A stretch of 42,761 nucleotides of DNA from Deltaproteobacteria bacterium. Its GTDB lineage: Bacteria; Myxococcota; Myxococcia; Myxococcales; JAHFDP01. The stretch lies in contig JAHFDP010000030.1 in the NCBI GenBank assembly GCA_023248955.1, positions 1 through 42,761 on the forward strand, given 5' to 3'. The notes below the pieces were generated by a model, which searched no databases, was not told where the DNA came from, and worked only from the letters and a program-made list of their open reading frames with translations. How positions within the stretch are numbered: position 1 is the first letter of the stretch; the number at the start of each line of letters is the position of its first letter. The translations under genes and the position numbers were made by a program. Shown here in pieces: positions 1-42,761 of the stretch.

Positions 1-1
1 C

Positions 2-793
2 AAAGTCCAGGCCGGCAAAGCTCGTGTCGTGCAGACCGAAGCGTTGCCGGACAAGGTTCACACCTGGCCCTATCTCGTTCGCGCGGAATTTATCTCCGGC
101 TGCGTCTTAATGCTGGTGTTGATGATCTGGAGCATCACCGTCGACGCGCCGATGGAAGATCCATCGAACCCGACCAAGACGCCCAATCCGTCGAAGGCGC
201 CCTGGTATTTTTTGGGCCTGCAGGAAATGCTCGTTTATTTCGACCCCTGGATTGCCGGTGTTATCTTGCCGAGCCTCATTATTGTCGGATTAATGGTGAT
301 TCCGTACGTCGACACCAATCCGCGTGGGAACGGCTATTACACGATTAAAGAGCGGCCATTCGCCATCTTTAACTTTCTCTTCGGGTTTTTGTTCATGTGG
401 TGCGGGATGATCACGATTGGCGTGTTCTTCCGCGGTCCGGGCTGGAACCTTTACTGGCCCTGGTCTTTCTGGGATCCGCACAAGGTGGTCGCACTCACCA
501 ACGTCGATTGGGGCTACAAAATCGGCCAGATCACCAACGTCGATTTCTTCAAAACCTACAATGGTGGGATGGTGGTGGGCGCGGCCACGCTGGGCGCTTA
601 CTTCGGGCTTATTCCAATATTTTGGAAATATGCGGAAAAGAAAAAGCTTCAATCGATCTTGGAATTGGGAATCCTTCGCTACAATCTCGTCGGATTTCTT
701 TTTCTGGCCCAATTTGGCGTCATTATCAAAATGATTCTCCGGTTGACGCTGAACATTAAGTATATTTTGGTTACTCCTTACCTGAACATCTGA
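2..793 (+). CDS. Cytochrome b, C-terminal part (5' partial)
   Basis: The reading frame is open to the left edge, so this is the 3' part of a gene that begins outside the window; the GTG at 29 is probably internal. The product has about four hydrophobic segments (roughly residues 28-45, 80-95, 118-140 and 230-250 from base 2). It carries the motif KAPWYFLGLQE, which matches the quinol-oxidation-site PEWY region of cytochrome b subunit IV or the C-terminal half of cytochrome b, with Ala-Pro-Trp-Tyr replacing the usual Pro-Glu-Trp-Tyr. It would sit in the inner membrane as part of a bc-type quinol:cytochrome c oxidoreductase. The octahaem cytochrome gene starts 11 bases downstream, so the two are probably cotranscribed and their products in one complex. 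Whether the N-terminal haem-binding half is fused upstream or encoded separately cannot be seen. Confidence 0.85.
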   Translation, partial: KVQAGKARVVQTEALPDKVHTWPYLVRAEFISGCVLMLVLMIWSITVDAPMEDPSNPTKTPNPSKAPWYFLGLQEMLVYFDPWIAGVILPSLIIVGLMVIPYVDTNPRGNGYYTIKERPFAIFNFLFGFLFMWCGMITIGVFFRGPGWNLYWPWSFWDPHKVVALTNVDWGYKIGQITNVDFFKTYNGGMVVGAATLGAYFGLIPIFWKYAEKKKLQSILELGILRYNLVGFLFLAQFGVIIKMILRLTLNIKYILVTPYLNI

Positions 794-804
794 GGCACTA
801 AGTC

Positions 805-3800
805 GTGGCGACCAAGCCCCTCGAGCTGCAGAGCCTGAAATGGCCCTTTGTAACGTTGGCGGTGCTCTTGTCGCTGTCGACGGCATGGGCCGTGTACGAC
901 GAATTTTTCTCGCGTCGTCCCTGGAAGGAGTACCAGCGCACCTTTTTCAAGATTGAGGCCGATCGTGCGCGAACGCAGTTAGCCGCCGCGAAAAAGAAGC
1001 TCGAGACACCTGAAGAGAAAGCGCACGTTGAAAAACTTCGCGCCGATCTAAAGGCGGCAGAAGCGGCCATCTCCGGTAACCCCACGCAGCGCGCGGATTA
1101 TGACAAGGCGCTTGCCGAATTGGACGTTTCGAAAATCAGAACCTTCGATGCCAAGCAGGCCTTGGCCTTCGCTAAATCAGATTCCGACGCCGAATATTCA
1201 AGCTTCCGCGAAGCGCGCCACAATAAAGATTCCAAGGAATATGCGGAAGCCGAAAAGCATCTGACAGAGCTCGACCGGCTCATTGTTGAGCGCAAAGCGG
1301 CCTACGAGGCCACGCTTGCTTCGGAGGCGGCGATCCAGAATCGCGTTGATACTTTCCTGACCAATAAAAATAAGGCTCAAAAAGAATTGGACGATGTTAC
1401 GGCCGACGTTCGTGAGCTGGAAAAGAAGATCGCCGAGGTTGAGGACCAGTGGCCGGTGCTCGAGCAGTATTGGATTCCGCAGCTTTCCAATGTCGAGGGC
1501 GGTCCGACGGTGGATCGTTGCCAGAACTGTCACGTGGCTTCAACCATGGGCGGTTTTTCGCGGCCGTTCGAAATCATTTTGGCCAAAGCGGGTGGTAGCA
1601 GCGACGAAGACCTAAAGACGAAGTTCGATGTCTCGGCAGCCGAAGAGGCCGAATACGAAGCCACCGCCGGCGTGATTTGCCAAGCTGTGCCGGCTGTTGC
1701 GCCTCCAGATGTTCCCGGTCTCGCGCAAAAAGAAGAAGCGCCCACGCCGCCGGATGCAGCCACGGTAACGGCTTGCGTTCCGAAGGCGCGCCTCGAGGGT
1801 TGGCGTGAGCTGGCGAAAAATTACTGCGGCGCTGAGGAGAAATTGGCGCTGAAATATTTGGTGAAGGGCGAGCAGATTTGCACCGACCAGGCGACGCTCG
1901 ACGGTTGGACCAAGGCCGAGCAATCGGCGTCCACTTTCAAGGTTCCGCTCGTGTTTCAGTCGCATCCTTGGCGCGACGAATTGATCGTGCACAACCACAC
2001 GCCGGAGCAATTTGGATGCACCGTTTGCCACGGTGGCGAAGGCGCGCAGACCAAGGGCGTCGAGCACAAGAAGTTCAAACACGGCCACGACGACGATTAT
2101 TGGATTCAACCACTCCTTGACAAAATGTTGGTTGCGCAAGCTGGCAAGCCGGCGCAGGAGTGGACGGGAACTTTCACGCAATCGAGCTGTCAGAAGTGTC
2201 ATGCGGTCGATCAGCATTTGGCGCATGCGCCCTTGCTGAATCAGGGCAAGATGCTCGTGGCGGATGTTGCCTGCTACGGCTGCCATCCGATTGAAGGGCT
2301 GAATAATTTGGGCAAGCGCGGGCCCACATTAATGGACATTCGCGCCAAGGTTTCCAATACGGGTTGGCTCGCGAATTGGATTGGCTACCCGAAGGGATGG
2401 CGACCGCGTACGCGCATGCCGAACTTCTGGCCGGGCGCGGTCGATGCGGCGAATCTTCCTCCGTCCGATGAGGATCCCAAGAAGCGTCTTGCTGAGCATC
2501 TCTCCGAACGCAAAGAAGATGTCACGGCGATTGCCGCATACCTTTGGACCACCTCTGAGAAGGCACTTCCGTCGGCTCCGCCTGGCGATGCGGATCGCGG
2601 CAAGACGCTGGTGGAAAAACGTGGTTGCGCTGCGTGTCACGTCTTTGAGCAGGGGGCTACCGCACGTCCTTCGAATGGCAGCCCCGAGCGCGACTATGCG
2701 CCTAATCTCTGGAACGTCGGCGACAAAGCCAACCGCGATTGGCTCTACCTCTGGGTAAAGAATCCGAAGTCGATGTGGCCGGAAACGAAGATGCCCACTC
2801 TCCGTCTCTCCGATCAGGAAGCGGCCGATGTTTCGACTTACCTGATGACGCTCAAGAGCGATCAACAATACCCCGATGTTCCCGAGCTCGCCGACGACAA
2901 CAAAGACCGGTCCAAGCTTGCGGAGAAGGGCAAGGATCTGATTCAAAAGTATGGTTGTTTCGGTTGCCACGATATTCGCGGCATGGAGAAGGCGCAGAAG
3001 ATTGGCGCCGACCTAACGGAAGAAGGCAAGAAGGCCACCGATCTCCTCGATTTCGGCGACGCCATTACCGACCCGCGACAAGAGACGTGGGTGAACTGGA
3101 TGGTGACGAAGCTTCACACGCCGCGCATCTATGGGTACGAGCGCGCCGAGTCGAAGATGCCGCAGTTTGATTTCTCCGACGCAGAGGCGAAATCGATTCT
3201 CGTTTTCTTGCGCGGCGAAGTGGGCGACGCGCCGCCGACCGAATATTTGGCGGCGCATGCTGGCGATAAAAAGTCGATTGTCGAAGGTGAGCGCCTGGTC
3301 GACATTTACGGTTGCCGCAATTGCCACGTGATTAATAATCGCGGCGGGCAGATTCGCGATAAATACGATGATTTCAGCAATGCGCCGCCGTGGCTAAATC
3401 AAGAAGGAGCCCGCGTGCAGCCGGGGTGGCTCTTCAGCTTCCTCAAAGCGCCGCACGTGATTCGGCCATGGCTCGCGAATACGGTGCACATGCCGACGTT
3501 CGGCTTCTCCGACGAGCAGGCCACCACGCTGGTTCGTTATTTTTCGGCCGATGCGGAGAAACCGTATCCGTATCAAACGGTGGTGCGGCCTCCGGAGTCC
3601 ACCGAGGAGTTCAAGAAACAGGGCGCGCTTTTCACGGCGCTGCAGTGTGCGTCGTGCCACGTCGTGAATGGAAAGACGCCCGCTGGACAGGACAAGCCCG
3701 GTCCGGAGTTGCTCTCGGTGAAGGAACGCATTCGTCCTGACTGGTTGACGCCGTGGTTGCACGACCCGGGCAAGGTCGAGCCCGACGTGGCGATGCCTTC

Positions 3801-3963
3801 CAACTGGCCCGATGGACAGGTCAACATGCCGCAATATTTCGATGGCGATTTGGAGAAGCAGATCGAAGCGGTGCGGCGTTACCTGCTTTATTTGGGCGAG
3901 CCAGAGATGGAAGGCGGCAAGCCGAAGAAGACTGCCGCCGCCGCGCATCCTTCGCGCGGTTAA
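805..3963 (+). CDS. Membrane-anchored octahaem c-type cytochrome with N-terminal coiled coil
   Basis: The 1052-residue product starts at GTG, with GAGG at 792-795 as a ribosome-binding site. A single hydrophobic segment (residues about 12-30) looks like an uncleaved anchor or signal. It is followed by a long charged, Lys/Glu/Ala-rich region (about 45-230) with coiled-coil character. Eight CXXCH haem c motifs begin at residues 239, 405, 462, 490, 608, 718, 837 and 948. The later ones each lie in a cytochrome-c-like unit with a downstream Met in an RMP, KMP, HMP or AMP context (for example near 540, 660 and 780) that could be the distal ligand. Position next to cytochrome b suggests it replaces cytochrome c1 as the electron acceptor of a bc complex, facing the periplasm. 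The family role is inferred; the haem motifs are direct. Confidence 0.9.
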   Translation: MATKPLELQSLKWPFVTLAVLLSLSTAWAVYDEFFSRRPWKEYQRTFFKIEADRARTQLAAAKKKLETPEEKAHVEKLRADLKAAEAAISGNPTQRADYDKALAELDVSKIRTFDAKQALAFAKSDSDAEYSSFREARHNKDSKEYAEAEKHLTELDRLIVERKAAYEATLASEAAIQNRVDTFLTNKNKAQKELDDVTADVRELEKKIAEVEDQWPVLEQYWIPQLSNVEGGPTVDRCQNCHVASTMGGFSRPFEIILAKAGGSSDEDLKTKFDVSAAEEAEYEATAGVICQAVPAVAPPDVPGLAQKEEAPTPPDAATVTACVPKARLEGWRELAKNYCGAEEKLALKYLVKGEQICTDQATLDGWTKAEQSASTFKVPLVFQSHPWRDELIVHNHTPEQFGCTVCHGGEGAQTKGVEHKKFKHGHDDDYWIQPLLDKMLVAQAGKPAQEWTGTFTQSSCQKCHAVDQHLAHAPLLNQGKMLVADVACYGCHPIEGLNNLGKRGPTLMDIRAKVSNTGWLANWIGYPKGWRPRTRMPNFWPGAVDAANLPPSDEDPKKRLAEHLSERKEDVTAIAAYLWTTSEKALPSAPPGDADRGKTLVEKRGCAACHVFEQGATARPSNGSPERDYAPNLWNVGDKANRDWLYLWVKNPKSMWPETKMPTLRLSDQEAADVSTYLMTLKSDQQYPDVPELADDNKDRSKLAEKGKDLIQKYGCFGCHDIRGMEKAQKIGADLTEEGKKATDLLDFGDAITDPRQETWVNWMVTKLHTPRIYGYERAESKMPQFDFSDAEAKSILVFLRGEVGDAPPTEYLAAHAGDKKSIVEGERLVDIYGCRNCHVINNRGGQIRDKYDDFSNAPPWLNQEGARVQPGWLFSFLKAPHVIRPWLANTVHMPTFGFSDEQATTLVRYFSADAEKPYPYQTVVRPPESTEEFKKQGALFTALQCASCHVVNGKTPAGQDKPGPELLSVKERIRPDWLTPWLHDPGKVEPDVAMPSNWPDGQVNMPQYFDGDLEKQIEAVRRYLLYLGEPEMEGGKPKKTAAAAHPSRG

Positions 3964-3969
3964 TAAAAG

Positions 3970-5175
3970 TTAGCGCATTCTCTCGCGTATATCGGAAACG
4001 ATATATTGGCTGAGCGGTATGCTGCACGTAAACGCCGGCGAGACGGAATTAAGCACGTGATAGGAGCGTTCGTCTCCTTCCACGATGAAGTCCATCTCCA
4101 GCTTTCTTTTCTTTACGTGCATGAGTTGCGCGCGAATACCGGGCTTTCCCCAAATCTTGAAATGACTGGGTGAAACACCTTCCACGAGCGCGCTCGCGAG
4201 TTTGGCCATTTGTAGAGCAGAGGATTTGGTTATTTCTCGCCACGCTAGAGCGCGAAAATCGAAGCTCGAGTGAAAGAGGAGCGACGTTTGCCGAAGTGCG
4301 ATCTCGGCGAATTCGGCCGGCTTGAACCGTTCGAAGAAGCCGTATTGCTCCCGCCAGAGCGCGGGAATGGCGGTGGGGCCGATTTTGACTTGCCCAGCGA
4401 CCGTGACGGTGAAGTGAACGCCAAGAAATGGATTCTGCAAATCGGGTACCGGATAAACGTTGGTTCGCAACGCGCCATGGGGTTCACTTGAATAGAGGTA
4501 ATAGCCTTTAAACGGTAGGATGGCGTATTGGCCCGAGAAGCCGAAAGCCTTGGCTACTTTATCGGCGTATAATCCAGCACAATTGACGACATAGCCTGGG
4601 TTGAACGTCTCCGTGGTGGTAATAATTGATTGATCATGGCGATCAAGGAAGGCCGTGTCATAGAAAATCTCGGTACCCGACGCGCGTGCCTCTTTCTCGA
4701 AATGTTCGAGTACTTGCAACGGATCGACGCTAGAGGTGGTTTGTGACCAGAGGGCTTTGTCGCCGAAGGCTTTCAGACGGGGCTCGATTTCTCGCGCCTC
4801 TTTTAAGGTTAGCGTTTCCAGTCGCACACCGTTCGCGCGGGCTCGGTCGAGGAGAATCGCGAGTTGGCCAAATTCGGATTCATCCTTAGCGACGACCAAT
4901 TTTCCGCATCGATTGAGCGGGACTTTTCGCTCTTCGCAATAAGCGTGAAGAAGCGCGCTTCCCTCGCGTGTGAAGCGGGCTTTTAAGCTATCGGCGGTAT
5001 AATAGAAACCCGCGTGAATGACGCCGCTGTTGCGACCGCTGGCGTGGTAGCCCGGCCTGGATTCTTTTTCGATGACGGCGATTGTCGCGCTTGGAAATTC
5101 TCGCCGTAATTCGCGCGCAACACCAAGACCGATGACGCCGCCCCCAACGATTAGGAAATCGCAGTTTCGTGCCAT
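3970..5175 (-). CDS. lhgO: FAD-dependent oxidoreductase, L-2-hydroxyglutarate oxidase (LhgO) family
   Basis: The 401-residue product opens with an FAD-binding Rossmann motif (FLIVGGGVIGLGVARELRR) and the family-typical GYHASGRNSGVIHAGFYY region at about residues 43-60, as in DAO-fold LhgO/L2HGDH enzymes, which oxidise L-2-hydroxyglutarate to 2-oxoglutarate and pass electrons to quinone. A full-length C-terminal domain is present. The gene is last in a minus-strand operon with a methyltransferase and two membrane glycosyltransferase-like genes; its start is one base after the upstream stop. That company is odd for a central-metabolism enzyme, so the true substrate may be a 2-hydroxy acid or sugar acid in glycan synthesis. 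It converges with the cytochrome c gene, with six bases between the stops. Confidence 0.85.
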   Translation of the reverse strand: MARNCDFLIVGGGVIGLGVARELRREFPSATIAVIEKESRPGYHASGRNSGVIHAGFYYTADSLKARFTREGSALLHAYCEERKVPLNRCGKLVVAKDESEFGQLAILLDRARANGVRLETLTLKEAREIEPRLKAFGDKALWSQTTSSVDPLQVLEHFEKEARASGTEIFYDTAFLDRHDQSIITTTETFNPGYVVNCAGLYADKVAKAFGFSGQYAILPFKGYYLYSSEPHGALRTNVYPVPDLQNPFLGVHFTVTVAGQVKIGPTAIPALWREQYGFFERFKPAEFAEIALRQTSLLFHSSFDFRALAWREITKSSALQMAKLASALVEGVSPSHFKIWGKPGIRAQLMHVKKRKLEMDFIVEGDERSYHVLNSVSPAFTCSIPLSQYIVSDIRERMR

Positions 5176-5176
5176 G

Positions 5177-6385
5177 TTATGCCAGGCTTGCGCGCCGCCG
5201 GCCCGCGGCGGTCTTGATGATCATTGCGGACATCAAGCTGAGCGCCACGGCGTTGACAATGACGGAAATGGTGACATCGGCATAAATGACCCAAAAACCC
5301 TTGGCGCTGAAGAGTAGCGCAAAAAGAATAGTGTAAGTCCGATCGCGTTTCGTTGATTTGTCGTTGGCGATAAAAAGCGCGAAGGGGATGAAGAGGTGGA
5401 GCAGTTTGTAGTCGAATGAAATGGGCGGTACGAGAAGCGTGGCGGCGACGACGAGCAGAAGTTTCTCCCAGGTTTCGGTCCAGGGAGTGAAGGCCGCGCC
5501 GATAATTAGAAAAAACAGCACCGGAGAGAGGTTCCCGTAGGTCGAAACCGTGCTTGCGATCCAGGCGGGATTGATCCCCTTTTCGGGCGTGACGAGGACG
5601 GTCCAGGCGCGCAAAGCGGCCAGTAGGCTCACGCTATGTTGGACCGGCGAAAAGGGATGAAGCGCGAATTCCTGAAATGAAGGCGCCGAGGCTCGATAAA
5701 TGGAAAGCAGTTCCGCCGGCGATACATGGAACAGCACCATGGCGAGAGCGGTGCATCCGAGGGCGACGAACGCGGCGATAAGGATGGGGCGGAAGCGGCG
5801 CTCTCGAAGAAAAATCACGGCAAAGAGCGCGGGAATCACTTTAATCGCCGCGGCGGTTCCGAGAAGAACTGCTGCGAGCGTCTCCCGCTTTGAACGCCAG
5901 GTGACGAGAAAGGCGGCGGTGAAAAGAAAGCAGAGGTTTTCAACGTTGGAACGGTCGAGGGAAAAGTGCAACGGATAGGTTAGCGCACCGAGAATAAGAA
6001 AATTCAGCAGTCCCGTGTCTGTAAGCGGGCCGGCGCTCCGGAAGATCGTCCACATGAAAAGCAGAAATCCAACGAACGAGACGGCGAAATAGACGATGAC
6101 TCCGGTCTGAAAACCCATGGCCGTGAACGGGGCGATCGACAGATAAGTGAAGGGTGGATAGTTATTTCCGAAACCGTTGTAGGTCGTGTGGAATGGATCG
6201 AAGCGCGCGAGCATTTCGCAAAGGCCATGGAAATCGCCCAATGCGTCGCCGGGGAAAAAAAGATAGGTCGAAAATGGATAGGACGCACCGAGATAAATGC
6301 CCTGGATATAGTGAAAAAAAAGCGAAACGATAAAGAAGCCGAGCACGATCGCGGAACAGAGCGAGAGTTTTTTGGCGGGCGTCAT
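5177..6385 (-). CDS. Polytopic membrane protein, GT87-like (DUF2029) mannosyltransferase family, copy 2
   Basis: The 402-residue product has about ten hydrophobic segments and resembles GT-C fold polyprenyl-phosphate-sugar-dependent glycosyltransferases of the GT87/DUF2029 type. The segment after the first membrane helix contains GDFHGLCEMLARFDPFHTTY and NNYPPFTYLS, in the first extracytoplasmic loop where this fold places acidic catalytic residues. The ATG at 6385 was chosen because it forms an ATGA overlap with the stop of the upstream paralogue and gives an N-terminus (MTPAKKLSLCSAIVLG) collinear with that paralogue (MKAAEKLTLCSTIVLG). Upstream in-frame sequence is Arg-rich and lies inside the neighbour. 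It probably transfers a sugar to a growing surface glycan in the inner membrane; the substrate is unknown. Confidence 0.75.
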   Translation of the reverse strand: MTPAKKLSLCSAIVLGFFIVSLFFHYIQGIYLGASYPFSTYLFFPGDALGDFHGLCEMLARFDPFHTTYNGFGNNYPPFTYLSIAPFTAMGFQTGVIVYFAVSFVGFLLFMWTIFRSAGPLTDTGLLNFLILGALTYPLHFSLDRSNVENLCFLFTAAFLVTWRSKRETLAAVLLGTAAAIKVIPALFAVIFLRERRFRPILIAAFVALGCTALAMVLFHVSPAELLSIYRASAPSFQEFALHPFSPVQHSVSLLAALRAWTVLVTPEKGINPAWIASTVSTYGNLSPVLFFLIIGAAFTPWTETWEKLLLVVAATLLVPPISFDYKLLHLFIPFALFIANDKSTKRDRTYTILFALLFSAKGFWVIYADVTISVIVNAVALSLMSAMIIKTAAGRRRASLA

Positions 6386-7593
6386 GAAGCCAAACTTGCG
6401 CGGCGGCGGCGCACGGCGGTCTCCGTAATCATGACCGCCATCGTCGCGAGCGCGATCGCGTTGACGACGACGGAGATGGAGACGTCGCTGTAGATGATCC
6501 AAAATCCTTTGGCGCTAAAGAGCAGCGCAAAGAGAATGGTGTAGATGCGGTCGCGCGGTGTCGGCTTATCGTCGGTCATAAAGAGCGCGAAAGGAATAAA
6601 GAGGTGAAGCAACTTGTAATCGAATGAAATAGGTGGCACGAGTAGCGTCGCCGCCACGACGAGAAGGAGCTTTTCCCAATTTTCAGTCCAGCGTGTGAAC
6701 GCAGCGCCGATAATCAGCAGGAATAACCCCGGCGCGAGGGTTCCGTAGACGGAAGTGATGTTCGTAATAAAGGTTTGATCAATGCCGCGTTCCGGTAAAA
6801 CGAGGACGACCAGCGCGCGAAATGCCGCGAGCAGGCTCACGCTGTGTTGGACCGGCGAAACCGGACCGAGTGAGAACCGTTTAAAGGACGGTGCCGAGGT
6901 TTGGTAAGCGTAGATAAGCTCGCCGGGAGACATGTTAAATGCCACCATGGCGATGGCGTTGCATACGACGGCGACGAGTGCGGCGATGATGATGGGCCGA
7001 AAACGACGCTCCGGAAGGAAGACAACAGCGAAAAGGCCGGGAATCACTTTAATGGCGGCGGCAATTCCGAGGAGAAAGGCCGCGAGCGTTTCTCGTTTTG
7101 ATCTCCAGGCGACGAGGAATGCCGCGGTGAAGAGAAAGCAGAGGTTTTCGACGTTCGCGCGGTCGAGTGAGAATTGAAGCGGATAGGTCAATGTTCCGAG
7201 AATAAAGAAATGAATAATGTTGATATCGGTGAGCGGTCCAGCGCCTCGGATTATCTTCCACACGAAGAGCAGAAAGCCGATAAGCGTAATCGTGAAATAG
7301 ACGGTGACACCGGTCTTGAATCCCATCGCGGTAAACGGCGCGATGGAGAGATAGGTGAACGGCGGATAGTTGTTGCCGTAGCCGCGGTAGGTGGCGTGAA
7401 ATGGATCGAATTGCGCGAGCATTTCGCAGAGACCACGAAAATCGCCAAGCGCGTCATCTGGCAGAACCAGATAAGTCGTCAGTGGATAGGACGCGTGGAT
7501 GTAGACGCCCTGAATGTAATGAAAGAAGAGCGAGAGGATGAAGAAGCCGAGCACGATCGTGGAACAGAGCGTGAGCTTTTCGGCGGCTTTCAT
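6382..7593 (-). CDS. Polytopic membrane protein, GT87-like (DUF2029) mannosyltransferase family, copy 1
   Basis: The 403-residue product aligns with its downstream neighbour end to end without obvious gaps, so the two are a tandem duplication. Shared blocks include NNYPPFTYLSIAPFTAMGF, ENLCFLFTAAFLV, AAAIKVIP and PPISFDYKLLHLFIPFALF. About ten hydrophobic segments are visible and no soluble nucleotide-sugar domain, consistent with a lipid-linked-sugar-dependent GT-C enzyme. It starts three bases after the methyltransferase stop and overlaps the second copy by four bases. Divergence is concentrated in the loop residues, suggesting different donor or acceptor specificity. Function is assigned by family resemblance only. 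Confidence 0.75.
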   Translation of the reverse strand: MKAAEKLTLCSTIVLGFFILSLFFHYIQGVYIHASYPLTTYLVLPDDALGDFRGLCEMLAQFDPFHATYRGYGNNYPPFTYLSIAPFTAMGFKTGVTVYFTITLIGFLLFVWKIIRGAGPLTDINIIHFFILGTLTYPLQFSLDRANVENLCFLFTAAFLVAWRSKRETLAAFLLGIAAAIKVIPGLFAVVFLPERRFRPIIIAALVAVVCNAIAMVAFNMSPGELIYAYQTSAPSFKRFSLGPVSPVQHSVSLLAAFRALVVLVLPERGIDQTFITNITSVYGTLAPGLFLLIIGAAFTRWTENWEKLLLVVAATLLVPPISFDYKLLHLFIPFALFMTDDKPTPRDRIYTILFALLFSAKGFWIIYSDVSISVVVNAIALATMAVMITETAVRRRRASLAS

Positions 7594-7596
7594 TCT

Positions 7597-8553
7597 TTAG
7601 GCTGCGTCCGAGCGCGCAGCGACGACGGCGATGTTTCCCAATCTGAGCGGGAGTACCAGCGAACGGATGCCGGGACTGCGTGCCAATGAAACGAGCGGCG
7701 TGCGGATTGCAGTAGGCAAGAACGGCGCGAAGCGAAACAGATGGTCGAGCGGAAAATGGTTCACCGTCGATTCCACGGCCAACACGCGGTAGCCCTCGAG
7801 TTCGAAGAGGCGCCGCAGCGTGCTGGGCGTGAAGTACTCCATGTGCACCAAATTGAGCGGCGCCCAGGCATTTCCCGAAATGCGCGCGACCAGTGACGCG
7901 ATGTTGTGCACGACCGCCAGAACGATGCCGTTGTTGCGGAGCGTCGGTTTCACGGCGCGCACGATTCCGCGCGTATCGGTGAGGTGATCGAGGACGTGGA
8001 TGAGACTCAACAGGTCGACGGACGCTGGTTCAAAATCTTCGGCACGGAAAAGACCCTGCTGAATTTCCACGTCCGGAATTTGTCGCGCTTCCGCAGCAGA
8101 TCCTTCGCCGGGCTCGACACCCACCGAGCGCTTGAACCCCAGCGCGCGCGCTTCCCGCAAAAAAAGTCCGGTGTCGCAGCCGACGTCGACGTGCAACGCC
8201 CGCTCTGTTGCCAAGAATTTTTCCGCGATGGCCGCATAGCCACGATGCGTTTTTGCCAGCAATTTGACGTCAAGTCCGAAGCCGTTATCGTGCTCCTGCT
8301 CGAGGTAGGAATTGGCGATCGTTTTCTCGTCGTAGATCGGATCCGGAAAGCAATGTCCGCACGCTTCGCATTGCACCACGCGGTAGTGCCAATGGTTCGA
8401 CGGCACGCCGTCTGCGCCCTTGAAATATTGGTAGTGCAGGACGTCGCCGGCGGGAGCGGTCGGAAGGCTCTGCTCGAATCGGACGCGCTTGCGATCACTG
8501 CCGCAGAGCATGCAGTTGCGCGAAATGGTTGCCGGTGCTGACGCCGCCGTCAC
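7597..8553 (-). CDS. Class I SAM-dependent methyltransferase with N-terminal zinc-binding motif
   Basis: The 318-residue product starts at GTG; starting at the later Met would remove a Cys of the zinc motif. Residues 14-17 (CMLC) and a second pair at about 62-65 (CEACGHCFPDP) form a zinc-ribbon-like N-terminal module. The SAM-binding motif LHVDVGCDTGLFLREA follows at about 121, then the acidic VGVEPGEGSAAEA segment. This layout is seen in methyltransferases that act on nucleotide-linked or lipid-linked sugars. It is first in the minus-strand operon with two GT-C-like membrane proteins and an LhgO-family oxidase. It faces the plus-strand operon starting at 8612, with 58 bases between the divergent start codons that probably hold both promoters. 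Confidence 0.85.
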   Translation of the reverse strand: MTAASAPATISRNCMLCGSDRKRVRFEQSLPTAPAGDVLHYQYFKGADGVPSNHWHYRVVQCEACGHCFPDPIYDEKTIANSYLEQEHDNGFGLDVKLLAKTHRGYAAIAEKFLATERALHVDVGCDTGLFLREARALGFKRSVGVEPGEGSAAEARQIPDVEIQQGLFRAEDFEPASVDLLSLIHVLDHLTDTRGIVRAVKPTLRNNGIVLAVVHNIASLVARISGNAWAPLNLVHMEYFTPSTLRRLFELEGYRVLAVESTVNHFPLDHLFRFAPFLPTAIRTPLVSLARSPGIRSLVLPLRLGNIAVVAARSDAA

Positions 8554-8611
8554 GCCAGCGTTGTTACTCCCCGGTCCGGAGTAGGGTCAATTTTATTGAG
8601 AGGGGCATTGC

Positions 8612-9139
8612 ATGCTTGGCGTAATGGTCGCGGCAATTGTCGTCTTCCTCGTTTTTCTCGTCGTGCATCTGCCGTTTTTTCTTTTACGCGAAGTGAAAGC
8701 GCGCACGCGAACGATGACGATGGCAATGTTGGTCTGCACGCCGCTGTTGTGGCCCGCTTATCATTTTGTCAACGAGCGCTGGCTGGCGAGCGACGTCGGC
8801 GGAACCGCCGGAATCGTGATTTTCGTGATCGTGGCCTTCACCTTTCTCTGGTTCGGTTATCTGCAATTTTATTTTTCATTCGAGCGAAGTCCTTCGCTGC
8901 GCTTCCTCGTGGAAATCATGGAGAGTGAAGGCGGTGCACTCACGCCCGCTGAGCTTCAAGCGCGCTTTAGTTTCGAGGATGTTTTCCGTCGCCGTGTTGG
9001 GCAAATGGCCGACGTAAAACTCCTGCTCACCGAAACGAGAGACGGGACCGTTCGCTACTTCAATTCGCCCAAAGGAGATCTCGTTGGGCGCGGTTGTTGG
9101 TGGGTTAAAAAAGCCATGCGGCTTGGGAGTGGAGGATGA
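8612..9139 (+). CDS. Small membrane protein with C-terminal winged-helix-like domain (paralogue A)
   Basis: The 175-residue product is preceded by a GAGGGG stretch at about 8599-8604. Hydrophobic segments lie at about residues 2-24, 37-52 and 66-90. A soluble C-terminal part of about 80 residues resembles a winged-helix fold: a helix with LRFLVEIMESEG, a turn with LTPAELQARFSFEDVFRRRVGQM, and a beta wing with TETRDGTVRYFNSPKGD. It ends in VKKAMRLGSGG, echoed by the next protein. I do not recognise a named family. As first gene of the transketolase/SDR/GT2 operon it may be a membrane-bound regulator or scaffold of glycan synthesis. No enzymatic motif is visible. Confidence 0.7.
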   Translation: MLGVMVAAIVVFLVFLVVHLPFFLLREVKARTRTMTMAMLVCTPLLWPAYHFVNERWLASDVGGTAGIVIFVIVAFTFLWFGYLQFYFSFERSPSLRFLVEIMESEGGALTPAELQARFSFEDVFRRRVGQMADVKLLLTETRDGTVRYFNSPKGDLVGRGCWWVKKAMRLGSGG

Positions 9140-9666
9140 ACCAAGCGCTCGTTTCTTTGGCGCTGATTGCAGGCGCCATGACCGTCTATTTAATCGTGCA
9201 CCTGGTTCTTTTTCGCGCCTTTCTTCCTGTCGAGCGTTGGATTGTTTTGAAGCGCATGTATGCGATCGCGTTGCCGCTGATCACGATAGCGGCCCGGTCT
9301 TCGAGCGCCTGCAGCGCGCGCGATTCTGATTTTTTTCGCGGTTCGGATTGGACCTATCTGCTCTGCGCGCTGATGTTTCTCTGGCTTCTGCACAACGCCT
9401 ACTTGATGTTCTACGCGTTCATCGACCGATCGATTAGTATTCGCACCAATGTCGAAGCGCATCTCGCGGGGACGCCGGTCACGTTTGAAGAGCTGCGGCG
9501 CCGCTACGACACGGTCCAGTCCTACCACCGCCGCCTCGAGATTTTGCGCGAGGCCGGCTATCTCGAAAAAGATGGCGAGCGCTACCGCATCACGCCCAGA
9601 GGCGCGTCACTCGCGCGCGGCGTTCGCTGGCTCAAACAGCTCTACCGTCTCGGTCTCGGAGGCTAG
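9136..9666 (+). CDS. Small membrane protein with C-terminal winged-helix-like domain (paralogue B)
   Basis: The 176-residue product overlaps the previous gene by ATGA. It has the same plan as its neighbour: hydrophobic segments at about residues 5-27, 42-55 and 72-95, then a soluble C-terminal domain. The wing-like region is clearer here: VTFEELRRRYDTVQSYHRRL, then ILREAGYLEKDGERYRITPR, a typical winged-helix recognition helix and wing, then VRWLKQLYRLGLGG. The two proteins are thus a divergent tandem pair. The next gene starts directly after the stop, so translation is probably coupled to transketolase. Function is unknown; a membrane-tethered transcription factor or a structural partner of the glycan enzymes are both possible. 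Confidence 0.7.
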   Translation: MNQALVSLALIAGAMTVYLIVHLVLFRAFLPVERWIVLKRMYAIALPLITIAARSSSACSARDSDFFRGSDWTYLLCALMFLWLLHNAYLMFYAFIDRSISIRTNVEAHLAGTPVTFEELRRRYDTVQSYHRRLEILREAGYLEKDGERYRITPRGASLARGVRWLKQLYRLGLGG

Positions 9667-10500
9667 ATGAGCGACACCTTCGCGCGTTCCACGTTCAATG
9701 CGGACGTTTCGGCGAAACGCTGTCTGGCGCTGCGTCGCCGCATCTTAGAAATGTCGCAGACCGTTTCCGCGCTGCACATCGCCGGAGCCTTCTCGTGTCT
9801 CGAGATGGTGGAGATGATCTACTTCCACTTCATGCGCCGAGCGGGAAAGGAGAGCCCTGATACGTTTCTCCTCTCGAAAGGCCACGGCTGTCTGAGCCAA
9901 TACACGTCGCTCGAAATGCTCGGCATTTTGCAGCGTAGCGACATCGAAGGGTACTGCAAGCCGGGCGGATTTCTCGGCACACATCCCGATTACCGCGTGA
10001 AGGCGGGTATCGAAGCGTCGACCGGTTCGCTCGGGCATGGACTCACCATGGCCATCGGCATGGCTTATGCCGATAAGCTCGACGGAAAAGATCGCGACGT
10101 TTATGTGGTGATGAGCGACGGCGAATTGCAGGAGGGATCGGTCTGGGAAGGTATTCTTCTCGCGCCGGCGCTGAAGGTGAATCGTCTCACGGCCTTTGTC
10201 GATTGCAACGATTTTCAGTCGCTTGGTCGCACCAGCGAAACGTATCCGAACTTTTATCCGGTGCCGGAAAAACTCCGCGCTTTTGGTTGGGAGTGCGTCG
10301 AGATCAATGGCCACAGCGCCACGGAAATTCACCGCGCCGTAACGTCGCGCGAGGGCACACGCCCGCTCATGATCGTCGGACGCACCACGAAAGGACGTGG
10401 CGTTAGCTACATGGAAAACGTTCCCATCTGGCACTACCGATCGCCTTCGCCCGCGGAATATCAGCAAGCCATCGAGGGACTTCGCGAGGTGCGCGGATGA
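9667..10500 (+). CDS. Transketolase, N-terminal (thiamine-diphosphate-binding) subunit
   Basis: The 277-residue product covers the pyrophosphate-binding domain of transketolase. The TPP signature reads SDGELQEGSVWEG at about 157-169, followed by the Asn-containing VDCNDFQ. Other typical parts are LSKGHGCLSQY at about 74 and GSLGHGL at about 121. Split transketolases of this kind pair a roughly 280-residue N-terminal chain with a roughly 300-residue C-terminal chain, and both are present here with an ATGA overlap. The enzyme moves two-carbon units between ketoses and aldoses, and can make sedoheptulose-7-phosphate from xylulose-5-phosphate and ribose-5-phosphate. Its place in a glycan operon suggests a dedicated role in heptose precursor supply. 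Confidence 0.9.
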   Translation: MSDTFARSTFNADVSAKRCLALRRRILEMSQTVSALHIAGAFSCLEMVEMIYFHFMRRAGKESPDTFLLSKGHGCLSQYTSLEMLGILQRSDIEGYCKPGGFLGTHPDYRVKAGIEASTGSLGHGLTMAIGMAYADKLDGKDRDVYVVMSDGELQEGSVWEGILLAPALKVNRLTAFVDCNDFQSLGRTSETYPNFYPVPEKLRAFGWECVEINGHSATEIHRAVTSREGTRPLMIVGRTTKGRGVSYMENVPIWHYRSPSPAEYQQAIEGLREVRG

Positions 10501-11408
10501 GAGACACCTTCGCGCGTACGCTTTACAAGGCGGGCAAGGCCAATCCGAAAGTCTGCATCGTGGTGGCGGACATTTCGCCGGCGGGAAGCATGGCTGCGTT
10601 TCGCGAAGAATTTCCGGCGCGTTTCGTCAACGTTGGCGTGGCCGAGCAGAACATGATCGGGCTTTGCGCCGGACTCGCGTTGCGTGGTTACAAACCGTTC
10701 GCGTACACCATCGCCACGTTTTCGATTTATCGCCCTTTCGAATTCGTTCGCGATGACATCTGCTACCAGAATCTTCCGGTGACCGTGGTCGGCATCGGTG
10801 GCGGCGTGACCTATTCCACGCTCGGCGGAACGCATCATGCGCAGGAAGACGTTGCGGTGATGAGCGCGCTGCCGAACATGTCGATTTTGGCGCCGTGCGA
10901 TCCGCTGGAAACGGAATTCGCTACCGATCATTCCGCGAAGTACACGAGCCCGCTTTATTTGCGACTCGGAAAAGCAGGCGAGCCGAAGCTTTCCGAGCAT
11001 GCGCCCGATCCGTGGGTCTTTGGAAAAGTGCGAACGCTTCGCGCGGGTTCGGATGTTTGCATTTTCGCGTATGGACCGATCATGAAGATGGCCTTCGATG
11101 TAGCGGACGCGCTCGAGAAACGTGGCAAGCGCGTGCGCGTGGTGTCGGTGCATACGTTGAAGCCGCTCGACACCGCGGGAATCGCGGAGTTGCTGCGCGC
11201 GCATCCGGCGGCCGTGGTGATCGAGGAGCATTCGTCGCAGGGCGGGCTCGCTGGAAAAGTGAAGCAGATTGCGTGGGACGCGGGCGCGCGGTGTTCGCTC
11301 AAGACGTTCAGCTTGCAAGATGAGTTCATTCACGTGCACGGTTCGCACGCCGATCTCCTCGCCGCGCATGGACTTGAGGCTGGTGCGATCGTCCGAGCGC
11401 TCACCTAA
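10497..11408 (+). CDS. Transketolase, C-terminal (pyrimidine-binding) subunit
   Basis: The 303-residue product holds the pyrimidine-binding and C-terminal domains of transketolase. The catalytic Glu lies in RFVNVGVAEQNMIGLCAGLA at about 42-60, followed by AYTIATFSIYRPFEFVRDD. The phosphate-binding-type GGVTYSTLGGTHHAQEDVA region is at about 102-120, and the C-terminal domain contains the usual VIEEHSSQGGL. It overlaps the N-terminal subunit by four bases and the following SDR by one base (TAATG), so the three are translationally coupled. A heterotetramer with the N-terminal chain is expected. A deoxyxylulose-phosphate-synthase-like variant is less likely, because the split layout and motifs fit transketolase. 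Confidence 0.9.
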   Translation: MRDTFARTLYKAGKANPKVCIVVADISPAGSMAAFREEFPARFVNVGVAEQNMIGLCAGLALRGYKPFAYTIATFSIYRPFEFVRDDICYQNLPVTVVGIGGGVTYSTLGGTHHAQEDVAVMSALPNMSILAPCDPLETEFATDHSAKYTSPLYLRLGKAGEPKLSEHAPDPWVFGKVRTLRAGSDVCIFAYGPIMKMAFDVADALEKRGKRVRVVSVHTLKPLDTAGIAELLRAHPAAVVIEEHSSQGGLAGKVKQIAWDAGARCSLKTFSLQDEFIHVHGSHADLLAAHGLEAGAIVRALT

Positions 11409-12178
11409 TGGGAGCGCCTTTTTCGCTCCAAGGTCGCGTGGCGATCGTGACCGGCGGCGCGGGCCACTTGGGCCGCGCGATCTCCACGGCGATGGCCGAG
11501 GCCGGCGCCACCGTCTATGCGCTTGGTCGCGATCAGACGAAGCTCGCGGCGTTGGAATCGGCGAGCGCGAATTTGCGGGGCGTTCAACTCGACGTCACCG
11601 ACACTGTGGCGTTCACACATTTTGTCGACGAGATCGTTGCGCGTCACGGAACGGTGGACTGCCTCGTCAACAACGCCAACGCTGCGCGCCGCGAGAAGTG
11701 GGAAGATCTCGATGAGGCCGCGTGGCGCGCGGGGATGGACGGCGCGCTCACGCACTACTTCACCTGCGCCAAGGCGGTGTCGCGCGCCATGCTCGCCAAG
11801 GGCAGTGGCAGTATCATCAACACCGGATCGCTCTTCTCGTTTCTCGCGCCGAATTTTCCGATGCATCTCGATCTCGGAAACGCCGCTGCCGCGCACCACG
11901 CTGCTGCGAAGGGTGGCGTACTTCAGCTTTCCAACTATCTCGCCGCGCTCTGGGGACCGTCGGGCATTCGCGTGAACACCGTCAGCCCCGGCTATTTTCC
12001 GCAGAAGCGCGGCACGCCACGTCCGGACTACATGCACGAGGTCACCTTGCGAATTCCGATGAAGCGAATTGGTCAACCGGAAGAGGTTGCCGGAAGCTAC
12101 GTCTTCCTCGCCTCTGACGCAGCCTCGTACATCACTGGCCACAACCTCGTGATCGATGGCGGATACAGTGTCTGGTAG
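11408..12178 (+). CDS. SDR-family protein with His in place of the catalytic Tyr
   Basis: The 256-residue product is a classical short-chain dehydrogenase by length and fold motifs: NAD(P)-binding TGGAGHLGRAI at about 15-25, NNAN at 88-91, catalytic-Ser region INTGS (Ser141), and the C-terminal RIGQPEEVAGSYVFLASDAASYITGHNLVIDGGY. The active-site YxxxK is altered: Lys168 is present but the residue four positions earlier is His164 (AAHHAAAKGG). A normal Tyr-based proton relay is therefore missing, although His could serve or the reaction could differ. It is coupled by TAATG to the transketolase and overlaps the GT2 gene. A nucleotide-sugar or sugar substrate is inferred from context only. Confidence 0.8.
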   Translation: MGAPFSLQGRVAIVTGGAGHLGRAISTAMAEAGATVYALGRDQTKLAALESASANLRGVQLDVTDTVAFTHFVDEIVARHGTVDCLVNNANAARREKWEDLDEAAWRAGMDGALTHYFTCAKAVSRAMLAKGSGSIINTGSLFSFLAPNFPMHLDLGNAAAAHHAAAKGGVLQLSNYLAALWGPSGIRVNTVSPGYFPQKRGTPRPDYMHEVTLRIPMKRIGQPEEVAGSYVFLASDAASYITGHNLVIDGGYSVW

Positions 12179-12887
12179 TCCGACCAACGGCGCGCTGCCG
12201 ATTTCCCTTTCGATCGTGGTGCCTTGTTACAACGAGGAAGAGGGGCTCGAGCCGACGGTGCGCGGGTTGATGGAAAGTCTCGCGGGTGTGATCGCGGACT
12301 ACGAGATCATCGTCATCAACGACAAGAGCAGCGATCGAACTGCCGAAATCGCGGATCGTCTCGCGCGCGAAATTCCCAAAGTGCGCGTGCATCACAACGA
12401 AGTGAACATCGGGCTGGGGTTCAACTACCGCAAGGGCTTCCAGCTGGCGACGAAGGAGTACGTGATCCTTGTTCCCGGCGACAACGAGTTGCAGCCGGAT
12501 TCGGTGAAGTACATCTGCGGCTTCGCGGGACGCGCGGACATCATCGTTTCCTATCCGGAGAATTTTCGGATACGTCCGCTGGTGCGGCGCATCGCTTCGA
12601 CGGGCTTTACCGGAATCGTGAATGGGATCTCCGGAAACAACCTTCGCTACTACAACGGCACCGTTTTGCAGCGGCGCGACAATCTATTGAAGGTTGCCTC
12701 GGTCACCAATGGATTCGCGTTCCAGGCGGAGATTTTGCTGCAGCAGTTGCGCGCGGGCGCCACATACCACGAGGTTCCGTTTCAGCTGAATTTTTCGAGC
12801 AAGCGGATGACCGCGTTTCGGTTGAAGAATGTGGTCAGCGTGGTGTCGACACTGGTGCGGCTTGGGGTGCGGCACCGGCTTCGTTAG
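12156..12887 (+). CDS. GT2-family glycosyltransferase (dolichyl-phosphate-mannose-synthase-like)
   Basis: The 243-residue product has the GT-A nucleotide-binding start SIVVPCYNEEEGLEPTV at about residues 15-31, then IIVINDKSSDRTAEIADRL. The usual DXD position reads VPGDNELQP. No long membrane segments are visible, so it is likely a peripheral enzyme charging a polyprenyl phosphate or acting on an acceptor at the inner membrane. ATG at 12156 overlaps the SDR gene by 23 bases; an in-frame GTG at 12168 would shorten the overlap to 11 and is a reasonable alternative. Its stop overlaps the stop of the convergent epimerase gene by four bases. It is last in the plus-strand operon. Confidence 0.8.
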   Translation: MADTVSGSPTNGALPISLSIVVPCYNEEEGLEPTVRGLMESLAGVIADYEIIVINDKSSDRTAEIADRLAREIPKVRVHHNEVNIGLGFNYRKGFQLATKEYVILVPGDNELQPDSVKYICGFAGRADIIVSYPENFRIRPLVRRIASTGFTGIVNGISGNNLRYYNGTVLQRRDNLLKVASVTNGFAFQAEILLQQLRAGATYHEVPFQLNFSSKRMTAFRLKNVVSVVSTLVRLGVRHRLR

Positions 12888-13768
12888 GCCTTCATCGCCG
12901 CGAGCGTTCGCTTCAATCCCTCGTCGAGGCTCGTGATCGGCAGCGTCGGAAATGCTGCACGCAGCGCCGACGTGTCGAAGTGGCGATGTGTGATCGGATT
13001 CGCGCGCGGCGATCCGACGATGGTGACGGGCCGCGCGAGCACGGCTTGCGCGCGTTCGGCGACTTCTCGAAACGAGACGGCCGTTCCGCTGACTGCGTTG
13101 ATCACGCCTTCGGTTCGATGGCCCAAGCAGCGCGAAGTCAGCGCGCAAAGATCGTCAATGAAGAGATGGTCGCGCCGCTCTTCGCCTTCGCCAAAGAGTG
13201 CGACGCGGCCTTCTTTCGCGGCCGTATTGAGAAATCGATTCGGTCCATACGCACCGTGCGTGTCACCCGGTCCGTAGACGGCGGTTGGGCGGATGAGTGT
13301 GAGCGGAAATTTTCCGGCCTGCGCGGCTTGGCGCAACGCGATTTCGCGCGTGAGGTGCATCGCGCCGTGGAACGTTGATGGATTGCACGGGCTCGTTTCG
13401 CGGATGAGCGAAGTGGCGTCGTCGTAGACTGCGTCGGAGCTCACGTACACGAGTTGTGAGATTGCTTTTCCGGCGAGCGCCTTGGTGACGGATTCCGTCA
13501 TGCGCAAATTGCGAATGACAGTGTCGAGACCGCGTCCGCGATCCGGCGTGAGCGCGGAAATAAAAACCACGGCATCGCCGGTGGCGAGTTGCGATTCCAG
13601 TCGCGTAGCAGCGTCGTTGGAGAGGAGATCGACGTCCTTCGAGCCCAGGCCCACGACTTTGGTTTCGCGCGCAAGGGTGTGCGACAACGCGGCGCCAATG
13701 AAGCCGCCAGCACCGATGATGACCACGCGCGTCGGTGCGGCTGGATCGCTCTGCGAAAGTTTCAGCAT
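12884..13768 (-). CDS. NAD-dependent epimerase/dehydratase-like protein with degenerate YxxxK
   Basis: The 294-residue product has an extended-SDR N-terminus (VVIIGAGGFIGAALSHTLAR at about 15-34), the VYVSSDAVYDD active-site Ser region (about 107-117) and the C-terminal sugar-binding motif RRDHLFIDDL. Where YxxxK is expected, the sequence reads STFHGAMHLTREIAL (about 131-145), with no Tyr or Lys in the canonical spacing. The ATG at 13768 was chosen because it gives the Rossmann start near the N-terminus and a seven-base overlap with the upstream gene; longer in-frame sequence lies inside that gene and is Arg-rich. It is last in the minus-strand five-gene operon. It may bind a nucleotide sugar without classical epimerisation, or use other residues. 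Confidence 0.8.
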   Translation of the reverse strand: MLKLSQSDPAAPTRVVIIGAGGFIGAALSHTLARETKVVGLGSKDVDLLSNDAATRLESQLATGDAVVFISALTPDRGRGLDTVIRNLRMTESVTKALAGKAISQLVYVSSDAVYDDATSLIRETSPCNPSTFHGAMHLTREIALRQAAQAGKFPLTLIRPTAVYGPGDTHGAYGPNRFLNTAAKEGRVALFGEGEERRDHLFIDDLCALTSRCLGHRTEGVINAVSGTAVSFREVAERAQAVLARPVTIVGSPRANPITHRHFDTSALRAAFPTLPITSLDEGLKRTLAAMKA

Positions 13769-15057
13769 GATGGAACTCCGAGGGAGACGATGCGCAAACC
13801 CGCTGCCTGAGCGGTCGTGAGCGGCAACACGCGAAATGGGTCGATGACCAAGCGTCCGTGCATTCTGGAAACGATCTCGCCAATTGGCACGGTGGAGAGC
13901 TCGGGATGCGGCGTAAAAATCACCAAGGCATCGGCGCCGTCGAGCGCGTCCAGCGGAGAATCGTGTTGCCGGCATTGCTCAGTCGTGAGCTCGGTTGGCA
14001 AGGGCGCGATCGGATCCCAGGTGGCGATGGAGAGAGCAGGGCGGGTGCGTTGCAAATGCTCGATGAACTCCACAGATGGCGCGTTCTTGAGCGAATGCGT
14101 TCCGAGCTTGTAGGCGAGGCCCCAGATCGCGATGCGCGTAGAACTTTTTTTCTGCCGTCCGAGCAGCGTCTCGGACAGAACGTGCAGCGGCCAGTTCCGT
14201 CGCCACGCGCTCATCCGAAGCCAAGCTTCGGCAGTGCCCGCTTCCGTCCCATGAAGCGCGGCCGCATCGAGCACGGCGATGAGATCGCGCTCGATATTTC
14301 CGCCCGCAAGCCCAAGACCCGGCGCGAGGTAGGCGTGCTGGCCGATCCGTTTGTCGAGCCGCAGCGCGGGCGCGATCTCCGCCCAGTCCGCACCGTTTTT
14401 TTCGCAAAGCGCGGCCAGCGTGTTGGTCACCGCCACTGTCGAGGCAAGGTAGCAGTTGATGGCGATCTTCGAGAGCTCCGCGCTTTCGATTCGCATCGTG
14501 AGGATCGGGCAGTTGAAGGCCTCGAGCACGCGACGGTAGGCCGGTGGCAACGGTTGCGACGGATTCTCGCAGCCGACGATGTACCGCTCGGGCAGGGTGG
14601 CACGCTCGACGGCGCTTCCGAAGACGAGCGTCTCGACTTGATAAAATGACAACACGCCTTTTTTGGCCAATGCATCGTGACGTGGCCGCAAGAAGCCGGG
14701 CGACACCTGACTCATCACCACCACGATCGCGCTTTTGGCGAGATGGGGCTCGATGGCCTTGAGAATGTTGTCGACGACAGAAGAGTCCGCGCGATTGCTG
14801 GCGTCGGTGGGAACGTCGCGTGTGATGAAGACAACTTCGGCGCGCGTGAGATCGGCCGCGGACGCTGTGTAACGAAGATGGTAGCGTGCCTTGTCTAGAA
14901 GATTGTCGAGGCCTGGTTCGGAAATCGGCAACATTCCCGCGGCGAGCGCGTCGGCAACACCTGGTCGTTCGTCGAACGCGATCAGATCGAAACCCTTGGC
15001 GGCCAACGCGGCGCTAGTGACGATTCCGAGATGCGAGAGGCCGGCCACGGCGATCAT
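13762..15057 (-). CDS. UDP-glucose/GDP-mannose dehydrogenase-family protein lacking the catalytic Cys
   Basis: The 431-residue product has the three-domain plan of the family: NAD-binding N-terminus (IAVAGLSHLGIVTSAALAA), central domain with ESAELSKIAINCYLAS (Lys197 and Asn201, as in the family), and a C-terminal substrate-binding domain starting at about 318 (IAIWGLAYKLGTHSLKNAPS). The catalytic loop, normally GxGxGGxCFPKD, reads APGLGLAGGNIERDL, so the nucleophilic Cys is Asn254. Two-step oxidation of a sugar alcohol to the uronic acid therefore seems unlikely. A one-step oxidation, an epimerisation or a binding role is possible. It starts at an ATGA overlap with the upstream oxidoreductase; the first Met of the longer frame is inside that gene and gives no family-like sequence. 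Confidence 0.8.
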   Translation of the reverse strand: MIAVAGLSHLGIVTSAALAAKGFDLIAFDERPGVADALAAGMLPISEPGLDNLLDKARYHLRYTASAADLTRAEVVFITRDVPTDASNRADSSVVDNILKAIEPHLAKSAIVVVMSQVSPGFLRPRHDALAKKGVLSFYQVETLVFGSAVERATLPERYIVGCENPSQPLPPAYRRVLEAFNCPILTMRIESAELSKIAINCYLASTVAVTNTLAALCEKNGADWAEIAPALRLDKRIGQHAYLAPGLGLAGGNIERDLIAVLDAAALHGTEAGTAEAWLRMSAWRRNWPLHVLSETLLGRQKKSSTRIAIWGLAYKLGTHSLKNAPSVEFIEHLQRTRPALSIATWDPIAPLPTELTTEQCRQHDSPLDALDGADALVIFTPHPELSTVPIGEIVSRMHGRLVIDPFRVLPLTTAQAAGLRIVSLGVPSC

Positions 15058-15974
15058 TTCGTCTGCTCCAACAATCGACGTAGCTCTTCCGCGATCCCGA
15101 TGTCGTTCTCCACGTTCGACCCGCCGGTCGCACACAATTTCTGAAAATGCGCGTACTCGAGTGCCCACGTCGGATCAGGCTGCTCGAGCGTGACGGATTC
15201 TTCGTTCGGCTTTCCGCTCGGCAAGATGCGATCACGCACGGTGAAGACGCTCGGCCCCCACTTGCAAAGTCCGTTCACGTGCGCGGACCCGCGTTCACCG
15301 ATCACGTCGAGCGTAAACGTGTTGCGCCACGACAGCATCGTTGCTTCCAACACCAATGCGGGCGTGCGATCGGTGGCGTGCACCCGCCCGAAGAGCACGT
15401 GATCGAAGCTTTTGTTTTCAACGCGATCAAAACTCCAACTGGTCAGACCGCTCACAGGCTCGCCGAAAAAGAAATGCAGCGTGTCGAGAATGTGTGAGCC
15501 CAAATCGTCGAGTACCCCGGCGCCCGCATCGCGCCACGGCGACTTCTGCACCTCGCGCGCGGTGCCGTTGCCGTAGAACCAGCGGAGCAGATGCAACTTG
15601 CCGAGGCGGCCCGATTGGATCACGCCGCGCATGTGCACGAAGTGGGGTTCGAATCTGTGGTTGTAGGCGGTGTAGAGTGCGACGTGATGCGCGCGTGACA
15701 GCGCGCCGAGTTCGCGCAAAACTGTGTGGTCAGCGGTGAGCGGTTTTTCTACGAGCACGTGTTTCTTGTGCGCGAGCAGGTAACGCAGAATTTCCACTTT
15801 CGCGCCGTCCGGTGTGCAGACCAGCGCGGCGTCGAAATCGGCAAGCGGCGCATCTTCGATTCGTCGGAAGCGCGCACTTGGATCAACGGAATCGACCGTG
15901 ATGGAAACATCCGCACCTGCGATGCGAGCACGTTTTTTCCCCTGCACGCCAAGCCCGATCACGGCGCACTTCAC
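15054..15974 (-). CDS. Gfo/Idh/MocA-family NAD(P)-dependent sugar oxidoreductase
   Basis: The 306-residue product starts at a GTG that overlaps the upstream stop as GTGA, and begins directly with the Rossmann motif CAVIGLGVQGKKRARIAG. The family signature VLVEKPLTADH (about 92-102) contains the conserved Glu-Lys-Pro, and AGAGVLDDLGSHILDTLHFF (about 170-189) supplies the His/Asp region of the active site. These enzymes oxidise or reduce a hydroxyl of a free or nucleotide-linked sugar, often making a 3-keto sugar for later amination or epimerisation. It lies between the dehydrogenase-like gene and the nucleotidyltransferase-kinase gene in the same operon, so a sugar nucleotide derived from the latter is a plausible substrate. 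Confidence 0.85.
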   Translation of the reverse strand: MKCAVIGLGVQGKKRARIAGADVSITVDSVDPSARFRRIEDAPLADFDAALVCTPDGAKVEILRYLLAHKKHVLVEKPLTADHTVLRELGALSRAHHVALYTAYNHRFEPHFVHMRGVIQSGRLGKLHLLRWFYGNGTAREVQKSPWRDAGAGVLDDLGSHILDTLHFFFGEPVSGLTSWSFDRVENKSFDHVLFGRVHATDRTPALVLEATMLSWRNTFTLDVIGERGSAHVNGLCKWGPSVFTVRDRILPSGKPNEESVTLEQPDPTWALEYAHFQKLCATGGSNVENDIGIAEELRRLLEQTK

Positions 15975-17518
15975 GTGTAGTCGCTCCGCTTCTCCACCAC
16001 GTCGATGATGCGCGACACCTGCTCGGGCGAAACGGGATTGTTGCCGTCCGTCTCGCACGCCACCGCCGCTGCCATCGATCCGAGAATCGATGCCACTACC
16101 TCCGAGCGTGTCGTCGAGAGCGCCAACGTCGAATACGCCAGTAGCGCATCACCCGCGCCGACCGGATCGACGAGGTTCTCGACGAAACTATCGATGGTGA
16201 AAAACTGGCGCGGGTCCTGGTCGCCGCCACCGCGCCGGTAGGTGATGATGCCGCGCTCGCCAAGTTTCAAAATAAGATATTTGCAATCGACCTTCGTGAA
16301 GAGGTTGAGCGCCATCGGTCGCACCACCGAGTCCTGATCGCCGAGCGCAAAACGCGCTTCGCGCTCGTTGGGTGTGATCAGATCGAATCCCTTGAAGTCG
16401 AGAATGTTTCCCCAGCGGCTGGCCACTTGGCTGTCGGCGACTTTGATGGGCCCTTTTGGAATGGCGCCGATGAGCGTCGGAATCGAGCTGACGTTGAAGA
16501 GTCCGTGGTGAAAATCACTGAAGACGATGGCGTCACATTCGATGCTGGCGACCTGCTCCGTAAGTTTGGTCACGATGCGATCGGCGATGTTGCGGTTGTC
16601 GACGTGATCGAGTTTGAGCAGACGGTGGCTCGCCGCGATGAAAAGATTCTTCTGCGTGGTCGGCCGCGTCGAATCCACGATCTCGTGGCAGCGGATGCCT
16701 TCGCTTTTTAGATCCTTGAGCACGAAATCGCGCAATGCATCGTTGCCGAGCACCGAAGAGAAATCCACGTTCGCACCAGCTTTTCGCAGGTGTTTGGCCA
16801 CCACCGCCGCGCCGCCGCTGTAGCTGACGGTGTGATCGTGCCGCACTGAAAGCGTTGGTGTTTTGGTGCCGCCGCCGATCACGGTGCAGTAGGAATAAGT
16901 ATCGACGATAGTGTCGCCGACCACGTGTACGCGGCGGCCGGCGAAGGACTTCATCGCCGCGCGCAGATCTGCGAACGTCACGCCCTCCGCTTTCATGAGC
17001 AGCGCCAGCTTGTCGTGCGCGATCCGCGGCGGAACCATGTCCACGATCGCCGACGACGAATAGACCACGTCGCCGGGCGTGAAGATCATTTCGCCGCCAT
17101 AGCTCTCGAGGATGTCCATCTCCTCGCGTGTCTTGGGGTGCACGCTGCCGTGAACGTACTCGTAGCCCTTGGCGAAAAAATCAGGCTGCAAGAGGCGCAG
17201 ATTCTCCAGTGGCGTGGCGTTGTGATCGATGATCACGTAGTCCACCGACTCCAGCGCGGCGAGGTTCATGGCGCGCAGATCCTGCGGCACATAGGGGCGC
17301 AGATTGCCTTTGGCGATGTGCTCGTCGGACGTCAGGCTGGCCACCAGCAAGTCCGCCTTGTCGCGGCAATACATTAAGTGTCGGACGTGTCCTGGATGTA
17401 CGATATCGAATGTACCGTGGCACATGATCACGGTCTTGGCGCGCGGACGCGCTCCGAGGATGGTGCGCAACTCTTCGCGGGTTTTGATCTTGCGGCGGTA
17501 ATCCTTTTCCGGACTCAC
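15971..17518 (-). CDS. Fused nucleotidyltransferase / PfkB sugar kinase (HldE-like, inverted domain order)
   Basis: The 515-residue product carries a cytidylyltransferase-fold domain first (HGTFDIVHPGHVRHL at about 34-48, with the HxGH nucleotide site at His41-His44; domain to about 165). A PfkB/ribokinase domain follows (about 195-505) with VSYSGGAAVVAKHLRKAGA near its start and the catalytic-base motif DPVGAGDALLAYS near its end. E. coli HldE, which phosphorylates D-glycero-D-manno-heptose-7-phosphate and adenylylates heptose-1-phosphate, has the kinase first. The start is GTG at 17518, overlapping the upstream stop as GTGA; longer in-frame sequence lies inside that gene. With a GmhB-like phosphatase and an SIS isomerase nearby, NDP-heptose synthesis is likely, but the nucleotide (ADP, CDP or GDP) cannot be told. 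Confidence 0.85.
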   Translation of the reverse strand: MSPEKDYRRKIKTREELRTILGARPRAKTVIMCHGTFDIVHPGHVRHLMYCRDKADLLVASLTSDEHIAKGNLRPYVPQDLRAMNLAALESVDYVIIDHNATPLENLRLLQPDFFAKGYEYVHGSVHPKTREEMDILESYGGEMIFTPGDVVYSSSAIVDMVPPRIAHDKLALLMKAEGVTFADLRAAMKSFAGRRVHVVGDTIVDTYSYCTVIGGGTKTPTLSVRHDHTVSYSGGAAVVAKHLRKAGANVDFSSVLGNDALRDFVLKDLKSEGIRCHEIVDSTRPTTQKNLFIAASHRLLKLDHVDNRNIADRIVTKLTEQVASIECDAIVFSDFHHGLFNVSSIPTLIGAIPKGPIKVADSQVASRWGNILDFKGFDLITPNEREARFALGDQDSVVRPMALNLFTKVDCKYLILKLGERGIITYRRGGGDQDPRQFFTIDSFVENLVDPVGAGDALLAYSTLALSTTRSEVVASILGSMAAAVACETDGNNPVSPEQVSRIIDVVEKRSDYT

Positions 17519-18534
17519 GGTTCTCTCCCGGCAAAGGCCGCGAACCAACCCTCGGTCGCGCGGCGAATCGAATCGGGATCCCATACCGGCGCTTCGCGCC
17601 AGTAGTCGATTCCCGCCAACATTTTTCCGACGCCCGTTTCGAACGAGACGGTCGGGCTCCAGCCAAGCTGCGCGCGTATTTTCGAAATATCGGCCCAGGT
17701 GCAATCCGGTTCACCTGGACGTTTGGGGACGTAGGTGACCTGCCCGCCGAGAAGGTCCACAAGGCGATTGACCGACTGCGGTGCGCCCGCGCCAAGGTTG
17801 TAAATCTCGCCGGAGCGCGACGACTTTGCGGCGAGATAAAACGCGCGTGCCACGTCGGTGACGTAGACGAAATCGCGCGTCTGCGTGCCGTCACCAACCA
17901 CGGTGTAGGGACGCCCGGCGAGCTTTTGCGCCAGGAAAACGCCGAACACCGCGCCGTATGCGCCGGTCGTTTTCGAGCGCGTGCCGTAAACGTTGAACAT
18001 GCGGATCGAGATCGCCGGCAATTTGTAAACGCGCTCCCAGTGGAGAACGCTCTGCTCGGCGAGCAGCTTGCTCAGTGCGTAAGGATACTCGGGCTCGAGC
18101 AGCGCGGACTCGGTGGTGGGCAACTCTTTGGTGATGCCGTAGCAAGAGGAGGATGCGGCGTAGACGAATTTTTCGACGCCCGCATGGCGCGCGCACTCGA
18201 GGGTGCGCACGGTGCCTTGCACGTTCGCCGCCATGTACTCAGTTGGCTTGTCGATGGACGGCACGATGTCGCCGATGCCGGCGAAGTGGAAGACGAAGCG
18301 CGCGCCCGAAAAGAGCGCGTCCGCTGGCCCCAGCGTCCGCACGTCACGCGTGTCGACCGTGAGCCGCGACTCCCCTTTTCGGTGCGCGAGATTCGCCAGC
18401 CGGCCGCCGACCAAGTTGTCGATAACGCGGACTTCGAAGCCTTCCTCGAGAAGCAGGTCCACCATGTGGCTACCGATGAAACCCGCGCCGCCCGTCACTA
18501 TCGCGATGTCGCGTCTCGTCGCGTGACCACTCAT
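17515..18534 (-). CDS. NAD-dependent epimerase/dehydratase (UDP-glucose 4-epimerase-like extended SDR)
   Basis: The 339-residue product has the extended-SDR NAD motif AIVTGGAGFIGSHMVDLLLE at about 11-30, the Ser region FVYAASSSCYG and a canonical active site YPYALSKLLAEQ (Tyr-x-x-x-Lys). The C-terminal part holds TQTRDFVYVTDVARAF, typical of nucleotide-sugar epimerases and dehydratases. It starts at an ATGA overlap with the upstream epimerase gene and ends in a GTGA overlap with the nucleotidyltransferase-kinase gene. If the operon makes an NDP-heptose, this is a candidate for an HldD-like or C4 epimerase. The substrate is not readable from the sequence. Confidence 0.85.
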   Translation of the reverse strand: MSGHATRRDIAIVTGGAGFIGSHMVDLLLEEGFEVRVIDNLVGGRLANLAHRKGESRLTVDTRDVRTLGPADALFSGARFVFHFAGIGDIVPSIDKPTEYMAANVQGTVRTLECARHAGVEKFVYAASSSCYGITKELPTTESALLEPEYPYALSKLLAEQSVLHWERVYKLPAISIRMFNVYGTRSKTTGAYGAVFGVFLAQKLAGRPYTVVGDGTQTRDFVYVTDVARAFYLAAKSSRSGEIYNLGAGAPQSVNRLVDLLGGQVTYVPKRPGEPDCTWADISKIRAQLGWSPTVSFETGVGKMLAGIDYWREAPVWDPDSIRRATEGWFAAFAGREP

Positions 18535-19535
18535 CGAAACGCCACTTCCTTCATCCGCTTCACGTTGAAGTAGCGCGTGTCCGTGAGGCTTCCCGGAAGT
18601 TTGCCCGCCTTGAACGCGCGGCAGAGATCGACGATGGCGTCCTCGACCGTGCGCCTCGGCTTGTAACCCAGCTCGCGCGCGATCTTCGCCGACGACACAT
18701 GGTAGGAGCGCAAATCGTCGGTCGGAGACGTCTCGATCCGAATCGCTGGTCGCTCCGGAAATTCGCGCGCCACAACATCGCGCACCATTTTGGCAAGCTC
18801 GGTGATGGCGTGGTTCTGGTAACCCGCGTTCCAGGTCTTGCCGGCGATTTTTTCAGCGGGCTCGTCGAGCAACTGCACGTAGAGATCGCTGATGTCCTCG
18901 ATGTGAATGTTGGGCCGCTTCTGACTGCCGCCGAAGACCGTGATGACACCCTTGTTCACCGCGAGGTTCGTCAAAATGTTGACCGAGAGATCGAGCCGCG
19001 TGCGCGGAGAGTAGCCGCAGATCGTCGCTGGACGAATGATCACCGTCGTAAAATTCTTCGCCTGGTGCTTGAGGAGCAGCGGCTCGCACAGGCCTTTATA
19101 TTTATTATAATCCGTGAGCGGAATCAGCGGATGATCCTCGGTCACCTCGGGTGCGTCGCTGACGCCGTAGACAGAGCTGGTGGACGCATAGATGAAGCGC
19201 TTCACGCCCGCGGTTTTCGCCGCCACCACCATCGGTTCGAAGCAGTCGAAGTTGACGCTCTTCGAGAGGCCCGAATCGAGATCGAAGCTGGGGTCATTGG
19301 AAATGCACGCAAGGTGAATCACCGCGTCGACGCCCGCGAGCGCCGTGGAGAGCCGCACAGTATCGCGAATGTCCGCCTCGATCACGGTGAGCCGCGGATG
19401 TTTTTGCAAGCCGTCACCACCGTAAAGCATGGCGTCGTAAGCGGTGACGCGGTGGCCGCGTGCGAGAAGTTTGGGGACGAGGACGCAGCCGACGTAGCCG
19501 GCGCCCCCAGTGACGAGGACGGTCTGTTCGGACAA
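18531..19535 (-). CDS. NAD-dependent epimerase/dehydratase (extended SDR)
   Basis: The 334-residue product has the NAD-binding motif VLVTGGAGYVGCVLVPKLLA at about 6-25, the Ser region FIYASTSSVYGVSD and an active-site YNKYK (Tyr-x-x-x-Lys). RPATICGYSPRTRLDLSVNI and the downstream NIHIEDISDLYVQ are typical of the SDR group acting on NDP-sugars such as those in O-antigen and heptose pathways. The start is TTG at 19533-19535, supported by GGAGG five bases upstream. This is the first gene of the five-gene minus-strand operon, so its promoter should lie in 19536-19752. It is only distantly similar to the next epimerase. Confidence 0.85.
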   Translation of the reverse strand: MSEQTVLVTGGAGYVGCVLVPKLLARGHRVTAYDAMLYGGDGLQKHPRLTVIEADIRDTVRLSTALAGVDAVIHLACISNDPSFDLDSGLSKSVNFDCFEPMVVAAKTAGVKRFIYASTSSVYGVSDAPEVTEDHPLIPLTDYNKYKGLCEPLLLKHQAKNFTTVIIRPATICGYSPRTRLDLSVNILTNLAVNKGVITVFGGSQKRPNIHIEDISDLYVQLLDEPAEKIAGKTWNAGYQNHAITELAKMVRDVVAREFPERPAIRIETSPTDDLRSYHVSSAKIARELGYKPRRTVEDAIVDLCRAFKAGKLPGSLTDTRYFNVKRMKEVAFR

Positions 19536-19540
19536 GAGAA

Positions 19541-19545
19541 CCTCC
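19541..19545 (-). promoter_or_regulatory. Ribosome-binding site deciding a TTG start
   Basis: On the minus strand this reads GGAGG, five bases before the TTG at 19533-19535. No in-frame ATG lies close to the conserved NAD-binding N-terminus, so the site supports the TTG start of the epimerase gene. Confidence 0.65.
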
Positions 19546-19752
19546 GCGGATGAAAAACGTTGTCAAGCTAACATACGGTTCGCCCGAGGGCTTTAGGAAT
19601 TCTTCAAGATGCGCAGAGGCTCCTATGGGTGGGGTGAGTCCAGGGTCTGAACGAGCGCTTCCAGCGCCTCCGCGCGGACCGGCGGCGCTTCCAATCATGC
19701 GCCGCATATGCGCCAATTCGTTCGGCTTTAAGAGGGGCGGGCTCCGACCCTT

Positions 19753-20283
19753 TCAACGGCCGAAAATGATATTCGCGGCTTCCGAAACTGTTGAAACGCG
19801 CGCATCCGCGGTTTCACATTTGCTGTAAGGACGCTCGATTAAGATGGTGCGGCAGCCCGCGGCGTGACCCGCTTCGACATCGCGCCAGAGGTCGCCGACC
19901 ATGAATGACGATGCGAGATCGATTCCCAGACGAGCCGCGGCGCCGCACAGCATGCCGGGTTTCGGCTTGCGACAGGTGCATCCATCCTCGTCGAGGTGCG
20001 GGCAGAAAACGATCTCATCGATCGGCATCGCCGCACGCAGGCTGGCGTGCATGGCGTTGAGCGTGGCGAGCGAGAGCGTGCCGCGCGCGATTTCGGGTTG
20101 ATTGGTGACCACGACAATGGCGAACCCAGCCTCGGCGAGTCGCTTCACTGCCTCGGCTGCGCCGTCGGTGATCTTGAAGTGATCGAGATCGAGCGCCGCA
20201 TAGGCGCGGCCGTTGCGAAGAATCGCGTCGACGATCACCCCGTCCCGATCGAGAAAAACGCCGCGCCGTGCTCCGGTCCCCAT
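19753..20283 (-). CDS. gmhB: D-glycero-D-manno-heptose-1,7-bisphosphate phosphatase (GmhB-like, HAD-IIIA)
   Basis: The 176-residue product has the HAD motif I FLDRDGVIVD at about 11-20, motif II VVVTNQPEIARG, a Cys/His zinc loop of the GmhB type (CPHLDEDGCTCRKPKPGML) and motif III/IV FMVGDLWRDVEAGHAAG. GmhB removes the C7 phosphate from heptose-1,7-bisphosphate, the step between the kinase and nucleotidyltransferase activities of HldE. ATG at 20283 is preferred to an in-frame GTG at 20301 because it places motif I at the usual distance from the N-terminus. It is separated from the downstream minus operon by 217 bases and faces the GT2 gene across a very short gap. A histidinol-phosphatase-like role is less likely given the context. 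Confidence 0.85.
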   Translation of the reverse strand: MGTGARRGVFLDRDGVIVDAILRNGRAYAALDLDHFKITDGAAEAVKRLAEAGFAIVVVTNQPEIARGTLSLATLNAMHASLRAAMPIDEIVFCPHLDEDGCTCRKPKPGMLCGAAARLGIDLASSFMVGDLWRDVEAGHAAGCRTILIERPYSKCETADARVSTVSEAANIIFGR

Positions 20284-20325
20284 TTGTCTCAAACCTAACA
20301 CGGACTCGTGCTAAGTTTCCGTCCC

Positions 20326-21288
20326 GTGAAAAAGCTCTCGATCGTCATTCCCTTTTTCAACGAAAGGGAAAACCTCGACCGCATCTATGACGAATGCACG
20401 CGAATGTACCGCACGTCATTGCCGGAATACGAAATTGAATATCTCTTCATGGACAACCACAGCACCGACGGGTCTTTTGACGTCGCTGCGCGGCTCGCGC
20501 AATCCAATCCGCAAGTCAAAGTGGTTCGGCTCAGCAGGAATTTTGGCTATCAGGCCAATATTTTGATGGGCTACGTTCAAAGCAGCGGCGACGCGGTGAT
20601 TCAGCTAGACGCGGACGGTGAAGACGATCCTGCATTGATTCCGCAGTTGGTCCGAAAATGGGAAGCGGGTTACCGCGTCGTTTATGGCGTCCGACGCACG
20701 CGCGCGGAAAGCTCTTTAATGACGCTGCAACGCAAGCTTTTCTATCGTGCGGTGAATGCGCTTTCGACCGTGGCTATCCCGGTTGACGCAGGCGACTTTC
20801 GCCTGATGGACCGACAGGTCATTGAAGCCATCAAGCATTTCAAGGAATCGAAGATCTATTTACGCGGATTAATCGCCTTCGCTGGATTTGAGCAGATTGG
20901 AATTACTTACGATCGACGGCCGCGCTTCAAAGGCGAAAGCAAGTTCAGCTGGTGGGACTATGTTTCGCTGGCTTGGACCGGGCTGGTTTCATTTTCCTCA
21001 AAACCGCTCCGACTGGTGACTTGGCTCGGCCTTCTGATTTCCGGGGTGAGCTTTGCGGGATTTCTCTTTTACCTTTGGCTCTATTTTTTTTCCGGCGTTC
21101 CGGTGCGCGGCTTTACCACGCTCATTCTCGTGCAGCTCTTGCTCGCGGGCGTGCAGCTTCTCTGCGTGGGTTTAATGGGGTCCTATATCGGATTTATTTT
21201 TGATGAGGTGAAACGTCGTCCGCAGGGCATTATCGAATGCATTCAGACCGGCGACCAAAAGACCTTTCCGGTGATGACGCCCGAATGA
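20326..21288 (+). CDS. GT2-family polyprenyl-phosphate glycosyltransferase with two C-terminal membrane helices
   Basis: The 320-residue product begins at GTG 20326 (MKKLSIVIPFFNERENLD), the usual start for this family; an in-frame GTG at 20308 would add six residues. The GT-A domain shows QLDADGEDDP at the DXD site, then KFSWWDYVSLAWTG and two hydrophobic segments at about 224-248 and 256-285. This is the plan of GtrB, ArnC and YfdH-type enzymes, which load a sugar onto undecaprenyl phosphate at the cytoplasmic face. Such a lipid-linked sugar would suit the large membrane protein two genes downstream, a GT-C-like candidate. The next gene starts in an ATGA overlap. Confidence 0.9.
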   Translation: MKKLSIVIPFFNERENLDRIYDECTRMYRTSLPEYEIEYLFMDNHSTDGSFDVAARLAQSNPQVKVVRLSRNFGYQANILMGYVQSSGDAVIQLDADGEDDPALIPQLVRKWEAGYRVVYGVRRTRAESSLMTLQRKLFYRAVNALSTVAIPVDAGDFRLMDRQVIEAIKHFKESKIYLRGLIAFAGFEQIGITYDRRPRFKGESKFSWWDYVSLAWTGLVSFSSKPLRLVTWLGLLISGVSFAGFLFYLWLYFFSGVPVRGFTTLILVQLLLAGVQLLCVGLMGSYIGFIFDEVKRRPQGIIECIQTGDQKTFPVMTPE

Positions 21289-22205
21289 CAGAACGCGTCG
21301 TTTTGACGGGAGCAAGCGGTTTTATAGGGTCGCATCTCGCTCCCTATTTGCAAGCGGCCGGGTACGAACTTCACACCATTGTGCGCACGCAATCCGCTGC
21401 GGAACGCAGCGCGCCGATGGGTTGGGCCCCGCTGCACATTTGCGATCTCACCGACACGAAAGCACTCGGCGATCTTTTCGCTGCCCTCAGGCCTCACTAC
21501 CTGGTGCATTTGGCCGCGCGCGCGTTTCCGAGCCGCGATCTGGCCGATTTTAGCAATCAGGTTCAGCACACCATTTTGCCGACGGTCTCGTTGGCGCGGA
21601 TGCTTCCCGATTCGCTGAAGCTCGCCGTCTTTTTTGGCTCCTGCGAAGAGTATGGAAATTCAACGCCGCCCTTCTTTGAGGATCGGCCGCTCAAAAGCTT
21701 TTCGCCGTACGGATGGGCAAAAATTTCGGCCTACCACGGCACGATGATGATCGCGCGGCAGAAGAACTTGCCACTGACGTGGGTACGGCCATTTTTGACG
21801 TTCGGTCCTAGGCAGAAAACCGATCAGCTGATTCCGTCGTTGATTCGCACGTGTCTGCGCGGCGAGCGACTCGCGCTCACGCCTGGAGCGCAGACCCGCG
21901 ACTTTTTATATGTGAACGATCTCTGCACGATGGTCGAATGCCTTTTGCGAAATCGTGACAAAGCCTTGGGTGAAACCATCAATTTGTGCGAAGGCGTGCC
22001 ACGGACGGTGCGATCGGTCGGCGAGACGATCCAGTCCTTAATCGGCAAGGGACATCTCGAGTTCGGTGCGCTGCCATACCGCGCCGACGAGGCAATGTCT
22101 TTTTTTGGAAGCAACATGAAATACAAACGTCTTTTCGGATCGGTTCCGACCACGAACTTTGAAAAGGCGTTGGAGGCAACTATTGCGTTCGAACGCGAAG
22201 CGTAA
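21285..22205 (+). CDS. NAD-dependent epimerase/dehydratase (extended SDR)
   Basis: The 306-residue product has the NAD motif VVLTGASGFIGSHLAPYLQ at about 5-23, a Ser region FFGSCEEYGNSTPPF and the canonical Tyr-x-x-x-Lys in SPYGWAKISAYH. FLTFGPRQKTDQLIPSLI and TRDFLYVNDLCTMVE match the nucleotide-sugar SDR group. The ATG at 21285 overlaps the GT2 stop (ATGA), which fixes the start; upstream in-frame sequence belongs to the GT2 gene. It probably makes the sugar that the preceding glycosyltransferase loads, for example by C4 reduction or epimerisation. Confidence 0.85.
   Translation: MTERVVLTGASGFIGSHLAPYLQAAGYELHTIVRTQSAAERSAPMGWAPLHICDLTDTKALGDLFAALRPHYLVHLAARAFPSRDLADFSNQVQHTILPTVSLARMLPDSLKLAVFFGSCEEYGNSTPPFFEDRPLKSFSPYGWAKISAYHGTMMIARQKNLPLTWVRPFLTFGPRQKTDQLIPSLIRTCLRGERLALTPGAQTRDFLYVNDLCTMVECLLRNRDKALGETINLCEGVPRTVRSVGETIQSLIGKGHLEFGALPYRADEAMSFFGSNMKYKRLFGSVPTTNFEKALEATIAFEREA
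22172..22176 (+). promoter_or_regulatory. Ribosome-binding site deciding a TTG start
   Basis: GGAGG lies six bases before the TTG at 22183, inside the 3' end of the epimerase gene. It favours that TTG over the one at 22159 and over the ATG at 22228, which would cut into the first membrane helix. Confidence 0.6.
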
Positions 22206-23913
22206 TCTTCTCGCCGCGTCGATCTTGATGGTGGGCATTCTCGCCACTCTGTTCAGCGGTTACGAGATGAGCGCTGAATCGTGGGGGTACTGGTTTTTTG
22301 CGCGCGTTCTTGTCGAAACCGGGCATTTTATCGTTCCCGATCGCGGTCCTGTTTATACGATTTATCTAAATCTCTTTCGTTGGATGGGGTATCCCTCGTG
22401 CGTAGTTATTGAATATATTTGTACGTCATTCATTACACTGCTTTCGATTTGGATTCTCTTTCGCTCTATTCTCGGAAACGGATGGGCGCTTTTTTCGGTG
22501 CTTCTGTGGTTGCCGTTCCTGCAGACCGCCGAGCCGCCAGTGCAAAGTTTGGCGTTGGCCTGCTCCTGTCTAGCCGTGCACCTACGCCGTTCGACGGAGC
22601 GTGAATCCGGGCGTGTTGTTTCCTATGCTCTTTTGGTTCTCGCCGGTATGCTGCGCGTCACGAACTTTGTTCTCTTTGCGCTTTTTGTAGCTGCCGATCT
22701 TTGGACCCTCATTCGTCACAATAAATTTCGTGCGTCGATCGTCGGTTTTCGTCCGAAGTTTGTTCATTGGCCGCTTGCGATGCTTCTTCTTTTAATGGTT
22801 TCGATTCGGCTGCTGCAATCGACGCATCCGTCCAACACCGTCTGGTTCGCCGACGCCGAATGGTTTCCCGTTCAAGGTAAATCGTTGGCTGAAGGCTCCA
22901 TGCTGCAATATATGAACTGGTCTTATCTCGATAATACCGGCCAGACCAAAGAAAGCGATTGGTATTTTTCGAACCAGGATTTATTTGGTCAAGCCAAATC
23001 GCTCGGCGAGGCCTTTCATAACAATCCGAGAATTATTCTTAGTTACGTTGCCTACAATCTGACGACCATTATTCCAGTTTCGCTCTCAATCACGCAGATC
23101 AAATTGTTCTCGCCCAATTTTTTGCGTGGGCCTGCGTCCCTAACGCTCTATCTCCTCATGATTCTTCTCGTCTGGCGCGTGGTTCGCGACGATCGCCATC
23201 TCTTGCTCTTTATTGCCGGGAGTTTTGTTTTGGTTTGGGCTACGGCACCAAGTCGTCCGCAGGAACGTTACATGGTGGCGTTTATTCCTGTGCTCATTCT
23301 TTGTGGTTGGAGCGTTGCGAATGTCCTGCTCGAATTATTGTCCAAAGCGTTTACGAACGGCCTTTTTTGGAAGGCATTGCGGTCGGCGGTGATTCTTTCG
23401 TCTCTTGTTGTTTTTTCGATGGCGCCTCGTTGGTCGAAGAGCTGGGAGGGTCTCTTGGCATGGGCGCACGGAGAGTCAATCATGCTCTTGGGATCGCGTG
23501 AACCGCTCGGCAGTATCGAAGACAATAAGGGAGTTTCGATGCGGCGCGCCTATTCGTTTTTAGCGCCGCTCGCGTCGATTTGTGGCGCCGGCGTTATGAC
23601 AATGGAGCACACCTTCGTCGGGGCGTTTATAGATATTCCATTAAATGCTCTGCACGAAATTTGGGAGGTTCCACCCTTCGGTGAGTATGGCGATGACAAT
23701 TACAAAGGACTCCATTTGAATCGTGTTCCTTGCCTCTTTGTTTCGGAAAACCTCCGGTCGGGCTGGGGAAACGCCACCAATCCACGGCCGCGTTTCCGCG
23801 CCTATATTGGCCCCTATTTTGATGACCTGGTTCGAAAAGGCGCGCGCGTGATCGATGTGCCTGAATACGGAGCGGTTTTGCTCGCTCCTGCGGTCGCCGC
23901 AAACCTTCGCTAG
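22183..23913 (+). CDS. Large polytopic membrane protein, GT-C-like glycosyltransferase candidate
   Basis: The 576-residue product has about ten hydrophobic segments in the first 400 residues and a soluble C-terminal part of about 130 residues, the usual shape of GT-C enzymes such as ArnT or PMT relatives. An acidic residue follows the first helix (YEMSAESWGYWFFAR), where GT-C enzymes carry the catalytic Asp or Glu. TTG at 22183 with GGAGG upstream is the chosen start and overlaps the epimerase gene by 23 bases. The preceding GT2 enzyme could supply its polyprenyl-phosphate-sugar donor. The coding sequence seems richer in A and T than the transketolase or epimerase operons. No firm family name can be given. 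Confidence 0.7.
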   Translation: MRSNAKRNLLAASILMVGILATLFSGYEMSAESWGYWFFARVLVETGHFIVPDRGPVYTIYLNLFRWMGYPSCVVIEYICTSFITLLSIWILFRSILGNGWALFSVLLWLPFLQTAEPPVQSLALACSCLAVHLRRSTERESGRVVSYALLVLAGMLRVTNFVLFALFVAADLWTLIRHNKFRASIVGFRPKFVHWPLAMLLLLMVSIRLLQSTHPSNTVWFADAEWFPVQGKSLAEGSMLQYMNWSYLDNTGQTKESDWYFSNQDLFGQAKSLGEAFHNNPRIILSYVAYNLTTIIPVSLSITQIKLFSPNFLRGPASLTLYLLMILLVWRVVRDDRHLLLFIAGSFVLVWATAPSRPQERYMVAFIPVLILCGWSVANVLLELLSKAFTNGLFWKALRSAVILSSLVVFSMAPRWSKSWEGLLAWAHGESIMLLGSREPLGSIEDNKGVSMRRAYSFLAPLASICGAGVMTMEHTFVGAFIDIPLNALHEIWEVPPFGEYGDDNYKGLHLNRVPCLFVSENLRSGWGNATNPRPRFRAYIGPYFDDLVRKGARVIDVPEYGAVLLAPAVAANLR

Positions 23914-24003
23914 CGAGCTAGCGCCACTCGGTCGCGGCCCAGTTGTTATGAACCCAACACGTCGTACTATAGTTAAGCGCTGAACATCACGCCCGGGAGC
24001 GCC

Positions 24004-24615
24004 ATGGGATTCACCGCCGACTACCTGAAAGAAGCGGGACGCATCACAGCCGAACTCGATGCGAGCGCCATCGATCGCGTCGTCGAGGAGCTGGTCAAAC
24101 TCCGCGAACGGCGCGGGCGGCTCTTCATTCTCGGCGTCGGTGGTAGCGCGGCCAACGCTTCGCACGCGGTGAACGACTTCCGCAAAATCGCCGCCATCGA
24201 GGCGTACGCGCCCACCGACAATGTTTCGGAGCTGACCGCGCGTACCAACGACGAAGGATGGGAAACCGCGTTCGCGGCGTGGCTGACTGTGAGCCGTCTC
24301 TCGAGCGCAGATCTCCTGATGGTGTTTTCCGTTGGCGGCGGCAGCGTCGAGCGAAACGTTAGCGTCAACCTCGTTCGTGCGTTGCAACTCGCACGAGAAG
24401 TGGGTGCGCCCATCTGCGGCATCGTGGGCCGTGACGGCGGCGCGACCGCGAAAATGGCAACGGCCTGCGTGCTCGTTCCCGTCGTAAATTCCGCGCACAT
24501 CACGCCGCACAGCGAAGCGTTTCAGGCGGTGGTTTGGCACCTCATGGTCTCGCACCCCGCACTAAAAGCCGCGCCCACGGCGTGGGAATCGAAGGAGTCC
24601 AATGTCCGTCGCTAA
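24004..24615 (+). CDS. SIS-domain sugar isomerase, phosphoheptose-isomerase-like (GmhA-like)
   Basis: The 203-residue product has the SIS sugar-phosphate motif LGVGGSAANASHAVNDF at about 43-59, then SELTARTNDEGWETAFAAWL, SVGGGSVERNVSVNLVRAL and ICGIVGRDGGATAKMA, in the same order as GmhA. GmhA converts sedoheptulose-7-phosphate to D-glycero-D-manno-heptose-7-phosphate. The residue matching the catalytic Glu of GmhA appears to be Asp58, and the C-terminal His region reads TPHSEAFQAVVWHLMVSHP instead of the GmhA consensus, so this is a divergent subfamily. GGGAGC before the ATG is a good ribosome-binding site. It overlaps the transaldolase gene by 14 bases, which strengthens a sedoheptulose link. 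Confidence 0.8.
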   Translation: MGFTADYLKEAGRITAELDASAIDRVVEELVKLRERRGRLFILGVGGSAANASHAVNDFRKIAAIEAYAPTDNVSELTARTNDEGWETAFAAWLTVSRLSSADLLMVFSVGGGSVERNVSVNLVRALQLAREVGAPICGIVGRDGGATAKMATACVLVPVVNSAHITPHSEAFQAVVWHLMVSHPALKAAPTAWESKESNVRR

Positions 24616-25345
24616 CCTGCGCGTGAAAATTTTCGCGGACGGTGCTGACGAAAACGGGATTCGCGAAATCGCGAAGAAGCCGTTCATCGCGGGCTTCACC
24701 ACCAACCCGACATTGATGCGCAAGGCTGGCGTTGTCGACTACAAGGCCTTCGCGCGCACCGTGTTGACGGTGATTGGCGCGCGGCCGATCTCGTTCGAAG
24801 TTTTCTCGGACGATTTTTCGGAGATGGAAGATCAGGCGCTGGAAATTGCGTCGTGGGCTGAAAACGTCTTCGTGAAAATCCCGGTTACCAACACGAAAGG
24901 CGAACCGACCGATGCACTCATCGATCGGCTGGCGCGCGCGGGCGTGCGGCAAAACGTCACGGCGCTGATGACGGTGGAACAGGTGGCGCGCGTCTCAGCC
25001 GTGCTGGGCGCGAAGGTGCCGTCGTTCATTTCGGTGTTCGCGGGCCGTGTCGCCGACACTGGACGCGATCCGTTGCCGATCATGCGCGCGGCACTCGAAA
25101 CCATGACGCCACGACCGAACCAGGGGCTCATCTGGGCCAGCCCGCGCGAGCTACTGAATGTAGTCCAGGCCAGTGAGATTGGTTGTCATGTCATCACCGT
25201 CACCAACGACATCTTGGCCAAGCTGAACCTGCTCGGGAAAGATCTCGATGGCTATTCGCTCGACACGGTGAAGATGTTTTTCAACGACGCGAAAGCAGCG
25301 GGGTTTTCGCTGGCGACGACACTGCGGATGAAGCGACCGGCGTAG
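24602..25345 (+). CDS. Transaldolase / fructose-6-phosphate-aldolase-family protein
   Basis: The 247-residue product has the class I aldolase barrel: VKIFADGADENGI at about 8-20, KKPFIAGFTTNPTLMRKAG at about 25-43, and FVKIPVTNTKG with the Schiff-base Lys at 92. The later strands read ALMTVEQV, FISVFAGRVADTGRDP and IGCHVITVTNDIL. Transaldolase moves a dihydroxyacetone unit between fructose-6-phosphate and erythrose-4-phosphate, giving sedoheptulose-7-phosphate. Overlap with the SIS isomerase gene suggests channelling of that heptulose toward a nucleotide-activated heptose. The length is between FSA (about 220) and long transaldolases (about 315). It converges with the small gene at 25346 with no spacer. 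Confidence 0.9.
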   Translation: MSVANLRVKIFADGADENGIREIAKKPFIAGFTTNPTLMRKAGVVDYKAFARTVLTVIGARPISFEVFSDDFSEMEDQALEIASWAENVFVKIPVTNTKGEPTDALIDRLARAGVRQNVTALMTVEQVARVSAVLGAKVPSFISVFAGRVADTGRDPLPIMRAALETMTPRPNQGLIWASPRELLNVVQASEIGCHVITVTNDILAKLNLLGKDLDGYSLDTVKMFFNDAKAAGFSLATTLRMKRPA

Positions 25346-25546
25346 TTATTTTGTAGTTACGTTCGTCTTCACTTCACGCGCCCGAAAGGCAACCGCCGCG
25401 CGGGCCTGTCCGCTAAGCCGCTTGAGTTCGACCACCATCTGAAACTTCTTTTCGAAAGGGAGTCGCGCCAGCTCCTTGCGCCGTGCCTGCTTGGCCGCGA
25501 CGATCCGTTCGAGCATTTCTTTCTTGGTAACGCCGCCACTACCCAC
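25346..25546 (-). CDS. Small basic protein, last gene of the coiled-coil/nucleotidyltransferase module
   Basis: The 66-residue product starts at a GTG that overlaps the nucleotidyltransferase stop by eight bases; an in-frame ATG at 25516 is an alternative. It is Lys/Arg-rich with a predicted helical core, MLERIVAAKQARRKELARLP, followed by FEKKFQMVVELKRLSG. I do not recognise a named family, but its size, charge and coupling to a nucleotidyltransferase gene suggest a partner or antitoxin-like protein. A longer in-frame reading up to 25606 lies inside the neighbour and looks like shadow sequence. It converges with transaldolase, the two stops being adjacent. Confidence 0.55.
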   Translation of the reverse strand: MGSGGVTKKEMLERIVAAKQARRKELARLPFEKKFQMVVELKRLSGQARAAVAFRAREVKTNVTTK

Positions 25547-26069
25547 GAGAAGCCTCCAGGAAATCGCGCCAGCGCTGTACGAGACCGTGTCTTTGAAGAA
25601 TAGCATCGAGCTGGCCTTGATTCAGCGGTTCGCGGCCAGTCTCCAAGAGATGCTGAATTCTGAGCTTGTCCTTGGCTCGATTCGTTTGCAGCGCAATCGC
25701 GACGGCGTGTTCCGCGGAGAACACGCGCGTCCTTTGCTTTCCAACGGAAATAGATTCGGCTTGAGCCACCGCCTCCTGCAACAGTGGTGTGGTTTCCGGG
25801 AGGATCTGAACCGGGAATCCTTCGATAAGGACAGCGTCACCCTCGGGCATGTAGCCAAGCGATGCCAGGTCCGCGTAGAGCTTGTCGAGCAACACAAGCC
25901 CGCCCTGACTTGTCGGCAGATCCGCGAACACGTCGAGATCGCGCGTCTCGAAGGGCTCCGCATAGAAAACGAACGCAAAGGCCCCGCCGATCGCATAGGG
26001 CCCGATGGTGCCTTTGCGTTCGAGCTCGTTTAACCGCTCGATGATTTTTTCGAGGTCCGGCGTAGCCAC
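25539..26069 (-). CDS. AbiEii/MNT-like nucleotidyltransferase-fold protein
   Basis: The 176-residue product starts at a GTG directly after the stop of the coiled-coil gene. The fold signature is AIGGAFAFVFYAEPFETRDLDVF: Gly28-Gly29 followed by Asp44 and Asp46 as the metal-binding pair. GFPVQILP then supplies the central strand, and FSAEHAVAIALQTNRAKDKLRI the C-terminal helix with Lys-Asp, all typical of the AbiEii/MNT group of nucleotidyltransferases. Members include toxins of type IV and HEPN/MNT systems, but also uncharacterised housekeeping proteins. The neighbouring coiled-coil and small basic proteins look like its partners. No HEPN protein is present. Confidence 0.75.
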   Translation of the reverse strand: MATPDLEKIIERLNELERKGTIGPYAIGGAFAFVFYAEPFETRDLDVFADLPTSQGGLVLLDKLYADLASLGYMPEGDAVLIEGFPVQILPETTPLLQEAVAQAESISVGKQRTRVFSAEHAVAIALQTNRAKDKLRIQHLLETGREPLNQGQLDAILQRHGLVQRWRDFLEASRG

Positions 26070-27092
26070 CTATCCCTGCCCAACCCGCGTCTTGGCCTGT
26101 TCCATGGCAATCTTGTTGATGTGCGCGAGCGCATTCGCACCCGACGCGCCCTCGATGGCCTTCATGGCGATGTCCTGAACCTGCTTCTTCGCCTCGTCGA
26201 GTTGCCGCGAGAGCAGCTCGATCTGCCCCACCTGGCGCGCCGCCGCCTCCTCCAGCGACTTGACGCGGAAGTCGGACATCTTCTTCTCGGCTTCGCTGTC
26301 CCGTTTCAAGAGGACAATCTGCTGCTCGAAGCTTTGTTTGGTTGCCTCGGAGCCCTGGGCCGCCGCACGCTCCCGCTCGTCCTTGAGCCGGGCAGGAAAA
26401 CTCTCCGATTCCTGCTTGTAGCGCGCGAATTCGCTCTCGCTCGCCTTCAACGCCACCTCGCGGTCGTGCCAGCTCTTCTCCAGCGCGTCCTGCTTTTCCT
26501 TGTTCTTTTTTTCCTGCACACGAACCTGCTCCTCGTACTGATCCTGCGCCTTCTTGCGATCGAGGGCTTTCTTGTACTCGTAGTCGTCGGTCTCGCGCTG
26601 ACGCTGCTTTTTCTGTGCCTCGTCGCTTTCCTTTTGCTCGCGAAGCTGCGCCTGTTTTTCTTCCGCCCAAGAGGTGCGCTGCACGGAGATTTCCGCCTCG
26701 AGCTTTTCTTGCTGAAGCCGGTACTCCTCCGTCAGGTAGTCGAGTGCCGTGGCGGCAACGTCGAGCTTGTGGAGCCGCTCTAGCTCCCGGGTTTCCAACG
26801 CCACTGCTTCGCGCAATCCCGTGAGCTGCTCGACTTCGGAAACCAGCTTGGCCGAGACCTCGGCCAGCGCCTTCGAAATCTCCAAGTTGAGGTCGGAAGT
26901 TCGATGGACCACCGATTCCACCGACGCGCCTGAAACTGCGTGACGGATCTCGGCCGCCTTGTGCCGCGCGAGCTCGTCATCTTTGACGGTGGCGTTTTCT
27001 TTCGTCTCGGAAACGTCCTCGCGAATCTTGTCGAACTCTTCCTGGACTTCGGTTTTGGTGCGCCGTGGGCGCGGGTTTGCGGTTCTCGCCAT
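26070..27092 (-). CDS. Coiled-coil protein of unknown function
   Basis: The 340-residue product is rich in Glu, Lys, Gln and Ala with long heptad-like stretches from about residue 60 to 310, for example WAEEKQAQLREQKESDEAQ and RKKAQDQYEEQVRVQEKKNK. The N-terminus is basic and Pro/Arg-rich (ARTANPRPRRTKTEVQ), and the C-terminus has ASGANALAHINKIAMEQAKT. No signal peptide or membrane segment is visible, so it is probably cytoplasmic and oligomeric. The gene precedes a nucleotidyltransferase gene with no spacer (TAG then GTG). It may act as scaffold or sensor for the nucleotidyltransferase. I do not recognise a family. Confidence 0.75.
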   Translation of the reverse strand: MARTANPRPRRTKTEVQEEFDKIREDVSETKENATVKDDELARHKAAEIRHAVSGASVESVVHRTSDLNLEISKALAEVSAKLVSEVEQLTGLREAVALETRELERLHKLDVAATALDYLTEEYRLQQEKLEAEISVQRTSWAEEKQAQLREQKESDEAQKKQRQRETDDYEYKKALDRKKAQDQYEEQVRVQEKKNKEKQDALEKSWHDREVALKASESEFARYKQESESFPARLKDERERAAAQGSEATKQSFEQQIVLLKRDSEAEKKMSDFRVKSLEEAAARQVGQIELLSRQLDEAKKQVQDIAMKAIEGASGANALAHINKIAMEQAKTRVGQG

Positions 27093-27153
27093 GGTGTTTC
27101 TCCTTGTGAGAAAAACCTACCACGGGGGTCTGACATCGGCGGTCGATTTGTAA

Positions 27154-28842
27154 TTACGATCCGAACAACGGCTGATACCCGGGCTTCCAAGCGCGATCGA
27201 GCATCAGCGTCGCGCCGACTTGCAAGCTCTGCCCGAGCGCGTCCGTCGACGGAACCTTGCCACGCACGCCGAGCCAATCGGTGAGGAGCCCCATGCGGAA
27301 CCAGCCGCCGATGGGAACCGTGAGCGTGAACGTTCCCCGTGCGGAGAGTCCGATCACGTCGAGATCGTCCGGCTCGCTTTCGCCGGCGGGCGGAAAATAG
27401 GTGAGGGAGCTGTCGAGCGCGGCCTGCACGACGCCGAACCCTTTGGCGAGTTTCAAGCCCCACATGAAGCCGGTCTGCAATCGTCGCCCGGCCGTTTTGG
27501 CGAAGTCGTTTTGGGCGACGAATCCCGCGCGTAGCTCTTGCAGAAAGCCGCCGGGAAAGAGACCCGCGCCCACGGTGCCCGAGGGGTAAGAGCGGCGCAG
27601 GAGCAGCGTGCGCGTGCCGTCGGGTTGGTCGATTTCACCATGGTTGAATTCGGTTTCGTAACGTCCGCGCAAGAAGGGAACGAGATCGTAATTCTCTTTT
27701 CCAAGTCCGAGCTTGAACGTCTTCACTCGCAACTCCGTCTCCGGAAGAAGCTGATCTTCGAGCCGCCGTTGCGCCAGGGGAAGAACGCCGTCGAGCGACG
27801 GAAAATAGGTGCGGTTGAATCGGAACACCACATCGCTTTTCCAAGTCAGCTCGGCGCGGTCGTAGGTGGCGGCGACGGTTCCGCGCGCGTTGACGGTGTG
27901 GAAATCCGGCAGCGCGAGCCGCTGTTCGCGAATGTGCGCGAAGCGGTCGCCCGTGTCGGTGGCCTTGTTGGCCAAAAAGACGCCACCGATTTGGTCGAGC
28001 TGAACGAGCCACAACGGGTGCGGCGGGCCGTCACTGGTGAGCCGGGAACGAAGCGCCGCGTTGTAAGACGCGGTAAGACCGCCGTTCTCGTCACGCAGGG
28101 CACGCAGGCCGGCAATGTCGTTGTCGCCCGTGCTCGGCCCGTCCTCGAACGTCTTGCCTTTGAGGAGTGACTCGAAGGCGGGGTCCGACAGGAGAGAGCT
28201 CACCAGCACCGTCCGGTAGCTCTGTTTCTCATCGAGAGGCCGGCCGTCGATGAGCATCTTGTCGGCGTCGAATCCCGTGAAGACAAGCTTGGTATCACCG
28301 ACGGCTGCGCGAGAAAGCCCGATCAATTCAGCGCCAGAAAGCTGCGTCGCCATCAACCGGTCCGAGGTGCTCGACGAAAGCATCCCGATCACGGCCGCGT
28401 CCATCGAACCACCGGAATTAACGTTGATGTCACCGTCTCGGGTCATGCCGACTTCGCTGTTCATGGCTTCGCGCGCCAGGTTCGTCTCCAGCGAATGCCA
28501 AAGCGATGAGGTCCAGCCGACCTGCGCGGTTACACCATGGCCCGGCTCCTCGTCCCAGCGCGCGCGCTTTTGGAGAGCCGCGTCGCCACCGATGACCTCT
28601 TCCGTCGCGGGGAGCAGTGTGTCGGCACCCGCGCGCAGAGTAGCGCTCCCGGCCTGTGCGAACGTTTTTCGCAAATCGAGATCGGGTGGACTATCGAAGG
28701 TGACGGGCAGGGTGCGGTGTTCAGCTGCGCGCACGAACGCGCCCGCCGCGAGGCCATTGAAAGAAGATGCCGTAAACGCTCTCCAGAAACGGGATGGCGG
28801 GATCGAGCAACGTGAGCTTGCGATCGGTCGCCGCGATCGCAT
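27154..28842 (-). CDS. Secreted 5'-nucleotidase-C-like / beta-barrel-like protein, C-terminal fragment after a frameshift
   Basis: This frame holds about 540 meaningful residues. Sequence upstream of about 28765 in this frame is shadow, and the real N-terminus is the fragment at 28721-29095. The first part resembles the 5'-nucleotidase C-terminal domain: INVNSGGSMDAAVIGM, then LMATQLSGAELIGLSRAAVG and a YRTVLVSSLLSD strand. The rest (from about residue 310) consists of alternating strands rich in aromatic residues, such as ELTWKSDVVFRFNRTYFPSL and GWFRMGLLTDWLGVRGK, resembling an outer-membrane beta barrel. Metal-binding metallophosphatase motifs are not visible. Removing one base from the A-run at 28760-28762 joins both fragments into one 646-residue protein. 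It lies 61 bases upstream of the coiled-coil gene. Confidence 0.55.
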   Translation of the reverse strand: MRSRRPIASSRCSIPPSRFWRAFTASSFNGLAAGAFVRAAEHRTLPVTFDSPPDLDLRKTFAQAGSATLRAGADTLLPATEEVIGGDAALQKRARWDEEPGHGVTAQVGWTSSLWHSLETNLAREAMNSEVGMTRDGDINVNSGGSMDAAVIGMLSSSTSDRLMATQLSGAELIGLSRAAVGDTKLVFTGFDADKMLIDGRPLDEKQSYRTVLVSSLLSDPAFESLLKGKTFEDGPSTGDNDIAGLRALRDENGGLTASYNAALRSRLTSDGPPHPLWLVQLDQIGGVFLANKATDTGDRFAHIREQRLALPDFHTVNARGTVAATYDRAELTWKSDVVFRFNRTYFPSLDGVLPLAQRRLEDQLLPETELRVKTFKLGLGKENYDLVPFLRGRYETEFNHGEIDQPDGTRTLLLRRSYPSGTVGAGLFPGGFLQELRAGFVAQNDFAKTAGRRLQTGFMWGLKLAKGFGVVQAALDSSLTYFPPAGESEPDDLDVIGLSARGTFTLTVPIGGWFRMGLLTDWLGVRGKVPSTDALGQSLQVGATLMLDRAWKPGYQPLFGS

Positions 28843-29095
28843 CAGCGGGAATCAGCGAGTCGCCCGGCCGGGTCGGCGACAACACGAATCGACCATTGTC
28901 GTGCAGCACGCCGAACCCCGTTTCGCGCAGCGTGAACGTTGTCCCGGTTGGCGGCGTGCTGTCGAGGAGGTAATCGAATTCGGGAACACTGCACGTGAAG
29001 CCATCGAGCCCGCCGCCGCGGCCGTCGTAGACGATTGAGAGATCGGCGGATGTTCCAGAGGACGCAGCTAGGATCGCAACGGCGAAGGTGAACAT
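28721..29095 (-). CDS. N-terminal fragment of the frameshifted secreted protein (signal peptide)
   Basis: The frame encodes 124 residues. A signal peptide, MFTFAVAILAASSGTSA, is followed by DLSIVYDGRGGGLDGFTC and about 75 further residues reaching LESVYGIFFQ. From there it continues sensibly only in the other frame, as NGLAAGAFVRAAEHRTLP; the last residues here (WPRGGRVRARS) are out-of-frame. The family of the N-terminal part is not recognised; a diverged 5'-nucleotidase N-terminus is possible but its metal ligands are missing. Either the gene is broken or the assembly carries a one-base error. Confidence 0.55.
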   Translation of the reverse strand: MFTFAVAILAASSGTSADLSIVYDGRGGGLDGFTCSVPEFDYLLDSTPPTGTTFTLRETGFGVLHDNGRFVLSPTRPGDSLIPADAIAATDRKLTLLDPAIPFLESVYGIFFQWPRGGRVRARS

Positions 29096-29179
29096 CGCGG
29101 CATCATCGAGATGCCCGAGGTGAAAACAATCCTATCACGTAGGGTTCGTTGGCTCCGCGACAAAGCCTTGCGCGTGGCT

Positions 29180-30295
29180 CTATCCCTCGGCCGGAACGGT
29201 ATCGGCCGCTACCGTGGCGTCATCGTCGGCGCCAGGATCGCTCGCAACCGTGTCGTTCGCCGCATCGTCACTCATCGCAACCGCTCCCTCTTCCCCGTCA
29301 TCCGCCACCTGCTGCGCGCGAACGAGCGCATCGATCAACTTGGCCGCAGACGCTCGCGCATCCTGGTGGTTGGAATCGTCGGTGAGATCCCATCCAAGCA
29401 TCGAAGCAAATGCCCCGGTGAGCCCGTGGCTGACCCTGCCGCCGTTGTAGGACTTGTCGAGCACCAGGATCGCCTCGCTCGTCACTAAGGCTAGTAGAAC
29501 GTAAGTGGATCCCGCCGTGATCGCTTTTGCGGTCAGCCCGGCCGCGGCGACCGAAGCTCGGGCGGTGCTTGCTGCGATGGCAGCCTGCACTGCTGCGCCG
29601 GAGCCGTTGGCGAGAATTTCAATCCGCGCTTTGACCATGGCCACGGCTCGTTCCACCACGGGAGCGAATCCTTCCACGGCAATTCCGCGCTTAACAAATT
29701 GTTCCGCGTCCTCGACGGAGAATTCATAGGGCGAGCTTTTGGCCGCCGCGCGGTAGGCCTCCCATGCGTTGCGGAACGCCATCTCCAGCGCTTTCAAGCG
29801 CGCCGCATTTGCTTCGAGGCTGGCAGCGCGAAGGCTCGCGGCCTCGATTTGGGTCGCCGCAACGCGGGCGGAGCCAAGGGCCGCACTGGCGGAAACGAAA
29901 AACCAACTCGTCAACAGCGATTGGGTGATGTCGTCAACCTCGTCATTGTTCTGCTGAAGGTCGCTGTAGTGAACCTCCAAGCAGTCGAGCGCGTCGGACA
30001 TCAACTTGAGCTTGCCCTTTGTCGGCACCTGGTTGCTTTCCCGCGCGTCGTAGATGATTTCGAAAACGTGGGTCAGGTCGTTTAAGGCAGGCTCGTACGC
30101 TGGCGAAGACGTCACTGATTGATGGTTCAACGCCGCGGATTGGAGTGCCGCGGAGAGCGAGGCCACAGATCGCAACGCCGTTTGACAAAGAAAGCCGTCC
30201 TTGACCGCTTCAGCCTGCGACTGGAGCGGAACGGCTTGCGGTGCACACGCCTGCGCGAAGAAAGCAGTGGCGACGATGGATGAGATGATGCGCAA
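29180..30295 (-). CDS. Putative lipoprotein of unknown function with acidic C-terminal tail
   Basis: The 371-residue product starts at TTG with AGGGAG five bases upstream. The N-terminus MRIISSIVATAFFAQACAPQ is a signal peptide ending in a Cys at position 17, a lipobox-like site (Ala-Gln-Ala-Cys). The middle is Ala-rich and helical (ARVAATQIEAASLRAASLEA), with one hydrophobic stretch at about 260-285 (AKAITAGSTYVLLALVTSEA). The C-terminus is Asp/Ala-rich (SDDAANDTVASDPGADDDAT). No known domain is recognised. Longer in-frame sequence upstream (to 30667) runs into the haem A synthase gene on the other strand and is not protein-like. It is divergent from haem A synthase, with 207 bases between the starts. 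Confidence 0.65.
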   Translation of the reverse strand: MRIISSIVATAFFAQACAPQAVPLQSQAEAVKDGFLCQTALRSVASLSAALQSAALNHQSVTSSPAYEPALNDLTHVFEIIYDARESNQVPTKGKLKLMSDALDCLEVHYSDLQQNNDEVDDITQSLLTSWFFVSASAALGSARVAATQIEAASLRAASLEANAARLKALEMAFRNAWEAYRAAAKSSPYEFSVEDAEQFVKRGIAVEGFAPVVERAVAMVKARIEILANGSGAAVQAAIAASTARASVAAAGLTAKAITAGSTYVLLALVTSEAILVLDKSYNGGRVSHGLTGAFASMLGWDLTDDSNHQDARASAAKLIDALVRAQQVADDGEEGAVAMSDDAANDTVASDPGADDDATVAADTVPAEG

Positions 30296-30300
30296 GGTAA

Positions 30301-30306
30301 CTCCCT
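30301..30306 (-). promoter_or_regulatory. Ribosome-binding site deciding a TTG start
   Basis: On the minus strand this reads AGGGAG, five bases before the TTG at 30293-30295, which is directly followed by a lipoprotein-type signal peptide. This fixes the start of the lipoprotein gene. Confidence 0.6.
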
Positions 30307-30502
30307 TTGTTGCGTGACCATCAATCCAAGTTTGGTGCCAAGGCGTTGGCGCCGACGATTCCTCCCAAATGTCCGATTTCGTTGGCTGCGAGACGGCGAC
30401 GTGAATACGTGTGGAGTACCCGTGCGCGCCGCTGGTGCATGAATGCGCCACTCTGGAGCGCGCCTTGACCGCGCCCGGGTCGCTTGTTAGACGCCCCCTC
30501 GG

Positions 30503-31552
30503 ATGTCCACGCACCGTTTCGCCATCGTCACCGCCGCGACCGCGTTCTTGTTGCTGCTGGTCGGTGGGCTCGTGCATGCGACCGGTTCGTCGCTCGCCTG
30601 TCCGGACTGGCCCACTTGCTACGGCACGTTGGCTCCGCCCATGGTCGGCGCCGTTCTCATCGAGCATTCACACCGGTTGCTCGCTTCGACGGTCGGCGTC
30701 TTGACGATGCTGCTGGCCATTTTGGTTGGGCAGCGGCAGAGCGTCTGGCCGTTTGTTGCTCTGGCCGTGGCGCTCGCGATTACCGGCGTGGGGATGGGAT
30801 TTCGCAGCATTCCGCTCGGGGCACTCGGTGCCGTAGCGGTTCTCGTGGCGATCGTCGCCGCGACTTCTGGCGCGCAGCGCGGCGTTCGCGTGTTGGCCAT
30901 CAGCGCGGTCGGGCTCGTTCTCTTGCAAGGTCTGCTCGGTGGGCTCGTCGTCCTCTACAAATTGCCGCTCTACGCGCGCACGCTGCACACCGCCACGTCG
31001 CTGATCTTTTTCGCTACGCTGCTCGCGCTTGTTGTGCGAACCGCGCCCTCGCGGATGGCTGCACCGCTCGCTCGCGGACCGCGTGGATGGATTTTGGCCG
31101 CGGTACTGTTGACCTATGCGCAGATGCTCGTGGGCGCTTTCGTGCACCATACCGGCGCGGGATTGGCGTGCAATACAACCATTATCACTTGTAATAACAC
31201 CCTCTGGCCCGCGGCCGGAGAAGGGCAGGGACCGGCGTTGTTGCAGCTCGCGCACCGCGTTGTCGCCCTACTCGTTGCGGTGCTCGTGATCATCGCTGCT
31301 CGCGAAGGTGCGCGTGCGAATCGTCTCTTCGCCGCGGCCGCGCCGGTGCTGGTTGGCGTGCAGATTCTCCTCGGCGTGGTGACCGTCAAAACGTTCCTCG
31401 GTATCGCGCCAGCGGTCGCGCATCTGGGTGTCGGTGCGCTTCTTCTCGCCGATCTCTGGCTACTCTTTTTGTCAACTGGCGCGGCGCCTTCGATTGCGGT
31501 CCCAACTCCGAACGCGCCGATCGCTTCGGCCGAGTTTGTGGCGGTCCGTTAA
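30503..31552 (+). CDS. ctaA: Haem A synthase (CtaA/COX15 family)
   Basis: The 349-residue product has eight hydrophobic segments arranged as two four-helix halves. Conserved sites include GGLVHATGSSLACPDWPTCYG with a Cys pair at about 33-39, EHSHRLLAS (His), LHTATS (His), the second-half GAFVHHTGAGLACNTT, and LAHRVVALL (His). These His residues bind the haem substrate and cofactor. The enzyme oxidises haem O to haem A for aa3-type cytochrome oxidase. It is first in an operon with haem O synthase, an ABC-2 exporter and a DUF420 protein, and overlaps haem O synthase by one base (TAATG). Confidence 0.95.
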   Translation: MSTHRFAIVTAATAFLLLLVGGLVHATGSSLACPDWPTCYGTLAPPMVGAVLIEHSHRLLASTVGVLTMLLAILVGQRQSVWPFVALAVALAITGVGMGFRSIPLGALGAVAVLVAIVAATSGAQRGVRVLAISAVGLVLLQGLLGGLVVLYKLPLYARTLHTATSLIFFATLLALVVRTAPSRMAAPLARGPRGWILAAVLLTYAQMLVGAFVHHTGAGLACNTTIITCNNTLWPAAGEGQGPALLQLAHRVVALLVAVLVIIAAREGARANRLFAAAAPVLVGVQILLGVVTVKTFLGIAPAVAHLGVGALLLADLWLLFLSTGAAPSIAVPTPNAPIASAEFVAVR

Positions 31553-32475
31553 TGCCGCCGGCAACGACGATGGATCTCGCCTCCGAACGATCGTCCGGCC
31601 TCGTCGCGTTCCTGCGCGATTGCGCTGTCCTCGCGAAGCCGCGCCTCTCCGCGCTGGTGCTCGTCACCACGGCCTGCGGACTTTGGCTCGCGCCCGCGCA
31701 CGTTTCTGGGGCGCGCATCGCGCTCACGCTTATCGCCACTACGCTCGTCGTCGCCGCGGCGCAGACGCTCAACTGCTACCTCGAGCGCGACATCGACGCC
31801 CGCATGGTTCGCACACGCGAACGCCCGCTTCCCGCGCAGCGTCTCGATCCCCGCGTCGCGCTTTGGCAGGGGCTCGGACTCGCCGCAATCTCGTTGCCCG
31901 CGCTGACCTTTGGCGTGAATGCGCTCACCGGCCTCCTCGCCGCCATCGCGCTCGTCTCCTACGTGCTCGTCTACACACCGATGAAGCCACGCACGTCGCT
32001 CGCGGTCTTTGTCGGCGCGCTTCCCGGCGCCATTCCGCCGCTGCTCGGCTGGACCGCCGCCACGGGCTCCATCGACCCCGGTGGCCTCGGTCTTTTCAGT
32101 ATCCTTTTCGTTTGGCAGCTCCCGCACTTCTTGGCCATCGCCATCTACCTGCAAGAAGATTACGCGCGCGGCGGCATTCGCGTGGTCCCGCTCGCACGCG
32201 GCGACCTGTTCGCGAAATTGCTCATCATCGCCACCACCGCCGCGCTGGTGCCCGTTTCGCTCTCGCTCGTTCCGCTCGGCGTCGGCGGTGGTCTCTACTG
32301 GATCGCCGCGTCGGTGCTCGGCCTCATCTTCCTCGGCTGGAGCATGACCGGCCTGCTCGTCAAAACGAACGCGCGTTGGGCGCGCGGATTCTTCTTCGCT
32401 TCGCTCGTCTATCTCCCGCTCTTGCTCGGCGCGCTGATGGCGTCCAACACCGGAGGTGGACGGTGGACGCCGTGA
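31552..32475 (+). CDS. ctaB: Protohaem IX farnesyltransferase, haem O synthase (CtaB/COX10)
   Basis: The 307-residue product is a UbiA-superfamily membrane prenyltransferase with about eight helices. The first Asp-rich motif reads NCYLERDIDARMVRTRERPLP at about 75-95, and the second-half region YTPMKPRTSLAVFVGALPGA is typical of CtaB. It transfers a farnesyl group to haem B, making haem O for the next enzyme in the path. ATG at 31552 overlaps the haem A synthase stop. It ends just inside the ABC ATPase gene, so the oxidase-assembly operon is tightly coupled. Confidence 0.95.
   Translation: MPPATTMDLASERSSGLVAFLRDCAVLAKPRLSALVLVTTACGLWLAPAHVSGARIALTLIATTLVVAAAQTLNCYLERDIDARMVRTRERPLPAQRLDPRVALWQGLGLAAISLPALTFGVNALTGLLAAIALVSYVLVYTPMKPRTSLAVFVGALPGAIPPLLGWTAATGSIDPGGLGLFSILFVWQLPHFLAIAIYLQEDYARGGIRVVPLARGDLFAKLLIIATTAALVPVSLSLVPLGVGGGLYWIAASVLGLIFLGWSMTGLLVKTNARWARGFFFASLVYLPLLLGALMASNTGGGRWTP
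32452..32456 (+). promoter_or_regulatory. Ribosome-binding site deciding the ABC ATPase start
   Basis: GGAGG lies six bases before the GTG at 32463 but 18 before the ATG at 32475, so it favours the GTG start of the ATPase gene within the end of ctaB. Confidence 0.55.
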
Positions 32476-33407
32476 TGCCCCGTCTCACCGTCGAGCGCGT
32501 GCAGCTCGCTTATGGCGCGCGCGCCGTGCTGGGCGACTTGTCGTTCACTGTTGGCGCTGGTGAAATTTTCGGATTGCTCGGTCCCAACGGTGCAGGCAAA
32601 TCGACGGCGTTCGCCGTGCTCGCTGGACTCCTTCCCGCCCAGGGCGGCGCGATTCGGCTCGACGGCGAACTACTCTCGGGAAGCGATCGCCGTTTGCGTG
32701 CTCGGCTTGGTGTGGTGTTCCAAGATCCCAGCCTCGACCAGCGGCTCACCGTCCGCGAAAACCTTTTCCTGTCCGCGCAGCTCTACGGCCTCTCCGGCGC
32801 GCGCGCGGCCAGCCGCATCACTGAGCTGCTTCAATTTTCCGAAATCGCCGATCGCGCCGGTGACACGGTGAAGACGCTCTCCGGCGGATTGCGCCGTCGC
32901 GTCGAACTGGCCCGCGCGCTCCTCCATGCACCGGACGTGCTCCTCCTCGACGAACCGACCAGTGGCCTTGACGAGGCCAGCTTCCAACGCACCTGGGCGC
33001 GGCTCGCGGCGCTGCGCAAACAGACCGGCCTGACGATTCTCCTCACGACGCACCGTCCCGAAGAGGCCGAGCGCTGCGATCGGGTCGGCGTACTCGACGG
33101 CGGCAAGCTGGTGGCGGTCGACAGCCCGAATAACTTGAAGCACCGCGTGGCCGGCGACGTGGTGGAACTCGACTGCGACGGTCCCGAGGAAGTCGTCACG
33201 CTCCTCACCGAACGGCTCGCACTGCCCGCGCGCGTGCGCGAAGGCCGCGTCATCGTCGAACGCGAACGCGGCCACGAGCTGATTCCGCGCATCGTGGAAG
33301 CTTTGCCGGCGGGCCGTCTACGCAGCGTCAGCCTACGCCGTCCGACGCTGGCCGACGTATTCCTGAAGCTCACCGGCCACGGGCTCGACCACGAGACGCT
33401 CCAATGA
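32463..33407 (+). CDS. ABC-2-type transporter ATP-binding protein
   Basis: The 314-residue product carries Walker A LLGPNGAGKS at about 44-53, the Q-loop VVFQDPSLDQ, the signature LSGGLRRRVELARALL and Walker B VLLLDEPTSGLD, followed by the switch His in LLTTHRPEEAE. The C-terminal 90 residues are the extension common in drug- or haem-type ABC-2 ATPases. The preferred start is GTG at 32463, 13 bases inside ctaB; ATG at 32475 would drop four residues. With the permease it forms an exporter in the oxidase-assembly operon. The transported substrate is unknown; a role in cytochrome oxidase or copper maturation is inferred from location. Confidence 0.9.
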   Translation: MDAVMPRLTVERVQLAYGARAVLGDLSFTVGAGEIFGLLGPNGAGKSTAFAVLAGLLPAQGGAIRLDGELLSGSDRRLRARLGVVFQDPSLDQRLTVRENLFLSAQLYGLSGARAASRITELLQFSEIADRAGDTVKTLSGGLRRRVELARALLHAPDVLLLDEPTSGLDEASFQRTWARLAALRKQTGLTILLTTHRPEEAERCDRVGVLDGGKLVAVDSPNNLKHRVAGDVVELDCDGPEEVVTLLTERLALPARVREGRVIVERERGHELIPRIVEALPAGRLRSVSLRRPTLADVFLKLTGHGLDHETLQ

Positions 33408-34243
33408 CCAGCGCGACCCTGGAAATGCCCGCTGCACAAAATGTCAAGTCGACACCGAACGCGTTGGCGCAGGAATTGGCCACCGTTTCCGTCCTTGTCC
33501 GCCGCGATCTATTGCGTTTCTTTCGCGAGAAGTCGCGGCTCGTCGGTGCGCTCGCTCAGCCGCTGCTCTTCTGGCTGGTGATCGGCTCCGGCATGGCGGG
33601 AACGTTTCGCCTCCCAGGCGCGGAGAGCGTCGGCTACCTCGAATATTTTTTCCCGGGCATCGTGCTGATGGTCGTTCTTTTTGCCGCCATCTTCACCACT
33701 ATGTCCGTGATCGACGATCGCCACGAAGGATTCTTGCAGGCCGTCCTTGTGGCGCCTGGTTCGCGTGGCGCGCTGGTCACCGGCAAAGTGCTTGGCTCCT
33801 CCGCCGTGGCGCTCTTGCAAGCTGCGCTCTTTGTGGCACTCGCGCCGCTGGCTGGGTTTTCCTACGCCGCCATCGCTTGGCTGCCGCTCGTGTTGGTGCT
33901 CGTCCTGATCGCGCTCGCCCTCACCGCGCTCGGCTTCGCATTGGCCTGGTGGCTCGACAGCAGCGCCGCTTACCACGTGGTCATGGGCATGCTGCTCATT
34001 CCGCTCTGGGTTCTCTCGGGTGCCATGTTCCCGGCCAGCGCCTCGCAGCCGATGCTGGCAATGGTGATGCGTGTGAACCCGGTGAGCTACGCTGCCGCTG
34101 CGCTGCGCGGTTCTCTCTACGGCGGGACGGTGCCCGGAACGGCCATTCTAGGCGGCGGTATTCCGATGCAAATCACGGTCGTCGCGCTGTTCGCCGCAAC
34201 CGCGTTGGCCACCGCCATCGTCGTCTGCTACCGAAAGCGGTAA
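33404..34243 (+). CDS. ABC-2-type transporter permease
   Basis: The 279-residue product has six hydrophobic segments after a cytoplasmic N-terminus of about 45 residues. FFPGIVLMVVLFAAIFTTMS and the conserved DDRHEGFLQAVLVAPGSRGA loop are typical of ABC2 membrane proteins. It overlaps the ATPase stop by ATGA and is followed without a gap by the DUF420 gene. A 1:1 partnership with the ATPase is therefore clear; what it exports is not. Confidence 0.9.
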   Translation: MTSATLEMPAAQNVKSTPNALAQELATVSVLVRRDLLRFFREKSRLVGALAQPLLFWLVIGSGMAGTFRLPGAESVGYLEYFFPGIVLMVVLFAAIFTTMSVIDDRHEGFLQAVLVAPGSRGALVTGKVLGSSAVALLQAALFVALAPLAGFSYAAIAWLPLVLVLVLIALALTALGFALAWWLDSSAAYHVVMGMLLIPLWVLSGAMFPASASQPMLAMVMRVNPVSYAAAALRGSLYGGTVPGTAILGGGIPMQITVVALFAATALATAIVVCYRKR

Positions 34244-34669
34244 ATGGAAATCATTCCGCACCTCGCCGGTATCAACGCCACCATGAACGCGCTCTCAGCG
34301 ACGTTTCTGCTCAGCGCATTCGTGGCCATCAAGATGAAGCGGCGCGATCTTCACCGCAATCTCATCTATGCCGCGCTCACCGCGTCGGCGCTCTTTCTCG
34401 CCGGCTACATCACGCGCGCACTTAACCACGGGACCAAAGCGTTTCCCGGCACAGGTTGGGCGAAGACGCTCTACTTCTGGATTCTCATTCCGCACATGAT
34501 TCTAGCCGTGGCTGTGCTGCCGATGATCGCCAGGTCGCTGATGCACGCTCTGAAGGGTGACTTCGCAAGCCACCGCGGCGCCGTGAAGTTCGCCTGGCCG
34601 ATCTGGATGTATGTGTCGCTGACGGGCGTCGTTGTCTACCTGATGCTCTACGAGTGGCCCCGCGTTTAA
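34244..34669 (+). CDS. DUF420 membrane protein (CtaM/YozB-like)
   Basis: The 141-residue product has four hydrophobic segments and conserved His residues of the DUF420 family: LAGINATMNALSATFLLSAF at the start, DLHRNLIYAALTAS, LNHGTKAF, YFWILIPHMILAVAVLP and SHRGAVKFAWPIWMYVSLTG. In Bacillus the family member CtaM (YozB) is needed to form active aa3 oxidase. Its position right after haem A/O synthase and an ABC exporter fits a maturation factor for cytochrome oxidase. It starts on the base after the permease stop. Confidence 0.9.
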   Translation: MEIIPHLAGINATMNALSATFLLSAFVAIKMKRRDLHRNLIYAALTASALFLAGYITRALNHGTKAFPGTGWAKTLYFWILIPHMILAVAVLPMIARSLMHALKGDFASHRGAVKFAWPIWMYVSLTGVVVYLMLYEWPRV

Positions 34670-34918
34670 GTCAGCGAGCGGGCGACTTTCGGATAGAAGT
34701 CGATGGTGATCGCGTCCGCCTTCGTCGGAGACCTGTTTCCTCGTCAGGAAATGAAGCTTTCCAAGACGGAATGTGCAGTTTCCTTACGAAGGCGAGCGTG
34801 CTTTTCTTGCAAGAAGGTCGCTCACCAAGCGGGAGATCGCTGTCGTTTGAGACCACTGTGCTACACTCCCATTAAAGGGTTGACAAGTCGACAATTCACG
34901 ACGTGATCGGGAGCCACC

Positions 34919-37900
34919 GTGCGAACCCATATTCCGGTTGTGGTGCTAGCGTCGCTCTTTGCGTGCGATCGGCCCTCCGGACCTGAGGTGAAAGCGCCGA
35001 ATTTCGGCGTCGCTCGCTCCGCCTCTAGTCCGACGCTCTCACCGGCCAACGTTACGCTTTCGCAGGCCCAGACGCAGACCTTCACGGCAGCCGGATCTGG
35101 CCCTTTCACCTGGGCGCTGCAAGGCGGTGCTTCCGGCACCATTGCTAGCAGCGGCAGTACGACGGCTCTCTACACTGCCGGCAGCCCCGGTTCGGCGGGG
35201 GCGACGGATACGGTAACTGTGACCGACACGGGAGCCAGCAACACCACGGCTTCGGCAACCGTGACCATCTCCAAAGGCATCAACAGTTTCGCCAACTACA
35301 ACGGCTCGGGGCTTGTGAACGGCAATGGCTTTCAACTTCAAAACAACACCCGTGTCGTCCAACGGGTTGGGCAAACGTTTCAGGCGCAGTCACCCTGCTG
35401 CGGCGATACGACTGGGATGGTGACGTTCGTTCAGGTTGACATGATTCGGACAGCGGGTGGCGGTGGGCAAAACATCAAGGCGGAAATTCACAGCCTGACC
35501 GGCTCCGGTGGAATTGACGACCAGGGTGCGTCCAACGCCTACTCCACGGGATCGGTCGGCGCAACGACGGCGATTCCGACGCTCGGCACCAAGACGAAAG
35601 TTCTCATTCCCATGACGCCAGGAACCGCGCTCACCGTTGGCACCAACTATGCCCTAACGATCAAGCTAGATGTGGCGGGAACGTTCGTTGGATCGGTTGT
35701 GGCGACCGATGCCAACGGCGGTGTGGGCTGGTGGTTCAGCAAGCGCTATCTTGCGGGTGGTTTTGTGGCGCGTGGAGTTTTCACTTCTCTTCCTGCGGAT
35801 TATACGAAAGATACTGCACACAGTGTCTCAGCTAACATTTTCATCGGCGAGGTATACCCGGCGCCGACGACATCCAGCATCGCTCCGACGTCGATATTGC
35901 ACGGCTCCTCCGGCATTACGCTGACCGTGAACGGTACAAACTTTTTCGGATCCTCCACGGTCAAATGGGCTGGCGCGGCACGAACCACGACCTACGTCAG
36001 TTCGACCAAGCTCACTGCTGCGATCACCACCGCTGACCTGGTTACGGCGGGAACCTATGCGGTCACGGTGACCACACCGGCGCCCGGTGGTGGAACAACT
36101 TCAGCGATTAACTTCAGCGTCTCAGCGGGCAACGGCGATGTGATTTCAACCTCTGCGGGAGGGGATAATCCGCCTGCCTCGACCTTGGCCACCAGCTGGT
36201 CCGCGGGTGGCATCGGCGGGGTTGTTACCGATACAAGCGGCAATGTTTTCTACACGGACGGGACCTACTCATCCATCTTTAAGGTCGACTCAAGTGGGAA
36301 CGTCCACCTTTTCGCTGGCAGCAGCTCCCTCGGTTTTTCGGGAGATGGCGGCGCTGCGACAGCCGCACAACTCCAGTGCAGCAACAATGGTTCAAACTTC
36401 CAATGCACGCTCGCTGTCGATAGCTCCGGCAACGTTTTTATTGTGGATAGGCGCAGCGAGCGGGTGCGCATGGTGCCTGCTGCAACAGGAACCAATTACG
36501 GCCAATCGATGACCGCCAATTCCATTTATACCGTTGTCGGTGGTGGCTCGCAGGATTTCGCGGGCGATGCGGCGGCAGCGACGAGTGCGGGCGTCGATCC
36601 GTATGGAGTCGCCATCGATAGCTCGGGCAACATTTATGTCGCGGACCGGAAAAACCATCGTATTCGAATGGTTCCCAAAACAACGGGAACTTATTTTGGT
36701 CAATCGATGACAGCGAATTACATCTATACGATTGCGGGTACGGGCACGAATAGTTTTTCCGGCGATTCGGGTATTGCCACCTCCGGGACGCTCGGTTCCC
36801 CTTATGGCGTGGGTGTCGACAGTTCCGGCAACGTCTATATTGCGGATACCGGAAACAATCGAATTCGAATGGTTCCCAAAACGACGGGAACCTATTTCGG
36901 TCAATCGATGACCGCCAGTAATATTTATACTGTCGCTGGCAATGGTGCGACCTCGTTTGCCGGAGATGGTGGTGCCGCAACGTCGGCCGCGGTCAATGAT
37001 CCCTTGGGTGTAGTCGCTGATAGCGCAGGACATCTTTATATTGCCGATTACAACAATCGCATCCGAATGGTGGCGAAGACCACGGGCACCTATTTTGGCC
37101 AATCGATGACAGCCAATGATATCTATACGATAGCCGGCAATGGGTCTGGAAGCAGTTCGGGGGATGGAGCGGTGGCCACCTCCGGCTCGCTTTATCCCTA
37201 TACGGTTGCAGTCGACAGCTCGGGGAATGTGTACGCGGCGGATCAGAACGGTAACAAAGTGCGGATGATTCCTGCTGCAACCGGGACCAACTTTGGCCAA
37301 TCTATGACGGGCAGTTACATCTATACCGTTGCCGGCAATGGGACCCTGGGTTTTACGGGCGACGCTTTGGCGGCAAACGTGGGCGGCATTTCGGGACCAA
37401 CGGGTGTGGCGTTGGACAGTTCGGATAACGTCTATCTTTCAGACGAGGGAAATCATCGCATTCGGATGGTCCCCAAAACGACGGGAACCTATTTTGGCCA
37501 ATCGATGACCGCAAACAGTATGTACACGATCGCTGGCACCGGCGCGCAGGGCTTTTTGGGAGATGGCGCGGCCGCCACCTCGGCAAAAATAAACGGTCCG
37601 TCCGCGCTCACACTTGATAGCTCGGGAAACGTCTACTTCGCGGATTACAATAACCACCGCATTCGGGTCATTGCGAAAACGACGGCGACCAATTTTGGTC
37701 AATCGATGACGGCAAATAATATCTACACCGTTGCGGGCAATGGTAGCGCGACCTTCGCAGGAGATGGGGCGGCCGCGACTTCTGGGTCCCTCAATTATCC
37801 GGTTGGAGTGGTCTTCGACAGCGCGGGAAATCTGATCATTGGAGACGATTCCAACAACCGGATTCGAATGGTTGCCGCAGCAACGGCAACCAACTTCGGT

Positions 37901-38440
37901 CAATCGATGACAGCAAATTACATCTATACGATCGCGGGTAATGGCACGGGCGCCTTTGGCGGTGATGGCTCCGCGGCGACCTCTGGTAGTATCCAAGGTC
38001 CGCACGGAGTAGCGATCGACAGCAGTGGGAATCTCGTCATCGCGGATCGGTACAACAATCGCGTTCGAATGGTCTGCAAAACAACCGGAACCTACTTCGG
38101 CGTATCGATGACTGCCAACAGCATTTATACGATTATCGATACTGGTAATGTGAACAACCCGAAGGGTGTGACGGTCGATAGTTCAGGCAACCTGCTGGTG
38201 ACCGACACCTATGGTCATCGCGTTCGAATGGTTCCAAAAACGACCGGAACCTATTTCACGATTTCAATGACTGCCAATAGCATCTACACGATCGCCGGTA
38301 ACGGAACGAATGCCTTTGCAGGGGACAGCGGGGCCGGCACCTCCGCGTCGCTCGACAATCCCTCCGGGCTTGCTTTCGATAGCTCGGGGAATCTCTATGT
38401 TGCGGACTATTCGAATGGCAGAATTCGCCTTTTGCAGTGA
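34919..38440 (+). CDS. Large lipoprotein with Ig-like, IPT/TIG and tandem NHL-type repeats
   Basis: The 1173-residue product starts at GTG with GGGAG upstream. A signal peptide ends in a lipobox-like site (LASLFAC, Cys16). Then come a Ser/Thr-rich Ig-like region (about 35-120), a jelly-roll-like unit (about 120-310), an IPT/TIG domain (about 312-400, SSIAPTSILHGSSGITLTV) and, from about 430, NHL-type blades. Ten copies of a block like TGTYFGQSMTANYIYTIAG recur about every 67 residues, each followed by GDG-type, GVxxDSSGNxYxAD and NRIRMV strands. A surface or extracellular beta propeller binding a ligand or other protein is likely. No enzyme motif is seen. The ten copies may form one large or two smaller propellers. 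Confidence 0.85.
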   Translation: MRTHIPVVVLASLFACDRPSGPEVKAPNFGVARSASSPTLSPANVTLSQAQTQTFTAAGSGPFTWALQGGASGTIASSGSTTALYTAGSPGSAGATDTVTVTDTGASNTTASATVTISKGINSFANYNGSGLVNGNGFQLQNNTRVVQRVGQTFQAQSPCCGDTTGMVTFVQVDMIRTAGGGGQNIKAEIHSLTGSGGIDDQGASNAYSTGSVGATTAIPTLGTKTKVLIPMTPGTALTVGTNYALTIKLDVAGTFVGSVVATDANGGVGWWFSKRYLAGGFVARGVFTSLPADYTKDTAHSVSANIFIGEVYPAPTTSSIAPTSILHGSSGITLTVNGTNFFGSSTVKWAGAARTTTYVSSTKLTAAITTADLVTAGTYAVTVTTPAPGGGTTSAINFSVSAGNGDVISTSAGGDNPPASTLATSWSAGGIGGVVTDTSGNVFYTDGTYSSIFKVDSSGNVHLFAGSSSLGFSGDGGAATAAQLQCSNNGSNFQCTLAVDSSGNVFIVDRRSERVRMVPAATGTNYGQSMTANSIYTVVGGGSQDFAGDAAAATSAGVDPYGVAIDSSGNIYVADRKNHRIRMVPKTTGTYFGQSMTANYIYTIAGTGTNSFSGDSGIATSGTLGSPYGVGVDSSGNVYIADTGNNRIRMVPKTTGTYFGQSMTASNIYTVAGNGATSFAGDGGAATSAAVNDPLGVVADSAGHLYIADYNNRIRMVAKTTGTYFGQSMTANDIYTIAGNGSGSSSGDGAVATSGSLYPYTVAVDSSGNVYAADQNGNKVRMIPAATGTNFGQSMTGSYIYTVAGNGTLGFTGDALAANVGGISGPTGVALDSSDNVYLSDEGNHRIRMVPKTTGTYFGQSMTANSMYTIAGTGAQGFLGDGAAATSAKINGPSALTLDSSGNVYFADYNNHRIRVIAKTTATNFGQSMTANNIYTVAGNGSATFAGDGAAATSGSLNYPVGVVFDSAGNLIIGDDSNNRIRMVAAATATNFGQSMTANYIYTIAGNGTGAFGGDGSAATSGSIQGPHGVAIDSSGNLVIADRYNNRVRMVCKTTGTYFGVSMTANSIYTIIDTGNVNNPKGVTVDSSGNLLVTDTYGHRVRMVPKTTGTYFTISMTANSIYTIAGNGTNAFAGDSGAGTSASLDNPSGLAFDSSGNLYVADYSNGRIRLLQ
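36482..38437 (+). repeat. Coding tandem repeats, ten units of about 200 bp
   Basis: DNA-level repeats inside the NHL gene. A core such as GGTCAATCGATGAC or a close variant recurs about every 200 bp, near 36500, 36700, 36900, 37100, 37300 and so on, with the last two copies most diverged. The reading frame is kept throughout, so copy number could change by recombination without loss of frame. Confidence 0.75.
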
Positions 38441-38478
38441 TGCTATCCTTCGGCCGTCCACTCGCTCAAATCCTTAGC

Positions 38479-38643
38479 GCCCGCGACAAAACAAATGTAT
38501 CAACTATAAGTTGAGTATCCGTTCAGTCCGGCACACCAGTCGTCATGGCCGGCCGCCGATCCCCGGGTCAATCCCGGCCATGACGGACTGAACGGATACT
38601 GAGTTGAGTATACTGTAGTTGATACATTTGTTTTGTCGCGGGC
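38479..38643. repeat. Long interrupted palindrome (MITE-like or RNA-forming element)
   Basis: Three nested inverted-repeat arms are visible. The outer arm of 28 bp (38479-38506) is the exact reverse complement of 38616-38643. A middle arm of 14 bp (38516-38529) pairs with 38585-38598, and an inner arm of 12 bp (38541-38552) pairs with 38574-38585. The loop is 38553-38573. Short unpaired insertions separate the arms, including a GTTGAGTAT that occurs on both sides in the same orientation. The element sits between two convergent genes, so it could end transcription from both sides. Its length and perfect outer arm suggest a small mobile or repeated element rather than a simple terminator. No target duplication is clear. 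Confidence 0.75.
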
Positions 38644-38670
38644 CCTTACTCGACAAACTTCCGAGAAAAC

Positions 38671-39234
38671 CTAGCAGCCGTCTGCACAATGGCCGATTTG
38701 GTCGAAGCATGCGCCGTTGACGCAGAAACCCCCTTCTGCGCAGTCGACGTCCATGATGCACGATTTTCGCGTGCAGACCGATGAGGCACAGGTGAAGAAA
38801 TTGCGCGGGCAGTCGGGTTGAACACCGCAGGGGTTTTGTACACACGTTCCGTTGGTGCAGGACTGTCCAGGTCCACAACTCTTCTCGCTGCAAGGGTTGC
38901 AATGTCCGCCGGAGCAGGCGGCCGAATAGGGCGTTGCGCAATGCAGGCAGGGCCCGTGACAATCGGAGTTGATGCGGCATTCACCGGATTCGAGGCCACC
39001 ATCGATTTTAGTTCCGGCGTCTTCCATGTTTGACGCGTCCGCAGCGCCCCCATCAGAAGCAGCGTCGGCGGAAGCATCGGCCACGCTGCCGTCTGAAGCA
39101 TCTGCCCGCCCGCTATCCGCCACACCGCCGTCATCGGCAACGCCACTATTCTCAATAGCGGGTTGTTGATTCGAGCGTGGAGTGCACGCACCAAAGGCAA
39201 TGGTCAAAGCGCAGCAAAAAAAGGGCGATCGCAT
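38671..39234 (-). CDS. Cys-rich lipoprotein with low-complexity linker
   Basis: The 187-residue product has a signal peptide with lipobox FGAC (Cys17). A linker of about 60 residues rich in Asp, Ala, Ser and Gly follows (DGSVADASADAASDGGAADA), then about 100 residues with some 20 Cys in EGF-like or Dickkopf-like spacing (CGPGQSCTNGTCVQNPC, DCAEGGFCVNGACFD). Such proteins are frequent at the surface of Myxococcota. The exact function is unknown. The overlapping minus-strand frame from 39200 has no such structure and is a shadow. The stop is 28 bases from the palindromic element. Confidence 0.75.
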   Translation of the reverse strand: MRSPFFCCALTIAFGACTPRSNQQPAIENSGVADDGGVADSGRADASDGSVADASADAASDGGAADASNMEDAGTKIDGGLESGECRINSDCHGPCLHCATPYSAACSGGHCNPCSEKSCGPGQSCTNGTCVQNPCGVQPDCPRNFFTCASSVCTRKSCIMDVDCAEGGFCVNGACFDQIGHCADGC

Positions 39235-39409
39235 CGAACCCTTTTAGCATATCACCAACGTAGTTCGTGATGGCCGCCTTCCAAACTGCGGAAAACTTTG
39301 GACGCGGACGACGAGAGTGGATTTGACGCAGTGTGACGATGCTCACCGACTTCACAAACCGTACGAGTAGTTTCCGGCTTGCAACATCGATCAACCACCG
39401 GAGCCACTC

Positions 39410-41572
39410 GTGAAAAACATCGCCCTCGTCCCGCTTCTGCTTTCGCTCAGCTGCGGCACTCCCGAAACCGCGGCCGAGCCCAATTTCGGGGCGTCGTCCC
39501 AAGCGTTGCCGCCCGTCGACAACCTGGTCTGGAACGGCGGCACCATGTTTCACAACCCGAAGGTGTACGTGACCTTCTGGGGCTCCGATTGGACCACTGG
39601 CGTAGGAACCGCGCCTGCCGACACGACCACTGCGAGCAACTACATCATCACCTTCTGGCAGCGGATGGGTGGCTCCCCGTGGATGGGGACGCAATCTCAA
39701 TACTGCTCAGACGCCGCCGTCGGTGACATCCTCTGCGCGCCGGGGTCCGCGAACTTCACCAACCCCACCGACGTGTTCCAGGGCTGGTGGTTCGACGACA
39801 GCGACGACCCGCCCGCGAGTGTCAACCGTCTCTCCATCGAGTGGGAAACGCAATTCGCGCGCGATCATTTCGGTGCCTACGATTCCGAATCCATCCTGGT
39901 CATCTACACACCGCCCGGTGTTTACGACGCGCTCACCGCGACCGGCGGCTCGGCTTGCGCGTGGCACTCGGGCGCGGAGACCGAAGACGGCGCCGTACCG
40001 GCGGGACACTACGCGTACATCTACATCCCGTGGTTGCCGTCGAAGGGCGCTGGCTGTGGCGCGAACCTGGGTAGTCCCACCGACGATCTTTTTGGCCACG
40101 GTATCCTCGACGGTTTCAGCAAGGCCTCGGGCCACGAATTTGCCGAGACAGTCACCGATCCGTTCTATGGCAATGGCTGGACCGACTCGACCGGCCTCAA
40201 AGGCGAGAACGGCGACAAATGCAACGCCAACGCGGGCGTGCGCAACGTGGGATTCGGCGGCGCCAACGGCTTTTTCGCCGTGCAGCCGCTCTGGTCGAAT
40301 GCCGCAGGTGGTTGCGATCTCGGCAGCACGCCAGCCGTCAGCTTCGATGCGACGAGCTACAACTTTGGCACGGTCGAAGTCGCCATGAAGACAACCGCGC
40401 AACCGTTTGTGGTGAAGAACACCGGTAACGCCGATCTGAAGATCGATTTCGCGGCTGCGTCCGGCGCGAACCCAGGCGACTATTGGATTTACGAGGACGA
40501 TTGCGCCGGCAAGACGCTGCGGCCCAGCAGCGACGATACCTGCGTCATCTGGGTAATGTTCGTCCCGTGGGCTTTCGGCGCGCGTTCGGCCGCGCTCAGC
40601 GTGTTCAGCAACGCGCCGTTGATGCCCTTCGTCACGCTCACGGGCAATGGCACCTTGCAGCGGATGGGCTTTTTGCCCAACGCGGTTCAGTTGCTCGGCA
40701 CGCTCGTTGGCACGTCGTCGAGCGCCGTGGTGCGCATGGTCAATCTGGGAAGCAAAGCGCAGCTCATTTCCGCTGCGCGGCTTGTCGACTCCACGCGATC
40801 ATTTTCGATGGTTGGCGATCAATGCACGGGCGCGACGCTCTTGCCCAAGGCCAGCTGCATCGTGAACGTGCAGTTCACACCGCGCAGTACGGCGGCGGTG
40901 AACGCGTTCATCACAGTGCAGGGCGCCGGCGAAAACAAGCCGTGGGCGGTGCGCGTGAAAGGAAAGGGCGAAGGCCCGGAGGGGCAGCTGTCGTCGACCG
41001 CGCTTGCTTTTGATGACGTACTCATCGGCGCGAGTGCAGCGCAAACGGTCACCGTGCGCTCGATCGGCAGAGCGGCGCTTTCGCTCGGCAACATCGTGAG
41101 TAGCTCGGGCGATTTTACGGTGGCGAACGGTTGCCCGCAGTCGATCGCGACGGGATCGTCGTGCACGCTCACTGTGACCTTCCGTCCCTCCGCGACGCTT
41201 CAACGGGGCGGCACCATTATCGTCAACACCAACGGCCGTCCGCTCTCGCTTGCGGTCGGTGGCGAGGGCCAGCGTCCGCAGGGCGTCATCGACGCGGGCA
41301 GGCTCGGATTCGCGGGCAGGCCGGGAACGAAATCGGTGCGCTTCCTAAACGCGGGTGCGGGGACGTTGCACGTGACGAGCGTGAGCGTGACCGGCGATTT
41401 TTCGGTTGTGCACAACTGCGCGTTGCTGGCGGCCGGAGCGCAATGCTCGCTGAACGTGACCTATCTCGGGACGCACAACGGAAATCCGAACGGTTCTCTT
41501 TTCATCAGCGACGATGGATGGAGCGGGCAGCACGTGATTCCGCTCTATGGACAGCCGCACTTGGCGAAATAG
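39410..41572 (+). CDS. Secreted lipoprotein with peptidase-like HE motif and ASH/choice-of-anchor-D repeats
   Basis: The 720-residue product starts at GTG with CGGAG upstream. A short signal ends in LSLSC (Cys15). Residues about 35-300 form a globular domain containing ASGHEFAETVTDPFYGNGW (His-Glu followed by a distant Asp), resembling the zinc site of secreted metallopeptidase-like proteins in which HExAE is followed by TDP. Residues about 305-720 hold four repeats of about 105 residues of the ASH or choice-of-anchor-D type (VSFDATSYNFGTVEVAMKTT, LSSTALAFDDVLIGASAAQT). It is divergent from the Cys-rich lipoprotein gene. Protease activity is inferred from the motif only; cell-surface attachment or an outer-membrane location is likely. 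Confidence 0.8.
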   Translation: MKNIALVPLLLSLSCGTPETAAEPNFGASSQALPPVDNLVWNGGTMFHNPKVYVTFWGSDWTTGVGTAPADTTTASNYIITFWQRMGGSPWMGTQSQYCSDAAVGDILCAPGSANFTNPTDVFQGWWFDDSDDPPASVNRLSIEWETQFARDHFGAYDSESILVIYTPPGVYDALTATGGSACAWHSGAETEDGAVPAGHYAYIYIPWLPSKGAGCGANLGSPTDDLFGHGILDGFSKASGHEFAETVTDPFYGNGWTDSTGLKGENGDKCNANAGVRNVGFGGANGFFAVQPLWSNAAGGCDLGSTPAVSFDATSYNFGTVEVAMKTTAQPFVVKNTGNADLKIDFAAASGANPGDYWIYEDDCAGKTLRPSSDDTCVIWVMFVPWAFGARSAALSVFSNAPLMPFVTLTGNGTLQRMGFLPNAVQLLGTLVGTSSSAVVRMVNLGSKAQLISAARLVDSTRSFSMVGDQCTGATLLPKASCIVNVQFTPRSTAAVNAFITVQGAGENKPWAVRVKGKGEGPEGQLSSTALAFDDVLIGASAAQTVTVRSIGRAALSLGNIVSSSGDFTVANGCPQSIATGSSCTLTVTFRPSATLQRGGTIIVNTNGRPLSLAVGGEGQRPQGVIDAGRLGFAGRPGTKSVRFLNAGAGTLHVTSVSVTGDFSVVHNCALLAAGAQCSLNVTYLGTHNGNPNGSLFISDDGWSGQHVIPLYGQPHLAK

Positions 41573-41757
41573 ATGGAGCGTGCCTGCGCAGTCCTTTGAC
41601 CCGCGGCAGGCGTTGCCCGATCTTGCAAGCGTATCGGAGCTGTCCTTGCATGTTTCTGTCAGAGGCAGTCATGGATTCCAATGGCCGACAATCCTTCACT
41701 GCGTTTGATTTGGACCGATCGATACGATGACGGAACGGCGGCAGGGGAGTTCGCTGA

Positions 41758-42429
41758 CTAATACCCGCGATTCACCAGCATCCCCGCGTCGCGCAGCACC
41801 GTATCCAGCGTCCCCGGCTGGTCGGTGTCGTAATACCCGCGAATCCGCAGCTTCTGATCCACCAGCACCAGGTGCGTGCCGTGGAAGATGCTCGCCAGGT
41901 CGCCGTCCGGTGCCTCTTTGCCCATGCTGGTCTTGAGTCCATCGACCACCGCGCGCTTCACGTCCTCGGGCGCGCCAGTCACGAAGGACCAGCGTCGCGG
42001 ACTTACACGATGCGACTTGGCGTAAGCGGCCAGCACGCTCGGCGTGTCGAATTCCGGGTCCACGGTGAACGACACTAGCCGAAACGCGTCGCCCAAATTC
42101 CGTGTGCGGTGCTGCAATTCCCCCATGCGACCGGTCAGCACCGGGCAGATGGTGGGGCAACGCGTGAAGATGAAGTCGGCGATCCAGACGCGGCCCTTGA
42201 GCTGCTCGGAACCGAAGGGCTGGTTTTCCTGATCGGTGAGCGTAAACGCGGGCAGCTGGCTCAGCACCGGCAGCGGCGGTGGCAATCGAATCTGCAGCGT
42301 CCGCACGATCGGCCAGCTGAAAAAGATGGCGATGGCCACCACCCAAAAGAGCGGCCGCGCCGTCCAGGCGAAGGCGCGCGCTTGCACGCCTGCCCCAAGA
42401 CGCCGCGCGGAAAGCACCAGAGTCGACAT
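41758..42429 (-). CDS. SCO1/SenC-family copper chaperone
   Basis: The 223-residue product has an N-terminal membrane anchor (about 26-46) and a thioredoxin-like domain. The copper site reads DFIFTRCPTICPVLTG with Cys91 and Cys95, and the His ligand is in IFHGTHLVLVD (His183 or His186). Sco proteins deliver copper to the CuA site of cytochrome oxidase subunit II. ATG at 42429 was chosen because it gives a short cytoplasmic start; an in-frame TTG at 42465 is weaker. It is divergent from the subunit III gene, with 129 bases between starts that probably hold both promoters. Confidence 0.9.
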   Translation of the reverse strand: MSTLVLSARRLGAGVQARAFAWTARPLFWVVAIAIFFSWPIVRTLQIRLPPPLPVLSQLPAFTLTDQENQPFGSEQLKGRVWIADFIFTRCPTICPVLTGRMGELQHRTRNLGDAFRLVSFTVDPEFDTPSVLAAYAKSHRVSPRRWSFVTGAPEDVKRAVVDGLKTSMGKEAPDGDLASIFHGTHLVLVDQKLRIRGYYDTDQPGTLDTVLRDAGMLVNRGY

Positions 42430-42558
42430 GCCCGCGCTCTTAACCACGGCACTGTCGAGAGTCAACCGAACGACCAGAAATCTTCTTGCGACGCGGGCGC
42501 TCTGCTGCTACACGAATCCGCTCCAAAGCTCGCTTCTTCGAGGAAGGAAAAGCTCACG

Positions 42559-42761
42559 ATGGATGCCACCGCGGAACACGGCCACCACGGCCCCGTCGAA
42601 TGGCCGCTGGACGCCCATTTCGGCGCAGCGACGCCCGGCAAAATCGCCATGTGGTTTTTCTTGTGTTCGGACGCGTTTTCCTTCGCGGGGCTCCTCCTTG
42701 CGTACGGCATCCTGCGCGGCAGCGCCGCTGAGTGGCAACATGCGGGCGCGCCCGAGTTAGG
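42559..42761 (+). CDS. Cytochrome c oxidase subunit III (3' partial)
   Basis: The first 67 residues are seen before the window ends. AGGAAGGAAA at 42541 is a strong ribosome-binding site. After a His-rich start (MDATAEHGHHGPVEWPLDA) comes GKIAMWFFLCSDAFSFAGLL, matching the first helix and GxxxMWxFLxSE/D pattern of haem-copper oxidase subunit III. The membrane protein stabilises subunit I of the oxidase. Sco and haem A/O synthase genes nearby support the assignment. An ATP-binding or NorE-like variant cannot be excluded from the partial sequence. Confidence 0.8.
   Translation, partial: MDATAEHGHHGPVEWPLDAHFGAATPGKIAMWFFLCSDAFSFAGLLLAYGILRGSAAEWQHAGAPEL

Follow-up and report, generated by a model that had tools for sequence, protein, structure and literature searches.

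A probable IS66-type MITE in the loop of a palindrome between convergent genes that is itself probably a second MITE

The nested hairpin and its setting

The window, i.e. the whole stretch of 42,761 nucleotides that was analysed, carries a set of nested inverted repeats at 38479–38643, between two convergent open reading frames (ORFs) as the original prediction had placed it. The plus-strand ORF, which Pfam identifies as an NHL-repeat protein, stops at 38440, 38 nt ahead of the 28-bp left arm, and the minus-strand ORF (38671–39234) ends 27 nt past the 28-bp right outer arm. The minus-strand protein gave no Pfam match at E 0.001; it has the start AFGAC, which we take to be lipobox-like. The features discussed below are as follows.

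34919–38440, plus strand: convergent ORF of an NHL-repeat protein, with a putative start codon (ORF reading, Pfam)
38474–38476, no strand: left 3-bp duplication TTA of the outer element, identical to 38646–38648
38477–38645, no strand: outer element, most likely a second MITE; 169 bp long with the insert and 76 bp once this is taken out; ends agreeing with those of an element in genome G076 at 16 and 17 of 19 bases; sole copy in its own genome
38479–38506, no strand: left outer arm as predicted, 28/28 complementary to 38616–38643
38507–38514, no strand: left copy of the inner element's 8-bp duplication, TAAGTTGA, situated in the outer element's loop; 7/8 identical to 38600–38607
38515–38599, plus strand: inner element, a probable IS66-type MITE of 85 bp, derived by internal deletion from a 137-bp element (dispersed family; deletion geometry)
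38515–38530, plus strand: left inverted end GTATCCGTTCAGTCCG (exact pattern match)
38541–38552, plus strand: left half of the fused CGTC-REP stem, CGTCATGGCCGG, 12/12 complementary to 38574–38585
38563–38577, plus strand: deletion joint, the remaining copy of a 15-bp direct repeat, CCGGGTCAATCCCGG, with one base changed; the repeat occurs twice, 52 bp apart, in the full-length copy
38574–38585, plus strand: right half of the fused CGTC-REP stem, CCGGCCATGACG, complementary to 38541–38552
38584–38599, minus strand: right inverted end, GTATCCGTTCAGTCCG on the minus strand (exact pattern match)
38600–38607, no strand: right 8-bp duplication of the inner element, TGAGTTGA, 7/8 against 38507–38514
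38608–38615, no strand: remainder of the outer element's loop, GTATACTG; joined, the empty site has a 16-nt loop
38616–38643, no strand: right outer arm as predicted, complementary to 38479–38506
38646–38648, no strand: right 3-bp duplication TTA of the outer element, identical to 38474–38476
38671–39234, minus strand: convergent ORF of a Cys-rich putative lipoprotein (ORF reading, lipobox-like start)

On direct reading, the outer arms pair at all 28 predicted positions and extend to 31-nt arms at 97%. The middle arms (38514–38530 and 38584–38600) are perfect over 17 bp rather than the 14 bp first given, and the inner arms pair over the full 12 bp that had been called. The hairpin strand folds as DNA at −64 kcal/mol compared to a shuffle mean of −21.3 (z −13.8; 0/200 shuffles) and as RNA at −106 compared to −48.3 (z −14.2; 0/200 shuffles). 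The locus is therefore one long hairpin in both folds, as had been proposed, but its three arms belong to two nested elements rather than to one, as set out below. A census of 443 kb of the same genome (the window plus 20 stretches of 20 kb; perfect arms of at least 14 bp, loops of at most 80) found 12 hairpins with a longest arm of 19 bp, and none in three first-order Markov versions. The outer pair falls outside the loop limit of this census, with 109 nt between its arms, or a loop of 16 nt without the inner element.

Other repeats were observed in the same genome (G000). An inverted repeat at 25970–26022 of the window pairs 16-nt arms (94%) across a loop of 21 nt. Another palindrome, CAAGAGTTGTCGAT around a 7–8 nt loop (TAATTGCC-like), is dispersed over eight places (C11:22200, C29:91, C32:41773, C58:1061, C71:19277, C71:29210, C82:16488, and C112:53727), with 0 in the reversed control. 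Hairpins at L141 13167–13256 and L149 6323–6410 have a common arm, TTCCGTGCGGTGCG, and different loops, and are possibly another repeat.

The dispersed inner element and the single-copy outer palindrome

The genome that holds the locus is a 3.83-Mb draft in 116 contigs, 95.6% complete. Searching it with 38470–38650 gave 114 matching pieces, grouped into at least 40 places, a lower bound since 40 of 103 first-look candidates were scored; an end-pattern search added three further places of the inner element. All listed matches outside the locus lie between the outer arms (query 39–136 of 181). The search for further arm copies that had been suggested thus came out differently for the different arms: the middle and inner arms are dispersed, whereas the outer arms are single copy.

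To score the ends, sequence-identical copies were merged and only places with a second end were considered for duplications; from 36 pairings, one chance pairing (L092) and seven longer than 170 bp were dropped. Nine of the 28 two-ended copies are 137 bp long and the others 58–163 bp, so that the element has the dimensions of a MITE: short, without room for a transposase, and in many copies. Its terminal inverted repeats are GTAWCCGTTCAGTCCG at both ends. The left end reads GTATCC in 20/28 copies, and the right end GTAACC in 13/28 and GTATCC in 2/28; the copy in the window has GTATCC at both ends.

The 8-bp flanks of the 28 distinct two-ended copies are identical at 8/8 positions in 14 copies, at 7/8 in four (the window copy, with one mismatch in its duplication, is one of these), at 6/8 in two, and at 5/8 or fewer in eight. 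In 756 control pairings between different copies, 7/8 was seen once and 6/8 six times. A target-site duplication at 7/8 or 8/8 is thus present in 18/28 copies, and some of the low-scoring flank pairs look like ends misplaced by fuzzy matching. The G+C content is 36% in the 8-mers of the 18 best copies compared to 51% in the flanks of the 28 copies. When 20 empty sites were rebuilt, that of the window alone lay in a long palindrome (stem of at least 24 bp), and the longest stems of the other 19 were 3–10 bp. With one case in 20, palindromes are not supported as a regular target of the inner MITE, and a one-off event accounts for the nesting better than a rule of targeting would.

Among the copies, L002 (G000:C34:53841–53978) is an inner-type MITE inserted next to a hairpin, perhaps a terminator, whose GC-rich stem is 10 bp long. 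The copies L018 and L082 are each followed by a stretch of about 200 bp that is similar by eye, suggesting a larger repeated unit containing the MITE.

Across 60 genomes, the inner MITE was found in its own genome only, with a weak 40-bp match in G001 and no match in G010. A plasmid search with a query including the outer arms matched four records, in the core only, and viral contigs gave 0 matches for an outer-arm 20-mer and 0 for the inner-end pattern. A lone match in a collection of genome contigs (L123; the collection may omit the window's own or very near records) has one end only, in an apparently coding stretch, and was taken as chance. The own genome is the only member of its family among the genomes compared, and therefore no sister locus settles the order of events.

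The joined outer palindrome was compared with 145 genomes of the order. It matched its own locus and nothing elsewhere below E 0.03; 66/145 genomes had some match at E ≤10, and six weak matches fell in one genome of the same order, G076. These matches are the ends of a dispersed element of 157–158 bp, GGGCCCGCCACAAAATAAA and its reverse, and in the fetched loci each of the 12 distinct two-ended copies sits between two identical triplets, TTA or TAA. The ends of the outer palindrome in the window, GCGCCCGCGACAAAACAAA and GGGCCCGCGACAAAACAAA, are like the G076 ends at 16 and 17 of 19 bases, and the palindrome is flanked by TTA on both sides, a 3-bp duplication that is short and weak evidence taken alone. 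With one mismatch allowed, the end pattern gave, across 195 genomes of the phylum, 43 matches in G076, two in the own genome (the ends of this element) and one in G148, with two in the reversed control; with three mismatches, G076 gave 59 matches compared to six in the control. The likeness is confined to the ends, and the lengths of the two elements differ. The G076 loci that were inspected showed neither a transposase bearing such ends nor a second end at IS distance. A single, unconserved copy, which had been named as speaking against a mobile element, is what the own genome holds for the outer arms, one copy only; like ends, however, are dispersed in G076. The likeness to the G076 ends, together with the flanking TTA, makes a second, single-copy MITE with a 3-bp TNA duplication the most likely identity of the outer palindrome.

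Copies of the G076 element include L195, L196, L198–L200, L206, L211, L212, L214, and L217–L219, with ends GGGCCCGCCACAAAATAAAC. Several G076 ends lie about 105–190 bases from contig starts, as if repeats broke the assembly.

Two other explanations of the outer arms were weighed. The outer palindrome may be a non-mobile hairpin at the transcript ends, either a terminator or a 3′-protecting stem, older than the inner MITE. The outer element (38477–38645) lies 36 nt past the plus-strand stop and 25 nt ahead of the minus-strand stop and is symmetric, as would befit such a role, but no terminator-like site (GC-rich stem plus T run) was found on either strand in 38380–38740, and the ends with their TTA flanks match the dispersed G076 element. 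We regard this origin as unlikely; a MITE could, however, have taken on a transcript-end role afterwards. It is distinctly improbable that the outer arms are younger than the inner MITE and arose by template switching at its hairpin, with one flank being copied in inverted form. Such a switch would account for outer arms that are perfect at 28/28 although the duplication that they enclose has a mismatch, and for the GTATCC at both ends of the window copy, since this right end is otherwise rare, but it leaves the likeness to the G076 ends and the two-sided TTA unexplained. A second MITE therefore stays the preferred account of the outer palindrome.

IS66-type ends and CGTC REP cargo

To place the inner element, its ends were compared with IS66 loci in relatives of the order; the 30 loci fetched are fewer than all IS66 matches listed there. 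Fourteen of the 30 have inverted ends starting with GTA and a perfect 8-bp duplication, and these ends (for example, GTAACCGTCCGGCCAACGAC and GTATCCGTCCAGCGACTCGC) are alike at 14–20 of 20 positions. In the remaining loci, 6/30 have only non-GTA pairs and 10/30 no pairs. The exact 14-bp end of the inner element was found 36 times in its own genome, four times in G010, and once each in G052, G092, G159, and G193 across the 195 phylum genomes, and its reversed control gave two matches over all 195. For two of the four G010 ends, an IS66 transposase match is only about 155 or 425 bp away, respectively. Likeness among the four end regions runs as far as GTAACC and is lost outside it; no two-ended IS66 copy was seen in G010, where contigs break.

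Neither IS66 transposase (PF03050) nor IS66 TnpB (PF05717) had a match in the own draft genome, from which we infer that the IS66 partner of the inner MITE was lost, is unassembled or lies elsewhere. A transposase with matching ends, for which the original prediction had proposed a search, was thus not found in the own genome among the IS66 families sought there; ends of the same kind occur near IS66 matches in G010. These sequence data are consistent with an inner element that is moved by an IS66 transposase in trans, or was so in the past.

Other families also make 8-bp duplications, e.g. ISL3 and IS256, and the inner MITE could belong to one of them, with its IS66-like ends a coincidence. 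The own genome, without an IS66 transposase match (only IS66 families were sought), would fit this; the end sequence and the duplication length, however, both agree with the IS66 elements of relatives, and in G010 the exact 14-bp end is found next to matches to the IS66 transposase. We therefore consider such an assignment very improbable and retain the IS66 type for the inner element.

One side of a full-length copy carries CGTCATGGCCGGGCTTGACCCGGCCATCCACG, and its inverted partner on the opposite side is altered. In the full-length copy L004, the unit reads CGTC-ATGGCCGGG-CTTGA-CCCGGCCAT-CCA, which agrees with the definition of a CGTC REP, i.e. a CGTC tag, an 8–9 bp stem beginning with a complementary AT, a loop of 4–5, and a CCA tail, in the published description (PMC3733652). 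The full-length element also contains a 15-bp direct repeat, CCGGGTCAAGCCCGG, twice, 52 bp apart. As 137 − 52 = 85, the window copy has lost 52 bp by deletion between the two repeats, and the 12-bp inner arm is the product of the resulting REP fusion; an intact CGTC REP is accordingly not found in this copy.

Searched against plasmids, the 137-bp query matched with pieces of 23–32% of its length at 85–97% identity in the 20 records listed of 22. The hosts of these REP-unit pieces include Rhizobium, Shinella, Chelatococcus, Methylosinus, and others, which we take to be almost all Alphaproteobacteria. In 18 of the 20 listed records the match lies under no listed gene. The two plasmid matches viewed with their surroundings are inverted dimers of the same build as the CGTC REP pair, and no IS66-type ends were seen around these two dimers in 160 nt. 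CGTC-type REPs without IS66-type ends also occur in the own genome, at L134 (minus strand, from about 3720) and at L149 13831–13892; the latter consists of two REPs with different stems joined tail to tail.

CGTC-tagged REPs were reported in 2013 as being without a dedicated transposase (PMC3733652). It is a tentative possibility that IS66-type MITEs are the vehicle by which CGTC-tagged REPs are dispersed, the lone CGTC REPs in the same genome being either eroded MITEs or the sequences from which the cargo was drawn. If true, this would answer the published question of how such REPs spread. As inverted CGTC REP pairs lie here between IS66-type ends with clear 8-bp duplications, the way they spread through this genome can be linked to a named transposase family and tested, and the REP cargo is the part worth following. 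In the literature searched for IS66 MITEs and for CGTC REPs in MITEs, no title or start of an abstract among the matches listed described an IS66-type MITE with CGTC REPs, and a text search for the REP core letters yielded no title on the subject among the matches listed. The word IS66 is absent from the review PMC10969869.

Overall explanation and known systems

Taken together, our data suggest, with a probability of about 0.8, that a MITE of IS66 type lies within the loop of a second MITE between convergent genes. In the proposed order, a 76-bp, nearly perfect palindromic MITE would first have transposed into the gap between the convergent genes, duplicating TTA. Later, an IS66-type MITE with GTAWCCGTTCAGTCC ends would have entered its 16-nt loop and duplicated 8 bp, as the ends, the duplication and the position attest, probably through an IS66-family transposase acting in trans. 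The inner element bears a pair of CGTC-tagged REPs in inverted orientation, and in this copy the 52-bp loss between the 15-bp repeats, which fused the REPs, came before or after insertion. The stack folds as one hairpin and, if transcribed, would lend structure to the 3′ ends of the two convergent transcripts. That the whole structure is a single mobile unit or a single family of structured RNA, the view first taken of this locus, is extremely improbable and was rejected: it folds as a single hairpin, but family copies stop at the ends of the inner MITE, with matches confined between the outer arms, 19 of the 20 rebuilt empty sites have stems of 3–10 bp compared to at least 24 bp here, and no Rfam family was found at its cut-off in the window.

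Among the guesses of MITE, repeated extragenic palindrome, and structured RNA made at the outset, that of a MITE fits twice, once for the middle and inner arms together and once for the outer arms, and that of a repeated extragenic palindrome suits the innermost arm, which is the fused REP pair. Both elements are new families, ordinary in kind.

The inner element resembles IS66-family insertion sequences in its ends, GTAA or GTAT followed by CCGT, in its 8-bp duplication, and in an exact 14-bp end that occurs beside IS66 transposase matches in G010; it differs from them in being at most 137 bp long and without a transposase. Two IS66 rows in a table of PMC3281130 carry the number 8, read here as the duplication length. 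For the outer element, the nearest lead is the IS1031 group of the IS5 family, which in the passage concerned prefers TNA with a 3-bp duplication (PMC12016507). The outer element is alike in its TNA and 3-bp duplication, whereas the ends quoted there start with GAACCTG and those of the outer element with GCGCCCG/GGGCCCG; the group may serve as a lead, not as a membership.

The REP cargo is like the CGTC-tagged REPs with a 9-bp stem and 5-nt loop, as described in part of PMC3733652, in its CGTC tag, its stem ATGGCCGGG/CCCGGCCAT, its loop CTTGA, its CCA tail and its inverted dimers; a difference is that the dimer here lies as cargo within IS66-type ends that are flanked by 8-bp duplications. The CGTC-1 dimers of Halothiobacillus neapolitanus, which lie in 41-bp palindromes, are likewise enclosed by a longer inverted repeat, but their outer consensus starts with GGG, and a target duplication is not given in that section (PMC3733652). 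QMITE2 of Coxiella burnetii, in the portion of PMC5896051 that concerns it, is also a MITE with direct repeats (7–11 nt) that contains a REP, although its REP is GTAG and not CGTC. Finally, the nested pneumococcal repeats BOX, RUP, and SPRITE, as presented in part of PMC10969869, are miniature elements inserted into one another like the two at this locus, and belong to other element families.
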